Shown: positions 1 to 64,000 of the stretch, piece by piece
Numbering within the stretch: the first letter of the stretch is position 1
How the letters are laid out: each line of letters opens with the position of its first letter
Assembly (NCBI GenBank): GCA_025359185.1
Contig: JANYHF010000064.1
Location: 1 to 64,000, forward strand
Direction of reading: 5' to 3'
Source of the DNA: Hyphomicrobiaceae bacterium
GTDB lineage: Bacteria > Pseudomonadota > Alphaproteobacteria > Rhizobiales > Hyphomicrobiaceae
DNA: 64,000 nt
Made by a program: the position numbers and the translations under genes
The notes under the pieces: generated by a model
What the model was told of the DNA's origin: nothing
The model's input: only the letters and a program-made list of their open reading frames with translations
The model's database searches: none

Positions 1-16
1 ACCGCTTCGCGGCGTG

Positions 17-101
17 GCGATTTTGGCCGATGAGTGCGTTGCTCTTCCTAGCAAGCCATTTGGCTTGCGTCGTCGAGCGCCTGCTCCTCGGCCAAAATCG
101 C
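17..101. repeat. Inverted repeat GCGATTTTGGCCGA / TCGGCCAAAATCGC (17-30 / 88-101) enclosing a GCAAGCCATTTGGCTTGC hairpin
   Basis: Perfect 14-bp arms read directly in the sequence, with a nested short palindrome at about 51-68. Confidence 0.75.
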
Positions 102-166
102 TCACGTCCAGCCCGAACCCATAACTGACGACAGGCCCTAGGCCCGACCTCAGCAAGTCCCGGATT

Positions 167-478
167 ATGACCGAGGATGAAAAACGAGAGCTGATCGCGT
201 CGGACCCGGACGCCAACCCAACGCTTGCGACCGACCCGCCGCAGCAGTGGTTCCGGTCGCCGCTGACCCGCACCCTGCGGCGCAAGCTCAAGCTGACTCA
301 GGTGGCTTTCGCGGCCCGCTATGGCATTCCGGTGTCGAGCATCCGCGACTGGGAGAAGCACCGCTACGAACCACAGCCGCTGGCCATGAGTTATCTGCTG
401 GTGATTGCTGGCGACCCGGAAGCAACCGCTAAAACCCATCCTGCGGAACGTGCCAAGTTGCCGCTGGCAGCGGAGTAA
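167..478 (+). CDS. XRE/HigA-type helix-turn-helix protein (possible antitoxin/regulator)
   Basis: RKLKLTQVAFAARYGIPVSSIRDWEKHRYEPQ is a typical HTH of antitoxin-like regulators. Confidence 0.7.
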   Translation: MTEDEKRELIASDPDANPTLATDPPQQWFRSPLTRTLRRKLKLTQVAFAARYGIPVSSIRDWEKHRYEPQPLAMSYLLVIAGDPEATAKTHPAERAKLPLAAE

Positions 479-489
479 CCCTCACAGAT

Positions 490-1566
490 TTACAGCCGCC
501 TGAGCTCTATCCGCTCAATCCGATGGCCCTTGCCTTTGACGAGGATGAGATCAGCGCGGGGCCGCGTCGGCAGGATATTGTCGTTGAAATTGAGGAGGTT
601 GATCGAGCGCCAGATGTCGAGGGCTTTGGCCCGGGCTTCGGCATCGGCAAGGCGGGCATAGCGGTGGAAATAGGCGGCGGGATCGCGGAAGGCGGTTTGG
701 CGCAGGCGTAGGAAGCGGGTGACGTACCAGTCTTCGAGCAGTTCCGGGGCGGCATCGAGGTAGATCGAGAAATCGAAATAGTCGGACACGAACGGGCTGG
801 CCTCGCCGCCTTTGCCAAGATGCGCTGGCTGGAGCACGTTCAACCCTTCGACAATCAGCACATCCGGGCGGTCGATGATGCGTTCCTCACCATCCAGCAC
901 GTCGTAGGAAAAGTGCGAATAGAGCGGCGCGGCGACGTTGGGGCGGCCCGCCTTCACGTCGTTGAGAAAGGCCATCAGCCGGTGTGTGTCGTAGCTTTCG
1001 GGGAACCCCTTTCGCTGCATCAGCCCCCGCTCTTCCAGCACCCGGTTGGGGAACAGGAAGCCGTCGGTGGTGATAAGTTCCACCCGCCGGTCCTCCGACC
1101 AGCGGGCCAGCAGCGCCTGCAACACACGGGCCGAGGTGCTCTTGCCAACGGCGACGCTGCCTGCGATGCCTAGAATGAACGGCATCTTGCCATCGGTCTT
1201 GCCGAAAAACGCCTGCCGTTCGTGATGCAGCCGCTGCGAGGCCTGCACCTGCAAATCCAGCAGCCGCGACAACGGCAGATAAATCTCCTCCACCTCCTTG
1301 CGGTACAGCCGTTGCGTGATGCCCGACATCCGCTCAATCTCGGTGTCGTCCAGCGTCATCGGCGTATCGGCCCGGAGCCGAGCCCATTCCTTGCGGGTGA
1401 AGCTCTGATAGGCCGAGAGGTTCGCGGGGGGCTGGGGCTTTACCGGCGCCTTGCGCGACCGTTGAAACGTTACCTTGCCGGTGGCCTTGCGCAGCCGCTT
1501 CATGGGTGAGCCCTTTGCCAGAGCTGCCAAGTTCCGACACAATGTTCGTGTAACGTTCTCATTCAA
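490..1566 (-). CDS. coaA: Type I pantothenate kinase
   Basis: P-loop [38 protein letters not shown] and [10 protein letters not shown] motifs of CoaA; start may be internal (MKRLRK...). Confidence 0.93.
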
Positions 1567-1631
1567 TCATTCCGGCGGCCCGCCTCCAGAGCATCATCGC
1601 ACCGGCATGTGGTCAAGCATCATGGCATGAG

Positions 1632-1985
1632 TTGGTTATGCTGGATTTAAGTCTCAATACTTCCGAAGCCGCATCCTTGGCGGAGATTCAGCCCCGGCAT
1701 ATGTCGGAGGCCAATGCCATCGATATCTGGATCGCGCGCTGGCTGCATGTGCGCCGCAAGGATATTTTGGCGCGCTACGGCTGCGATCCCAGGCGGCTGT
1801 ACGACATCTGGGAGGGGAAGCGGTTCCCGGCCAGCCGCGAGAAGGCGATGGCGCTGTTTGCGGCGCGATACCCCGGGTTGGACGGCCGCGCCGATACCAG
1901 TTTCCACCGCCGCATTCCCCGGCCGGGGCCTGTCGAGGGACAGCCGATGCTGTTTGAGCGGTTGCCCTTGGGCAAGAGATCTTGA
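1632..1985 (+). CDS. Hypothetical protein, small HTH-like domain
   Basis: ORF with coherent composition (IDIWIARWLHVRRKDILARYGCDPRRLYDIWEGKRFP). Confidence 0.55.
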   Translation: MVMLDLSLNTSEAASLAEIQPRHMSEANAIDIWIARWLHVRRKDILARYGCDPRRLYDIWEGKRFPASREKAMALFAARYPGLDGRADTSFHRRIPRPGPVEGQPMLFERLPLGKRS

Positions 1986-1992
1986 GAACACT

Positions 1993-2430
1993 TTATTGCG
2001 TTCGCGGAACTTGCCGGATGCCACTGGCAGAGTGCAACGCCAACAGCCGGTCACGAACAGATCTAAAGAAACCTGCCGGCAGGTGCCCGTAGGCAACGGT
2101 TTTTGGCGTCTTGCCTGGAACCGGTCTGAGGTCTGGCCCGGGCCAAGCGAAAAGGTTGGTTTCCGTGAGAAGGATCCAGGACCGGTCAGCGTCCAAGCCC
2201 AGACGCCGCTTAGTTTCTTGTGGTATTTCCATGGCCTGTGCCGGATCCAAAGGCGGCGAATGGGTCACTGGCAGCACGAGTACCGACGTCTTGCCATCGC
2301 GCAGAATTTGAGACAGCACAATGGTGACTGGCCGGTCCTTTGCACCTTCTTCCCGCCCCGAGTCATGCTCGTCTGCCCACAGATAGGCATAGCGTAAGAC
2401 GAGCCCTGGCAACGGGCTAGGAATGTCCAC
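1993..2430 (-). CDS. PemK/MazF-like plasmid-maintenance toxin
   Basis: PGLVLRYAYLWADEH...KDRPVTIVL...VLPVTHSPP...TKRRLGLDADRSWILLTETNLFAWPGPDLRP; sits directly downstream of a Phd-like antitoxin ORF. Confidence 0.7.
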   Translation of the reverse strand: MDIPSPLPGLVLRYAYLWADEHDSGREEGAKDRPVTIVLSQILRDGKTSVLVLPVTHSPPLDPAQAMEIPQETKRRLGLDADRSWILLTETNLFAWPGPDLRPVPGKTPKTVAYGHLPAGFFRSVRDRLLALHSASGIRQVPRTQ

Positions 2431-2433
2431 GGA

Positions 2434-2700
2434 TCACACGCTTGCCTTGGGATCATATTCGGCGTCAAAAGCAAGAGCCTCGGCGGCGGGCTCGGCAGCG
2501 CGGATCGCTTCAATCAGCTCGTCAGGCAGATCATGGGTGCGGTAGACTTGGCGGTCGCGGCGTTTCAATCGCTCGTATTCGGCGGCAGACAGTAACACCA
2601 GGTGGTCCCGGCCATGCTTAGTGATCGTCACCGGCTCGACGAGGGCTCGATCAGCAAACCGTCCAAAATTCCTGCCGACGTCAGCCGAAGTGGTTTTCAT
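2434..2700 (-). CDS. Phd/YefM-family antitoxin
   Basis: MKTTSADVGRNFGRFADRALVEPVTITKHGRDHLVLLSAAEYERLKRRD; start set at the internal Met. Confidence 0.75.
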   Translation of the reverse strand: MKTTSADVGRNFGRFADRALVEPVTITKHGRDHLVLLSAAEYERLKRRDRQVYRTHDLPDELIEAIRAAEPAAEALAFDAEYDPKASV

Positions 2701-2852
2701 GGCAGCCTTACCCGTAAATTGTACCATTCCCGTATAGTACGGTAATGGTCGCCGACGTTCAAGGACGCGATTGCGGTGGCGATGGGGGCTTGCTGCGAGC
2801 CAAGGGCGTGCCTAACTGTTGTGCGAACCCACGAACCGTATGAGACCTTTGC

Positions 2853-3416
2853 ATGACCGGCCGCGACTCCTCCTCCATCCTCTGGCACGGCACCACCATC
2901 CTCACCGTGCGCAAGGGTGGCAAGGTCATCGTCGCCGGTGACGGCCAGGTTAGCGTTGGCGCGACCGTGATGAAGGCCAACGCCCGTAAGGTGCGCACGC
3001 TTGGCAAAGGCAATGTCATCGGCGGGTTTGCGGGCGCCACAGCCGATGCGTTCACGCTGTTTGAGCGGCTGGAAGCCAAGCTGGAACAGTACCCGGAACA
3101 GCTCACGCGCGCCTGCGTGGAGCTGGCAAAAGATTGGCGCACCGACCGCTATCTGCGCCGCCTCGAAGCCATGATGCTGGTCGCCGACAAATCCGTGTCC
3201 CTCGTACTCACCGGCACCGGCGACGTGCTGGAGCCCGAAGGCGGTGTCATGGGCATCGGCTCGGGCGGTACTTATGCTTTGGCAGCGGCGCGGGCGCTGA
3301 TGGATACGCCCGCGACGGCAGAGGAGATCGCGCGAAAAGCCATGGCGATTGCGGCAGATATTTGTGTGTACACGAACACAAATGTGATCGTTGAGCAGCT
3401 GGAGAGCACACGGTGA
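2853..3416 (+). CDS. hslV: ATP-dependent protease peptidase subunit HslV
   Basis: [37 protein letters not shown]...[16 protein letters not shown]. Confidence 0.95.
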
Positions 3417-3428
3417 TGGCCACTCAAT

Positions 3429-3516
3429 GTAGGTTGGGTCAGGCCTTCGCGCGACCCAACACCTGAATCCCAAGTGGCTTACATGTTGGGTCGCGCGAAG
3501 GCTTGACCCAACCTAC
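3429..3516. repeat. 33-bp near-perfect inverted repeat GTAGGTTGGGTCAGGCCTTCGCGCGACCCAACA ... TGTTGGGTCGCGCGAAGGCTTGACCCAACCTAC
   Basis: Arms 3429-3461 and 3484-3516 differ by one base; REP-like dispersed palindrome type. Confidence 0.85.
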
Positions 3517-3529
3517 TTTCAAAGGCGTG

Positions 3530-4366
3530 ATGACCGCCACACCAAACAGAGAGTCAGTCTTGCAGAATGCGCCCGAACAGCCCTCCGATTTCTACACATT
3601 GCGATATTCAACCGCACTGAATGATCTGCACGTTACAGTGTTTTCGGAGGTCTACGACGACTATTTCGGCCAGAGCAGCCTGATGTCCACGGCGGACTAT
3701 GATCGTGTCTCCGGTTGGCTGGAAGCAAATGATACGCACACAGTTCTGGATGTCGGATGTGGGGGTGGCGCCCCTTCACTGCGTCTTGCCGAGCGGACCG
3801 GCTGTTCCGTCGTCGGTGTCGATGCCAGTCCGCAAGCCATCGAATTGGCCAACAACCGCGCATCGGCTTCGACACACAGAGTTCGATTTCTTCAGCACAA
3901 CGCCAGCATCGCGCTGCCATTTGCTGATGGCACATTTGATGGCCTCATTTGTCTGGATGCTCTGGCGCATTTGCGGGACCACCAATCAGTGTTCATCGAA
4001 TGGTCGCGAGTGTTGAAGCGGCATGGCTACGTAGTGTTCACGAACAATCTCATCACTGGTCCCATATCAAATGAGGAGGTCGCGGCACGAACGCCGTCAG
4101 GATATTTCGAGTTCGCGATACCAGGTTCGGACGAGCATTTTCTAGGGCAAGCAGGTTTTAAATGGACGCTTACGGCAGACCTGACACCATCGTTGACTGC
4201 GCTTGCGTTGCGTCACTGTAAGGCCCGCGAACGACATGCCCTTGAGTTGCGTGCTCTCGAAGGAGACGCCATGTTCGAGGTGCAAAATCATTATCGCGCG
4301 GTGATGGAGCGTCTGGTGCGAGAGCGGCGTCTTTCGCATTTTGCCTACGTGGCTCAGAAAAACTAG
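3530..4366 (+). CDS. Class I SAM-dependent methyltransferase
   Basis: VLDVGCGGGAPSLRLAERTGCSVVGVDASPQAIELAN motif I; ATG at 3530. Confidence 0.85.
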   Translation: MTATPNRESVLQNAPEQPSDFYTLRYSTALNDLHVTVFSEVYDDYFGQSSLMSTADYDRVSGWLEANDTHTVLDVGCGGGAPSLRLAERTGCSVVGVDASPQAIELANNRASASTHRVRFLQHNASIALPFADGTFDGLICLDALAHLRDHQSVFIEWSRVLKRHGYVVFTNNLITGPISNEEVAARTPSGYFEFAIPGSDEHFLGQAGFKWTLTADLTPSLTALALRHCKARERHALELRALEGDAMFEVQNHYRAVMERLVRERRLSHFAYVAQKN

Positions 4367-4416
4367 TATCCAAACACTTCAATAATTGATGATCCGTGAA
4401 TTGTGAGTTTCCAACA

Positions 4417-5727
4417 GTGACCACCTTCTCCCCCCGCGAAATCGTCTCCGAGCTGGACCGCTTCATTGTCGGGCAATCCGACGCCAAGCGCGCCGTCGCC
4501 ATTGCGCTGCGCAACCGCTGGCGGCGTTTGCAGCTCGATGAGGAGATGCGCGACGAGGTGCTGCCCAAAAACATCCTGATGATTGGGCCGACCGGCGTCG
4601 GCAAGACCGAGATCGCGCGGCGGCTGGCGAAACTGGCGGGTGCGCCGTTCCTCAAGGTGGAGGCGACCAAGTTCACCGAAGTTGGCTATGTCGGCCGCGA
4701 TGTGGACCAAATCGTCCGGGATCTGCTGGAAATTGGGATTGGGCTGGTGCGGGAAGCCAAGCGCAAGGAGGTGAAGGCACGGGCGCATCTCAATGCCGAG
4801 GAGCGCGTGGTCACTGCGCTGGTTGGGGCGGGTGCGTCGGAAAACACCAAGGACACGTTCCGCAAGAAGCTGCGCGCCGGGGAACTGAACGACAAGGAAA
4901 TCGAAGTGCAGGTCGCTGATTCTGGAGGCGGCGGGATGCCGTCGTTTGACATTCCTGGGATGCCGGGCGGCCAAATCGGCATGATCAATCTCAGCGAGAT
5001 GATGGGCAAGGCCTTTGGTGGGCGCACGAAAACGCGGCGCACGACGGTTACCGAAAGCTACGAGCTCTTGATCAACGAGGAGAGCGACAAGTTGCTCGAT
5101 CACGAGCAGATCGTGCAGGAAGCGATCCGCAGTGTCGAGAACAACGGCATTGTGTTCCTCGACGAGATCGACAAGATCTGTGCACGGTCGGAGCGGGCGG
5201 GTGGCGATGTCAGCCGCGAGGGCGTGCAGCGCGATCTGCTGCCGATCATCGAGGGCACGACCGTCGCCACCAAGCACGGGCCGGTAAAAACTGACCACGT
5301 CCTGTTCATCGCGTCGGGCGCGTTCCATGTCGCCAAGCCGAGCGATCTTTTGCCCGAGCTGCAAGGCCGGCTGCCGATCCGCGTCGAACTGAAGGCGCTC
5401 GACAGGGATGACTTGCGGCGTATCCTGACTGAACCACACGCCTCCCTTATCAAGCAATATGTGGTGCTGTTGGCGACCGAGGGCGTCACTTTGGACTTCA
5501 CGCCCGACGGCATCGACGCCATCGCCGATATCGCTGTGCTCGTGAACGGCAGCATCGAGAACATCGGTGCCCGCCGCTTACAGACGGTGATGGAGCGCGT
5601 GCTGGACAAGATTAGTTTCGAGGCGGCGGACCGCTCTGGCGAAAAGGTAGTGATCGATGCCGCGCATGTGCAAAAGCATGTCGGTGACCTCGCCAAGAAC
5701 ACCGATCTCAGCAAGTTCATCCTGTAG
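4417..5727 (+). CDS. hslU: ATP-dependent protease ATPase subunit HslU
   Basis: [57 protein letters not shown]-terminal DLSKFIL; GTG start at 4417 or alternative at 4396. Confidence 0.95.
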
Positions 5728-5924
5728 GCGAAATGCAAAACCTTAGGGTGGGCTGAGCAATCCGGCAAATATCTCGTATTTTGCAACCAGCGCGGCCATT
5801 TCGCCGCCGGAATGTATAAGGTTCTGACGGTCACGGACTAGACGCCGCCACGCCAGCAGCTATCCTGGCGGTCTTTAGCGGGCCGGTCCTATGGCCGGTT
5901 CGCGCGACTGCCGGGATATCTGCG

Positions 5925-6893
5925 ATGACCTTCAAAAACAAAAAGCTGCTAGTAACGCGGCGGCTGCCGGCGGCGGTGCTGGCCCGGGCAGCACGCGACT
6001 ACGACGCGATGTTGAACGCCGATGATACTCTGTACAGCGCAGAAATGCTGCTTACCAAAGCGCAGGACGCGGACGCCGCGCTGATCTGCCTCTCGGAGAA
6101 ATTCACGGGCGAGGTGATCGCGGCGCTGCCCGAGCGGCTGCGCATCGTCTCCACGGTCTCGGTCGGCACCGACCACATCGACCTTGATGCTGCGCGCAGG
6201 CGGGGCGTCCGCGTCGGCAACGCCCCGCACGGTGTTACCATCGCCACGGCCGAGATTGCCATGCTACTGATCCTGGCCTGTGCCCGCCGCGCCCCTGAAG
6301 GCCAACAGCTGATCGTCCAGCATCAATGGGAGGGATGGTCGCCAACCTTCATGCTTGGCCAGCGGCTGGATGGCAAAGCGCTCGGCATACTTGGCCTCGG
6401 CAAGATCGGCCAGGCGCTCGCCCGGCGTGCCCGCGCATTCGATATGGAGATCCACTATCACAACCGCCAACGGCTGCCGGAAGCCGAGGAGGCGGGCGCT
6501 GTCTACCACGCTAGTACCGAAAGCCTGTTCCGCGCCGCCGACATTCTCTCGCTCAATGCACCTGCCACGCCCGCGACCAAATACATCCTGCGCGCCGAAA
6601 CCATCGCCTGGCTGAAGCCCGGCGCCATCGTCATCAACACCGCGCGGGGCGACCTCGTGCAGGATGCCGATCTGATCGCCGCGCTGAAGACCGGCCGGGC
6701 CGGCTATGCGGGCCTCGACGTGTTCGAGGGCGAGCCGAACATACACAAGGATTACATCGGCTTACCCAACGTCATGCTGTTGCCGCACATGGGCTCGGCA
6801 ACCATCGAAGCGCGCAACCAGATGGGCTTTGAAGCGCTCGATAACATCGATGCGTTCTTTGCCGGCCGCGCGCTGCCGTTCGCGGTTGTGTGA
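5925..6893 (+). CDS. D-2-hydroxyacid dehydrogenase (glyoxylate/hydroxypyruvate reductase-like)
   Basis: LGILGLGKIGQALARRARAFDMEIHYHNR NAD-binding motif, INTARGDLVQD, LLPHMGSAT. Confidence 0.9.
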   Translation: MTFKNKKLLVTRRLPAAVLARAARDYDAMLNADDTLYSAEMLLTKAQDADAALICLSEKFTGEVIAALPERLRIVSTVSVGTDHIDLDAARRRGVRVGNAPHGVTIATAEIAMLLILACARRAPEGQQLIVQHQWEGWSPTFMLGQRLDGKALGILGLGKIGQALARRARAFDMEIHYHNRQRLPEAEEAGAVYHASTESLFRAADILSLNAPATPATKYILRAETIAWLKPGAIVINTARGDLVQDADLIAALKTGRAGYAGLDVFEGEPNIHKDYIGLPNVMLLPHMGSATIEARNQMGFEALDNIDAFFAGRALPFAVV

Positions 6894-6927
6894 GGAAAGA
6901 CACGAAGGGTTGGTTCCCGGAAATTTC

Positions 6928-7070
6928 CGTCATCCCGTGAGCGGCGCAGCGATTCTTCATCGGCGCGCCGCAGAAACGGGATCTTGTCAGAGAGACGGGT
7001 GCACGTGCCGCGAGAAAGTTCCCCGATCCGCGCCGCTCTATAAGGATGCTGCGGCGCATCCGGGACGACG
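6928..7070. repeat. Dispersed palindromic intergenic repeat, copy A (CGTCATCCCG...CCGGGACGACG)
   Basis: Shares its ends and internal GCGGCGCAGCG / GATGCTGCGGCGCATCC blocks with copies at 14.1, 25.4-25.7 and 41.0 kb. Confidence 0.75.
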
Positions 7071-7224
7071 GTGGCGGTCGTAATTCCAGGTGGACCCTTT
7101 GCACTCATTGTCCGCGACAATTTGCCCATTTGGTGCTAGCGTTGTGGTCATCGGGGTCTGGTCCGGCGTGATCGGCGCGCGGGCTTGGTGACATGTGAAC
7201 CGGATCAACTCGGGAGCACTGACC

Positions 7225-8115
7225 ATGGCGAACCTGGACATCATTCTGCCTGTCGCGCATTCGGACACCTTGCCGGTCGTACGCAAAATCACGGCCGCCG
7301 ACCTTATGGATGTGTTGACGAAAGGCCTCGCCGATTTCTGGGCCATGCCGACCCATGTGGTATTTCTCGGCCTGATCTACCCCATCGTGGGCGTGCTGCT
7401 TGGCCGCGCGAGTTTTGGCTACGACGTTGTGCCGCTGTTGTTTCCCATGGCCGCCGGTTTCGCGATCCTCGGGCCGATTGCGGCCATCGGCCTCTATGAA
7501 CTAAGCCGGCGGCGGGAACTCGGGCTTGACACCAGCTGGTGGCACGCCTTCGATATTCTGCATTCGCCCTCACGGGCCGCCATTGCGGCGCTGGGCGGGC
7601 TGCTGTTGTTCATCTTCTTCCTGTGGATCGCGACAGCGAACGAGATCTACGTGAGCAATTTCGGCTCGGTGGAACCCGCGTCCTGGTGGGTGTTCGCCAG
7701 AGAGGTGCTGACCACGCCAGCGGGCCACAACCTGATCATCGCAGGTAACGCCGCCGGGGCCGTGTTCGCGATCGCAACCTTCATCCTTAGCGTCGTCTCG
7801 TTCCCGCTGCTGCTGGACCGGAACGTTGGCCTCACCACCGCCATGCTGACGAGCGTGCGGGCGGTACTGCTGAACCCGCTGGTGATGGTGCTCTGGGGGC
7901 TAATCATTGCGGTGAGTCTCGCCGTTGGCTTCCTCCTGTTCTTCTTCGGTCTCGCCATCATCGTGCCGGTTCTCGGTCATTCGACTTGGCATCTGTACCG
8001 GAAATTGGTCGAGCCCGATCTCAGCCCGCGCCCGGACTATGTCCCCAGCGAAAACGGCGTGCGCTATGGCGCCGATTTCCCAGCGAACTTGTTTACGAAG
8101 CATCGGAGGTCATGA
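7225..8115 (+). CDS. DUF2189-type integral membrane protein
   Basis: DVLTKGLADFWAMPTHVVFLGLIYPIVGVLLGR...GPIAAIGLYELSRRRELGLDTSWWHAF; several hydrophobic segments. Confidence 0.8.
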   Translation: MANLDIILPVAHSDTLPVVRKITAADLMDVLTKGLADFWAMPTHVVFLGLIYPIVGVLLGRASFGYDVVPLLFPMAAGFAILGPIAAIGLYELSRRRELGLDTSWWHAFDILHSPSRAAIAALGGLLLFIFFLWIATANEIYVSNFGSVEPASWWVFAREVLTTPAGHNLIIAGNAAGAVFAIATFILSVVSFPLLLDRNVGLTTAMLTSVRAVLLNPLVMVLWGLIIAVSLAVGFLLFFFGLAIIVPVLGHSTWHLYRKLVEPDLSPRPDYVPSENGVRYGADFPANLFTKHRRS

Positions 8116-8123
8116 TTCGGCAT

Positions 8124-8441
8124 TCAAGCTGGCGCCTGTTCGATTGGAGTCACGGAGAGCCGGAAACCCAAAGTCGCCAGAACCTGCATAAGAGTTGCCA
8201 ACTCCGGATTGCCCTTCGGCGACAGCGCCCGATAGAGGTTTTCCCGCGATAACCCTGCATCTTTGGCAAATTGTGTCATACCACGCGCACGGGCGACGAC
8301 ACCGAGACCATCCGCGATGAAAGCGGGATCGCCGGACGCAAAGACTTCTGAGAGATAGGCCGCAATCCCCTCCTCAGTCTCAAGAAACTCGGCTGTATCG
8401 TAAGTGTGAGTCTCCAGTGTCATCTGGTTTAGTCCTTCCAT
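8124..8441 (-). CDS. Addiction-module antidote protein (HigA-like)
   Basis: TYDTAEFLETEEGIAAYLSEVF...GVVARARGMTQFAKDAGLSRENLYRALSPKGNPELATLMQVLATLGFRLSV. Confidence 0.88.
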   Translation of the reverse strand: MEGLNQMTLETHTYDTAEFLETEEGIAAYLSEVFASGDPAFIADGLGVVARARGMTQFAKDAGLSRENLYRALSPKGNPELATLMQVLATLGFRLSVTPIEQAPA

Positions 8442-8725
8442 TGTTCAACAAGGGCTTTGGCAGCCATGATGTCGTCCGCCTGCGTGCTTTTCGTTTCACC
8501 GCACAAGAGCAGCACCAGGACCAATCCTCGTTGCGCGAAGTAGACGCGATATCCGGGCCCGTGGCCGATCCGCAGTTCGCTGACGCCGTCACCAACCGGT
8601 TTCACATCCCCAGGGTTGCCGCCCCTCAGCCGGTCGATGCGGGAAAAAATCTTGGCGCGCGCTGTCTCGTCTCTCAGGCTGCGAACCCAGGTGGTGAATT
8701 CGTTCGTGCGCCGGATCTCGATCAT
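8429..8725 (-). CDS. RelE/HigB-family addiction-module killer protein
   Basis: MIEIRRTNEFTTWVRSLRDETARAKIFSRIDRLRGGNPGDVKPVGDGVSELRIGHGPGYRVYF; overlaps the antidote gene. Confidence 0.88.
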   Translation of the reverse strand: MIEIRRTNEFTTWVRSLRDETARAKIFSRIDRLRGGNPGDVKPVGDGVSELRIGHGPGYRVYFAQRGLVLVLLLCGETKSTQADDIMAAKALVEQWKD

Positions 8726-8820
8726 ATCGAAACGTAGCGTAAAAGCGACGAAATTGCAAGTGCAACGCAGCCGATGGTGGCGAGTTAGGGTCACACGGAC
8801 GGTCCCGGCGCGCCTCCACC

Positions 8821-8866
8821 GCACGGCCAGCGGCACGCACGGCCAGCGGCACGCACGGCCAGCGGC
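8821..8866. repeat. Three tandem copies of a 16-bp unit GCACGGCCAGCGGCAC (last copy truncated/diverged)
   Basis: Direct reading: gcacggccagcggcac gcacggccagcggcac gcacggccagcgg. Confidence 0.9.
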
Positions 8867-8928
8867 CCTTGACGCCCGGCCTCTCCACCCGCACTCTGAG
8901 TGTCCGCACCCCGCCCGCGAGGCCAGCA

Positions 8929-11208
8929 ATGCCTGCCGACTCCACTCCTTCCCCCAACCGCTGGAAGCGCTTTTCCGATTGGGACGAGCGGCCGTTGCGG
9001 CTGGATAAGTTCGCCGTCGAGGATGCGGCGCATGGGTTTTCGGCGTTTTCGTCGCCCAACGACGCCAAGCCGGGCGTGATCATCGAGGCTGGGCGCGTCG
9101 CCTCGATGGACGGAGTCGAAGCAAAAGACTTCGACATGATCGACAGCTTCATCGCGCATTACCACCTCGACCCGGCGGTCGCGCCCGCCGCCATGGCCAT
9201 GCCGTCGTTGGAGCTGGCGCGGATGCTGGTCGATATGACCGTGCCGCGCGAAAAGCTCTGCCGCCTCGCCCATGGGCTGACGCCGGCAAAACTCGCCGAG
9301 ACGGTCTCGCATCTGTCCTCGATGGAAATCGCGTTTGCCTATTCCAAGATGCGGGCGCGCAAAACGCCGGGCAACCAAGCGCATGTGACCAACGCCAAGG
9401 ATGATCCCTTACAACTTGCAGCAGATGCAGCGACGGCCGTGGCCTTCGGGTTCGATGAGATCGAGACCACGATGCGGGTTGCCCGCAATGCCTGGGCCAA
9501 TGCGCTGGCCTGCGCGGTTGGGGCGAGCGTGGGGCGGTGGGGTACGCTGTTTCAGTGTGCGTCCGAAGAAGCCGAGGAACTGCGTATCGGCATGGCGGGT
9601 TTTACCTCTTATGCCGAAACGGTGTCCGTGTACGGCACGGAACGCGCGTTCATCGATGGCGACGACACGCCGTGGTCAAAGGCGTTCCTGGCCGCCGCCT
9701 ATGCCTCGCGCGGAATAAAAATGCGCTGCACCTCGGGCGCCGGGTCCGAGCTGTTGATGGGGTTCCACGAGGCCAAATCGCTGCTCTATCTGGAGGCGCG
9801 GTGCCTGTGCCTGCAACGAGCGATGGGCGTGCAGGGTACACAGAACGGCGGCATCGACGGCGCGCCGGTCACGGCAACAGTGCCGTCAGGCGTGCGCGAG
9901 CTGATGGCGGAGAACCTGATCGCGGTGTGGCTGGATCTGGAATGCGCCTCGGGCAACGATGCGCGCACGTCGGAATCGGAGATCCGGGTTGGTGCCAAGA
10001 TACTCCCTTACCTGATCGGCGGGTCGGACCTGATCTGCTCCGGCTTCGGATCGATTTTGAAATACGATAATTCATTCAATCCCTCGCTGTTCAATGGCGA
10101 GGAGATGGAGGACTACCTCGTCTTGCAACGCGATTTCGAGGCCGATGGCGGGCTGACACCGGTGGAAGAGTCGCGTGTGCTGGAGCTGCGGCGGCGCGCG
10201 GTGGAGGCTCTTTCTGCGGTGATGGAAGAGCTTGGGCTGGGTGCGCCGACAGCCGCCATGAAGGCGAGCGTGGTAGCGGCGTCAGGTTCGGAAGAAACAG
10301 CCAGTTTTTGGCCGCGCGATGTGGCTGGCATCAGCGCGGCGATCCAGGACAATGGCGTGTCCGTCATCGATGTGATCAAGGCGCTTGCCGTGCGCGGCTT
10401 CCGGGAGGAGGCCGGGAATTTGCTCCGTATCGTGAAGCTGCGCGTATCGGGCGACTACTTGCAAACCTCGGCCGTGGTCCGCGATGGCAAGATCTTGTCA
10501 GCGATCAATGATCCCAACGATTATTTGGGACCCGGCAGCGGCTATCGTCTGACGGCAGCGCGTAAGCAGCAGATTGCGGGCATCCGCGATGTGCTCGATC
10601 GCGACGAGGTGATGCGGGCAGAGAGTGTGCACCGGCCGGGCGAAGCGGTGAAAATCAGCTATCGCACCATGGGACCGGCGGCAGTGGGAACGGACAAACG
10701 CGAGGTGGTGATCGGCGTATCGCCAGCGTTTGGCGTAAAACTGTTCCGCACGGTGGCGGGTCATCCGCTGTCGGAGTTATTGAAAGTGCTGACCGAGGGC
10801 ATCCGTGAAAAGGGCGGCGTGCCGCGTATCGTACGTATGCGTCATACAGCTGATACGTCATTCCTTGGGCTGAGTGCGGCGCGGCTGTCGGGTTCCGGCG
10901 TCGGCATCGGCATCCAGGCCAAAGGCACGGCCGTCATTCATCATAGGGACCGGCTGCCGCATAACAACCTCGAACTCTTCAGCAATTCGCCGATCACGAC
11001 GCTCGCCCACTACCGCCGCATGGGCGAAAATGCGGCCATCTACGCCCATGGCGAGATGCCCGAGCCGGTGGTGGTGCCAACCATGGGGCAGGCGCTCGGC
11101 TCGCGGCACCATGCCCGTGTGGCGCTGATCTACGCGATTGACACAGAGCTGACGGAAGATGGGGCGTCGCCGGAGGAGATTGAGGTAACGTGGCTGGGAG
11201 GGGAGTGA
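8929..11208 (+). CDS. B12-dependent propanediol/glycerol-type dehydratase, fused large and medium subunits
   Basis: N-terminal PduC-like (TSGAGSELLMG, QNGGIDGAPVTATVPSGVRELMAENL); C-terminal PduD-like (VIGVSPAFGVKLFRTVAGHPLSELLKVLTEGIREKGGVPRIVRMRHTADTSFLG). Confidence 0.88.
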   Translation: MPADSTPSPNRWKRFSDWDERPLRLDKFAVEDAAHGFSAFSSPNDAKPGVIIEAGRVASMDGVEAKDFDMIDSFIAHYHLDPAVAPAAMAMPSLELARMLVDMTVPREKLCRLAHGLTPAKLAETVSHLSSMEIAFAYSKMRARKTPGNQAHVTNAKDDPLQLAADAATAVAFGFDEIETTMRVARNAWANALACAVGASVGRWGTLFQCASEEAEELRIGMAGFTSYAETVSVYGTERAFIDGDDTPWSKAFLAAAYASRGIKMRCTSGAGSELLMGFHEAKSLLYLEARCLCLQRAMGVQGTQNGGIDGAPVTATVPSGVRELMAENLIAVWLDLECASGNDARTSESEIRVGAKILPYLIGGSDLICSGFGSILKYDNSFNPSLFNGEEMEDYLVLQRDFEADGGLTPVEESRVLELRRRAVEALSAVMEELGLGAPTAAMKASVVAASGSEETASFWPRDVAGISAAIQDNGVSVIDVIKALAVRGFREEAGNLLRIVKLRVSGDYLQTSAVVRDGKILSAINDPNDYLGPGSGYRLTAARKQQIAGIRDVLDRDEVMRAESVHRPGEAVKISYRTMGPAAVGTDKREVVIGVSPAFGVKLFRTVAGHPLSELLKVLTEGIREKGGVPRIVRMRHTADTSFLGLSAARLSGSGVGIGIQAKGTAVIHHRDRLPHNNLELFSNSPITTLAHYRRMGENAAIYAHGEMPEPVVVPTMGQALGSRHHARVALIYAIDTELTEDGASPEEIEVTWLGGE

Positions 11209-11227
11209 TGGCTCATGGTGGCGCTCC

Positions 11228-11656
11228 GTGAATAATCCCAAACTCACAGCGGCCGACTATCCGTTGGCGGAGAAACGGCCGGAACTGATCACCGGCGCGC
11301 GTGGAAAACGGCTGGACGAGATCACGTTGGATGCAGTGCTGGCGGATGCGGTGACGCTGGAGGACTTACGCATCACAGCGCATGCCCTGCTCCAGCAGGG
11401 CGAAATCTCCGCCGCCGCTGGCCGGCCAACGCTGCAAGAGAACTTCGCCCGCGCCGCCGATCTTGTCGCCGTTCCGCAAGACACCATCATGCGGGTGTAC
11501 GAACTGCTCCGCCCCGGCCGCGCCAAAGGCAAAGACGATCTGCTCGCCGCCGCCCGCGAGTTGCGTGAGACGTACAAAGCTGAACGCATGGCCGCGTTCG
11601 TGGAGGAAGCCGCCGAGGTTTACGACGCACGCGGCCTGTTCAAGCGGCGGTTTTAG
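11228..11656 (+). CDS. Diol dehydratase small subunit
   Basis: Follows the fused subunit; YPLAEKRPELITGARGKRLDEITLDAVL...RPTLQENFARAADLVAVPQD...IMRVYELLRPGRA PduE-like; GTG start. Confidence 0.85.
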   Translation: MNNPKLTAADYPLAEKRPELITGARGKRLDEITLDAVLADAVTLEDLRITAHALLQQGEISAAAGRPTLQENFARAADLVAVPQDTIMRVYELLRPGRAKGKDDLLAAARELRETYKAERMAAFVEEAAEVYDARGLFKRRF

Positions 11657-11658
11657 AA

Positions 11659-12363
11659 ATGGCTAGCCAAATGTCCTGGAAATCCGATTTCGTCTCTCTC
11701 TACTACGACGGAGCGCCTGAGCCCGCCGACCCGATCCTCACGCGCTCCGATACCGCGCTGCTTATCATCGACGTGCAGAACACCTATCTCGCCCGGCCAG
11801 ACCGCGCGACGCTCTCACCCGAAGACCAGCGCCGCTACGATTTGTGGACGCCGTTCCATGCGCGGATGCACAGCCAGGTCATCCCGCGCACAGCCCGGCT
11901 TCTGGCCGAATTCCGCGCGCGGAAGATGGAGTGCCTGTTCGCGCGCATCGCTTGCCATACCGTGGATGGGCGCGACCGGTCGCTGTCGCAAAAGCTCCCA
12001 GGCTGGAACAACCTGCTGCTGCCCAAAAGCGAACAACCCTCGCAGCTGGTGCCAGAGCTGGCGCCGATGGGTGACGAGATCGTCGTCACCAAAACCACTG
12101 ACAGTGCGCTGACGGGGACCAACCTCAGGCTGATCCTCACCAATCTCGGCATCAAAACCGTCGTCTGCGCCGGCATTTTCACTGACCAATGCATCTCCTC
12201 GACGGTGCGCAGTCTCGCCGATGAGAGTTTTGGCGTCATCGTTGCGGAGGATTGCTGCGCCGCAGCATCGGACGCGCTGCACGCCCAGGAGCTGGCGATC
12301 ATCAACCGCATTTATTGCAGCGTGATGAGTTCGGCGGAGTTGACGGAGTATTTGCCGGCTTGA
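11659..12363 (+). CDS. Isochorismatase-family cysteine hydrolase
   Basis: TALLIIDVQNTYL, VTKTTDSALTGTNL, VVCAGIFTDQCISSTVRSLADESFGVIVAEDCCAA catalytic D/K/C pattern. Confidence 0.85.
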   Translation: MASQMSWKSDFVSLYYDGAPEPADPILTRSDTALLIIDVQNTYLARPDRATLSPEDQRRYDLWTPFHARMHSQVIPRTARLLAEFRARKMECLFARIACHTVDGRDRSLSQKLPGWNNLLLPKSEQPSQLVPELAPMGDEIVVTKTTDSALTGTNLRLILTNLGIKTVVCAGIFTDQCISSTVRSLADESFGVIVAEDCCAAASDALHAQELAIINRIYCSVMSSAELTEYLPA

Positions 12364-12507
12364 CGCCCGGATGCGCCCACTGGTCAAGCCTCTGCAACTC
12401 CCGTACAATCCTGCGAATCGGGTAGCGATAAACCCGGACGCATGAGTTGTGTCAATGTGAGGAAATGGCCGCCCCCTGATGGTGGCCGCAATCGGGGAGA
12501 AACCGAA

Positions 12508-14076
12508 GTGAGCCAGACGCTATCCAAAACGAGCGCAGGCGCGCCCGAAGACTACGACGTCAACAAAATGAAGGACGTCGATAAACTGCATTCGCGGGCG
12601 ATTGGCCTCGTCGGCGTGCTGTTCCTGACCGTGACCGGGGCAGCCCCGATCTCGGCCATGCTCGGCAACGTGCCGTTTGGCGCGGGCAGTGGCAACGGCC
12701 AATACATCCCCGCCGCATTCCTGTTGGCCACCATCGTCCTCACCATCTTCTCGGTTGGTTATGCCGCGATGGCGGGCAAGGTATCGTCCGTCGGCGGCTT
12801 CTATTCCTTCATCAGCCATGGCCTTGGCCGCGAAATCGGTCTGGCCGCCGGCCTGACGTCGCTGGTCGCCTACAGCCTGTTCGAAGCCTCCCTGTACGGA
12901 TTGTTTGCCTCGTTCGGCCACGACGATTTCAAGCTCTGGTTCGGCGTTGATATCCCTTGGGTCTATTTCGCACTGTTCGCTGTCGTCATGGCCTCGATCC
13001 TCTCCTATTTCGACGTCAAGATCTCGTCGGCCATTCTCGGCATCGCGCTGATTGCCGAAGTGCTGATCCTTTTGGTGTTCGACTTCGGCGTGTTCGGCAA
13101 AGGCTCCAGCGCCGTGCATATCGACGGCAACGCGCTGAACGTATTCAACGTTCTCACCGATGTCGCCGCGCATAAGACGGCGGACGGCAAGGATATCGCG
13201 GCGGGCGCGGCCATTGTCGGCGTGTTCATGGCCTTCTGGTCGTGGGTGGGTTTCGAAATGGCGCCCAACTATGCCGAGGAATCACGCGACCCCAAGCGGA
13301 TCGTTCCGCTGTCGCTGTATTGCTCGGTGATCGCGCTTGGTGTGTTCTACACCCTCACCAGCTGGGCGGCCGTATCGGCTTACCCCAACAACGATGCGAT
13401 GCTGCTGGCGGCACAGAGCGACTCGGGCAACTTCTTCACCGCGCCCTTGGCGACGCTGGTAGGCCCAACCGCCGCAAGCATCATGCGTGTGCTGATCCTG
13501 ACCAGCTCGTTCGCCTGCGGCATGGCCTTCCACAACACCACAGCGCGCTATTTCTACTCGCTGGCGCGTGAGGGTGTGCTGCCATCTGGCCTCGCCAAGA
13601 CGCATGAAACTTTCAAAAGTCCCTACGTCGGCTCAATCGTGCAGTCGGCCTTCGCAGCCCTCTGGATCGTTCTGTTCCTGGTCTTCCTGCCGGTGCCCAA
13701 GGATACCGACTACAACAACTTCCAAGCCTATGTCGGCCTCTACACCATGCTGGCCGTGCTCGGTACGATGTTGATCCTGGTCCTGCAAGCCACCGTCTCG
13801 CTGGCGATCATCTTCTACTTCCAGGCCAATCATCCCGAAGATGCGCACTGGTTCCAGACGTTGCTCTGCCCGATCATTGCGCTGATCTCGCAGACGTTTC
13901 TGGTCTACGTTCTGGTCAAGAACATACCCGTCATCGGCGGCACGGCGACGTTCTTTACCTGGATCCCTGTGATTGGCCTCGCTGTCATTGTGATCGGCCT
14001 GGTCTGGGGCTTCATCGTGCGCTTCGCGGCGCCCGACACCTACGCCCGCATTGGCCGCATCGTGAACGACGGCTAG
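12508..14076 (+). CDS. APC-family amino acid/amine permease
   Basis: Many TM segments, VGVLFLTVTGAAPISAMLGNVPF, FMAFWSWVGFEMAPNYAEESRDPKRIVP; GTG at 12508 with ggggaga RBS. Confidence 0.85.
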   Translation: MSQTLSKTSAGAPEDYDVNKMKDVDKLHSRAIGLVGVLFLTVTGAAPISAMLGNVPFGAGSGNGQYIPAAFLLATIVLTIFSVGYAAMAGKVSSVGGFYSFISHGLGREIGLAAGLTSLVAYSLFEASLYGLFASFGHDDFKLWFGVDIPWVYFALFAVVMASILSYFDVKISSAILGIALIAEVLILLVFDFGVFGKGSSAVHIDGNALNVFNVLTDVAAHKTADGKDIAAGAAIVGVFMAFWSWVGFEMAPNYAEESRDPKRIVPLSLYCSVIALGVFYTLTSWAAVSAYPNNDAMLLAAQSDSGNFFTAPLATLVGPTAASIMRVLILTSSFACGMAFHNTTARYFYSLAREGVLPSGLAKTHETFKSPYVGSIVQSAFAALWIVLFLVFLPVPKDTDYNNFQAYVGLYTMLAVLGTMLILVLQATVSLAIIFYFQANHPEDAHWFQTLLCPIIALISQTFLVYVLVKNIPVIGGTATFFTWIPVIGLAVIVIGLVWGFIVRFAAPDTYARIGRIVNDG

Positions 14077-14085
14077 GGCCACGCT

Positions 14086-14201
14086 CGTCATCCCGCGCGC
14101 GGCGCAGCATCCTTCATGGTGCGCCACAGTCCCGGGACCTTATGGCGGCTCCCGGATCAGCACTGCACCATGAAGACTGCTGCAGTGCATCCGGGATGAC
14201 G
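14086..14201. repeat. Dispersed palindromic intergenic repeat, copy B
   Basis: CGTCATCCCGCGCGCGGCGCAGCATCCTTCATGGTGCGCC...CACCATGAAGACTGCTGCAGTGCATCCGGGATGACG. Confidence 0.8.
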
Positions 14202-14204
14202 CGC

Positions 14205-14236
14205 ACAAAAAAGGCCGGGATCGCTCCCAGCCTTTG
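14205..14236 (-). terminator. Rho-independent terminator for hsp20-DUF1150
   Basis: On the minus strand: aaaggctgggagcgatcccggcctttttt, GC stem followed by a T run. Confidence 0.75.
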
Positions 14237-14265
14237 ACTATTCAGCGTCAGCTTTCAGCGCAAAC

Positions 14266-14538
14266 TCAATGCAGCCGGGCGATCTGCAACTCGTCGTCCA
14301 TGGCGTGGCTCATGGCGGCCTGCATACTGTCGGTCAGCGCCAATGGCGTGCCATCGGCGGCATGGAGCGCGAACAGCGCGATGCCCTTGGGGATGCCCTG
14401 GATCGCCGGGAACATCTTGCCCGCTTCGGCCGTGGTCATCTGCTTGATATACGCGACATGCCCATCGCCCAGCTGGGCCAATTCGACGGCGCTGATATCG
14501 ATGGGATCGGCCACGGCAACCTTAGCTTGCTTGTTCAT
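14266..14538 (-). CDS. DUF1150 family protein
   Basis: Small ORF downstream of hsp20; GHVAYIKQMTTAEAGKMFPAIQGIPKGIALFALHAADGTPLALTDS. Confidence 0.8.
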   Translation of the reverse strand: MNKQAKVAVADPIDISAVELAQLGDGHVAYIKQMTTAEAGKMFPAIQGIPKGIALFALHAADGTPLALTDSMQAAMSHAMDDELQIARLH

Positions 14539-14657
14539 CTGACACCTCGTGGTGTTACCCGTTCACTTCGAACGGTAGCATGACTTAAGAACGCTGAACG
14601 GGAGCTGACTGGACGTTCAGAACGGCATTTCGTCGCGTTTACTTTTGCAGTCACGCT

Positions 14658-15110
14658 CTATCCCCGGCTGCTGATCGTAATCTTACGTAAAAGGCGCTCG
14701 GGCTCGGGACGCACAAGGTCGATCGCCAACAGCCCATTGTCGAGGTTCGCCGATTGCACCTCGATGCCATCCGCCAGCACGAATGTTCGCTGGAATTGCC
14801 GGGCCGCGATGCCGCGATGCAGATAGGTGCGGGACTTGTCATCGTCCTGCTTGCCACGGATGGTGAGCGTGCTGTCCTCAACCGCGATATCGAGCTGGTC
14901 GCGCGTGAAGCCGGCGACGGCAAGCGTGATGCGCAGGATTTCGGACTTGGCATGGCCGTTGGCAGCGCCATTGCGCGACGGTGCCGCAACACGCTCGATA
15001 TTGTAAGGCGGGTAGTTGTCGCCGGGCGTCTTGGCCCACCGCTCCAACAGCCGCTCCACATCGTCGAAGCCCAGCAGCAGCGGGCTAGTCAATTGGCTCA
15101 CGCGCGTCAT
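14658..15110 (-). CDS. Small heat shock protein, Hsp20/alpha-crystallin family
   Basis: YPPYNIERV, ITLAVAGFTRDQLDIAVEDSTLTIRGKQ, YLHRGIAARQFQRTFVLADGIEVQSANLDNGLLAIDLVRPEPE. Confidence 0.93.
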   Translation of the reverse strand: MTRVSQLTSPLLLGFDDVERLLERWAKTPGDNYPPYNIERVAAPSRNGAANGHAKSEILRITLAVAGFTRDQLDIAVEDSTLTIRGKQDDDKSRTYLHRGIAARQFQRTFVLADGIEVQSANLDNGLLAIDLVRPEPERLLRKITISSRG

Positions 15111-15256
15111 AAGACTCCTGTCCTTGCAAAAAGCGACAAGACGGTCGGGGACCCCTTGGGGCGCCCCTGCCGCCGCATCTCCCGGAATGGGCAGACGCAG
15201 TGGGTTTGCAGTTCAAGTGATGATATGGTGCCGCATCGGTCCGATTCAAGCCACGT

Positions 15257-15889
15257 CTAAATGCGAATAATGGGGCCGCCCGCTGCCGCCGCATCAGCTT
15301 CGTCATGGGTTACGAGAAGACCGGGCAGTTTGCGTTCGCGCAAGCGGTCGAAGACGTACGAGCGGACGTCGCCCTTGAGGGTGGCATCGAGCTTGGAGAA
15401 CGGCTCGTCGAGAAGCACCGCCGAAGGCTCGGAGAGGAGAAGGCGCATCAGGGCGACGCGGGCCTTCTGGCCGCCTGAGAGCGTCGCGGGATCGCGGGTG
15501 CCAAAACCCTCTAGCCCCGCCTGCTCCAGCGCGGCGGCAGCGCGGGCGCGGCGGTCGGGGACGCCGGGCGGTACGCCAAAGAGCAGGTTGCCTGCGACCG
15601 ACAGATGGGGAAACAACATCGGATCCTGGAACAACAGGCCGATGCGGCGGCGTTCGGGCGGCAGGTGCGTCACGTCCATGCCGTCGAGGATGATCCGGCC
15701 TGCGGCGGAAAAGGCGGGCTCCAGAAACCCGGCGGCAAACGCCAGCAACGTGGATTTGCCTGATCCCGATGGCCCCATAATGGTCAGCACTTCGCCTGGA
15801 CTGACAGAGGCATCAACGCTGAGCAGCTCTCGGCCTGCCAGCGACAGGCGCACATTTTCCAGCCGCAGGCCCCGTTCCATCACGTTCAC
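15257..15889 (-). CDS. ABC transporter ATP-binding protein (YnjD-like)
   Basis: Walker A GPSGSGKST, LSGGQKARVALMRLLLSEP, Walker B VLLDEPF. Confidence 0.9.
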   Translation of the reverse strand: MNVMERGLRLENVRLSLAGRELLSVDASVSPGEVLTIMGPSGSGKSTLLAFAAGFLEPAFSAAGRIILDGMDVTHLPPERRRIGLLFQDPMLFPHLSVAGNLLFGVPPGVPDRRARAAAALEQAGLEGFGTRDPATLSGGQKARVALMRLLLSEPSAVLLDEPFSKLDATLKGDVRSYVFDRLRERKLPGLLVTHDEADAAAAGGPIIRI

Positions 15890-15895
15890 AACCGT

Positions 15896-17608
15896 TCAAC
15901 GCCTATCGAGCATAGACCGGCGATTGTGCCAGACCAGACGGGGAATCCCAATCGCCAATGCAAAACCGATGGCCGGCAGCAGCGTCAGCGTCAGCGCCCA
16001 CACGCCGATCACCCGCCGTTCGCCGCCAGACGCCAGCGCCACGGCCTCGGTGGTGAGGGTTTCCACCCGGCCCGCGCCGAGCAGCCCGGTTGCGAGATAT
16101 TGGCCAACGCTGACGGAAAAGCCGACCGCGAGCGCCGTCAGGCAGGGGGCGAGAAGCAGTGGCAATCGGACACTCAGAAACGTGCGCAAGGGGCTGGCCC
16201 CCAGCGTCATGGCAAGGCGGCCCCAGCGCGGATCGAGCTGCCGGTAAGGTTCCGAAAGCGACAGGTAGACGTAAGGCAGCACAAAGGTGATATGGCCGAT
16301 GGCGACCGGCAGTAGGCCCGGCGTCAAGCCTGTGGCTTCGGCGGCAATGACGAGGCCGAACAGGAACGCGACCGGCGGCACCACCAGCGGTAGATACAAC
16401 AGTCGCATGGCCCACACTCCTGCGGGGCGGCCGGTGCTTAGTTCGTGTTCCAGCGCCGCCAAGGCGATGGTGAAAGACACCAGCGTCGAGAGTGTGCCGA
16501 TGGCGAGTGTCGCCCAGAGCGGTCCCGAGATCGCGGGTAGGGCGTGGGTCCAGTTGGCAAGGGTCAAGGTTTCTGGCCAAAGAGCGGGAAACCGCCAGCT
16601 GATGGCCAGCGACCAAGTCGCGAGGCAGACAAAGCTGAGCATCGCCGACAGCGCCACCAGACCCATTCCGAACCCGCCGAGGCCTGCCAACCACCGGTCT
16701 TGCGTCTGGCGTGTGCCCGACTCCATCCAGACCCTGGCCAGCCGCGCCACCAGCCGTTCCGCACCCAGCCACAGCGCCAGCGCCAGTACCGTCACGGTGA
16801 GCTGCAACAGCGCGCCCGCCGAGGCCATGAACCGCGCCGACAAATCAGGATCGCTTTGCCAGCGCAGCACCGCAACGCTCAGCGGCGGCGGGTTGGTTGG
16901 CCCCAGGATCACCGCCACATCCACCACGGACGAGGAATAGGCGATGACCGCCAGCAGCGGCAGCCGGATCAGAGGATAAAGCGCCGGGGCAACGGCCTTG
17001 GCCCAAGCGGTAACGGGGGCGTAACCCATGGTTCGCGCGACCGCCATGCGCGCTGGTGCATCGATCTGCGGCAGCGCGGCGAGCGCCATCAGGAGGAGGA
17101 AGGGCACCTCTTTCACGACCAGCCCCGCAATCATGGCGAGGCCCCAGGTGTCGTGAACGATGAGCAGATCGGGCGGCCGGTCAGAGCCGGTGGTGAGGTG
17201 CCAAAGCCCACGGAAGATCAGCCCGGAGGGCGCGATGAGAAAGGCAAGGCCAAGCGCGGCGGCGGCGTGCGGTATCGCCAGCAGCGGGGAGACCAGCCGG
17301 CGCATGGCATTGAAGGTGCGGGTGCCGTGGAAGCCGGCGAGGAACAGGCCTGCGATGAGGAGGGATGCCGCGCCCGTGACAAGGCCAGCGGCCAGGCTGA
17401 CATTGGCGGAGCGCCAAAGACCAGGGACGGCGAAAAGCTGCCGCCACGGGTCCAGCGAGATGTCATAGCCACCGAGTGCCGGGAGGTAGCCGAATGCCGG
17501 CAGTAGAACGAATACGAGCCCGATAATCACTGGTCCGGCCAGCACCGTGAAGGCTATGGCTGGAATGATTTGGGTGGGGTCATATTTCGAAATGGGTCGA
17601 GGCGGCAT
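15896..17608 (-). CDS. ABC transporter permease, fused two-domain (YnjC-like)
   Basis: Multiple TMs; two permease halves; overlaps/abuts the ATPase gene. Confidence 0.85.
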   Translation of the reverse strand: MPPRPISKYDPTQIIPAIAFTVLAGPVIIGLVFVLLPAFGYLPALGGYDISLDPWRQLFAVPGLWRSANVSLAAGLVTGAASLLIAGLFLAGFHGTRTFNAMRRLVSPLLAIPHAAAALGLAFLIAPSGLIFRGLWHLTTGSDRPPDLLIVHDTWGLAMIAGLVVKEVPFLLLMALAALPQIDAPARMAVARTMGYAPVTAWAKAVAPALYPLIRLPLLAVIAYSSSVVDVAVILGPTNPPPLSVAVLRWQSDPDLSARFMASAGALLQLTVTVLALALWLGAERLVARLARVWMESGTRQTQDRWLAGLGGFGMGLVALSAMLSFVCLATWSLAISWRFPALWPETLTLANWTHALPAISGPLWATLAIGTLSTLVSFTIALAALEHELSTGRPAGVWAMRLLYLPLVVPPVAFLFGLVIAAEATGLTPGLLPVAIGHITFVLPYVYLSLSEPYRQLDPRWGRLAMTLGASPLRTFLSVRLPLLLAPCLTALAVGFSVSVGQYLATGLLGAGRVETLTTEAVALASGGERRVIGVWALTLTLLPAIGFALAIGIPRLVWHNRRSMLDRR

Positions 17609-17633
17609 CGCTTGGCGCTACCCCCCACCCGTC

Positions 17634-17735
17634 CCCTCCCCCTCAAGGGGGGAGGGAACGCAGGTGGCGCGCCGCCGGTGAGAGCCAAGAGCGCGCGTTT
17701 GGCCCTTGCGTCTGCTCCCCCTTGAGTGGGGAGGT
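17634..17735. repeat. Pair of CTCCCCCTCAAGGGGGGAGG / CTCCCCCTTGAGTGGGGAGG palindromes inside the ABC operon
   Basis: Two G/C-run hairpins at about 17634-17654 and 17716-17735. Confidence 0.75.
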
Positions 17736-17934
17736 ACGAGGAGGTCGTTGGGCGAGAAAGCCAATCGGCCAGCACCGTGCGTTACGCGGGATAAACCCGG
17801 AGTTCAACCGTAGAAAGACGAAGTAGTCAGAGGGACTAGGTGTTAGGCATTAGGGATTAGGGAAAGAGGGCGCGGCACATGCCGAACCGTCTTCCCCACT
17901 GCCTACTCTCTAATCCCTCTGTCTACTGCTTTTC

Positions 17935-19155
17935 TTACTTCCCCGCATACCGCTTCTGCCATTCCTTCACCAGCGCATCGACCCAGCTGGTGTGCGGCTC
18001 GGGGATCGGCGCGCCGAGGTCGGCCGGCTTCAGCGTCGCCACACCCAAGGTCAGCGCATCGAACCGCGCCTTGTCCTCGGCTCCCAGTGCGGCCACCGCC
18101 AGCACTGTCGGATCGCCCCAGATCGCCGGGTCCTGTTTGCGGGCTTGAGCTTCGGGTGAGAGCAGGAAGTTGGCCAGCACCATAGCGCCCGCTTTGGCCT
18201 TGGCATTGAAGGGAACCGCAACAAAGTGCACGTTGCCGATGGTGCCCTTCTCCAGCACGAAAGTGCGCACGCTCTTGGGCAGTTCCCCCTTGGCGATACC
18301 GGCGCTCGCATCCGATGGATTGAACGCGAACGTGATGCCAACCTCATTATCAGCCAGCAGATGCCGCATATCGGGATAATTGGCCGGGAAGGTCTTGCCG
18401 CCATGCCAAAGCGCGGGATGCAACTCATCCAAGTACGCCCAGAGCGGTGCCGTCACCTTGGCGAAATCGGCTTGATCCACGGGCGCGTAGAGCGGTACCT
18501 TATCGGCGGCCAGTTCCAGCAGCGCCTGCTTGAGAAACGTCGTCCCAGTGAAATCAGGCGGCAGCGGATAGGTGAAGCGGCCGGGATTGGCCTTGGCCCA
18601 GGCGAGCAGCGCGGGCATCGAGCGCGGCGGGTCCTTCAGCTTTTCGGTGTCGTAGGCGAACACCAATTGCGCCTTGCCCCAGGGGCTCTCCTGGCCTTCA
18701 ACGGGGACGGTGAAATCGTTGCGCACGCCCGGATTGCCGTCGGCGCCGGTGCCCTTGAAGCTTGGCGTCGCCTCGGCCCAGGCGCCGCCTTGCAGGAGAC
18801 CCTTGCCCTTCATCGACGCGAAGTTCGCACCATTGATCCAAATGAGGTCCACCGAGCCGCCCTCATTGGTACCCGCCGTCTTTTCGGCCAGCACCCGGTT
18901 CACGGCATCGGCCGTGTCGGTCAGCTTCACATGCACGACCTTGACGCCATAGCGCTTTTCAACCTCGGCTCCGGCCCAGCCGATATAGTCGTTGATGCTG
19001 GTGTCGCCGCCCCAGGCGTTGAAATACACCGTCTGGCCCTTGGCCGCGGCCAGCACGCCGTCCCAGTTCTTGGGGTCGGGATCGCCAGCAAAGGCGCTGC
19101 CGGCGCTGATCGCCCCAGCGGCGAGGGTGGCACAGAGAGTTTGGGTCAAACGCAT
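17935..19155 (-). CDS. ABC transporter substrate-binding protein (YnjB-like)
   Basis: Signal peptide MRLTQTLCATLAAGAISAGSAFA; GQTVYFNAWGGDTSINDYIGWAGAEVEKRYGVKVVHVKLTDTADAVNRVLAEKTAG. Confidence 0.88.
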   Translation of the reverse strand: MRLTQTLCATLAAGAISAGSAFAGDPDPKNWDGVLAAAKGQTVYFNAWGGDTSINDYIGWAGAEVEKRYGVKVVHVKLTDTADAVNRVLAEKTAGTNEGGSVDLIWINGANFASMKGKGLLQGGAWAEATPSFKGTGADGNPGVRNDFTVPVEGQESPWGKAQLVFAYDTEKLKDPPRSMPALLAWAKANPGRFTYPLPPDFTGTTFLKQALLELAADKVPLYAPVDQADFAKVTAPLWAYLDELHPALWHGGKTFPANYPDMRHLLADNEVGITFAFNPSDASAGIAKGELPKSVRTFVLEKGTIGNVHFVAVPFNAKAKAGAMVLANFLLSPEAQARKQDPAIWGDPTVLAVAALGAEDKARFDALTLGVATLKPADLGAPIPEPHTSWVDALVKEWQKRYAGK

Positions 19156-19259
19156 GCTTGCAAGTCCCTCCGGGTGCAAAGTTCGCGAGGATCAGTGGCG
19201 GTAATCTGCAAGACTAGCAAGTCTAACGCCCTGAATTTTGCGTGAAGTGAGGTTTACCT

Positions 19260-19288
19260 GGTGTCAGGCACCAGCGGTGCCTGACACC
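19260..19288. repeat. Perfect 13-bp-arm palindrome GGTGTCAGGCACC AGC GGTGCCTGACACC
   Basis: Read directly in the intergenic region. Confidence 0.9.
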
Positions 19289-19376
19289 CAGTTCGCGCCA
19301 TACCGGCAAAACGCCCTTGCCGCCGAGCACGCCGCCACTTATTGCTGCCGCATCGCCCTCCCAAAGGATTGCCCCC

Positions 19377-20222
19377 ATGAAACTCCTGCGCTACGGCCCC
19401 AAGGGCCATGAGAAGCCCGCGATGCTCGACGCCAAAGGCGCCATGCGCGATCTCTCCAAGGTGATCGACGATATCGCGGGCGCGCATCTCACGGACGCTG
19501 GCCTTGCCAAGCTCCGGGCGCTCGATCCCGCCACGCTGCCGTTGGTTGAGGGCGGCCCTCGCATCGGCGCGTGCGTCGGCCACGTGGGCAAAATGATCTG
19601 CATCGGCCTCAACTATGCCGACCACGCGGCCGAGACCGGCGCCACTGTCCCGCCCGAGCCGGTGATCTTCATGAAGTGCACCAGCGCCATCTGCGGCCCC
19701 AACGACGACACCGAAATTCCGCGCACTTCAAAAAGCACGGACTGGGAAGTCGAGCTTGGCATCGTCATCGGGGCTGAGACCAAATACGTCTCCGAGGCTG
19801 ACGCGCTGAAGCATGTGGCGGGCTACTGCACCGTCAACGACGTCTCCGAGCGCGACTTCCAGAAGGAGCGCCAGGGCCAATGGACCAAGGGCAAGAGCCA
19901 CGACACCTTCGGCCCCATCGGCCCCTGGATGGTAACGCGTGACGAGGTCGCCGATCCGCAAGCACTGAAGCTGTGGTGTGAGGTGGACGGCAAACGCTAC
20001 CAAGACGGCTCGACCAAGACCATGGTCTATGGCGTCAAACACGTCGTCAGCTATCTATCGCAGTTTATGTCGCTACAGCCCGGCGACATCATCGCCACTG
20101 GCACGCCGCCCGGTGTCGGCGCAGGCGTCAAGCCGCATCCGGTGTTCCTCAAACCCGGCAACCGCGTGCGCCTCGGTGTCGAAGGGCTCGGCGTGCAAGA
20201 CCACAAAATGGTGGCAGCTTAA
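19377..20222 (+). CDS. Fumarylacetoacetate hydrolase family protein
   Basis: ICIGLNYADHAAETGATVPPEPVIFMKCTSAICGPNDD...DWEVELGIVIG...DIIATGTPPGVG. Confidence 0.93.
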   Translation: MKLLRYGPKGHEKPAMLDAKGAMRDLSKVIDDIAGAHLTDAGLAKLRALDPATLPLVEGGPRIGACVGHVGKMICIGLNYADHAAETGATVPPEPVIFMKCTSAICGPNDDTEIPRTSKSTDWEVELGIVIGAETKYVSEADALKHVAGYCTVNDVSERDFQKERQGQWTKGKSHDTFGPIGPWMVTRDEVADPQALKLWCEVDGKRYQDGSTKTMVYGVKHVVSYLSQFMSLQPGDIIATGTPPGVGAGVKPHPVFLKPGNRVRLGVEGLGVQDHKMVAA

Positions 20223-21589
20223 CCCAGGATCGAACTGGTCACTCCGGTCAGGCGGCGCTCGTTCCTGGCCATCAGGCCGGTGGTGACCAGGTTGCCTGCG
20301 GTGGCGGCAAGGGCGGCCCCAGTTGGCCCGAGGGGCGCAATCAGAACCAGGCAGAGTCCTGCATTGATCGCAGCGCCCGCCAACATGCACCGCAGCGCCG
20401 TCTGCTCGTGGCCGGCCATATTGTAGACGTTGAACACGGGGCCCATGGTGGCCGACAATACCTGTCCGGCGGCGCAGATGGCGAGCGCTGGCGCACCGGC
20501 GGCGAATTCGTCGCCAAAGCCGAACAGCAGCAACGGGCGGCCCGCCAGTATGAGGACCAGGCCGAGCGGCAAGGCCAGAGCCAGTGTCGCCCGGCTGGTT
20601 ATCGTCAGCAAGCGCTGTAATTTGGCCCGATCACCTTCGGCCCACAGCCGCGCGATCGACGGCACGACGATGGTGCTGATGGCCAGCGTCAAGGCCGGCA
20701 TCAGCTGCACAGCCACCAGCGCAATACGATAGATGCCGAGCGATGCCGTGCCGCCGATGGCGCCCAGCAGCAGGCTGTCGATGGAGCCGTAAAAGGACGT
20801 GACGGCAGCGACGGCGGAAAACGTCATGAGGCCCTTCAGGCGGAACGGTGTCAATGCGGGCGGCTCGCCAGCCTTGCGGGCCTGCGGCATCTCCCGCCAG
20901 GCCAGGAACAGCCACCAGCCGCTTAAAGTCACCGTGACCGCGACAGCCAGGATTTGGGCAATCAGCGCCGAGCTGGCGCCCAGCGTATGCCGGCTGGCGA
21001 TGATCAGCACGAACAGCAACGCCAGCGCCGGGCGCAACGCGAGATCGCAGAATTGCGAGCGCACCAACCCGCCCAAGCCGCGCAACACCGTCGAATTCAG
21101 CGGCATCAGGATCGAGAGACCTATCATCGGCAGGGCCAGCAGGCCGGTCTTGGCAAAATCGGGATCAAGCCGGCCGCGTAACGTCCAGAGCAGCGCCCCG
21201 GCCATCACCGTCACGCCAAGTGCCGCCAGCGCAGACACCCAGTACGACCAGCGCAACAGGCCGGTCATGTCGGCGCGATTGCCGCTGGCCATCACTTTGC
21301 CGGTTTCGCGGGTCAGCAGCATCGTCATGCCGTAAAAGAACGGCACCGTTGTCATGCCGATCAGCAGCAGCGCCAGACTGTACAGGCCGTAATGCCGCGG
21401 TCCCAGTGTCCGGCCCAGCAGTACCGAGCTGGCGATGCCAAGCATAATTGAGGCCGCCGTCATGACGAGGCTGGCCGCCGCGCCCCGCACCAGCCGCTTA
21501 CCAAGTGGCATGGCCGCCAGGTCCAGCAAAGCCCGCTGACCGCTCGCTGGCAGCCATCGCATGAGGAATTGAAACAGGCGTGGCGGCAT
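20219..21589 (-). CDS. Oligosaccharide flippase / polysaccharide biosynthesis membrane protein
   Basis: About 12 hydrophobic segments; RGAAASLVMTAASIMLGIASSVLLGRTLGPRHYGLYSLA typical of the flippase family; stop overlaps the convergent FAH gene stop (TTAA). Confidence 0.82.
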   Translation of the reverse strand: MPPRLFQFLMRWLPASGQRALLDLAAMPLGKRLVRGAAASLVMTAASIMLGIASSVLLGRTLGPRHYGLYSLALLLIGMTTVPFFYGMTMLLTRETGKVMASGNRADMTGLLRWSYWVSALAALGVTVMAGALLWTLRGRLDPDFAKTGLLALPMIGLSILMPLNSTVLRGLGGLVRSQFCDLALRPALALLFVLIIASRHTLGASSALIAQILAVAVTVTLSGWWLFLAWREMPQARKAGEPPALTPFRLKGLMTFSAVAAVTSFYGSIDSLLLGAIGGTASLGIYRIALVAVQLMPALTLAISTIVVPSIARLWAEGDRAKLQRLLTITSRATLALALPLGLVLILAGRPLLLFGFGDEFAAGAPALAICAAGQVLSATMGPVFNVYNMAGHEQTALRCMLAGAAINAGLCLVLIAPLGPTGAALAATAGNLVTTGLMARNERRLTGVTSSILG

Positions 21590-21686
21590 TGGAACTTCGA
21601 TTTTCCAGGATTCGCGGCCCGCCCTTGACAGCTGGGGCAAAGCCGACGCCTTTGGGGCGAAGTACGTCAATTCACATGGTCACGCA

Positions 21687-22487
21687 ATGCCCGCTTCCGC
21701 GCTGATGAACGTCATGGTCGCCGCCGCCCGCAAGGCCGGCAAATCGCTCGCCCGCGATTTCGGCGAAGTGGAAAATTTGCAGGTCTCCGTCAAAGGACCA
21801 GGCAATTTCGTCTCGGCGGCCGATTTCCGCTCGGAAAAGATCCTTTATGAGGAGCTGACGCGCGCCCGCGAGGGCTACGGTTTTCTGATGGAAGAGAGCG
21901 GCACCGTGGAGGGTGACGACAAGACCCACCGCTGGATCATCGATCCGTTGGATGGGACGACGAATTTCCTGCACGGCATCCCGATTTTCAATATCTCCAT
22001 CGGTCTGGAGCGTGAAGGCCAGATCGTCGCCGGTGTCGTCTACAACCCGGCGATGGACGAGATGTACACGGCTGAAAAGGGCAAAGGCGCGTTCATGAAC
22101 GACCGGCGCCTGCGCGTGGCGGGCCGTAAATCAATGATGGATTGCGTGATCTCCACGGGCACCCCGACGATGAATACCACGGTGCACGAAGCGTTTCTCG
22201 GCGAAGTCCGCACGGTGATGAACCAGGTGGCGAGTTTCCGGCGGTTCGGTTCGGCGGCTTTGGATTTGTGCTACGTCGCGTCCGGCCGGTCGGATGGCTT
22301 CTGGGAGCGCAATCTGCACGCCTGGGATATGGCGGCCGGCATCTTGATGATCCGCGAGGCTGGCGGTTTTGTGACCGATTTGCATGGAGGCACGGACATG
22401 TTCGGCACCCAAACGGTGGTTGCGGGCAATCAGTTCGTGCATAGGCAACTGATCGAAATGGTGGGCGACAAACGCGACGAGACCTGA
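21687..22487 (+). CDS. suhB: Inositol monophosphatase family protein (SuhB-like)
   Basis: GYGFLMEESG, WIIDPLDGTTNFLHGIPIFNISIGLE, WDMAAGILMIREAGG. Confidence 0.92.
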   Translation: MPASALMNVMVAAARKAGKSLARDFGEVENLQVSVKGPGNFVSAADFRSEKILYEELTRAREGYGFLMEESGTVEGDDKTHRWIIDPLDGTTNFLHGIPIFNISIGLEREGQIVAGVVYNPAMDEMYTAEKGKGAFMNDRRLRVAGRKSMMDCVISTGTPTMNTTVHEAFLGEVRTVMNQVASFRRFGSAALDLCYVASGRSDGFWERNLHAWDMAAGILMIREAGGFVTDLHGGTDMFGTQTVVAGNQFVHRQLIEMVGDKRDET

Positions 22488-22723
22488 CCGCGAAATCACG
22501 CGCTGTTCGCGGTCGGGCTGTCGCTGATCTTCTGCGTCACAGCGGCGTGTCGCTGTTCCCAACCGGCTACGCAGTGCAATGGCGGGCGTGAGGCCTCCCG
22601 CCGACCAGCGCGTTTAGCAGTTGCTGACGCCCAATGTTGACACTGTGGCAGCGGACGTATCTGTTTGGCGCGCACTTAAACAAACAGCACCGGCTAAAGC
22701 TGGGGCATCAGGGAGAAAATCGC

Positions 22724-24196
22724 ATGGCCAATCCGTCCGAGCCAGCCATTGTTCATGGCGGCAGCGAAGACGATCGCTTGCGGGAATTCGGTTACAAGCC
22801 GCAGTTCCAGCGCGTGCTCGGTTTGTTCGGCGATTTCTCACTCGGTTACTCCTATATGAGCCCGCTGGCCGGGTTCTCGGCGCTGTTTGCCTATGCCCTG
22901 ACAACCGGCGGCCCGCGCTACTTCTGGACCATGCCCATCGTGCTGTTCGGCCAGCTGATGGTGGCGCTGGTGTTCGCCGAGGCCTCCTCGCAATATCCGA
23001 TCGCGGGCGGCGTCTACCAATGGGCGCGCCGGGTCGGCGGACCCTATTGGGGGTTCCTGACGGCGTGGCTTTATCTCTTGGCGCTGCTTGGCACCAATGC
23101 CGGGCTTGCCGCTGGCCTTTCGCCGTTTGTTGCGTCGTTCCTGGGCGTCGAGGCGACACCTGTGTTCAACGCCCTGGTCGCTATTGCCGTTATTATCGCG
23201 GCCATGCTGACCAATCTCGGCGGCACGCGCATTTTGGCCCGGGCGACCGAACTTGGCGTGTGGACGGGCCTTGCCGGCCTTGCCATCCTCGGCGTCTATC
23301 TGCTGCTGTTTGGACGGGTGCAGCCTTTCAGTGTGCTCAACGACAGTATGGGCGCTGGCGGCGGCGCGCCAATCTTCGCGTGGCTGAGCGCGAGCCTGAT
23401 CGGCATCTGGATTTTCTTTGGCTTTGTAGCCTGCGGCGACCTTGCCGAGGAAGTGGAAGACGCAAGCGTGAAGGTGCCGCGTGCCATGGTCCTGACCATG
23501 CTGGTGGGCGGCCTCGGCACCCTGGTCATTGCCGCCGGTATGACCTTGGCGATCCCGAACCTGGCCGATGCGGTCAGCGGCAAGGATGCCAACCCCGTCG
23601 CGACGGTCCTACAAAATGCGTTTGGCACCATCGGTTCCAAACTCGTTCTGCTGATCCTGATTGCGGTTGTCTATAGCGCCGCCGTCTCCATCATGGCGTC
23701 CACCAGCCGGCTATTGTTCTCGCTCGGCCGCGACCGCCTCATCTTCGGCGCGTCGGCGCTCTCCACCATCGATGAGGGACGCGGGCTGCCGGTGACGGCC
23801 GTGATTGTCTCGACCATCGTGCCGGCGTTGATGCTTCTCGTGGGTATCTTTTCACCAGACGCACTCACCATCACCATCAGCTTCGCGACGGCTGGCGTCT
23901 ATCTGTCCTTCCAGATGGTGGTGGCCGCTTGTCTCTACGCACGGATCAACGGCTGGCAGCCTGCCGGACCGTTCAAGCTCGGCGTTTGGGGCTGGCCGGT
24001 GACCGTCCTTGCGCTGATCTTCGGGCTTGGCATGATTATCAACATCGCCTGGCCGCGTCCCGCCGCCGACGCCAGCTTCATCATGACCTACCTGATCCCG
24101 ATCTCGCTGGTGGTGATCCTGATCACCGGACTGATGCAGCTGAGCAATGTGACGGCGATGATGCGCCGCGACGCTGCCCGGGTGCCTGCGGAATAG
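22724..24196 (+). CDS. APC-family permease
   Basis: LREFGYKPQFQRVLGLFGDFSLGYSYMSPLAGFSALFAYAL...SSQYPIAGGVYQWARR; ATG 22724 with gggaga RBS. Confidence 0.88.
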   Translation: MANPSEPAIVHGGSEDDRLREFGYKPQFQRVLGLFGDFSLGYSYMSPLAGFSALFAYALTTGGPRYFWTMPIVLFGQLMVALVFAEASSQYPIAGGVYQWARRVGGPYWGFLTAWLYLLALLGTNAGLAAGLSPFVASFLGVEATPVFNALVAIAVIIAAMLTNLGGTRILARATELGVWTGLAGLAILGVYLLLFGRVQPFSVLNDSMGAGGGAPIFAWLSASLIGIWIFFGFVACGDLAEEVEDASVKVPRAMVLTMLVGGLGTLVIAAGMTLAIPNLADAVSGKDANPVATVLQNAFGTIGSKLVLLILIAVVYSAAVSIMASTSRLLFSLGRDRLIFGASALSTIDEGRGLPVTAVIVSTIVPALMLLVGIFSPDALTITISFATAGVYLSFQMVVAACLYARINGWQPAGPFKLGVWGWPVTVLALIFGLGMIINIAWPRPAADASFIMTYLIPISLVVILITGLMQLSNVTAMMRRDAARVPAE

Positions 24197-24282
24197 ACTG
24201 AGTGCGTAGCCCTTGCCGGCCGCCTGCGAGACCCGCTGCGGCCGGTCGTTGCTATTGTGAGACGTTGAACAGGATCACCCGA

Positions 24283-25317
24283 ATGGCAAAAATGATGCAG
24301 GCGGCGATTGCCCGCAAGCTGAAGGCGCCGTTGCAGATCGAGTCGCTGCCGGTGCCCCAGCCGGGACGTGGCGAGGTGCTCATCAAGGTCACGGCCTGCG
24401 GCGTCTGCCATAGTGATCTGCACGCGGTGGATGGCGATTGGACGCCGCCGCCGGTGCTGCCGCTTATTCCGGGCCATGAGGTGACCGGCCATGTGGCAGC
24501 ACTGGGGGAGGGCGTCACTGGCCTCAAGGTGGGCGCGCGCGCCGGCGTGCCGTGGCTGTTCAGCGCCTGCGGCTCCTGCGAATACTGCCTTGCGGGTATG
24601 GAAACCATTTGCAAGCAGGCCGAGGCGACAGGGTATTCGAAGCCCGGCGGTTACGCCGAATACATGGTGGCGCCCGCCGCGTTCTGTGGACCACTCGGCG
24701 ATGACATCGACATGTATGCTATGGCGCCGATCCTGTGCGCGGGCGTCACAACCTATCGCGGGCTGAAGCGCACAGGCGTCAAACCTGGTCAGTGGATGGC
24801 CGTGCTGGGCATCGGCGGGCTCGGCCATATTGCGGTGCAATACGCGCGGGCCATGGGGATGTGCGTGGCGGCAGTTGATATCGCGGACGACAAACTCGCA
24901 TTGGCCAAATCTCTCGGCGCCGAGGTGCTGATCAACGGCCGTGACGGTGATGCGGTGAAGGCCGTGCAGGATCGCATCGGCGGCGCGCATGGCGCGGTGG
25001 TCACGGCTGTGGCGACACAGGCCTTTGAGCAGGCCATCGGCATGTTGCGGCCAGGGGGCACGGTGTCGTTCATCGGCCTGCCGGGCGGCGACAAGGATGG
25101 CATTCGGGCGTCGATCTCCCAGCTGGTGAATGGCGAACTCTCCGTGCACGGCTCAAATGTCGGCACTCGCGCCGACCTCGGCGAGTGCATCGATTTCGCC
25201 GCGCGTGGGCTGGTGACAGCCAAGATCGAGAAGCAACCTTTGAGCGCCGTAAACACCATCTTCGACCGGATGCGCAAAGGCGAAATCGTCGGCCGCGTAG
25301 TCCTGGCGATAGGGTGA
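24283..25317 (+). CDS. Zinc-dependent alcohol dehydrogenase (AdhP-like)
   Basis: CGVCHSDLHAVDGDW, PLIPGHEVTGHV, zinc-site cysteines CGSCEYCLAGMETIC, GIGGLGHIAVQYARAMG. Confidence 0.92.
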   Translation: MAKMMQAAIARKLKAPLQIESLPVPQPGRGEVLIKVTACGVCHSDLHAVDGDWTPPPVLPLIPGHEVTGHVAALGEGVTGLKVGARAGVPWLFSACGSCEYCLAGMETICKQAEATGYSKPGGYAEYMVAPAAFCGPLGDDIDMYAMAPILCAGVTTYRGLKRTGVKPGQWMAVLGIGGLGHIAVQYARAMGMCVAAVDIADDKLALAKSLGAEVLINGRDGDAVKAVQDRIGGAHGAVVTAVATQAFEQAIGMLRPGGTVSFIGLPGGDKDGIRASISQLVNGELSVHGSNVGTRADLGECIDFAARGLVTAKIEKQPLSAVNTIFDRMRKGEIVGRVVLAIG

Positions 25318-25379
25318 GCGGGAGACCCGCATCCCATTCCTCACGGCTCCAGCGCGGCGCCACCGATGGGGCGACGGCC

Positions 25380-25731
25380 CGTCATCCCGTGTCTGCGGCG
25401 GAGCGCTTCTTTACGGTGCGCGGCAGACGCGGAACCCTATTATACCGGCGATCAAAAATACGAACTCGTCATCCCGAGCGCGGTGCAGCGGTTCTTCTTC
25501 CGTGCACCGCAGACGCGGGATCTTGTGGTTTGAACAGGGGCTAGAGCCGCAAACAAGATCCCGGATCAGCGCCGCACCATGAAGAATGCTGCAGCGCATC
25601 CGGGACGACGGAACTTGATGGGTCGGTCTATTTGCTCGGCGGTATCAGACATAGGGGTGCGGTAGCCGCTTAGAAGATCCCGTGTCTGCGGCGCACCATG
25701 AAGGATGCTGCGCCGCGCACGGGATGACGAC
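25380..25731. repeat. Composite of dispersed palindromic repeats, copies C1-C3
   Basis: Partial unit at 25380, fuller unit 25467-25610, and half unit about 25674-25731, all sharing CGTCATCCCG / GCACCATGAAG.ATGCTGC.GCGCA blocks. Confidence 0.75.
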
Positions 25732-25737
25732 GGGCGT

Positions 25738-27936
25738 TCAATCGTCGTTGCCGCTGCGACGGCGTCCGCCGCCGCCTTCGCGGCCACGGCCACCGCCACC
25801 ACCGCGCGGGCCTTCGTCGGCATCGCCGGGCTCTTCGGGGAGGGCTGCGCCGGTTGCCTGATCGACGACCTTCATCGACAAGCGCACCTTGCCGCGATCA
25901 TCGAAGCCCATCAGCTTGACGTATACGTCCTGGCCTTCCTTGACCACTTCGCCGACCGTCTGCGGGCGTCCACGGATCAATTGCGAGATATGCACGAGGC
26001 CGTCCTTGGCACCGAAGAAGTTCACGAAGGCGCCGAACTCGACCACCTTCACGATCTTGCCCTTGTAGATGGTGCCGACTTCCGGCTCCGACGTGATGCC
26101 ACGGATCTTGGCGATGGCCGCCTCGATGGACTGATGACGGGCGGCGGCGATCTTCACCGTGCCGTCGTCTTCGATGTCGATCTTGGCGCCGGTTTCTTCC
26201 ACCAAAGCGCGAATGACCGAACCGCCGGTGCCGATCACTTCACGGATTTTGTCCACCGGGATCTTGATCACTTCGATACGCGGCGCATACTCGCCCAGTT
26301 CCTGGCGAGCGCCGGTCAGCGCCTTGGCCATTTCGCCGAGGATGTGGATACGGCCGCCTTTGGCCTGATCCAACGCCACCCGCATGATTTCTTCAGTGAT
26401 GCCGGTGATCTTGATGTCCATCTGCAGAGCCGTAATGCCCTCGGTGGTGCCGGCAACTTTGAAGTCCATATCGCCGAGATGATCCTCGTCACCGAGAATA
26501 TCTGACAGCACCGCAAAACCCGACTCTTCCTTGATGAGACCCATGGCGATGCCCGCCACCGGCTTCTTCAGAGGCACGCCTGCGTCCATCATGGCGAGCG
26601 AGGCACCACAGACGGTTGCCATCGACGAAGAACCGTTGCTCTCGGTGATTTCCGAAACGACACGCAGGGTGTACGGAAAGTTCGCAGCGTCCGGCAGCAT
26701 CGGATGCACGGCGCGCCAGGCGAGTTTGCCGTGGCCGATTTCGCGGCGGCCGGGCGAGCCCATGCGGCCAACTTCGCCCACCGAGTAGGGAGGGAAGTTG
26801 TAGTGCAGCAGGAACGTTTCTTTATACGTCCCTTCGAGGCTGTCGATATACTGCTCATCCTCGCCGGTGCCGAGCGTGGTGACAACCAGCGCCTGGGTCT
26901 CGCCGCGTGTGAAGAGCGCCGAACCGTGCGTACGCGGCAGAACGCCAACCTCGCAGACGATCGGGCGGACGGTCTTCAAGTCGCGGCCATCGATGCGGTG
27001 GCCGGTCTTGAGGATGTTGCCGCGAACGATGTCCTTTTCGACGTCCTTGAACGTGTCGGAGATCATCACCTTTTCAGTACCGTTGTCGCCTGCCGGGAGC
27101 AGCGTCGAGAGCTTGTCCTTGGCGGCGTTGATCTTGGCGACGCGCTGGCTCTTGTCGGTGGTAGCGAAGGCGGCGGTAAGTTCGCCCTTACACAGAGCTT
27201 CGACTTGCGACTTGTATTTGTGCTGATCGGGGATCTTGACTTCCCAGGCATCCTTGGCGGCTTTCTCGGCCAAACGGATGATCGCCTCAATGACCTGCTG
27301 GAAGCCGCGATGGCCAACCATGACGGCTTCGAGCATCTGCTGCTCGCTTAGCTCCTTGGCCTCGGATTCCACCATCAGCACGGCGTCGTGGGTGCCAGCG
27401 ACGACGAGATCGAGCATGGATTGCTTCATTTCGTCGACGAGCGGGTTCAGCACCGGCTTGCCATCGAGCCAACCGACGCGCGCAGCGCCGATCGGGCCCA
27501 TGAACGGGATGCCTGAAAGCGTGAGCGCGGCCGACGCGGCGACCAAGGCGACGATATCGGGATCGTTTTCGAGGTCATGCGAGAGCACGGTGGCGACGAC
27601 CTGTGTCTCGTTCTTGAAGCCGGGGGCGAACAGCGGGCGGATGGGGCGGTCGATGAGGCGCGAGACCAGCGTCTCTTTCTCGGTCGGGCGGCCTTCGCGC
27701 TTGAAGTAGCCGCCGGGGATTTTGCCAGCAGCGTAGGTGCGTTCCTGGTAGTTGCAGGTCAGCGGGAAGAAATCAATGCCGGGTTTGGGCGAACGCGCTG
27801 CCACGGCCGTGGCCAGAACAGACGTGCCGCCGTATTGCGCGAGCACCGCGCCATCGGCTTGGCGGGCAATCCGCCCGGTTTCGAGTGTGAGTTTACGGCC
27901 AGCCCAGTCGATTTCCACTTTGTGAATCTTAAACAT
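25738..27936 (-). CDS. pnp: Polyribonucleotide nucleotidyltransferase
   Basis: [47 protein letters not shown] and S1 domains at the C-terminus. Confidence 0.97.
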
Positions 27937-28035
27937 CGTCGTGTCCTATTCCCTTCGTTCGTGTCAGGAGCGTGCCCCTTGGCAGGCCCCTCAAGCCAGC
28001 CACGCCTCATGCGTGGGCTGGAATTTCCGTTTTAC

Positions 28036-28099
28036 TTTTTTCGTCATCCTCGAACGAGCGCGCCGTTTCGGGCGCGTGATGTTCGGGAATGACGAAAAA
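28036..28099. repeat. Large imperfect palindrome TTTTTCGTCATCCTCGAAC...GTTCGGGAATGACGAAAAA between pnp and rpsO
   Basis: Complementary arms read directly. Confidence 0.8.
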
Positions 28100-28179
28100 T
28101 ATGTGCGTTCGGGTTCGGAGAGGACCATCCTCGCCGAACCATAATCGTCATGCGTGTGTCAAAACGTGCAACTGCCGGA

Positions 28180-28449
28180 CTAGCGGCGGATGCCGAGGCG
28201 TTCGATGATCGCCTGGTAGCGCTTCACGTCCTTGGCCTTCACGTAGTCGAGTAACCGGCGGCGGCGGCTGACCATGCGCAGCAGGCCGCGGCGCGAATGG
28301 TTGTCTTTGACGTGCGACTTGAAATGTTCGGTGAGATTGGTGATGCGCGTGGTCAGGATCGCGACCTGCACTTCGGGCGAACCGGTGTCGCCTTCGTGGG
28401 TGGCATGTTCTTTGACCAGCGCAACTTTCTTGACGGCATCGATCGACAT
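28180..28449 (-). CDS. rpsO: 30S ribosomal protein S15
   Basis: [54 protein letters not shown]. Confidence 0.97.
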
Positions 28450-28501
28450 AGAGTCTCCTCAGGCGACATCGTTGCAAATGCGTTTCCGGGAACCCGCCGG
28501 A

Positions 28502-29422
28502 TCAGCTGGAGAGGTTGAAAACGCGGATCGGGTGCATTTCGCCTTGCCGGATTTCTCCGACGGCGACGATGCTGCCCCGCGATGTCGCGTAGACGGGCCC
28601 TGTCAGGATCGGAGCGCCTGCACCACGAATAAGGATGGCCTGGCCCCGGATCAGCCGCGCGGCGTCAGAGGAACTGACGGTAAGCGCCGGGATGTCGTCC
28701 AGCGCCGTTTCCACAGGCCTCAAAACACTCATGAGGCCATCACGACCGGCCGCACTATTAGCAAGTTCGGTGAGCTTATCCAGCGAAATCGCGTGGGTTT
28801 CGTCAAAACCGCCGACGCGGGTCCGGCGCAACTGGGTGACATGGCCGAGGCAGCCAAGGCGGCGGCCCATGTCGCGGGCGAGCGAGCGGACATAGGTACC
28901 TTTGCCGCAATCGCAATCGAAGGTGGTCGAATTCGCCGCCATCTCGCGGATCGTCAGCTCATGCACGGTGACTTGGCGGGCGGCCAGCTCGAACACCTGG
29001 CCCTCGCGTGCCAAGTCGTAGGCCCGCGCGCCCTCGACCTTGATGGCCGAATACTGCGGCGGCATCTGCTGAATATCGCCCATGAAGTCACGCAGAATCG
29101 CCTCGATGGCGGCCTGCGACGGGCGCGCCTCGTTGGTTGCCGTCACCTTGCCTTCGCTGTCGTCGGTGTCGGTTTCGGCGCCCCAGGTCACAGTAAAGCG
29201 GTAGCTTTTCTCACCATCGACCACATAAGGCACGGTCTTGGTGGCCTCGCCGAGTGCGATGGGAAGAATGCCCGTCGCCAGTGGATCCAGTGTCCCCGCG
29301 TGCCCCGCCTTTTGCGCAGTAAACAGCCGTTTCACCCGGTTGACGGCATCGGTGGACGTCAGGCCCTGCGGCTTGTCGAGAATGACCCAGCCGTGCGTCG
29401 GCAGGCCCTTGGGTTTGCGCAT
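28502..29422 (-). CDS. truB: tRNA pseudouridine(55) synthase
   Basis: GWVILDKPQGLTSTDAVNRVKRLFTAQKAGHAGTLDPLATGILPIALGEATK. Confidence 0.95.
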   Translation of the reverse strand: MRKPKGLPTHGWVILDKPQGLTSTDAVNRVKRLFTAQKAGHAGTLDPLATGILPIALGEATKTVPYVVDGEKSYRFTVTWGAETDTDDSEGKVTATNEARPSQAAIEAILRDFMGDIQQMPPQYSAIKVEGARAYDLAREGQVFELAARQVTVHELTIREMAANSTTFDCDCGKGTYVRSLARDMGRRLGCLGHVTQLRRTRVGGFDETHAISLDKLTELANSAAGRDGLMSVLRPVETALDDIPALTVSSSDAARLIRGQAILIRGAGAPILTGPVYATSRGSIVAVGEIRQGEMHPIRVFNLSS

Positions 29423-29686
29423 TTTTCTGCTCGGGGAATGAAAATGGGCGGGCCAGCGTTGATGTTGCGACCCGCATATGATCATCCCAATGCCCGAAGC
29501 TCGCAGCAAGTGCAAGGTGAACGGTTTTTCCTTCACAGGGTAACAATCGCGTTACATGCAATTGCATGAAATCGCAATTCCGTTATCTATATTCTCAGCC
29601 GTTCGGACTTTAGCCCCTTTTTGTTGGCGATGCTGCCGACTTAAGTCACCCAAGCGCGCCATCTGCGGCGGGATCGATCACACCCT

Positions 29687-30589
29687 ATGAGCAGTCTGTT
29701 TTCCAATCCGGTCGCCATGACGGTGCTGATCCCGCTGATCTTGGGGCTGCTGCTGGGCGGCGTGCTGTGGGCCAGCCGCGGTTCAGCCGTGGTCAATCTC
29801 GTGGCCTGGGCCGCCGGGCTGCTTTTTATCTACTGGCTGCTCGAAGGCGCGCCGCCGCTGCCGCCCATCGCCTCCAAGCAGAAGCTCGGCTACATTATTC
29901 TCCTCGCTGGCCCGCTAGGCTACGCCTTTGCCCGGTTTTCCGAAGGCGGCAAGAACGGCTGGCTCGCCGCCGATCTGCCGCTGACGGCGGTGCTGGTCTG
30001 GCTGGGCTGGTCCAAGTTCGCCGCCGCCAGCCTCTCCAGCGAAATCGCGCTCCTCATGGGGTTCGCGGTGCTGACGCTGCTCGGCATCGGAATGCTCATC
30101 GCCGACAGCATGACCAAGGCGCCGCCGCTGCGGGCCCTGCACGAGCTGCCGTTTCTGGCCCCCGCCGCCTGGATGCTGACAGCCATCGCAGGCAGCATCG
30201 TCTCAGTCGCGGGCCTGTTTCTGGGCATGGGCCAGATGCTCGGCGCCTTCGCGGCCATGACCGGCGGCGTGCTGGCGGTCAGCTACGCGGCCCTCATCAC
30301 CACCGGCAAAGCCCTGCCCGTGTTCACCCGGGCCAGCGCCTACGCCGTAGGGTTCGCCATCTCCAGCGCCATCATTCTCACAGCCCTGTTCGGCCCCGAG
30401 CCCAACAAGCTGTCGCTCCTCCTCCTCTCCCTCACCCCGCTGATGCCGCTCGCCGTCACGCGCTGGGTGTCTGGCCGCCTGCCCAATATCCCCTTTCTGC
30501 GCCCCATCTTGGCCGGAGCGGTCATCGTCATTCCGGCCATCCTCGCGAGCTTGATCGCCGTTCTCAACGGCACAAGTCCCTTCGCCTAA
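29687..30589 (+). CDS. Hypothetical multi-pass membrane protein
   Basis: 300-aa ORF composed largely of hydrophobic helices. Confidence 0.7.
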   Translation: MSSLFSNPVAMTVLIPLILGLLLGGVLWASRGSAVVNLVAWAAGLLFIYWLLEGAPPLPPIASKQKLGYIILLAGPLGYAFARFSEGGKNGWLAADLPLTAVLVWLGWSKFAAASLSSEIALLMGFAVLTLLGIGMLIADSMTKAPPLRALHELPFLAPAAWMLTAIAGSIVSVAGLFLGMGQMLGAFAAMTGGVLAVSYAALITTGKALPVFTRASAYAVGFAISSAIILTALFGPEPNKLSLLLLSLTPLMPLAVTRWVSGRLPNIPFLRPILAGAVIVIPAILASLIAVLNGTSPFA

Positions 30590-30640
30590 GCGGCGCCGGG
30601 AACACGTTTGTAACTGCACAAAAAACTGGAGACCTGGCCC

Positions 30641-31225
30641 ATGCTGAAACGTTCCGCCCTCGCCCTCGCCGCTGGCCTGCTTGCCGCTTTCCCGGCCTAT
30701 GCCGCTGACGCCTACAAGATCGACCCAGTGCACGCCTGAGCCTTCTACCAGGTTGCCTATCGTCCGGGCTCGAACGAAGTCGGTAATTTCGAGAAGATCT
30801 CGGGCGAAATCGTGCTCGACAAGGCCGACCCCAGCAAGAGTTCGGTGAAGGTCGAAATCCTGACCGCCAGCTTGCACACCAGTTTTGATCAGCGTGACAA
30901 GGACCTGACCAGCCCCGATTTCTTCAACGCCGCCGAGTTCCCGAAGATGACCTTCGTTTCCACCAAGGTCGAGAAGACTGGCGACAGCACCGCCAAAGTC
31001 ACGGGCGACTTGACGCTGCTTGGCGTCACCAAGCCGGTCACGCTCGACGTCAGCTACACCGGCGAAGGGCCTTTGGGCTATGACCCCAAGACGCTGGCCG
31101 TCGGCTTCTCGGCCAAGGCCTCGATCAAGCCCGGCGACTTCGGCATGAAGAAATTCGTCGAATACGGTTTTGGCCCCGAAGCCTTCTTGACCTTCGAGAT
31201 CGCCGCCGACCGTCCTGCGGGCTGA
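30641..31225 (+). pseudogene. YceI-family periplasmic protein interrupted by one in-frame TGA (30737-30739)
   Basis: Signal peptide MLKRSALALAAGLLAAFPAYAADAYKIDPVHA, then TGA, then AFYQVAYRPGSNEVGNFEKISGEIVLD... through to IAADRPAG* in the same frame. Confidence 0.8.
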
Positions 31226-31376
31226 TCTCCTTGGTCTGAGCCCACCCCTCGAAAGCCGGCGCGCCATCGCCGGCTTTCTGCTAGGTGACGACGCCCTATC
31301 GGCGAGGCGCGATGGCCCAGCCTTCGCACGGTGACGGCCCCGCAGCCACGTCGCCCCGGCACGGCTGGCCGCCTCC

Positions 31377-31440
31377 CGATCCCTAATCCCTAATCCCTAC
31401 CCTCTAATCCCTCTGTTTCCTCCCTCTGTTTCCTCCCTTG
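31377..31440. repeat. Tandem CCCTAAT / CCCTCTGTTTCC low-complexity repeat
   Basis: atccctaatccctaatccctaccctctaatccctctgtttcctccctctgtttcctccc. Confidence 0.85.
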
Positions 31441-31509
31441 ACTCTCTCCCCATCATTCCCGATTCTGCCGCCTGATTTGTTCCCAACAACCCGATGAAGG
31501 AGCCTCCCC

Positions 31510-32058
31510 ATCCCGCGCAGACCGATGAAAGGCACGCAAGAGCGTGAGAAAGACGGCCCCGATATCAATGGCGATATCCGCACCCGCAATGTGCAGCTGA
31601 TCGACGAGACCGGCCACAATCACGGCACCGTGCCCACGGCCGATGCGCTGGCGCGGGCCGAAGCCGCCGGCATGGATCTGGTCCAGATCGCGGCGGGCGC
31701 CGACGACACGCCGGTGGTGAAAATCCTCGATTACGGCAAGCACAAATACCAATCGCAGAAAAAGGCAGCCGAAGCCCGCAAGAAGCAGAAGAGCTTCGAG
31801 GTCAAAGAGATAAAAATGCGCCCCGGTATCGACGACCACGATTACGAGGTCAAGATGAAGAGCATCAAGCGGTTTTTCGATGAGGGCGACAAGGTGAAGA
31901 TCACGTTGCGGTTCCGTGGCCGTGAAATGGCGCATCAGGAGCTGGGATTCGACGTGCTCAAGCGGGTCAGAACGGAGACCGAGGGTTTTGCGAAGGTCGA
32001 GAGCGAGCCGCGGTTTGAGGGTAGGCAGATCGTGATGATGCTGGCGCCGAAGGGGTGA
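31510..32058 (+). CDS. infC: Translation initiation factor IF-3 (probable ATC start)
   Basis: [49 protein letters not shown] 7 nt upstream of ATC at 31510 giving (M)PRRPMKGTQ...; the ORF track starts at the internal ATG 31525. Confidence 0.93.
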
Positions 32059-32069
32059 GGGTGCCGTCC

Positions 32070-32098
32070 CCCTCTCCCCGTTTTTCACGGGGAGAGGG
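32070..32098. repeat. Hairpin CCCTCTCCCCG TTTTTCA CGGGGAGAGGG after infC
   Basis: Perfect 11-bp arms, 12 nt after the stop codon. Confidence 0.85.
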
Positions 32099-32375
32099 TT
32101 GGGGTGAGGGGCAGCGGCAGGTTGATCAATGGCAAAGCGGTCACAACGCAAAAGTTCTTCAATGGGAACGCAGCCGCGACCCAATTCTACGACATTTCGG
32201 CAGCATTCGAACTGTTACGCAAAATACTCCTAACGATGGCCTCTAACGTAGCACTCTTTTTTCCTATTTCTGCAGATTTTTTCGTCGAAATGACCCAAGG
32301 TTTGTTCAGATATATGAACAACTTTGCGCAGAATGTGATCGATTGCATGTATCCAAAGGACTTGCGAGAGCTTTC

Positions 32376-33458
32376 TTACCTCCCCACCAACCCCTCAAAC
32401 CCCTCCGCCAACCGATACTCCCGTCTCCTCCGCGACGCATCCGCCATCTCCAAAAACCCCTCCGCCACCCACCCCCGGCATAACGCCACCACGGTCCGCG
32501 GCTTCAGCCCAAGGCACGCCGCGATCTCCACCGACGTCGCGCTCGCCTTGCCCCGGAACAGCTCCAGCACCCGCCGCTGGCGCGGATCGAGCTGCCTCAG
32601 CCGTGCCGCCTGATCCTTCGCGCCGCGCGAACCAGCCCCGGCGGCCGCAGCCCGCACCTTTGCAAACGCCTCGGCCATGCCGGCGCAGAAATAGCCCACA
32701 AACCCAGTGAAGTCGGCCTCGGCGCGGCCTTCGTAGTCGTTGTGCGAGGGGCCGACGGCGAGCGCGCGGTAGTAGCCGGGCAGGTCCTCGGCGTAGTAGG
32801 CGTCGAGCGAATAGAGGCCCTTGAGGCCATAGCTCGCGCGTTGCAGGATCAGCGTCGCCAGCAGCCGGGCGGTGCGGCCGTTACCGTCATACCACGGATG
32901 AATGGTCGCGAGTTGATAGTGGGCGAGCGCGGCGATGACTGGCGCAGGTAAGTCTTCGCTGGCGAGCTCAGCGGCGGCCCAGGCGATCAGGTCCCGCATC
33001 AGGCCGGGCACATCCGGCGTTTCGGGCGGCAGATAGACGATGCGGCCCGAGCCGGTGTCGCGGATGACGTTCTGGCCATCGCGAAAGGGCGTGCCGCGAT
33101 TGCGGCCATGGAAGGCGAGGCCGTGCAGGCGTTTCACGTCAGCGATGCTGATACGGGTCTGGGTATCGGCCTGTATTTCCACCCAAGCGAGCGCGCGAAA
33201 ATAGTTGCGCACCTCCGCCTCGTCGCGCTCGCGGCCGGGAAAGCGCGCGCCTTGCAGCACCTCGCGCACCTGCGGCTCGGTCAGGCGGTTGCCTTCGATC
33301 ATGGTCGAAAAGTGGATGGACGTTACGCGCGCCGTCTCGCGCAGGCTCTGCAACAGCGCGACATCGATGGGCAGCTCGAGCACCGCCTGGCGGCAGGCCT
33401 CGATCTGCATGAGCGCGCGCGTGATGGCGGGCGTGATGCGGAAGGCGGGCGTGAACAT
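32376..33458 (-). CDS. Fic-family protein with C-terminal HTH-like region
   Basis: Fic motif HPWYDGNGRTARLLATLIL; N-terminal SIHFSTMIEGNRLT matches the inhibitory (S/T)xxxE(G/N) type. Confidence 0.9.
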   Translation of the reverse strand: MFTPAFRITPAITRALMQIEACRQAVLELPIDVALLQSLRETARVTSIHFSTMIEGNRLTEPQVREVLQGARFPGRERDEAEVRNYFRALAWVEIQADTQTRISIADVKRLHGLAFHGRNRGTPFRDGQNVIRDTGSGRIVYLPPETPDVPGLMRDLIAWAAAELASEDLPAPVIAALAHYQLATIHPWYDGNGRTARLLATLILQRASYGLKGLYSLDAYYAEDLPGYYRALAVGPSHNDYEGRAEADFTGFVGYFCAGMAEAFAKVRAAAAGAGSRGAKDQAARLRQLDPRQRRVLELFRGKASATSVEIAACLGLKPRTVVALCRGWVAEGFLEMADASRRRREYRLAEGFEGLVGR

Positions 33459-33540
33459 GGCCCGAGCGTATAGCGCAGGCGGGCGGCGATGTCAGTTATT
33501 GTGCTGATAATGTGCTGATAAAAGGGGGATGGAGAAACCC

Positions 33541-33733
33541 AACCCTTCGTCTTCCTCGCGCGAGCGCGCAATTTCCGGCGCCTCGAAGCGTGGGGACCCA
33601 GCATGAGACTCGGCCGCAGGCCGCCAAGACCAATCCCGCCGCACGAAAATGACACGGTGCGCCTTCGGCGCAGTTTCATGCTGGGTCCCCAGGTTGCGAT
33701 GCGCCGGAAGGGGCGCACTTGCCTGAGGATGAC
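33541..33733. repeat. Long imperfect inverted repeat (MITE/REP-like), core GGGGACCCAGCATGA / TCATGCTGGGTCCCC
   Basis: Outer arms cgtcttcctcgcgcgagcgcgcaatttccggcgc vs gcgccggaaggggcgcacttgcctgaggatgacg; inner arms about 33592-33606 and 33676-33690. Confidence 0.75.
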
Positions 33734-33838
33734 GAAAGCGCTGGGGGAGGGCGTTTCGGCGGCATCTGCAACTCGTCCCCACTCCCACTATTAACCCTAC
33801 GCCCCGCCCAAACATGGTTAATCCCCGCCAAAGGAGTG

Positions 33839-33901
33839 GGAATGACCGGGAACCATACCGGAATGAGCGGGAATGATACCGGAATGACCGCGAATGATCG
33901 C
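33839..33901. repeat. Three 21-bp tandem direct repeats, GGAATGASCGGGAAYSATACC-like
   Basis: Units 33839-33859, 33860-33880, 33881-33901 read directly; each has two half-units about 10-11 bp apart. Confidence 0.85.
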
Positions 33902-34038
33902 GCTATGACGCGCGGCGCCCCTTGAGTTACGCATGTCGCCACCCTGTACATTTCCGTAAAAATGCCGCGATATGCAGGCACGCCATCTGGGGCTGGCGCA
34001 CCAGATTTGCGCGGGCAGATGTGGAGTGACGGGGACCT

Positions 34039-35058
34039 ATGGCCAAGCGAGACGTCGCCAAAAAGAGCAGCGCGACCTATGCCGACACCTTCACCCGGCC
34101 GAGCTTTCCGCTCTGGTTCATGCTGCTGTTTTTGGCCCTGGTCGGCTTCGTTTCGGCGATCCTCTATCAGAACATCCAGACCGCGTTCAACGGCAATCCG
34201 TTCTTGAATTCAGTGATCCTGGCGGTGCTGGCGATCGGCATCATCAACGCCTTCCGGCAGGTGTTGTCTTTGTACCCGGAAATAAGCTGGGTGACGGGGT
34301 TGCGTATCGCCGATCCGGGGCTTGCGGTGTCGCGCCAGCCGACGCTGCTGGCCCCCATGGCCAACATGCTGCGCGACCGGCGGGGCGTGCTGTCTTTGAC
34401 CCCAACGTCCATGCGTTCGATCATCGACAGCGTCGGCTCGCGGCTCGACGAACGGCGCGATACGGCGCGATATCTCGTGAATTTGCTGATCTTTCTCGGC
34501 CTGCTCGGAACCTTCTTTGGACTGTTGCAAACCCTGCAATCAGTGGGCAAAACCATCAACGCGCTGGACGTCGGATCGGGCGATGCGGTCAATGTGTTCT
34601 CGGAACTGAAGGCCGGTTTGCAGGCGCCGCTGACGGGCATGGGCACGGCGTTTTCGGCGTCGCTGTTCGGCCTCTCGGGCTCGCTGATCCTCGGGTTTCT
34701 GGAGCTGCAAACCTCGCAAGCGCAAAACCGCTTTTACAACGAATTTGAGGAGTGGCTGTCGGGTGTGACCGAGCTGACGCCGGCCGGCATGGAGGCGCAA
34801 ACGCCGCTGATGCAAACGGCGCTGGTGGACATCCGTCGCTCGATCGGCGCGCTCGATCAGCGGATGGCGGCGGCGCCGCAGGGGCCGGGCCAGACCGAGG
34901 CCGTACGCGAGCTCGCCGATGGCATCGAGAAGCTGGTGAAGCAGATGCGGGCCGAGCAAACGGTGGTGCGGCAATGGGTCGATGAGCAGTCCAACCAGCA
35001 GCACGAACTGATGACGGTGCTGCGCGAATTGTCGGCCCGTCTCGGCGCAAGGAACTGA
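34039..35058 (+). CDS. MotA/TolQ/ExbB-like proton channel protein
   Basis: ARYLVNLLIFLGLLGTFFGLLQTLQSVGKTIN...LKAGLQAPLTGMGTAFSASLFGLSGSLILGFLELQ MotA/ExbB-type helices. Confidence 0.8.
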   Translation: MAKRDVAKKSSATYADTFTRPSFPLWFMLLFLALVGFVSAILYQNIQTAFNGNPFLNSVILAVLAIGIINAFRQVLSLYPEISWVTGLRIADPGLAVSRQPTLLAPMANMLRDRRGVLSLTPTSMRSIIDSVGSRLDERRDTARYLVNLLIFLGLLGTFFGLLQTLQSVGKTINALDVGSGDAVNVFSELKAGLQAPLTGMGTAFSASLFGLSGSLILGFLELQTSQAQNRFYNEFEEWLSGVTELTPAGMEAQTPLMQTALVDIRRSIGALDQRMAAAPQGPGQTEAVRELADGIEKLVKQMRAEQTVVRQWVDEQSNQQHELMTVLRELSARLGARN

Positions 35059-35063
35059 CAGCG

Positions 35064-36092
35064 ATGGCTTACGCACGCGGCCGCCGGGGCAGCCAGGCTG
35101 ACAATTTCTGGCCCGGCTATGTCGATGTTCTGTCGACGTTGCTTTTGACCACCATCTTCCTGATGTCGCTGTTCATGGTCGCCCAGTTCATGGTCGGCCA
35201 GGAGGCGTCGGGCAAGAACAATGCCTTGAAGAAACTCACCCGCCAGTTGTCCGAGCTGACCGATCTGCTGGCCCTGGAAAAGACCACAAAGAAGTCGATG
35301 GAGGATGAGCTTTCCGGCCTGCAAGCCTCGCTCTCTGCGGCCAAGGGCGAGAGCAAAAAACTGCAAGGATTGATCGATCTCGACGTGGGCAAGATCAGCG
35401 CCGCCGAGGGCAAAGCCACGGCGCTGCAAGGCGATGTCGATAAGCAAACATCGCTGTCCGCCGAGGCGCAGGCCAAGGTCGATCTGCTCAATCAGCAGGT
35501 GCTGGCGATGCGCCGCCAGCTGGCCGCGCTGGAGGCGGCGGTGGGCGCGTCCGAGACCAAGGACAAGGAGAGCCAGGCCAAGATCGCTGATCTCGGCTCC
35601 AAGCTCAACGTGGCGCTGGCCAAGAAGGTGCAGGAGCTATCGCAATACCGCTCCGAGTTCTTCGGGCGGCTGAACACATTGCTGGCGGGCCGCAAGGACA
35701 TTCAGGTCGTCGGCGACCGCTTCGTGTTCCAGGCCGAGGTGCTGTTCCCGTCTGGCTCAGATGCGATGAACCCGGAAGGTCTGACAGCGCTCGATCCGCT
35801 GGCAACGGCGCTGGTTGAGCTGGAAGGGCAGATCCCGAAGGAGATCAGCTGGGTGCTGAGGGTCGACGGCCATACCGACGTTCGCCCGATCCGAAGCACC
35901 AATTTCCGCTCGAACTGGGAGCTGTCCAGCGCCCGCGCCATCGCCGTGGTCAAATACCTGATATCGCGCGGCGTCCCCTCCAACCGCCTCGCCGCCGCCG
36001 GCTTTGCCGAATTCCAGCCCATCGACGATGCGGTCAGCGAAGAGGCCTACGCCAAGAACCGTCGCATCGAGCTCAAGCTCACGGAGCGTTAG
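35064..36092 (+). CDS. MotB/OmpA-like protein: N-terminal TM, coiled coil, C-terminal OmpA peptidoglycan-binding domain
   Basis: NFWPGYVDVLSTLLLTTIFLMSLFMVAQFM; RVDGHTDVRPIRSTNFRSNWELSSARAIAVVKYLISRGVPSNRLAAAGFAEFQP. Confidence 0.85.
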   Translation: MAYARGRRGSQADNFWPGYVDVLSTLLLTTIFLMSLFMVAQFMVGQEASGKNNALKKLTRQLSELTDLLALEKTTKKSMEDELSGLQASLSAAKGESKKLQGLIDLDVGKISAAEGKATALQGDVDKQTSLSAEAQAKVDLLNQQVLAMRRQLAALEAAVGASETKDKESQAKIADLGSKLNVALAKKVQELSQYRSEFFGRLNTLLAGRKDIQVVGDRFVFQAEVLFPSGSDAMNPEGLTALDPLATALVELEGQIPKEISWVLRVDGHTDVRPIRSTNFRSNWELSSARAIAVVKYLISRGVPSNRLAAAGFAEFQPIDDAVSEEAYAKNRRIELKLTER

Positions 36093-36104
36093 GCAGACCT
36101 CGCA

Positions 36105-36377
36105 CTACTTCGCGCAGGCCTTCGTGGTCGAGTGGCACTGCACATACACCAGTGCATCGGTGTTGCAGACCGTCTTGATCGCCGCGACGGGTTTGGCCTG
36201 CTCTTTGTCCATGGCCTGATGGGTCGCCTTTTCAGACATGAACGTGGCGATGGCCTGAGTAACGCCGATACCCCAGCCGCCGAAGCGGCCGCAAGTGCCG
36301 GCCTCAGCGCCACTGATGCTGACGCCCAGCGCTGCCGCGACGATCAAAGCCGATACGATTCTGGCTGACATACTCAT
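36105..36377 (-). CDS. Small secreted protein, Cys-containing, hypothetical
   Basis: Signal-peptide-like MSMSARIVSALIVAAALGVSISGAEA, aggagaag RBS. Confidence 0.65.
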   Translation of the reverse strand: MSMSARIVSALIVAAALGVSISGAEAGTCGRFGGWGIGVTQAIATFMSEKATHQAMDKEQAKPVAAIKTVCNTDALVYVQCHSTTKACAK

Positions 36378-36520
36378 GCGACTTCTCCTCATGCATTTTT
36401 CTTGCTGAACCCCTGACCTTAGACCGCACGGCCAGCGATGGCTGCAGCCCAGTTGCCACACCACATTCATTTGGTTTCTGGCACGCTTGTCTCAGGTTTC
36501 CGAATTTTTTCGATCCCGCT

Positions 36521-36553
36521 TCTGAACCTTTTCGGCGCTGCGCGAGACTTACT
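36521..36553 (+). promoter_or_regulatory. Candidate shared curlin promoter, copy 1: TCTGAACC-N17-GACTTACT
   Basis: Matches copies at 37506 and 38607 in sequence and spacing. Confidence 0.4.
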
Positions 36554-36619
36554 AGCGTGACCTACTGAACGGCCTGCAAAACGGCCACCCAAGCAAACCA
36601 GCAAACAGGAAACCTCGTC

Positions 36620-37054
36620 ATGATTAAGTTCGCAACTCTCGCATCGGTTCTCGTCATTTCACTCGGCCTTGGTGTTTCGTCCGCTGAAGCGGGCAACAAG
36701 TTCAAGCTCGACCAGTTCGGCTTGGGCAACTCATTCGGCGCCTCGCAGTTTGGCAATGGCAACAAGGCCCGTGGCATCCAGGACGGCTTCTTCAATCAGG
36801 GCAAAATCAAGCAGAACGGCTTCGGCAACGCCGCTGGCCTTGGCCAGTCGGGCGCTTTCCACCAGGGCAGCATCAACCAGAACGGCATCGGCAATGTCGG
36901 CGGCATCGGCCAGTCCGGCATCGGCCACAGCGCCAAGCTGAATCAGAACGGCGCGTTTAACGGCGGCCTGATCCTGCAGGACGGCGTCGGCCAATCGGCG
37001 GACGTGAACCAAAACGGCATCGGTAACTCGGCCATCGTCGAACAGGGCAACTAA
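36620..37054 (+). CDS. Curlin-repeat secreted protein (CsgA/CsgB-like), 1
   Basis: Signal peptide then GNKFKLDQFGLGNSFGASQFGNGNKA...INQNGIGNVGGIGQSGIGHSAKLNQNG...DVNQNGIGNSAIVEQGN repeats. Confidence 0.85.
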   Translation: MIKFATLASVLVISLGLGVSSAEAGNKFKLDQFGLGNSFGASQFGNGNKARGIQDGFFNQGKIKQNGFGNAAGLGQSGAFHQGSINQNGIGNVGGIGQSGIGHSAKLNQNGAFNGGLILQDGVGQSADVNQNGIGNSAIVEQGN

Positions 37055-37114
37055 GCCCGGCCAAAGGGGTGCGCAATCGATGCGCACCCCGCCATCCCCC
37101 ACCCATTTAGGAGC

Positions 37115-37486
37115 ATGCACATGTTGAAATCCCCCGCCTATCTTGTTCTTCCGCTGGCTCTGGCCGCCGCTGGCCTCGGCGCTGGCAGCAGCCCCGCCGC
37201 CGCCAAGGCTCCCGTCGCTTGCGATATCCGCGTCACCGAAACGGGTGGCACCCGCGAACTTTCGGCGGTTGTAATGGCCGCGTCGGCCATTACCGGCACC
37301 TACCAGTTCGATCTGAGTTCGGTCAGCTCGGCTGGCAATGCCGAAACCAGCCAAGGCGACGAAATGACCGCTGCGGCCGGTGAGACGGTCCTCAGCACCA
37401 CCAGCGTCAGCCCCGGCGGCAAATTCAATGCCAAACTTACCGTCACCTGGGCCGGCGGTTCGGCCAGCTGCGCCAAGAACGGCTAA
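37115..37486 (+). CDS. csgH: CsgH-like curli assembly protein
   Basis: CDIRVTETGGTRELSAVVMAASAITGTYQFDLSSVSSAGNAETSQGDEMTAAAGETVLSTTSVSPGGKFNAKLTVTWAGGSASC; position between curlin genes. Confidence 0.75.
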   Translation: MHMLKSPAYLVLPLALAAAGLGAGSSPAAAKAPVACDIRVTETGGTRELSAVVMAASAITGTYQFDLSSVSSAGNAETSQGDEMTAAAGETVLSTTSVSPGGKFNAKLTVTWAGGSASCAKNG

Positions 37487-37505
37487 GCAGAAAACTGCAC
37501 CCCGC

Positions 37506-37538
37506 TTTGAACCCTCTCAACACCTCAGACGACTACCA
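37506..37538 (+). promoter_or_regulatory. Candidate shared curlin promoter, copy 2: TTTGAACC-N17-GACTACCA
   Basis: 39 nt upstream of the ATG at 37577; matches copy 3. Confidence 0.45.
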
Positions 37539-37576
37539 GTCACAGCAACCAAACACCCCCAAACAGGAGACTTCAA

Positions 37577-37957
37577 ATGACCACGCGCGCTTTCTCGGCC
37601 CTCGCTCTCGCAACCGTTCTAGCTCTTGGCTTTGGTGCCACCGGCGCTGAAGCTGCCGGTAACAAACTGAAGCTGCACCAATTCGGTTTCGCTAACAGCT
37701 ACGGCGGCAGCCAGTTCGGCAACGGCAACAGCTCCAACACCTCGCAGAACGGCAATTTCAACGACACCCAGACATCGCAGAATGGCAATGGCAACCACAC
37801 CGCCGTCGGCGTATTCGGCAGCAACAACAAGCTGAAGACCGCGCAGAACGGCAACAACAACAACCTGGGCGTGTTGCAGCTTGGAAACGGCTCGAACACC
37901 TCGGTTTCGCAGAACGGCAACAACGGCAACACCATCGTGCTCGATATGGGGATGTAA
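37577..37957 (+). CDS. Curlin-repeat secreted protein (CsgA/CsgB-like), 2
   Basis: GNKLKLHQFGFANSYGGSQFGNGNSSNTSQNGNFNDTQTSQNGNGNHTAVGVFGSNNKLKTAQNGNNNNLGVLQLGNGSNTSVSQNGNNG. Confidence 0.87.
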   Translation: MTTRAFSALALATVLALGFGATGAEAAGNKLKLHQFGFANSYGGSQFGNGNSSNTSQNGNFNDTQTSQNGNGNHTAVGVFGSNNKLKTAQNGNNNNLGVLQLGNGSNTSVSQNGNNGNTIVLDMGM

Positions 37958-38061
37958 CCCTGATCAGCGCGCCGTGCCTCCCAAGCGCTGGTCAGCTGCC
38001 AAAAGCAGCGGCCAGCGTCCTCCATAAGTTCAGCCGCCCGGCCACCCAAAGGATACCCATC

Positions 38062-38514
38062 ATGACCAGACATTTTGCCATCGCCTCAGCCGTGCTTCTA
38101 TCGCTCACTCTTGGCGCGACGTTAGCCCATGCGGGCCAGTCCAAATCCAGAACCATGCTCCTGCCTGGTAATGGCGCTGTCGAACAGCGGCTGAACAACC
38201 TGTGGGCGACCATGCACCAGGACGAGCAGGCCGCACCGGAAGCCACACATGCTGGCTCGATGTCGATGCTGAACTGGCTGTTCCGCGACATGAACAGCGA
38301 CCCTGCTGATCTTGCGCCCATCCCCACGGTGATCGTGCCGGATACCTCCACCTCGATGATCCCGCCCGTCGTCACCGAAGTTCCAGCGCCCACCCTTCCC
38401 CCTGCGGCCCTGGCCCCGAACCGCATTTTTAAACTGCAGATCGGCAAAGGCCACAAACTCGACATCCAGCAGCATGGCGCAGGCAACTCCGCCTCGATCG
38501 TGCAGAGCAAGTAG
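38062..38514 (+). CDS. Secreted protein with one C-terminal curlin-like repeat
   Basis: Signal peptide, Pro-rich middle, terminal FKLQIGKGHKLDIQQHGAGNSASIVQSK. Confidence 0.7.
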   Translation: MTRHFAIASAVLLSLTLGATLAHAGQSKSRTMLLPGNGAVEQRLNNLWATMHQDEQAAPEATHAGSMSMLNWLFRDMNSDPADLAPIPTVIVPDTSTSMIPPVVTEVPAPTLPPAALAPNRIFKLQIGKGHKLDIQQHGAGNSASIVQSK

Positions 38515-38606
38515 GAGACCACGTCCATGCAAACCCCAGGGGAGTCCTAGCGGCTCCCCTATTTGATTCCGGCCCTTTGATCATTCTTGGAATTTCTTTG
38601 GCGAGG

Positions 38607-38640
38607 TTTGAACCTGTTCCGGGGTGACCGGCGACTACCA
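38607..38640 (+). promoter_or_regulatory. Candidate shared curlin promoter, copy 3: TTTGAACC-N18-GACTACCA
   Basis: About 40 nt upstream of the ATG at 38680; downstream AACACCCC.AAC.GGAGAC leader also shared with copy 2. Confidence 0.45.
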
Positions 38641-38679
38641 AGCATCAAGAATTCAAAACACCCCAACCGGAGACGCACC

Positions 38680-39108
38680 ATGAAGACCTCGATGCTCAGA
38701 ACCGCCCTCGTCGCCCTCAGCCTCAGCCTCGTAGCCACCACCGGCCTCACCAGCGCCGCACAGGCCCAGGGTCAATTGAGCTTCGATATTCAGGCCTCCA
38801 AGAATACCAAGGAAGGCAAAGTCCTCGACATTTTTAATCAGGTCGCAGCCAGTGGCGCCCTCAACGGCGGCAAGGGCAACCGCACCAAGGTCAGCCAGCA
38901 CGGCAACAAGAACTGTGCGGGCGTCAAGCAGCACGGCAAGAGCAACACGGCCGCAGTCGGCCAGTTCGGCAACCAAAACTGCACGAACGTCGCCCAGAAC
39001 GGCAACAACAACTCCCAGAGCGTGTTCCAGTTCGGCAACGGCACGTCGTCGAACGTCACCCAGAACGGCGACAACCAAGCCGGTCTGCATATCGACGCCG
39101 GGCTGTAA
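38680..39108 (+). CDS. Curlin-repeat secreted protein 3, with cysteines in repeats
   Basis: GNRTKVSQHGNKNCAGVKQHGKSNTAAVGQFGNQNCTNVAQNGNNNSQSVFQFGNGTSSNVTQNGDNQ. Confidence 0.85.
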   Translation: MKTSMLRTALVALSLSLVATTGLTSAAQAQGQLSFDIQASKNTKEGKVLDIFNQVAASGALNGGKGNRTKVSQHGNKNCAGVKQHGKSNTAAVGQFGNQNCTNVAQNGNNNSQSVFQFGNGTSSNVTQNGDNQAGLHIDAGL

Positions 39109-39274
39109 TCGCTCCAGCGCCCAGTCCCCAGCCATCGGCCGCCACCTTGAACCAGGTGGCGGCCGATGTCGTTTTCCGGCCCCCTGTTGCCGCCTGAGGA
39201 CGCTTTCGCGCTTGCCACCTGCCCTAGACCGGAGCCAGATCGAACTGGCCGATGTCAAACAATGGAGAGCCCTA

Positions 39275-40855
39275 GTGGCTGACGAACCGGAAACTGGCGG
39301 ACGCCGCAAGCGCGGCGCGGGCGGCGGTGCCGAGGCCCGGCGGCTGTTGCGCGGCAGTCAGGGCAACATTCAGCTCCCTTACATCCAGCGCAAGATCCTG
39401 CCTTACAACATCCTCAGCGATGAGAGCCTCGACATCATCGAGGCCAATGCCGATACGATCCTGCAGGAAATCGGCATCGAGATTCGTGAGGATCCCGAAG
39501 CTGTTGAGCTGTTCCGCAAAGCCGGTGCAGATTGCAAGGTGCTCGACGCCGAGAAAGTGCGTGTGCGCTTTCCCAAGGGCCTGCCGCGTTCGATCATCCA
39601 GAAGACCGCGCCCAAGAGCTTCATCCAGCACGCCCGCAACCCGGAGCGTTCGGTGGAAATCGGTGGCAATTCGACCGTGTTTGCCCCGGTCTACGGCCCG
39701 CCGTTTGTGCGCGGCCTTGATGGGGTTCGCCGCTACGGCACCATCGCCGATTTCCAGAACCTTGTGCGGCTGGCCTATATGGCCCCGGCGCTGCACCATT
39801 CTGGCGGCACCGTTTGCGAGCCGGTCGATGTGCCCGTCAACAAGCGCCATCTCGATATGGTGCAGGCGCACATAAAATACTCCGATAAGCCGTTCATGGG
39901 CTCGGTGACGCATCCGCTGCGCGCCGAGGACAGCGTCAGCATGGCCAAGCTGGTGTTCGGCGACAAGTTCGTCGATGAGAACTGCGTACTGATCAACCTC
40001 ATCAATGTCAATTCGCCGATGATTTATGACAATATCATGCTCGGTGCGCTGAAGGTCTACGCGGCGGCCAATCAGGCGACCATCGTCACGCCGTTCATTC
40101 TCTCGGGCGCGATGTCGCCGGTGGCCCAAGCGGGTACACTGACGCAGGTGCTGGCGGAAGTGCTGTGCGGCGCGTCGCTCACTCAGCTCGTTCGTCCGGG
40201 TGCGCCCGTCGTGTTCGGCGTGTTCGCCTCCTCGATGTCGATGCAGACCGGCGCGCCGACGTTCGGCACGCCCGAACCCTCGATGGTCATCTACGGCGCG
40301 GCGCAGCTTGCCCGGCGCCTCGGCATCCCGTTCCGGTCGGGCGGTTCTTTGTGCGCGTCGAAACTGCCCGACGCGCAAGCCGCCTACGAAAGTGCGCAGA
40401 CATTGATCCCCACTTTGATGGCGGGCACGCATTTTGTTCTGCACGCGGCCGGATGGCTGGAGGGCGGCCTCGTCTCCTCCTTCGACAAGTTCATCATGGA
40501 CGTCGATCAGTGCGCCATGATGCAGCGCTTTGCCGAAGGCATTGACATGAGCGAAAACGGCCAAGCCATGGACGCCATCCGTGAAGTACGCAACGCCGGC
40601 AAAACGCACTTCCTCGAAAGCGCCCACACCCGCGCCAATTTCGAAAGCGCGTTCTACCGCTCGATCGTCGCCAACAATGACAGCTATGAGCAGTGGACGG
40701 CCGAAGGCGAGAAGCGCACCGAGGACAAGGCCCACAACATCGCCGAGAAATGGCTGAAGGATTACGAAGCCCCCGCACTCGATCCGGCAATTGAAGAGTC
40801 GCTCGTCGCGTTCGTGGCCAAGAAAAAGGCCTCGATGCCCGACGCCTTCACATGA
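39275..40855 (+). CDS. Trimethylamine methyltransferase family protein (MttB superfamily, no in-frame amber codon)
   Basis: ILSDESLDIIEANADTILQEIGIEIREDPEAVELFRKAGADC...TSMQTGAPTFGTPEPSMVIYGAAQLARRLGIPFRSGGSL; GTG start with ggagag RBS. Confidence 0.88.
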   Translation: MADEPETGGRRKRGAGGGAEARRLLRGSQGNIQLPYIQRKILPYNILSDESLDIIEANADTILQEIGIEIREDPEAVELFRKAGADCKVLDAEKVRVRFPKGLPRSIIQKTAPKSFIQHARNPERSVEIGGNSTVFAPVYGPPFVRGLDGVRRYGTIADFQNLVRLAYMAPALHHSGGTVCEPVDVPVNKRHLDMVQAHIKYSDKPFMGSVTHPLRAEDSVSMAKLVFGDKFVDENCVLINLINVNSPMIYDNIMLGALKVYAAANQATIVTPFILSGAMSPVAQAGTLTQVLAEVLCGASLTQLVRPGAPVVFGVFASSMSMQTGAPTFGTPEPSMVIYGAAQLARRLGIPFRSGGSLCASKLPDAQAAYESAQTLIPTLMAGTHFVLHAAGWLEGGLVSSFDKFIMDVDQCAMMQRFAEGIDMSENGQAMDAIREVRNAGKTHFLESAHTRANFESAFYRSIVANNDSYEQWTAEGEKRTEDKAHNIAEKWLKDYEAPALDPAIEESLVAFVAKKKASMPDAFT

Positions 40856-40991
40856 AAGGAGCCGCATGTCGAAGGCCCACCGGGATCAGATGTCGCGCGT
40901 GCGCAAATCCGAGGGGCATTTCGCATAAACGAAAGCGGGAAGACATGATGGGGCACCAGAAAACTCATGCCCGCGGTCAAACGTAGAGTAC

Positions 40992-41136
40992 CGTCATCCC
41001 GCGCGCGGTGCAGCGATCCTTCATCGGTGCGCCGCAGGCGCGGGATCGTGTTCGACGGGCAAATGCTGGCGCCGCGTGCAAGATCCCGGATCTGCGCAGC
41101 ACCATAAAGGATGCTGCAGCGCATCCGGGACGACGG
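40992..41136. repeat. Dispersed palindromic intergenic repeat, copy D
   Basis: CGTCATCCCGCGCGCGGTGCAGCGATCCTTCATCGGTGCGCCGCAGGCGCGGGATC...GATCTGCGCAGCACCATAAAGGATGCTGCAGCGCATCCGGGACGACGG. Confidence 0.85.
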
Positions 41137-41168
41137 GGACGACAGGCCAGAATATACAATTGCTGGTA

Positions 41169-42047
41169 TCAGCTGTTAGAGTTCTGACTGGATGCTGCGA
41201 CGTCGACCCAACGCCGGACGTCTTCCGGTGCCACCCCATCGCGCCGGAGCTGAGCCAGGCTGGTGTCGCCAAAACTCTTGGCGAGCTTGCGGCCGGTGGC
41301 GTCCATAATCAGATGATGGTGGTGGTAGGCCGGAGCTGGCAACCCCAGCAGCGATTGCAATAGACGATGCAGATCGGTCGCCGCCTCCAGATCCTGGCCG
41401 CGCACCACATGCGTCACGCCCTGCAGCGCATCATCAACCACGACCGATAGATGATAGCTCGTTGGCGTCTCTTTCCGCACAAGCACGGCATCGCCCCAGC
41501 GCCCGGGACGCGCCCAGGCCGTTTGCAATTTGAGCGGATGATCAATGGCAAACGTGCGGAACGTCAGAGGGTCCGGCAGCAGCGTCATCGCCTTGGCCAT
41601 ATCCAGTCTCAGCGCGAACTGCTCACCAGCAGGTTGTCGCCGGGCCACTTCGCTTGGGTTCGCATTACGCCAGAGGCCGGGATAGAGAGGCGCTCCATCA
41701 GGGTCCGCGCGGCCATCCGTGGACGCTTCAATTTCCTTGCGGCTGGCATAACAGGGATAGAGCAAACCAAAGGCATGGAGTTTTTCGGCCGCCGCCCGAT
41801 AGTCGCCAAAATGCTCCGACTGCCGCCGCACGGGCTCCTCCCACTCAAGGCCAAGCCACGCCAAAGTGTGGAAAATCCCCGTCACGAACTCCGGTCGGCT
41901 GCGGGCGGGATCAATATCCTCGATGCGCAGCAGGAAACGCCCACCCACGCGCCGCGCCAGATTGAAGTTGAGCAGCGCCGAATAGGCGTGCCCCAGATGC
42001 AGTTCGCCGTTTGGGCTGGGCGCGAAGCGAAAGACGGCAGACGCCAT
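41169..42047 (-). CDS. gluQ: Glutamyl-Q tRNA(Asp) synthetase
   Basis: FRFAPSPNGELHLGHAYSALLNFNLARRVGGRFLLRIEDIDPARSRPEF; truncated GluRS-like length. Confidence 0.93.
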   Translation of the reverse strand: MASAVFRFAPSPNGELHLGHAYSALLNFNLARRVGGRFLLRIEDIDPARSRPEFVTGIFHTLAWLGLEWEEPVRRQSEHFGDYRAAAEKLHAFGLLYPCYASRKEIEASTDGRADPDGAPLYPGLWRNANPSEVARRQPAGEQFALRLDMAKAMTLLPDPLTFRTFAIDHPLKLQTAWARPGRWGDAVLVRKETPTSYHLSVVVDDALQGVTHVVRGQDLEAATDLHRLLQSLLGLPAPAYHHHHLIMDATGRKLAKSFGDTSLAQLRRDGVAPEDVRRWVDVAASSQNSNS

Positions 42048-42186
42048 GAGATATCCACAGTTTTTCAACAGTCTCGACTTGCCGCCCGCCTCGCGAATCA
42101 GCAGGGCTTAGCGGCCGTCCGGCGCTTTGGTTCGCGCCTTGGTTTTTGCGTGCATTGGGACCTCATGCATAGAGGAGGCACGCGCC

Positions 42187-42948
42187 TTGGCCAATTTCGC
42201 CACCCATCTCGCCGTCGGCATCATTGGCAGCGGCGCCCTTGCCACGCTCACCTTGGCCTCCGGCATGGTACCGCCCGCCGACATCGTGACGCTCGCCATT
42301 GCCGGCTCGGTCGGCGCCATCTTGCCCGATATCGATCTTGGCAACTCGCGGCCCTCACAACTGCTGTTCACGGGCCTTGGCATCGTCATCGCCTTCGCAG
42401 TGCTGTTCAATGTTGGCTACAAATACTCCATCGCCGAGATGTGGCTGATCTGGACCGCCACATTCTTGGCCATCCGCTTCGGCGGCGCCAACATCTTCCA
42501 CCATCTCTCGCATCATCGTGGCATTTTCCATTCGCTGCTGGCGGGGCTGTTCTTTGCCGCGCTCACCTCCATCTTCTATGTGCGCGGGCTTGGCCACGGA
42601 TCCGGCCTTGCCTGGCTGGCGGGCGCATTCGTGTTTGTTGGGTTTCTCAGCCATTTGATCCTCGATGAGATTTACAGCGTCGATGTCATGAACAACAAAA
42701 TCAAGAAATCGTTCGGCACGGCGATCAAGATCGCTGATTTCCAGCATCCGGGCGCCTCCGTCGCCATGGCGGCGGCGGTTGCGCTCGCGATCTGGTTTGC
42801 TCCGCCAACGAACGAGTTTCTGTCCGTCGTCGGCACCAAGCCCATTTGGGTCGCGTTTCAGGGCAAGCTGTTGCCCCACGACTTCAACTGGTTCGGGGTC
42901 ACGGCTGGCTTACAAGATGTAGTGATGGGCTGGATGAAGAAGGGCTAA
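42187..42948 (+). CDS. YdjM-like inner-membrane metal-dependent hydrolase
   Basis: NFATHLAVGIIGSGALATL...GAILPDIDLGNSRPSQ...FHHLSHHRGIFHSLLAG...HLILDEIYSVD; TTG start with gaggaggc RBS. Confidence 0.85.
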   Translation: MANFATHLAVGIIGSGALATLTLASGMVPPADIVTLAIAGSVGAILPDIDLGNSRPSQLLFTGLGIVIAFAVLFNVGYKYSIAEMWLIWTATFLAIRFGGANIFHHLSHHRGIFHSLLAGLFFAALTSIFYVRGLGHGSGLAWLAGAFVFVGFLSHLILDEIYSVDVMNNKIKKSFGTAIKIADFQHPGASVAMAAAVALAIWFAPPTNEFLSVVGTKPIWVAFQGKLLPHDFNWFGVTAGLQDVVMGWMKKG

Positions 42949-45203
42949 GCTAGGCGATCCGCCAGACGCCGGGTGACCGCGCGCTCGTCAATCGTCCGTT
43001 GCCGGCTGGCCGCGCCCGCAGCCAAGCTATGGGGCAATGGCCGCGAGACAAACGCCGGCACTTCGGGTTGGGCAACCGGGGCGCCGTAGAGATAGCCCTG
43101 GACCAGATCGCAGCGCATTGCGCGCAGCACAGCGGCTTGCGCTTCGGTCTCGACACCCTCGGCCGTCACCCGCACGTCCAGAGCGCGGCCCAGGGCAATG
43201 ATGGTGCGGATGATGTCGGTGACATTGTCATTCGTGCCGATGGCGCGCACGAACGACTGGTCGATCTTGATCTTGTCGAAGCGGAACTGCCAGAGGTAGC
43301 TCAAGCTGGAATAGCCGGTGCCAAAATCGTCAAGCACAATGGCAACACCCAGCGCCTTCAAGCCCTCCATGGTCCTGCGCGTGGTGTCGGTGTTGGCCAG
43401 CAGCACGCCTTCGGTCACCTCAATTTCCAGCCGTTCTGGTTTCAAGCCGCTTTTTGTCAGCGCAGCCGCGACGCGCTCGACAACCTTGCCCTCACGAAAT
43501 TCGGCGGGCGAAATGTTGACGGCGACGGTCAGATCATCGGGCCATTGCGCGGCCTGCTCGCAGGCGGTGTCGAGCACCCACGCGCCGATCCGGGTGATCA
43601 GGCCTAGCTCCTCGGCGATGGGAATGAACTCGGCGGGCGATACCATCGAGCCGTCTGCTTTGGGCAGCCGGATCAGCGATTCAAAGCCAGCCAGCAGACC
43701 CGTCGCCAGACTGTACACGGGCTGGAAATTGAGCTGGAAACCGGCATTTTCACAAGCCTCGCGCACCTGCTCGCTGACACTGCGGCGGCGCTGGCTGTGG
43801 AGATCCATGGCGGCATCGTAAAATTTGAAGGTTCCGCGCTCGTTGGATTTGACCGCGTGCAGAGCGAGATCGGCCTTCTTCACCAGAATTTCCGGCGTAC
43901 AGCCATCGTCAGGGCTCAACGCAATACCGATACTGGGGCCGATGCGCAGCGACTGTTCGCCATACACGAAGGGTTGCGCAAAACTTGCAAGTAAGCGCTC
44001 AGCGAGCACTTCAGCGCCTTCGCGCCCCGCCACGCCTTCGCGAATGATGATGAACTCGTCGCCCGCCGTCCTCGCCGCAAATTCACCCGGCCGCAACGCA
44101 CTGCGTAAGCGGTCGGCAACGTGCTTTAACAGCTGATCACCAGCCTTGTGCCCAAGCGTATCGTTGATCTCCTTGAAGTGGTCGAGATCCATGCACAGCA
44201 CACCGGCCCGTGGCGTTTCGGTATGACTGGCCGCCATCAGGGTTTCGAGATGGCGCATGGCGGCACTGCGATTGGCGAGTTCGGTCAAGGCATCGTGGCT
44301 CGATAGGAAGCTCAGCTGGCGCTCGGCCTGCTTCTGCTGCCGGGTGCGCAACCAGTAGCCAGCACCCGGGAGTCCAAACGCGACCGCCAGGATCAATCCG
44401 AACGAAATCACAGCATTGGTCAGGATGCGCCACAAGGAACGGTAGCTCTCCGTCATGTCCACGTAAAAGTCGACAACGCCGATAACGCGTTGCCCTTCTT
44501 CAACAGGCACCGTCACCTGGACAAAATAAGAGGTGTCGTTGGGACCCTCGAAGCGCTGTTCCCTGAAATCGACCTTGCCCGGGCGGGCGCGGGCGATTAC
44601 GGCACCGGGAGCATTCTCATCCAGAGCGAGGTCCGTTAGGGGCGGCCGCCCCAGGTTTGCGCCGCCAGCGCTCGTCTCAAACTGTACATGGCCGGTGCGA
44701 TCGATCATTGCCAGCTTCAAAATTCCGCCGACAGCTTGCACCCGGTCGAGTGTCGCGAGAGCGGCTGGCGACGGCGGCTTGCCTGCGAAGACATCGCGTA
44801 GGTTGATGCCGTCAGCTATCAGGCTGTGCATCCACCCGCGCGAACTGTTCTCGGCCTGCGCCCGCAGGATCTGCTGACCGGCGACCACCACAATGCCGTA
44901 GGCGCTGGCGACAAGCATCAAAAACAGCAGGCCGGCAAGGATCTGTGCGAGTTTGCCTGGAATCATGGGCGTTATGAAGGCTCGCAACTGGTTTGCAGCT
45001 TTGGCCAAAGCGGCCCGAAATGGCGCGACGCGCAACAGGGCGAGTTTGTGCCAAAGCCGCTGCGAGCTGCCCGACGCGAATGCGACCAGCGCACTGGCCG
45101 CTTTGCCCGCGCATCCGGCCAGATATGCCGCCGCCTTCACGTTTGGCCCGCCCATTCCACCACGTCCCGCGCCAAAGGCACGGTACAGCACCGTTCCCGA
45201 CAC
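42945..45203 (-). CDS. Membrane GGDEF-EAL protein with variant AGDEF and ESL motifs
   Basis: SHDALTELANRSAAMRHLE, RTAGDEFIIIREG, ESLIRLPKADG, LDDFGTGYSSLSYLWQFRFDKIKIDQSFVR, AEGVETEAQ. Confidence 0.9.
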   Translation of the reverse strand: MSGTVLYRAFGAGRGGMGGPNVKAAAYLAGCAGKAASALVAFASGSSQRLWHKLALLRVAPFRAALAKAANQLRAFITPMIPGKLAQILAGLLFLMLVASAYGIVVVAGQQILRAQAENSSRGWMHSLIADGINLRDVFAGKPPSPAALATLDRVQAVGGILKLAMIDRTGHVQFETSAGGANLGRPPLTDLALDENAPGAVIARARPGKVDFREQRFEGPNDTSYFVQVTVPVEEGQRVIGVVDFYVDMTESYRSLWRILTNAVISFGLILAVAFGLPGAGYWLRTRQQKQAERQLSFLSSHDALTELANRSAAMRHLETLMAASHTETPRAGVLCMDLDHFKEINDTLGHKAGDQLLKHVADRLRSALRPGEFAARTAGDEFIIIREGVAGREGAEVLAERLLASFAQPFVYGEQSLRIGPSIGIALSPDDGCTPEILVKKADLALHAVKSNERGTFKFYDAAMDLHSQRRRSVSEQVREACENAGFQLNFQPVYSLATGLLAGFESLIRLPKADGSMVSPAEFIPIAEELGLITRIGAWVLDTACEQAAQWPDDLTVAVNISPAEFREGKVVERVAAALTKSGLKPERLEIEVTEGVLLANTDTTRRTMEGLKALGVAIVLDDFGTGYSSLSYLWQFRFDKIKIDQSFVRAIGTNDNVTDIIRTIIALGRALDVRVTAEGVETEAQAAVLRAMRCDLVQGYLYGAPVAQPEVPAFVSRPLPHSLAAGAASRQRTIDERAVTRRLADRLA

Positions 45204-45326
45204 CTTAGATTCGGATGTCTAAGGCTCTGTTAATAAGGACAAATTTACTTGCCTTGGCGGATGACGTCCAGCGCTACTATAACATAACAACTGTTCCCGC
45301 CGATTTGCGTTTTCCGAGCCCCAACC

Positions 45327-46655
45327 ATGGCCCCTGTTCCGACGAGCGTCGCAGCCGACACCAGTTTGCCGACCTATATCGACACGGTCGTCATTGGCGG
45401 CGGCATCATCGGCGCGGCGACGGCCTATTTCCTGGCCGAGCGCGGTGTGTCGGTCGCCCTGTGCGAAAAAAGTGAGATCGCCTGCGAGCAATCCAGCCGC
45501 AACTGGGGCTGGTGCCGGCAGATGGGCCGCGACCCGCGCGAGATCCCGCTGATCCAGGAAAGCCTGAAGCTGTGGCGCACCATAGACGCCCGGCTCGGCG
45601 AAGCTACGGGTTTTACCCAATGCGGCATTCTCTATGCCTGCCAGACCGAGGCTGAGATCGCCGCCAGAGCCGCGTTTCTGGAGCACGCCAAGCCGTATCA
45701 GCTCGATACGCGGCTTGTGTCTGGTGCCGAAGCGGAACGGCTGCAACCAGGATGCACTTGTACCTGGATCGGTGGACTTTACACCGAGAGCGATGGCCGG
45801 GCCGAACCGCAGCTGGCCGCGCCCGCCTTCGCACGGGCGGCCAAGCGCCGTGGCGTCACCATCCATCTCAAATGCGCGGTGCGCGGTATCGAGACCAGCG
45901 CGGGCCGGGTGTCGGGTGTGGTGACGGAGCGCGGGAGCATCCGCTGCAACAGCGTCGTGCTTGCCGGCGGAGCCTGGTCGCGGCTGTTTTGCGGGCCGCT
46001 GGGCATCGCGTTGCCGCAGCTGGGCGTGGTCAATTCGGTGCTGCGGACAGCTCCCGTCGAGACGGGCATGACGCGCTCGATGTCGGGTGGCAAGTTCGCA
46101 GTGCGGCAGCGGCAGGATGGCGGCTACACGGTCGCGCACCGGCATCTGAGCGTGGCCGATATCGTGCCCGACAGTTTCCGGCTGTTCTTCAAGTTCCTGC
46201 CCGCACTGAAACTCGACTGGCGCGGTCTGCGGCTTCGATTTGGCCGCCGGTTCTTCGAAGACATGAGCCTTGCCCGCGATTGGCAGTTGGATCAGACAAG
46301 CCCTTTCGAGATCGTCCGCGTTCTCGATCCCGCCCCTGTGGTCTCGATCCTGCGCGAGGCTTTGGCCTCGCTGAAAAGCTACTTTCCGCGCTTTGGCGAT
46401 GCCCGGGTGGTGGAACAATGGGCCGGGCTGATCGATGCGACGCCCGATGCGCTGCCCGTCATAGGAGAGGTCGAGCGCTTGCCAGGATTTTTTCTCGCAA
46501 CCGGATTTTCGGGCCATGGTTTCGGCATCGGTCCTGGCGCCGGCCGCCTGATGGCTGATCTCGTGACGGGCGCCCGGCCCATCGTCGATCCGCACCCCTT
46601 CCGCTATTCGCGGTTCATCGACGGCAGCCGACTGGTGCCTCTCTCCGGGCTGTAG
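45327..46655 (+). CDS. FAD-dependent oxidoreductase (D-amino acid oxidase/DadA-like)
   Basis: DTVVIGGGIIGAATAYFLAERGVSVALCEK; GFGIGPGAGRLMADLVTG. Confidence 0.9.
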   Translation: MAPVPTSVAADTSLPTYIDTVVIGGGIIGAATAYFLAERGVSVALCEKSEIACEQSSRNWGWCRQMGRDPREIPLIQESLKLWRTIDARLGEATGFTQCGILYACQTEAEIAARAAFLEHAKPYQLDTRLVSGAEAERLQPGCTCTWIGGLYTESDGRAEPQLAAPAFARAAKRRGVTIHLKCAVRGIETSAGRVSGVVTERGSIRCNSVVLAGGAWSRLFCGPLGIALPQLGVVNSVLRTAPVETGMTRSMSGGKFAVRQRQDGGYTVAHRHLSVADIVPDSFRLFFKFLPALKLDWRGLRLRFGRRFFEDMSLARDWQLDQTSPFEIVRVLDPAPVVSILREALASLKSYFPRFGDARVVEQWAGLIDATPDALPVIGEVERLPGFFLATGFSGHGFGIGPGAGRLMADLVTGARPIVDPHPFRYSRFIDGSRLVPLSGL

Positions 46656-46735
46656 GCAAATCGCAAAAACGCCATAAGCTTTAACGGCCGGGCCATATTT
46701 TTGCTCGAAACGCAAGCTATCCCTGACATCAGCGG

Positions 46736-47218
46736 GTGAATTGGCTGTGGACAGGTTTACCGGTCCAGAAACTCAAGGTCGATGGCATGGGTATCGGTCA
46801 GGACGCGATGACGGCGGTTTCGGCGGCGCCAGCTTGGGCGCTCAGCGGGTTCAACGCGAATGTCGCCCAGAAACTGGCCTTTCAGTTCTGGCGCGGCGTG
46901 TCCGGCCGGCGCTACGTGCACACAATTTACGATCTCGTCACCTGCCCGCGGCTTCCGGCCTGCACCTATGTGCTGGTGCGCCGTGACGCCTCAGGCAAGC
47001 GCCATCCGCTCCGCATCGGCACCGTGTCGGCGCAGGCGTGGTCGTTGAATCTGGCCGAGATCCGGCATCGCGCAGCTCAGCTCGGCGCCAACGAAGTGCA
47101 CGCGCATCTTATCGCCAGTGATGCCGCCACGCGCTCGCGCATTGCGGCCGATTTGCAGGCTGGGCAGTTCGCAGAACTGGCGGCTGAGCCGGGCGAGCGC
47201 CCCGCCCAGATGTGCTGA
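46736..47218 (+). CDS. Hypothetical protein
   Basis: Coherent ORF followed by a terminator; start may be ATG 46787. Confidence 0.6.
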   Translation: MNWLWTGLPVQKLKVDGMGIGQDAMTAVSAAPAWALSGFNANVAQKLAFQFWRGVSGRRYVHTIYDLVTCPRLPACTYVLVRRDASGKRHPLRIGTVSAQAWSLNLAEIRHRAAQLGANEVHAHLIASDAATRSRIAADLQAGQFAELAAEPGERPAQMC

Positions 47219-47246
47219 TTTGTTTGCTGCCAATCTGCTGCAGATA

Positions 47247-47285
47247 CAAAAGGGCGCCCCGTGAGGGTCGCCCTTTGGTGTTTTT
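47247..47285 (+). terminator. Rho-independent terminator
   Basis: AAAGGGCGCCCC GTGA GGGTCGCCCTTT followed by ggtgttttta. Confidence 0.85.
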
Positions 47286-47296
47286 ATCACTCCAGA

Positions 47297-47839
47297 TCAG
47301 TTCGACTGCACCGAGCAAACATCGAAGGTCGCTTCGGGGCCGCCAACGCCGGGCTGCGTGCCATCGACGGCGACATTGTCACCTTCGGCGGGAGGAGCGC
47401 TGGACGACGTGCCGGCGCTGCTGCTTGAGCTCGACGAACTTGAGCGCGACGAGCTGCTGCTGCCACCGGCTGGCGCGGACGGCGCAGCGGCGCTTTCCAG
47501 AACGGCGGGCGATGCTGGCCGCAGAACTTGAACCGTGTAGCTGGCGCCAACAACTGGCACCCAGCTGCAGGTGGGATTGCCGCCGACCCAGATTGCCGTA
47601 TCGCAAATCGTCGTGTTCTGGTCGTCGATGACCTGCATCGTCAGGCCGGACGCATCGGTCACGAGCGAGAACTTGGCCAGGTCGGCGTTGTCGATGACGG
47701 GATTGAAAGATTGGATGCCACCGACGGCGATGGAGCCGCTGTTGCAGCCTTCCGTCGCAAAGGCCGCCTCGGGAACGGACGCAGCCACGACACTCACAAT
47801 TGCGATCCCCGCAAGGATCCTGCTCTTGGCACGCAACAT
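47297..47839 (-). CDS. Secreted protein with Ser-rich low-complexity segment
   Basis: Signal peptide MLRAKSRILAGIAIVSVVAASVPEAAFA; SSSSSRSSSSSSSSSAGTSSSAPP tract. Confidence 0.7.
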   Translation of the reverse strand: MLRAKSRILAGIAIVSVVAASVPEAAFATEGCNSGSIAVGGIQSFNPVIDNADLAKFSLVTDASGLTMQVIDDQNTTICDTAIWVGGNPTCSWVPVVGASYTVQVLRPASPAVLESAAAPSAPAGGSSSSSRSSSSSSSSSAGTSSSAPPAEGDNVAVDGTQPGVGGPEATFDVCSVQSN

Positions 47840-48016
47840 TGCCACCTCCACTGAATTTCGTCTCTGAGAATAATCTACTCCAGAGGCGCAAAGGCTTCGT
47901 TGCTGGATCAATTACAATTTTATCTGCTGCACGAAATACTTGGATTTTCAGATTAATCTGGCGATCCCAATAAGATTAGAATCAGACTCCGTCTTCTTAC
48001 TTCGAAATGCGAAAGA

Positions 48017-48082
48017 GGCCGGTGGGTGATCTACCCGCCGGCCCCTGAAGTTGAACCGCAGCACCTTGAAGGCGCTGCGGTT
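48017..48082 (-). terminator. Two tandem hairpins downstream of the TadG-like gene (possible terminator)
   Basis: AACCGCAGC/GCTGCGGTT (48054-48082) and GGCCGGTGGGT/ACCCGCCGGCC (48017-48043); no clear T run. Confidence 0.5.
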
Positions 48083-48099
48083 ATTAGTCAGCTCAAACC

Positions 48100-49962
48100 C
48101 TAATTCGTCAGGCGCACCTTGCTGGTGCCGATACCGGCAAGGGTTGCAACTTTGCCACCGATGCTCCTGAAGGCGAACCGCAGACCGAACGTGGAGCTTA
48201 CGGCGCTAGCTACGTCGTAGTAGTGGACACTGATGGCAGCGCTGGGCGAAGAGGCGCAGGCCGCAAGCAGATCCTTAGCCGTCTGGTTTCCAAGTTCGAC
48301 GCCCACCGTGAAGACTTCCACGCCAGCCGCCTTCATATTCGTGCACAGCTGTGCCGCTTGATCCCTGGACAGTCCGTTAGCACTGGCGCCACCTTCGCCG
48401 ACCTGGCTGTAGTTGGAGGCGTAGTGCACGTTGTAGTCACCGTCCGTCATGATCACGACAGCCTTCAGAAGTGTAGCATCGTCCCTCGGCTTTGGCGCAC
48501 TTGCCGCTGGCCAGAAATCTGCCCAGGCCGCAGAGACCGTATACCAACCCCAGGCCGTTCCGATGTGACCAGCCGTACCGCCAGCAGGCACCAGGGAGTC
48601 GATGGCCGCAGTCAGGTCCGCTTTGTTCGACGTCAGCGGTGTCAAGGCGACAGCGGGTGCTGGGCAATTGGTGCTGGCGGCGCTCGATGTCATGAAGGCA
48701 TGGAACAGCTGGGTCGAGGGAGGCGCGTCATCGTAAGCGTGGCCAGTCGTAGACATACGTTCGGCCATGCAGCTTGTGAGGAAGGTTGTGCGTGTGCAGG
48801 TCGCCGCAACCGTTTCGGTATGGCAGGTCGTTGCGAACCGGCTGCACGAGATGCCGCCTGTACCGCCGCTGCTGCCATAGCTGCTGCCACCAGCGACACG
48901 GGCACCTGCCCCAGCGCCGGCCGCGTTATGGCCCCAGCCGCCGTGATCATCATCGCCACCTTCACCCTCATCTCCGCCATGGCCCCCATGACCATGACCA
49001 TGACCATGACCATGACCGCGACCGCTGCGATCGCGGCCACTCCGGTCGTAACCGTCGGCGTCATAGCCGTCGTGGTCATAACCATCGTGGTCGTAGCCGT
49101 CGTGGTCGAACCCGTCATGGTCGTAACCATCGTGGTCATAACCCTCGTGATCGAAGCCGCTGCTGTCGTAGCCGGTCCATGCCAGGCAGTGGGCCGGATC
49201 GGGGACGCAGACTTCGGTGTCACGGGTGCAGGCATAGGTCGCGGCGGTCGAACCCGAAACGCCCGTTGCGGCCGGAGCGTAGGTGCCGGCGTTCACGTAT
49301 TCGGAGAACGGCACGATGCTGACGCGAACCGAGCGGGCACCATTGCCGGTAGCGGGCATCAGAATGTCGAGCAGATCCTTAGCGGCAAGTTTCGCAGTGA
49401 CGAGCTTGCTGTTCTGATTCATCGAACCGGTCACATCCATCACCAGCGAGAGTTCGACGTCCTTGCCGCCACCTGAGGCTGCGACCGACTTGGCCATGCT
49501 CGAAACCTTGATCGAATTCACGCCCAACAGCGGCATGAAGTTAGCCTTGACGTTCGAGGTCGCTGTCATGGTGACAGTCCCAAGCGCGTCAGCCTTCACT
49601 TCCTTGATCGAAGCCTGCAAATTCCTAGGCAGGTATTTCTGGAAGCAAGCAGTCGACGCCGTGCTGGCTTCAGCCATCGCCGTGGACATCTGATTGGCGC
49701 TGTCGAAAGAGCGGCCGCCCATCAGGCTGCACGCATCGAGCGCCCGGTTAAGCTGGGCTTTGACCAAGTAGGCGCGGCCGTAGTCCGTCGCCATGCCAAC
49801 AACCGCAACTGTCGGCAACATCGCCAACGCAAAGACCATGCCCATATTGCCGGAGTCATTCTTCCGGAACGATGCGCTGCCGGCTTGCGATGACCGGTTG
49901 CGCTTTGTATCTGCAGACCCCTTCAAGGTCCGCCCCAGTTCGCAAAGCATGTTTGCCTCCAT
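48100..49962 (-). CDS. TadG-like pilus-associated protein with vWA domain and DHDGY-repeat/His-Gly-rich insert
   Basis: GNMGMVFALAMLPTVAVVGMATDYGRAYLVKAQLNRALDAC TadG-type N-terminus; vWA MIDAS-like LVMDVTGSMNQNS; start among internal Mets. Confidence 0.82.
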   Translation of the reverse strand: MEANMLCELGRTLKGSADTKRNRSSQAGSASFRKNDSGNMGMVFALAMLPTVAVVGMATDYGRAYLVKAQLNRALDACSLMGGRSFDSANQMSTAMAEASTASTACFQKYLPRNLQASIKEVKADALGTVTMTATSNVKANFMPLLGVNSIKVSSMAKSVAASGGGKDVELSLVMDVTGSMNQNSKLVTAKLAAKDLLDILMPATGNGARSVRVSIVPFSEYVNAGTYAPAATGVSGSTAATYACTRDTEVCVPDPAHCLAWTGYDSSGFDHEGYDHDGYDHDGFDHDGYDHDGYDHDGYDADGYDRSGRDRSGRGHGHGHGHGHGGHGGDEGEGGDDDHGGWGHNAAGAGAGARVAGGSSYGSSGGTGGISCSRFATTCHTETVAATCTRTTFLTSCMAERMSTTGHAYDDAPPSTQLFHAFMTSSAASTNCPAPAVALTPLTSNKADLTAAIDSLVPAGGTAGHIGTAWGWYTVSAAWADFWPAASAPKPRDDATLLKAVVIMTDGDYNVHYASNYSQVGEGGASANGLSRDQAAQLCTNMKAAGVEVFTVGVELGNQTAKDLLAACASSPSAAISVHYYDVASAVSSTFGLRFAFRSIGGKVATLAGIGTSKVRLTN

Positions 49963-50263
49963 TATTGCGATTACTGTCCACAATGCCTGGAGACTGTTGA
50001 CAAAACCGAATAAGGATTGCTGCAATTTGAATGATTTGCGGATTAAATGCTCAAAATCGCAATTAAGTTGTTGCTGATCACCTTCCACGGTCTCTCAAAT
50101 TTTAGACAAATGCTTGTGCACGGCCTGACACGGCCGCGACCGCGTGCCATTTGCGCCCGAGGGGGCGGATGGCTATAGACGCCCCATGAGCCCGCGCTAA
50201 GGGTGCCCTCGCCACCGACAGCGCCGCGGACAGCCGCACCATGACAACGCACCGAGGACACCG

Positions 50264-51661
50264 ATGACCACCACCGATTACAAAGTCGCCGATATCAAAC
50301 TCGCGGAGTTCGGCCGCAAGGAAATCGCTATTGCCGAGACCGAAATGCCGGGCCTGATGGCCATGCGGGCCGAATACGGCAAGGAGCAGCCCCTGAAGGG
50401 CGCACGCATCGCCGGCAGCCTGCATATGACCATTCAAACGGCGGTTCTCATCGAAACGCTGAAAGTCCTGGGCGCTGATGTGCGCTGGGCCTCCTGCAAC
50501 ATCTTCTCAACGCAGGACCACGCGGCTGCTGCCATCGCCGCCGCTGGCACGCCGGTTTTCGCCATCAAGGGCGAGAGCCTCGCCGACTATTGGGACTATT
50601 CGGACAAGATTTTCCACTTCGGCAACGGCCAGACCGCCAACATGATCCTCGACGATGGCGGCGACGCCACGGCCTACATCCTCTTGGGCGCCAAGGCCGA
50701 GAAGGACATTTCCGTCCTGTCGAAGCCCGCGAACGAGGAAGAAGAGTACTTCTTTGCAACGATCAAGAAGCGCATCGCGGCGAGCCCCGGCTGGTTCGCT
50801 AAGGCCAAGGAAGAGATCAAGGGCGTGTCCGAGGAAACCACAACCGGCGTGCATCGTCTTTATATGATGCAATCCAAGGGCGAGTTGCCCTTTCCGGCCA
50901 TCAACGTCAACGACTCGGTCACCAAGTCCAAGTTCGACAACCTTTATGGCTGCCGCGAAAGCCTCGTGGACGCCATCCGCCGTGCGACCGACGTGATGCT
51001 GGCCGGCAAGGTGGCTGTGGTCGCCGGCTTTGGCGACGTCGGCAAGGGCTCGGCCGCCAGCCTCAAGCATGGTGGCGCCCGCGTGCTCGTCACCGAGGTC
51101 GATCCGATCTGCGCCTTGCAGGCGGCGATGGAGGGCTACGAAGTCGTGACCATGGAGGACGCCGCCCCGCGCGCCGACATTTTCGTCACCGCGACAGGCA
51201 ACAAGGACGTGATCACCATCGAGCATATGCGTGAGATGAAGGATCGCGCCATCGTCTGCAACATTGGCCACTTTGACGCCGAAGTGCAGGTACAGGCGCT
51301 GCGCAACTATAAGTGGCACAACGTCAAGCCGCAGGTCGATGAGATCGAATTCCCGAACGGCCGCCGGATGCTGCTGCTGGCCGAAGGCCGACTGGTCAAC
51401 CTCGGTTGCGCGACCGGACATCCGAGTTTCGTCATGTCCGCGTCGTTCACCAACCAGACGTTGGCCCAGATCGAATTGTGGAAGCACGGCGCCAAATACG
51501 AGAACAAGGTCTACACGCTGCCCAAGCACCTCGACGAAAAGGTCGCCGCGCTGCATCTGGCCAAGCTCGGTGTGAAGCTCACCAAGCTCAACAAGGACCA
51601 GGCCGACTATATCGGCGTCACGCCGCAAGGCCCGTTCAAGCCGGATCATTACCGGTATTAG
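50264..51661 (+). CDS. ahcY: S-adenosylhomocysteine hydrolase
   Basis: [73 protein letters not shown]-terminal FKPDHYRY. Confidence 0.98.
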
Positions 51662-51935
51662 GTTCAATGACCGTAGGTCATTGCACAGATTCACCAACGT
51701 TGCCGCGGCGCGGTCAAGGACCGCTTCACTGGATCAACAGTATCTTACGCGGACTTTGACTGCCCCGCGCCCTGATGCGCTGTTGAGCAATGCCGCAAGC
51801 CTGGCTCGACGGCGACCAGGCCTGTGATGTTGGCATATCTGGCCTCAGCCGCGCCACTCGACCATACTGGCGAGATGATTCGGCCGCCAGTCAGCGCGCC
51901 CAAAATGTGCATTCACCACAAGGCGATGCTTAACA

Positions 51936-54419
51936 ATGCCATTGGCGAGGCTGAAAGCAGCGATTGATCCCAAAACGGCGGCTCCGGCGGCCTTGGCGGT
52001 GGCGCTGGCTGGTGGCCTTGGTCTCATCGTGACCCTTGATGTTACCCCGGCTTCCTCTCATGGGCTGCCAGGATCGTTGCTGCTGGCCGCTTTCGGGCTG
52101 GTAGCGGCGGGCACTGCGGGCGTCTTGGCCGCACGCTTTTATCGCAAGGCCTTGGTGGCCCAGGATCGCATCAAGGCCCTGGAAGCAGAACTCGCTGCCA
52201 GCCGGCAGCGCCTCGACGCGGCCCAGACGGTTGGCAGCAGCGACACCGAAACCATCCTCTATTGGGACCAAAACCAAACCCCGCACCTGTTGCGCGCAGG
52301 GATTGAACCACACCTGGGAGTGCCCGCTGATGCCGGCGCGCTCTTGCGTTCGCAATCCTGGCTTGAACCTGCTGCGGCTCTGCAACTGCGCACCGCCATC
52401 GACCGGCTAACCGGCGAGGGCAAAGCTTTCGCGCATAGCGTTACAACGTTGGCGGGCGGCACCCTGGAGATTTCCGGCCATACCCGTGGCGCCTATGCGG
52501 TGCTGCGCATCGCCGACCAATCGGCCCAGCGTCACGCGCTCAAAGACAAGGAAGAGCGCGGCGCCCGCATTGCCAAAGATGCCCAGCTCACCCGCGCCCT
52601 GTTCGAGGCGCTGCCCGTCCCCGTCTGGTTCCGCTCAGCCGATGGCCGCATCGATTGGGCCAACTCGGCCTATGTGCGCGCTGTCGATGGGTTTTCCCGC
52701 GAAGATGTGCGCACGCGCCAGATTGAACTCCTGGAGACGCGCCAGCGCTCATCGGTGGTCGCCTCACTCACTGCCGGCCGCATCTATCGCGAGCGCGTGC
52801 ATGTGTTTGTCGGCGGCGAGCGCCGCTCCTATGACCTTGTGGCGGTGCCGCTCGACGGTGCCGCCGCGCTGATTGCCAATGACGCTGCGGCGCTTGAAAC
52901 CGCTCAAGGCGAACTCACCCGCCAGATCGCCGCCCATGACCGCACCCTCGACCGTGTTGCGACGGCCGTCGCCAATTTCGGCCCGGACCAGCGCCTCGCC
53001 TATTGCAACGAAGCCTACCGCCAGCTCTGGAAGCTCGATCCCGAATGGTTGAAGTCGAGTCCCAAGGATGGCGAGATCCTCGACCGCCTGCGCGAGCGCC
53101 GTCAGCTGCCGGAAGAGGCCGACTACAAGAAATGGAAGACGGCGCTGCTGGAAAGCTATTCCTCAACCAAGGGCAAGGAAGTTTGGTGGTATCTGCCCGG
53201 CGGCCGTTCCGTGCACGTCACCATCGAGCAGCGCCCTGATGGCGGCGTCGGCTATTTCTTCGACGATGCGACCGAGAAGCTGGCGCTGGAAAGCCGCTAT
53301 CACACTGCGATGCGCACCCAGCGCGGCACGCTCGATACCTTGCGCGAGGGCGTCGCCGTGTTTGCCACGGATGGCCGGCTCAGCCTCTACAATCCCTCTT
53401 TCGCGCGGCTCTGGCGGCTCAACCCCAATGATCTCGCCCGCGAACCGCATATCGACGAGGTCGTGCGCCATTGCAGCGTGCTGTACGAGGACGACGTGGC
53501 GTGGGCCAACGTCAAGCGCGCAGTGACAACCAACACCGGTCTGCGCCAACGCCTGCAAGGCATGATGGAGCGGCCCGATCTCAGCGTCATCGCCTATGCC
53601 GGCCTGCAGCTGGCCGATGGCGCCATGCTCCTGACCTTCGTCGATGTCACCGACACCGTCCGCGCCGAACGGATGCTGCGCGAGCGCAACGAAGCGCTGG
53701 TGCAGGCTGACCGTCTGAAATCGCAGTTCATCTCTTTGGTTTCGTATGAACTCCGCTCGCCCTTACAAAACATCATCGGCTTCTCGGAGTTCCTCGAAAG
53801 CCCGAAGGTGGGCCCGCTCAACCCCAAGCAGCGCGAATATCTGCACGACATCCACGGCTCCTCACGCACGCTGCTAGCGATCATCAACGACATCCTGGAC
53901 CTGACCACCATTGATGCCGGTGCGCTTGAACTGAAACTCGGCACCGTTCGCGTGGCCAGTGTCATTCAACAGGCTGCGGCCGTGGCCGAGGACCGGATGC
54001 AGCGTGCACGCATCAAACTGCGGACCGAGATCGATCCGTCGGCCTCTGAATTTGCCGGCGATGAGCACAGGGTCAAACAGGTGCTATATAACCTGCTCTC
54101 GAACGCCATCGGGTTTTCCAAAGACGGCGACACGATTTCGATCGCATGCCGCCGTGAGGCCAATGACATCGTGTTTAGCGTCATTGATCAGGGCATCGGC
54201 ATCCCTGCGGAGGAATTGCCGCGCGTGTTCGACCGCTTTGTCAGCCGGTCGCAAGGCTCACGCCATCGCGGCGCTGGGCTTGGCTTGCCGATCGTCAAGC
54301 ACATTGTCGAACTGCATGGAGGGAGCATCGCGCTCGCCTCCGAGAGCGGCAAGGGAACCCGCGTGACGGTTCGCTTCCCCGCCGATATGAAGGCGCTGAG
54401 CCCGCCCAAGTCCACGTAG
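51936..54419 (+). CDS. divL: PAS-domain sensor kinase-like protein with Tyr at the phosphoacceptor position (DivL-like)
   Basis: LVSYELRSPLQNIIGFSEFL (Y in place of H), NLLSNAIGFSKDGD N box, DQGIGIPAEELPRVFDRF and GAGLGLPIVKHIVELHGG. Confidence 0.85.
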   Translation: MPLARLKAAIDPKTAAPAALAVALAGGLGLIVTLDVTPASSHGLPGSLLLAAFGLVAAGTAGVLAARFYRKALVAQDRIKALEAELAASRQRLDAAQTVGSSDTETILYWDQNQTPHLLRAGIEPHLGVPADAGALLRSQSWLEPAAALQLRTAIDRLTGEGKAFAHSVTTLAGGTLEISGHTRGAYAVLRIADQSAQRHALKDKEERGARIAKDAQLTRALFEALPVPVWFRSADGRIDWANSAYVRAVDGFSREDVRTRQIELLETRQRSSVVASLTAGRIYRERVHVFVGGERRSYDLVAVPLDGAAALIANDAAALETAQGELTRQIAAHDRTLDRVATAVANFGPDQRLAYCNEAYRQLWKLDPEWLKSSPKDGEILDRLRERRQLPEEADYKKWKTALLESYSSTKGKEVWWYLPGGRSVHVTIEQRPDGGVGYFFDDATEKLALESRYHTAMRTQRGTLDTLREGVAVFATDGRLSLYNPSFARLWRLNPNDLAREPHIDEVVRHCSVLYEDDVAWANVKRAVTTNTGLRQRLQGMMERPDLSVIAYAGLQLADGAMLLTFVDVTDTVRAERMLRERNEALVQADRLKSQFISLVSYELRSPLQNIIGFSEFLESPKVGPLNPKQREYLHDIHGSSRTLLAIINDILDLTTIDAGALELKLGTVRVASVIQQAAAVAEDRMQRARIKLRTEIDPSASEFAGDEHRVKQVLYNLLSNAIGFSKDGDTISIACRREANDIVFSVIDQGIGIPAEELPRVFDRFVSRSQGSRHRGAGLGLPIVKHIVELHGGSIALASESGKGTRVTVRFPADMKALSPPKST

Positions 54420-54454
54420 TGAAGGGTTGTTAGTCATCGCACGCTGGGCCGATC

Positions 54455-55930
54455 ATGTATGAGTGGAATGCCGGGTTGCTTGATCTTGCCGCCGTGCAGC
54501 GGATGGCCCAATTGCTCGGAGCCTATTCCGGGCGAGGTGATCTCATTCTGCTCGAAGGCGATCTCGGCACCGGCAAAACAACCTTTGCCCGCGCCCTAAT
54601 CACCGCCATGGCGCAAAATCCCGAGCTGGAGGTGCCAAGCCCGACATTTTCGCTGGTACAGAGCTACGTGACGCCGCGCGGTGTGGTGCATCACTTCGAT
54701 CTCTACCGGCTCAGCGGCGCGGCGGACGTTCGCGAAATTGGTTTTGAAGATGCGCAAGCCGATGGCCTCGCTCTGGTCGAATGGCCGGATCGCGCGACCG
54801 GCCTGCTGTCGCACGACAAACTGCGCGTTGTCCTGTCAGATGCTCCCGATCCTCGCCACCGGGCGATGCGGCTGGTCGGCGATGGCAATTGGGGTGAACG
54901 TCTGCATCACGTCCAAACGGTTGCAGCCTTCCTCGCTGCCAGCGGCTGGGGAGAGGCCAGCATTCAGCATCTCGCCGGTGATGCCTCCCGCCGCTCGTAT
55001 GCCCGTCTGACGATTCCGGGACGCACTTGCCTGCTGATGGACAGTCCGCCGCTGCCCGATGGGCCGCCCGTGAAAGACGGCAAGCCCTACTGGGTCCTCG
55101 CCCGCTCGGCCCGCGATGTCAGCGCCTTTGTCGCTGTCGATGCAGCCTTGCGCGGCTACGGCCTGTCGGCACCGGACATATTCGCGCAGGACTTGGACGC
55201 GGGCCTGCTGCTGGTGGAAGACTTCGGCGATTTGGATTTCGCTGCTGCCATGCGCGCTGGGCACTCGATACGAAAACTCTATGGCGCCGCCGCCGAGGTG
55301 CTGGCCGATCTTGCCAGCCGCCCGGTGCCCGGGAGCTTGCCCGTCTTCGATCTCGAACCGCTGCAGATGGAAGCACGCCTGCTGCTGGATTGGTATTGGC
55401 CGCATGTGACCGGCACCTTGCCGTCCGCGTCGGCGCAAACTGAATTCGAGGCCCTCTGGCACGACTTACTTGAACCGCTGACCCGGACGCCGAAATCCTG
55501 GGTGTTGCGCGACATGCATTCGCCGAACCTGTTCTGGCTGGTGAACCGCAGCGGCCCGGCACGGGTCGGCCTGATCGACTTCCAAGACGCGCTGGCAGGC
55601 CACAGCGCTTATGATTTGGCGGCATTGCTGCAAGACGCACGGCTCGATGTGCCCGAGGCCATCGAAGCAGAGCTTCTAGGCGTGTACACCGCAGCGCGCC
55701 GCAGCACAGAGCCGACTTTTGACGGGGCCCACTTCCGTTCCGCTTACGCGATTTTTGCAGCGCAGCGGGCCACCAAACTGCTCGGCATCTTCGTGCGGCT
55801 GGCCAAACGCGATGGCAAACCGGGCTACCTCGCCCATCTGCCGCGCATCCACCGCTACTTGCAGCGCAGCCTGGCGCACGATGCCCTCGCCGATTTGCGC
55901 CAATGGTACCGCCAGCATCTCCCCAGCTGA
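54455..55930 (+). CDS. Fused TsaE (t6A ATPase) and aminoglycoside-phosphotransferase-like sugar kinase (AmgK-like)
   Basis: LLEGDLGTGKTTFARALI...VPSPTFSLVQSY...HFDLYRLSG (TsaE), then ...SWVLRDMHSPNLFWL...VGLIDFQDALAGHSAYDLAALLQDAR (APH). Confidence 0.9.
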   Translation: MYEWNAGLLDLAAVQRMAQLLGAYSGRGDLILLEGDLGTGKTTFARALITAMAQNPELEVPSPTFSLVQSYVTPRGVVHHFDLYRLSGAADVREIGFEDAQADGLALVEWPDRATGLLSHDKLRVVLSDAPDPRHRAMRLVGDGNWGERLHHVQTVAAFLAASGWGEASIQHLAGDASRRSYARLTIPGRTCLLMDSPPLPDGPPVKDGKPYWVLARSARDVSAFVAVDAALRGYGLSAPDIFAQDLDAGLLLVEDFGDLDFAAAMRAGHSIRKLYGAAAEVLADLASRPVPGSLPVFDLEPLQMEARLLLDWYWPHVTGTLPSASAQTEFEALWHDLLEPLTRTPKSWVLRDMHSPNLFWLVNRSGPARVGLIDFQDALAGHSAYDLAALLQDARLDVPEAIEAELLGVYTAARRSTEPTFDGAHFRSAYAIFAAQRATKLLGIFVRLAKRDGKPGYLAHLPRIHRYLQRSLAHDALADLRQWYRQHLPS

Positions 55931-56008
55931 TGGTGCCATACACTCGACTTTTGTGGCCATGGGTGGAAAGTAGAAGCAAGGTGTGGACGGCGACGGAGAT
56001 TGAGGCGA

Positions 56009-56752
56009 ATGGCCCTGAAACCGACAGCCCTGAAACCAACAAAGGCGATGGTGCTGGCTGGCGGCCTTGGCTTGCGGATGCGCCCGCTGACGCTGGACCG
56101 GCCCAAACCCATGGTGACACTGGCAGGCAAGCCGCTGCTCGACCATGTGCTCGACCGGCTGGAGATGGCCGGCATCGAGACAGCGGTCGTCAACGTTCAC
56201 TATCTGGCGGACCAGATCGAGAGGCATGTCAAAACGCGCAAATCACCCAAGGTCGTGATCTCCGATGAGCGCGTGCAGTTGCTTGATACTGGCGGCGGCG
56301 TGTTGAAAGCCCTACCACTGCTTGGCTCGGGCCCGTTTTTTGTCTGCAACTCTGATTCGATCTCCATCCCCGGGACCGGCGCCAATCTTGCCCGCATGGC
56401 CGTGGCGTTTGACCCTGACAGGATGGACGGCCTGCTGCTGCTCACCACGGCGACCAACTCGATTGGCTATGATGGGCTGGGAGACTTCGTGATGGGGCCT
56501 GACGGAATGTTGGGCCGCCGGAAAGAGCGCGAGTTGGCCCCGTTTGTCTTCACCGGCACGTCGCTGTCGCATCCAAGGCTGTTCCGCGATGCGCCCAAAG
56601 GTCCGTTTTCGCTGAACAAACTGTGGGACCGGGCGATGGAGGCAGGCCGCCTGTTCGGCATCCGGCAGGATGGCCTGTGGATGCACATAGGGTCGCCCAC
56701 CGCTCTGGCCGAGGCCGAACAGGCGATCATCTCCGGCGAGACCTATTTCTAA
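56009..56752 (+). CDS. murU: Nucleotidyltransferase, MurNAc-1-P uridylyltransferase-like
   Basis: KAMVLAGGLGLRMRPLTLDRPKPMVTLAGKPLLDHVLDRL; follows the AmgK-like domain. Confidence 0.85.
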   Translation: MALKPTALKPTKAMVLAGGLGLRMRPLTLDRPKPMVTLAGKPLLDHVLDRLEMAGIETAVVNVHYLADQIERHVKTRKSPKVVISDERVQLLDTGGGVLKALPLLGSGPFFVCNSDSISIPGTGANLARMAVAFDPDRMDGLLLLTTATNSIGYDGLGDFVMGPDGMLGRRKERELAPFVFTGTSLSHPRLFRDAPKGPFSLNKLWDRAMEAGRLFGIRQDGLWMHIGSPTALAEAEQAIISGETYF

Positions 56753-59700
56753 TGTCTCAAGCACAGCCCGCGCGGGTCTTTACAATTCCGGCCGGGCTGC
56801 CGTTTTTGACGTACCTTGCCGAGGCCATACTGACCGGAGTGTTGCCCGTGGCAGGTGCCGCCCCGCCTGCCACGCTTGAACTGCCAAAAATGCTGGTGCT
56901 GCTGCCGACGCGCAGGGCCTGCCGTGCCCTCCAGGATGCGTTCCTCACCGCCAGCAAGGGCCGGGCACTGCTGTTGCCACGCATACGCCCCATAGGTGAG
57001 GCTGACGAGGATGCGAGTCTGATTGGCGGAGGCCGCGATGGCATCTCGGGTTCTGGCGCCGAACTGGAGGTGCCACCGGCCATGGAAGGCATCGAGCGGC
57101 ATCTGATGCTGACGTCATTGGTTCTGCGCTGGATTGAGACGCGGGGTGCGGCGGAGGACGAATTCTCGACGGTGTTACGGCAAACACCCGCCCAAGCCTC
57201 GGCTCTGGCGCGTGGCCTTGCGCGTCTGATGGATATGGTGGAGACGGAGGGTGCGGACCTCGCGGACCTGGCTGGTCTCGCCCCGGCCGAGTTCTCGGCG
57301 CAATGGCAGCAGACGCTCGATTTCATGCAAATTTTGGCCGCGGCATGGCCCGCTATCTTAAGCGCAAGCGGCAAAATTTCGCCGGCCGAGCGGCGTAACC
57401 GGCTGCTGGATATGGAATGCGCGCGGCTGGCGGCGCATCCGGGAGGCGGGCCGGTGATCGTGGCGGGCGTCACGGGCAGCATCCCGGCGACCGTGCGGCT
57501 GATGCAGACGGTCGCAAGTTTGCCCCAAGGCGCGCTGGTTCTGAGCGGGCTCGATCAGACGCTGCCGGACGATGCGTGGGCGGCAGTGGCGATGTCACCC
57601 TCGCATCCCCAGTTCCGGTTGGCGGCACTACTGAACAAGCTGGAAATTAGCCGCAGTGGCGTCAGCGAATTGGTGGGGTCACCGGCTCTCGAAAGGTTCC
57701 GGTTTGTCGCCGAAGCATTGCGTCCTGCCGTAACGACGGCAACCTGGCGGACGATCCGTGAGAGGATTGACGTGGGCCTGGCAGCGGGCGCGCTTCAGCA
57801 GATCACCCGCCTCGATGCGGGCAGTCCGGAAGAAGAGGCGGAGGCAGTTGCGCTCATTTTGCGCCACGCCGCTGACGATGCCTATGCCACCGCCGCCCTC
57901 GTCACGCCCGACCGGACGCTGGCCCGGCGCGTCGCCGTGCGCATGGCGAGCTGGGGCATCGCCGTTGATGATTCTGCGGGACGCCCCTTGTCCAAGACCG
58001 CGCCGGGCGTCATGCTCGATCTGGCCGCTGAGGCCGTCGTCCGCGACTGGCCGCCCGCTGTGATGATGGCACTGCTGAAGCATCCGTTGACGCGGCTGGG
58101 CCTGACCGTGGCCGAGGTCCGGCGTGGCGCGCGGATGCTGGAACTGCGCACGCTGCGGCGGCCCTATCTTGGCCGGGGTCTCATGGGCATCCGCACCATG
58201 CTGCAGCAAAGTAGTGCCGATACGGTGGATCTGGATGATAGCGAGCCACATCACGCGGCCATCTCCGGCATGTCGTCGCGTGACCGAGAACTTGCAATGA
58301 CGGTGCTCGACCGTCTGGAGAAGGCGACGGCGACGTTTGCTCGGCTAAGGGCGAACGGCCCGTACTCCGTATTCGACATGATCCAGGCCCATATCGACAT
58401 GAGCGAGGCCCTGGCCACCGACGAGACGGGCAGCCCCGATGCTCTTTGGGCGGAGGCCTCGGGCGAGGCCGTCGCGACCTTCTTTGCCAAACTACAAGCC
58501 GTCAGCAGCGTGCCGCTATCGATGCCGCTCGACGACTATCCTGATTTCTACCGTAGCCTGATTGCCACCGAATCCGCCCGGCAGTTGCGCACCACGCATC
58601 CGCGCCTCGCCATTCTCGGGCCCTTCGAAGCGCGGTTGTTGCAACCCGATATCGTGATCCTCGGCGGCCTGAATGATGGCGTTTGGCCTGAGATCGCTGA
58701 GCCCGATCCGTGGCTCAACCGGCCGATGCTGGCGGCGCTCGGCCTGCCGCAGCCTGAGACGCGCATCGGCGACAGCGCGCATGACTTCGTGCAACTGCTC
58801 GGCGGTAGCAAGGTTTACCTCACCCGGGCCGCCAAACTCGATGGCGCGCCGGCCGTGGCATCGCGCTGGCTGCTGCGTATTGAGGCGCTCTTGTCCGGCC
58901 TTGGAATTCCTGATGCGCTAGTGGGCGATCCGGCCCAACCCTGGCTCGGCTGGGCGCAGAACCAGAAGGCGCTGCCCGAGCATCGCCCGCGCCCTGCCCC
59001 CGAGCCGCGCCCGCCTTTGTCTGCGCGTCCGCGCAAACTCAGTGTGACCCGCATTGAGCCCTGGATGGCGAACCCCTACGCGATCTTTGCTCGCGACATT
59101 CTCCGGCTGGAGCCGATGCCGGACCTTGGCGGCCCGCCTGAGGCGAGCGTGCGTGGGCGGATTATCCATCAGGCGCTGCATCGCTTTGCTGCGGCACATC
59201 CAGAGGCACTGCCTGCCGATGTTGCAGCCGAACTGATCGCCGGCGCCGAGGCTGGCCTCACCAAGCTCGCCGCCCATCCGCGAGTTGCCGCGTTCTGGCG
59301 TCCGCGATTTGCGCGTTTTGCCGAGTGGTTCGCCGAGACCGAGCCATCACGCCGCATCGGGTTGCTGCGAACCGCGAGTGAAATCCGTGGCGCGCATGTG
59401 CTCGTGGCGCCGGGCGGGCCATTCCGGCTGACGGCCCGTGCCGACAGGATCGATACATTGAAGCAGGGTGGGCTCGTCATTACGGATTACAAGACCGGCA
59501 CACCGCCCAAAGCCAAGCGTGTGCTTGACGGCACCGCGCCGCAACTTCCCTTGGAGGCGGCCATTGCCGTGGCGGGCGGGTTCGAGGGTATCGCGGCTGC
59601 ACCGGTGATGGCACTGCGCTACATCGCGGCCAAGGGTGGTGAACCGCCCGGAGCCGAGCAGTCCATCACGGGCGAACATGTGATGGAACTGGCCGCCCAG

Positions 59701-59871
59701 ACGCTGGCCGGTCTCGGACGACTGATTGCCCGCTTTGACGATCCGGCGACGCCTTATGCGGCGCTGCGGCGGCAGAGCTTCCAGGACAGCTACCGTTACG
59801 ACGACTACGCCCATCTGGCCCGCGTTGCCGAATGGTCGCTGCTGGCGGAGGCGGACGGCGATGAGCAGTGA
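56752..59871 (+). CDS. addB: Double-strand break repair protein AddB
   Basis: LVLLPTRRACRALQDAF; ILGGLNDGVWPEIAEPDPWLNRPMLAALGLPQPE; C-terminal nuclease LVITDYKTGTPP; start overlaps murU stop (TAATG). Confidence 0.92.
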   Translation: MSQAQPARVFTIPAGLPFLTYLAEAILTGVLPVAGAAPPATLELPKMLVLLPTRRACRALQDAFLTASKGRALLLPRIRPIGEADEDASLIGGGRDGISGSGAELEVPPAMEGIERHLMLTSLVLRWIETRGAAEDEFSTVLRQTPAQASALARGLARLMDMVETEGADLADLAGLAPAEFSAQWQQTLDFMQILAAAWPAILSASGKISPAERRNRLLDMECARLAAHPGGGPVIVAGVTGSIPATVRLMQTVASLPQGALVLSGLDQTLPDDAWAAVAMSPSHPQFRLAALLNKLEISRSGVSELVGSPALERFRFVAEALRPAVTTATWRTIRERIDVGLAAGALQQITRLDAGSPEEEAEAVALILRHAADDAYATAALVTPDRTLARRVAVRMASWGIAVDDSAGRPLSKTAPGVMLDLAAEAVVRDWPPAVMMALLKHPLTRLGLTVAEVRRGARMLELRTLRRPYLGRGLMGIRTMLQQSSADTVDLDDSEPHHAAISGMSSRDRELAMTVLDRLEKATATFARLRANGPYSVFDMIQAHIDMSEALATDETGSPDALWAEASGEAVATFFAKLQAVSSVPLSMPLDDYPDFYRSLIATESARQLRTTHPRLAILGPFEARLLQPDIVILGGLNDGVWPEIAEPDPWLNRPMLAALGLPQPETRIGDSAHDFVQLLGGSKVYLTRAAKLDGAPAVASRWLLRIEALLSGLGIPDALVGDPAQPWLGWAQNQKALPEHRPRPAPEPRPPLSARPRKLSVTRIEPWMANPYAIFARDILRLEPMPDLGGPPEASVRGRIIHQALHRFAAAHPEALPADVAAELIAGAEAGLTKLAAHPRVAAFWRPRFARFAEWFAETEPSRRIGLLRTASEIRGAHVLVAPGGPFRLTARADRIDTLKQGGLVITDYKTGTPPKAKRVLDGTAPQLPLEAAIAVAGGFEGIAAAPVMALRYIAAKGGEPPGAEQSITGEHVMELAAQTLAGLGRLIARFDDPATPYAALRRQSFQDSYRYDDYAHLARVAEWSLLAEADGDEQ

Positions 59872-62800
59872 CACCGTAACTCAGCTGACGGAGCGCTTTC
59901 AGCGGCAGGCAACCGATCCTGGTGCCTCGGCCTGGGTCAGCGCCAATGCAGGGACAGGTAAAACTTACGTCCTGGTCCGCCGTGTGCTGCGTTTGCTGTT
60001 GTCGGGTTCTGAGCCTGCGCGCATCCTTTGCCTCACCTTTACCAAGGCGGCGGCGGCCGAGATGAAGAACCGCCTCTTCCAGAAGATGTCCGAATGGGCG
60101 ACGGCTGATAGCTCACGGCTCACGGTGGACCTTGTTGAGTTGCTCGGACACTCACCGTCGCAAACCGAGCAGGATCTCGCACGCACCCTGTTCGCGGCCT
60201 CTCTCGAGTCGCCCGGCGGCCTGAAAGTGCAGACGATCCATGCCTTTTGCGAGCGCTTGTTGCAGCGCTTTCCATTGGAGGCGGGCCTGTCGCCAGGCTT
60301 CAGCGTGCTCGATCAGGAGCAGACCGACGCTCTGCTACGGGCGAGCATCGAGGTCGTGCTGACGGAGGCGACGTCGCGGGCTGGCCCGGCGCAAGAGGCC
60401 TTGCAGACCGTGATTGCCCACGCCAACGAGGGGCAGTTCGACGGACTGCTGATTGAGGCAGTTAAACAGCGCGATTCCATCCGCGAGGTGCTGCGGCGGG
60501 CGACAACCGGCGACGATCCGTTTGCCGAAATCGAGGCGCGGCTGCGAAAGCATTTGGGTGTACCACTGGGAGAATCGGCAGACAGCCTGGACACCAAATG
60601 TGTTGGTCTGATTTCAACAACCGATGCCGGTGCGATCCACGAGGCTCTGCTCACTGGCAGCGCGATGGACGTGAAGGCCGCTGATCTGCTTTCAGCTGTT
60701 CTCATCGCCCGCTCGCAACGTGAGCGGATCGTTGCGCTTGAGACCTATCTGCTCACTAAGGACGGCACACCCCGCGCCAAGCCGATGACCAAAGCCGTGG
60801 CCACAGCCCATCCCGAACTGGACAGCCTCATCCGGCGCGCCGCCGATGAGGCTCTTGGTCTGCGGCACCAGCGGCAGGGCCTTGCTGTCGCCTCGGCAAC
60901 TGCGGCACTGTTGCGGCTTGCTGACGCCGCTATCGGTCATTATGCGGATGGCAAATCACGGGCTGCCGCACTCGATTATGATGACCTGATCAGCAAGACT
61001 GCCAACCTGCTCTCGTCTTCGGGCGATACCCAATGGGTGCTCTATAAGCTCGATGGCGGCCTCGACCACATCCTGGTCGATGAGGCGCAGGATACCGGGC
61101 CGCTGCCCTGGCGCATCGTTACGGCGCTGGCGGATGAGTTCTTCGCCAATGCCGGCGCTGGCGCCACCTTGAGAACAGTGTTTGCTGTGGGGGACGAAAA
61201 GCAGTCCATTTACGGCTTCCAGGGCGCGGCGCCGGAAATGTTTGAGCGCACCGGCCGCGATTTTGAGGCGCTCGCCAAGGCCGCCGGCACGCCGTATGCG
61301 CGCGTTCCGCTGACGCTATCGTTCCGTACCGTCGCGCCAGTTCTATCGGCCGTAGACGCTGTGTTTGCCACCGCCGAAGCGGCGGCCGGTCTCACAGCGA
61401 GCGGTGAAGCCGTTCGGCACGCCGTGCACAGATTGGGGCACGCGGGCACCGTCGAGATCTGGCCTACGGAACTGCCGCAAGAGGTGGTGGCCGAGGAGCC
61501 TTGGTCGCCCATAGCAGGCACCGGGGGTAGCGCGCCTGCAAACCGCTTGGCCGCGCGCATTGCCGATACCATCGCCGGTTGGATTTCGCGCGGAGAACGT
61601 CTGGCATCGGAAGACCGGCCCATCAGGGCAGGCGACGTGCTCATCTTGTTGCGCAAACGCCAGCCTTTTGCTCCGGCGATGATCCGGGCACTGAAGGCTC
61701 GCGGCCTTCCCGTGGCAGGCGCCGACCGTATCCGTGTCACTGAACAGATCGCCGTCGAGGACTTGGTCGCACTCGGCCGGTTTCTGCTGCTGCCAGAGGA
61801 CGATCTCGCACTCGCCAGCGCCTTGAAAAGCCCGCTGTTCGGGCTCGATGACGACGATCTTTTCCATATCGGTTACGCCCGCAAAGGCTCGCTTTGGGGC
61901 ACCTTGCAGCGCAAGGCCGCTGGCGAGCCGCGCTTGGCCGAGGTGGCCGGCACGCTCAAACGATGGCGGTCGGAGGCCGACTTTCTGCCCCCGTTTGAAT
62001 TCTTCAAGCGGCTGCTCGACAAGGATGGCAGGCGCGCGCGGCTGCTGACACGACTCGGTCCTGAAGCCGGCGACGCCATCGACGAATTCCTCAATCTCGC
62101 TATTCGGTTTGACACGGATGAACCGCCATCGTTGCAAGGGTTCCTGGATTGGCTCGGCCGCGCCAGCCCCGAAATCAAGCGCGATATGGATCAGGGCCGC
62201 AATGAAATCCGGATCATGACGGTCCATGGTGCCAAAGGACTGGAGGCGCCGATCGTGTTCCTGCCTGACACCTGCTCTGTTCGCGGGATGCGCGGCGCGC
62301 CCTTGCTTCCATTGGCAGAGGGCGAGCCGCCGGTTTGGCTGATCAAAGGCGCGACCCAGCTTGACGCCGTCAACGGTGCCAAGACGGCGCGTGCTGACAA
62401 AGACCGGCACGAGCGCAACCGGCTGCTCTACGTGGCCATGACCCGCGCCCGCGACCAGCTCTATATCGGCGGCTTCGAAGGGACCCGTGGCCGCGAACCG
62501 GGCTGCTGGTACGATCTGATCCTGAATGCCTTGCAGCCGATGTGCGAGGTTTATCCACAGGCAGACGGTCCGCCGTTACTTCGTCTGCAATCGCCGCAAA
62601 CTGTACCACCTAAGCCGGTCCAGAGCGGTCCTGAAACGGCAGGTGCACTCCTGCCCTATCCTGATTGGGCGCTGCGCCATGCACCGCGTGCCGAAGCCCG
62701 GACTGTGCCGCTGGCTCCGTCGCGGCTTGCGCCGCTTGATACCGAGGAGGGTAGCGGTGTGGCGCCGCCAACCGAAGCTGTCGCCAGTCCGCGGGGCCTG

Positions 62801-63346
62801 GCCACCGGCAATCGCTTTTTGCGCGGCACCCTTACGCACGCACTGCTCCAGCATTTGCCAAGCCTTGCCGCGAAGAACCGGAAGGCGGCCGCTGAGCGCT
62901 TCCTCAAGATGCGCGCCCCAGATCTGCCTGCCAAGGTTCGCACCAGCATTATTGGGGAAGTGCTGGCTATTCTGGATCACCCAGAATTTGCCCCGGTCTT
63001 CGGTCCGAGATCAGTCGCCGAAGTGCCGGTGGTCGCCGAAATTCCGCTGCCGGACGGGCAGCCCGTGCGCATCGCAGGGCAGATCGACCGGCTGTTCGCC
63101 CAAGATGGATTCGTAACCATTATCGACTTCAAAACCAACCGGCCGCCGCCCCTGGATCTGGCCAGTGTGCCGCAGACCTATCTGTTGCAGCTGGCCGCCT
63201 ACCGGCTTGCGATACGGCGCATTTACCGAACAGAGATTGTTCGCGCGGCCCTACTGTGGACCGACGGCGCGCGCTTGATGGAGGTGCCCGCGGATCTGCT
63301 CGATGATCACGAGAAAGCGCTTCTGTCTGGCCGGCCATGGTCTTGA
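59861..63346 (+). CDS. addA: Double-strand break repair helicase AddA
   Basis: ASAWVSANAGTGKTYVLVRRVLRLLL, ILCLTFTKAAAAEM, HILVDEAQDTGPLPWRIV, MTVHGAKGLEAPIVFLPDT, nuclease FVTIIDFKTNRPPP. Confidence 0.95.
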   Translation: MSSDTVTQLTERFQRQATDPGASAWVSANAGTGKTYVLVRRVLRLLLSGSEPARILCLTFTKAAAAEMKNRLFQKMSEWATADSSRLTVDLVELLGHSPSQTEQDLARTLFAASLESPGGLKVQTIHAFCERLLQRFPLEAGLSPGFSVLDQEQTDALLRASIEVVLTEATSRAGPAQEALQTVIAHANEGQFDGLLIEAVKQRDSIREVLRRATTGDDPFAEIEARLRKHLGVPLGESADSLDTKCVGLISTTDAGAIHEALLTGSAMDVKAADLLSAVLIARSQRERIVALETYLLTKDGTPRAKPMTKAVATAHPELDSLIRRAADEALGLRHQRQGLAVASATAALLRLADAAIGHYADGKSRAAALDYDDLISKTANLLSSSGDTQWVLYKLDGGLDHILVDEAQDTGPLPWRIVTALADEFFANAGAGATLRTVFAVGDEKQSIYGFQGAAPEMFERTGRDFEALAKAAGTPYARVPLTLSFRTVAPVLSAVDAVFATAEAAAGLTASGEAVRHAVHRLGHAGTVEIWPTELPQEVVAEEPWSPIAGTGGSAPANRLAARIADTIAGWISRGERLASEDRPIRAGDVLILLRKRQPFAPAMIRALKARGLPVAGADRIRVTEQIAVEDLVALGRFLLLPEDDLALASALKSPLFGLDDDDLFHIGYARKGSLWGTLQRKAAGEPRLAEVAGTLKRWRSEADFLPPFEFFKRLLDKDGRRARLLTRLGPEAGDAIDEFLNLAIRFDTDEPPSLQGFLDWLGRASPEIKRDMDQGRNEIRIMTVHGAKGLEAPIVFLPDTCSVRGMRGAPLLPLAEGEPPVWLIKGATQLDAVNGAKTARADKDRHERNRLLYVAMTRARDQLYIGGFEGTRGREPGCWYDLILNALQPMCEVYPQADGPPLLRLQSPQTVPPKPVQSGPETAGALLPYPDWALRHAPRAEARTVPLAPSRLAPLDTEEGSGVAPPTEAVASPRGLATGNRFLRGTLTHALLQHLPSLAAKNRKAAAERFLKMRAPDLPAKVRTSIIGEVLAILDHPEFAPVFGPRSVAEVPVVAEIPLPDGQPVRIAGQIDRLFAQDGFVTIIDFKTNRPPPLDLASVPQTYLLQLAAYRLAIRRIYRTEIVRAALLWTDGARLMEVPADLLDDHEKALLSGRPWS

Positions 63347-63436
63347 CGTTCGACGGCCGCAACCATACCTATTCCTGTGACCGCATGGGCAGGCGAATCG
63401 CGCTGCCCGATTTCGCCGGCAGGAGATAAAGACAAC

Positions 63437-63757
63437 ATGAGCACGTTGGCCATTACCGATAAGTCGTTCGATGCTGAAGTCGCTAAGTCCAATATTCCTG
63501 TCGTCGTCGACTTTTGGGCGGAATGGTGCGGCCCATGCAAGGCCATCGGGCCAGCGCTGGAAGAGATCGCCAAAGAAATGGGCGGCAAGGTGAAAATCAC
63601 CAAGCTGAACATTGATGAGAATCCGGGTGTGACGGAGAAGTTCCACATCCGCGCCATCCCGACACTGATGGTGTTCAAGGGCGGCGAGGTTGCCGCAACG
63701 CAGACGGGTGCTCTGCCCAAAAATAAATTGTCCGAGTGGATCGCAAAGTCGATCTAG
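63437..63757 (+). CDS. trxA: Thioredoxin
   Basis: VVVDFWAEWCGPCKAIGPALEEIA. Confidence 0.97.
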   Translation: MSTLAITDKSFDAEVAKSNIPVVVDFWAEWCGPCKAIGPALEEIAKEMGGKVKITKLNIDENPGVTEKFHIRAIPTLMVFKGGEVAATQTGALPKNKLSEWIAKSI

Positions 63758-63789
63758 CTGTCGCACGGCCGGTCACTCTACAACTGTCT

Positions 63790-63828
63790 AACGGGCCTCA
63801 GCCACCGCCGGCGAGGCCCGTTCGTTTT
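63790..63828. terminator. Bidirectional-type terminator between trxA and folC, overlapping the folC stop
   Basis: AACGGGCCTC (63790-63799) / GAGGCCCGTT (63813-63822) followed by cgtttt. Confidence 0.75.
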
Positions 63829-64000
63829 GCGGCTGCGACTGCTTCGGCATCTGCGGCAAGTGATGAGCCCGCCAGATGCAGCGACCCGCAGATCAGCACA
63901 CGGACCGGCTTGGCATTGGCGCGGACAGCAATGGCCGCTAAGGCGTCCGCGATGCCGTTGGCCGGCTGACTGAAGATGCCCTCTGCCTCGGCCGCGCGCA
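63798..64000 (-). CDS. folC: Folylpolyglutamate synthase, C-terminal fragment (runs off the window)
   Basis: Minus-strand translation ...IADALAAIAVRANAKPVRVLICGSLHLAGSSLAADAEAVAAAKRTGLAGGG*. Confidence 0.75.
   Translation of the reverse strand, partial: RAAEAEGIFSQPANGIADALAAIAVRANAKPVRVLICGSLHLAGSSLAADAEAVAAAKRTGLAGGG

Follow-up and report, generated by a model that had tools for sequence, protein, structure and literature searches.

CsgG is taken as essential for curli, and the curlin gene cluster described here therefore raises the question of how amyloid subunits might be exported where no csg secretion gene stands beside them. The cluster lies at 36620-39108 of the window, the whole 64,000-nucleotide stretch of Hyphomicrobiaceae DNA that was analysed. 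The first-pass annotation had read it as an alphaproteobacterial multi-curlin operon with a CsgH-like gene and with no CsgE, CsgF or CsgG in view, and had offered two explanations, namely that the secretion genes are located elsewhere or that a different export route is used.

Curlins, CsgH and ORF4 of the window

Five plus strand ORFs with signal-peptide-like N-termini (judged by eye and by a simple rule) are present at 36620-39108, just as had been described, in the order curlin A1, CsgH, curlin A2, ORF4 and curlin B, and a third-position GC of 0.74-0.85 together with ribosome-binding sites supports all five as genes. Curlin A1 (ORF1, 36620-37054, 144 aa) consists of a signal peptide followed by about ten 11-residue curlin half-repeats, while curlin A2 (ORF3, 37577-37957, 126 aa) is a shortened paralogue of A1. 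The two share 45% identity along 119 aa (E ~5e-30), which supports the duplication proposed earlier. Against the Pfam Curlin_rpt cut-off of 20.7 bits, ORF1, ORF3 and ORF5 score 35.8, 25.2 and 43.8 bits, respectively, so that the three ORFs noted for curlin-type repeats are borne out.

The AlphaFold2 model of A1, which was built from 21 related sequences, is an 11-strand solenoid (pLDDT 89), which Foldseek matches best to 8enq, the CsgA fibril of E. coli (E 2.3e-5). The curlin A profile also matches solved CsgA (8enq, 4.5e-7) as well as another curlin (8c50, 1.5e-57). Curlin HMM matches and a predicted stacked beta-solenoid are thus both found, the two features whose absence the first-pass annotation had named as speaking against a curlin cluster.

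ORF5 (38680-39108, 142 aa) is a B-type curlin, which starts at the ATG at 38680 with a purine-rich site ahead of it and not at the mechanically assigned TTG at 38587. Its model (AlphaFold2, pLDDT 82) has a strand at residues 32-40 and a helix at 44-60, followed by a seven-strand solenoid. This N-terminal strand-helix lead, which is predicted with modest confidence and gave no confident match in a structure search, could cap one end of the solenoid. ORF4 (38062-38514, 150 aa) is composed of a signal peptide, a unique N-terminal part, a Pro-rich linker and a single C-terminal curlin repeat; the repeat reported earlier is present, but at 14.7 bits it stays under the Curlin_rpt cut-off. No convincing relative of ORF4 was found beyond the curlin repeat, and the sole weak match (E 0.00135) lay in a frame with a stop, had no curlin-like sequence around it and was judged to be due to chance. 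As a guess, ORF4 may serve as an anchor or cap.

The CsgH-like ORF2 (37115-37486, 123 aa) is confirmed as CsgH by Pfam PF21112 (37.7 bits, cut-off 27) and NCBIfam NF041112 (77.9 bits, cut-off 35), and carries two conserved cysteines, one near each end of the domain. The family profile matches the solved CsgH 2N59 (E 5.5e-23). The window protein scores low for its family, and its position in a tree, for which few alignment columns were available, was not resolved. CsgH is known to inhibit curlin nucleation in the periplasm (PMC4838910, PMC5135000), and amyloid inhibition has been demonstrated for the CsgH of R. palustris (PMC4838910); by analogy with this family, the window CsgH would be expected to have the same function.

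Several hairpins were found on the plus strand of the cluster. A 10-bp hairpin at 37066-37090 sits in the 60-nt gap that separates curlin A1 from CsgH, the RNA of which folds at -25.3 kcal/mol. Hairpins follow curlin A in many other cassettes of this kind (mean z ~ -2 versus simple base shuffles), and such a hairpin might set the ratio of curlin A to CsgH. The strong hairpin at 39133-39168, with a 15-pair stem, a T-rich tail and a fold of -39.8 kcal/mol, is likely to be the end of the transcription unit. A terminator-like hairpin was also picked up by a consensus scan at 38538-38560, between ORF4 and ORF5, where it is a weak signal since such sites are no more numerous than in shuffles. The reading as an alphaproteobacterial multi-curlin cluster with CsgH is backed by family models, structure prediction and the named relatives described below, but the cluster may not form a single operon, given this hairpin between ORF4 and ORF5.

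As for the neighbouring genes, a divergent 121-aa ORF at 36105-36470 on the minus strand adjoins curlin A1; its N-terminus is signal-like, and it matched no family. A Fic/DOC family protein is encoded at 32376-33458, also on the minus strand. Directly 3' of the cluster, the mechanical ORF 38852-40855 (plus strand) contains a full-length, open gene of the trimethylamine methyltransferase (MTTB) family (712 bits). The MTTB domain begins at about 39320, the true gene start being well within this ORF, and the gene has no in-frame stop and is thus not of the pyrrolysine type.

CsgG-free curlin cassettes in the host genome and its order

The host genome is a draft assembly of 4.04 Mb in 125 contigs with 97% completeness. 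CsgG (PF03783) has no match anywhere in the assembled genome, and CsgE and CsgF have none at E values up to 0.1, while the controls, including that of E. coli, were detected. The lack of CsgE, CsgF and CsgG noted in view of the cluster is thereby extended to the assembled genome. A custom profile made from nine alphaproteobacterial CsgG/HfaB sequences (one row being HfaB-like) likewise gave nothing significant in 21 cassette genomes, host included; this absence is one by profile models, which an unrelated pore would escape.

In the same genome, contig C90 bears a second CsgH together with an ordinary curlin A, and contig C96 bears an ordinary B curlin. Given this ordinary set, the window cluster is a second one, in which the common cassette curlin A - CsgH - curlin B is present once more in a diverged and expanded form. 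A1 aligns with the A subunits of such cassettes and ORF5 with the B subunits (~26-34% identity), and the sequences of ORF5 and A2 both depart from those usual for B and A, respectively. It might be argued that the window set duplicates the C90/C96 cassette and is now decaying, without a function of its own, as the genome has CsgH twice and curlins in two sets, A2 is shortened, and the window CsgH scores low. However, all five frames are intact and retain the third-position GC and ribosome-binding sites of genes, the CsgH cysteines are conserved, and the repeats are regular enough to give a confident solenoid, so we regard decay as improbable.

To place the cassette in a wider frame, we surveyed 397 genomes of one order, each at least 90% complete. 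CsgH occurs in 64 of them, CsgG in 43, and both in 15. Of the 64 genomes with CsgH, 49 have no CsgG, and ten of these 49 are single-contig. Where both are present, CsgG lies within ~13 kb of CsgH in 11 of the 15 genomes. These CsgG-linked clusters (e.g. L144, L146 and L153) resemble the window in having curlins and CsgH adjacent, and differ from it in the nearby CsgG and in their main curlins, which are mostly long (about 350-800 aa). When the 11 CsgG-linked genomes are left aside, CsgG is found in 4 of 53 genomes with CsgH versus 28 of 333 without it (P = 1.0, a guide only as the surveyed genomes are related), indicating that the CsgG-free cassette and CsgG are distributed independently of each other. 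In one of the four unlinked genomes (G049), the CsgG-family match is HfaB-like.

Since the CsgH alignment was too diverged for a genome scan, curlin A was used as the query in a scan of GTDB genomes, which returned 251 relatives, and 80 loci were kept. CsgH stands beside curlin A in all 80 loci, and a further curlin follows downstream in 78. The loci belong to Rhizobium, Agrobacterium, Mesorhizobium, Sinorhizobium, Devosia, Pelagibacterium, Bauldia, Roseibium and other Hyphomicrobiales. Among 12 named genomes checked, CsgG is missing in nine, including A. tumefaciens B6, R. mesoamericanum STM3625 and Mesorhizobium sp. AR07, the last with a complete chromosome and three curlin A loci. The absence of CsgG is thus not peculiar to the window but is the rule for the curlin-CsgH cassette, to which the window conforms with an A curlin beside CsgH, a downstream B-type curlin with a lead, and a genome without CsgG.

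These data bear on the first explanation offered earlier, that the secretion genes are elsewhere, which is disfavoured for CsgE, CsgF and CsgG: none is found in the genome, and CsgG is missing in most of the CsgH-bearing relatives. CsgG, CsgE and CsgF might still be present in assembly gaps of this 97% complete draft, or CsgG might be too diverged for the models, and CsgG does stand near CsgH in 11 related genomes. Nevertheless, the ten single-contig relatives show the same absence, and the nine-sequence profile found nothing significant in the cassette genomes, which makes a hidden CsgG very improbable.

Within the cassettes, curlin A is mostly 143-145 aa long, and its identity to one reference is 57-68% in most families and ~40% in the family of the window. 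Most curlin A proteins have a cysteine within the final repeats and terminate in Cys-Pro, which is not so in the window's family. Curlin B is ~137 aa long, with a lead of roughly 40 residues ahead of the repeats; the last residue is Trp or Phe in 40 of the 45 B-like sequences, and Leu in ORF5.

Some genomes carry repeated cassettes, such as three CsgH genes within ~13 kb in G073 (L112), two CsgH with identical domains ~13 kb apart in G109 (L109/L110), and a tandem cassette pair in G328 (L132). CsgH clusters with no nearby CsgG and with curlins unlike A or B were also seen (L135 in G148, L151 in G214, L138 in G094 and L139 in G150), and these perhaps represent a further curlin class. Moreover, two loci (L019, G017:C82, and L103, G183:C1) have CsgH with no curlin detected within ~10 kb, as orphan inhibitors.

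Candidate export routes and a proposed pathway

CsgG-less clusters are not new as such. According to Dueholm et al. 2012 (PMC3521004), many Alphaproteobacteria have only curlin subunits and csgH findable, and other proteins must take over. A 2014 review (PMC4018554) mentioned curlin genes of A. tumefaciens and R. etli with their role unassigned, and in the very large set examined by Sleutel et al. 2023 (PMC10192328), genomes with CsgA but no CsgG made up a 2% minority. The csgAB genes BN77v1_p11016-11018 of R. mesoamericanum drop 2.6-3 fold with root exudates (PMC5789663); we infer that they correspond to locus L183, which indicates that the cassette-type cluster in this species is expressed and regulated. 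In the open-access literature, no paper testing the export mechanism of CsgG-free cassettes was found. The kind has therefore been known since 2012. What is new here are the order-wide numbers, the anatomy of A and B with a predicted B cap, and the orphan ORF4.

No adjacent export gene is shared among ~60 cassette neighbourhoods (up to 20 kb each) in an all-against-all comparison, the shared genes being only ABC ATPases, response regulators, SDRs, GntR regulators and similar. In the window, a MotA/TolQ/ExbB-like gene (just under cut-off) followed by an OmpA-domain gene lies 5' of the cluster at 34039-36092 on the plus strand. This pair was rejected as a cluster partner, as it is not kept beside other cassettes, where a single OmpA-type match was the only one. 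Type II secretion was rejected as a common route, since a true GspD above cut-off occurs in only 4 of 21 cassette genomes (host included); most of the remaining ones have partial secretin matches only, and one (G133) has none. The N22 export signal, which has been called the exception (PMC10192328), did not serve as a discriminator either, for it is missing in CsgG-free and CsgG-linked curlins alike.

With CsgE, CsgF and CsgG elsewhere disfavoured, a different export route, the second of the two explanations offered at the outset, appears to be what remains. We consider it probable that the window is a copy of the CsgG-free cassette whose curlins leave by an unlinked, non-CsgG route and polymerise outside, with B capping or seeding the fibre. 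As implied by their signal peptides, A1, A2 and the B-type ORF5 would cross the inner membrane by Sec, and CsgH would keep them unpolymerised in the periplasm, both steps being modelled on known families. The curlins might then exit through an outer-membrane route that is not CsgG and has no genes beside the cluster, and assemble into beta-solenoid fibres, of which the capped B subunit, and perhaps ORF4 too, may seed or anchor one end. More tentatively, CsgG-free cassettes as a whole could constitute a functional-amyloid pathway of their own, with an unrecognised route that carries the subunits across the outer membrane. For instance, a general machine such as BAM might deliver the capped B to the outer membrane, where it would seed curlin A, an idea drawn only from the loose resemblance of the Trp/Phe end of B to outer-membrane beta-signals.

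Alternatively, the curlins may never be exported and may act in the periplasm or envelope, where CsgH holds them soluble or limits their polymerisation. The genome-wide lack of CsgG, CsgE and CsgF and of a conserved exporter near the cassettes would fit such a role, as would the fact that, of the accessory proteins, only CsgH, which acts as an inhibitor in the periplasm, is always retained. On the other hand, curlin A is well conserved with solenoid repeats as in fibre-forming curlins, and we know of no precedent for a curlin function in the periplasm. We therefore favour non-CsgG export with fibres outside and hold the periplasmic role to be unlikely, albeit the main rival.

Relation to known curli systems

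The window is closest to the CsgG-less alphaproteobacterial clusters reported before (PMC3521004), in which curlins likewise stand beside csgH, no csgG, csgE or csgF could be found, and export was left open. Unlike these clusters, it has five genes (two A-type curlins, one B-type curlin and the orphan ORF4), and its genome holds a second, ordinary set. With the curli of E. coli (csgBAC, csgDEFG), it shares the curlin repeats, here with a predicted solenoid, and a CsgC-like inhibitor, which in the window is CsgH (PMC4838910). In contrast to E. coli, the window has two CsgA-like curlins and a B with a different N-terminal lead, and of a complete curli (csg) secretion system its genome possesses the curlin subunits and lacks the CsgG pore, CsgE and CsgF. 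The holdfast anchor HfaABD of Caulobacter also involves a curlin-like protein, HfaA, in an alphaproteobacterium, but HfaA needs HfaB, a CsgG homologue (PMC6707917), whereas the window genome has none (no PF03783).

The order concerned includes Rhizobium, Agrobacterium and Mesorhizobium, and the cassette is found across many of its families. With the survey, the 2012 remark becomes a question that can be put to the test in named strains without CsgG. Because the cassette occurs in many Hyphomicrobiales families independently of CsgG, CsgH-guarded curlins of this type would point either to a second way of exporting amyloid subunits or to a job for curlins inside the envelope.
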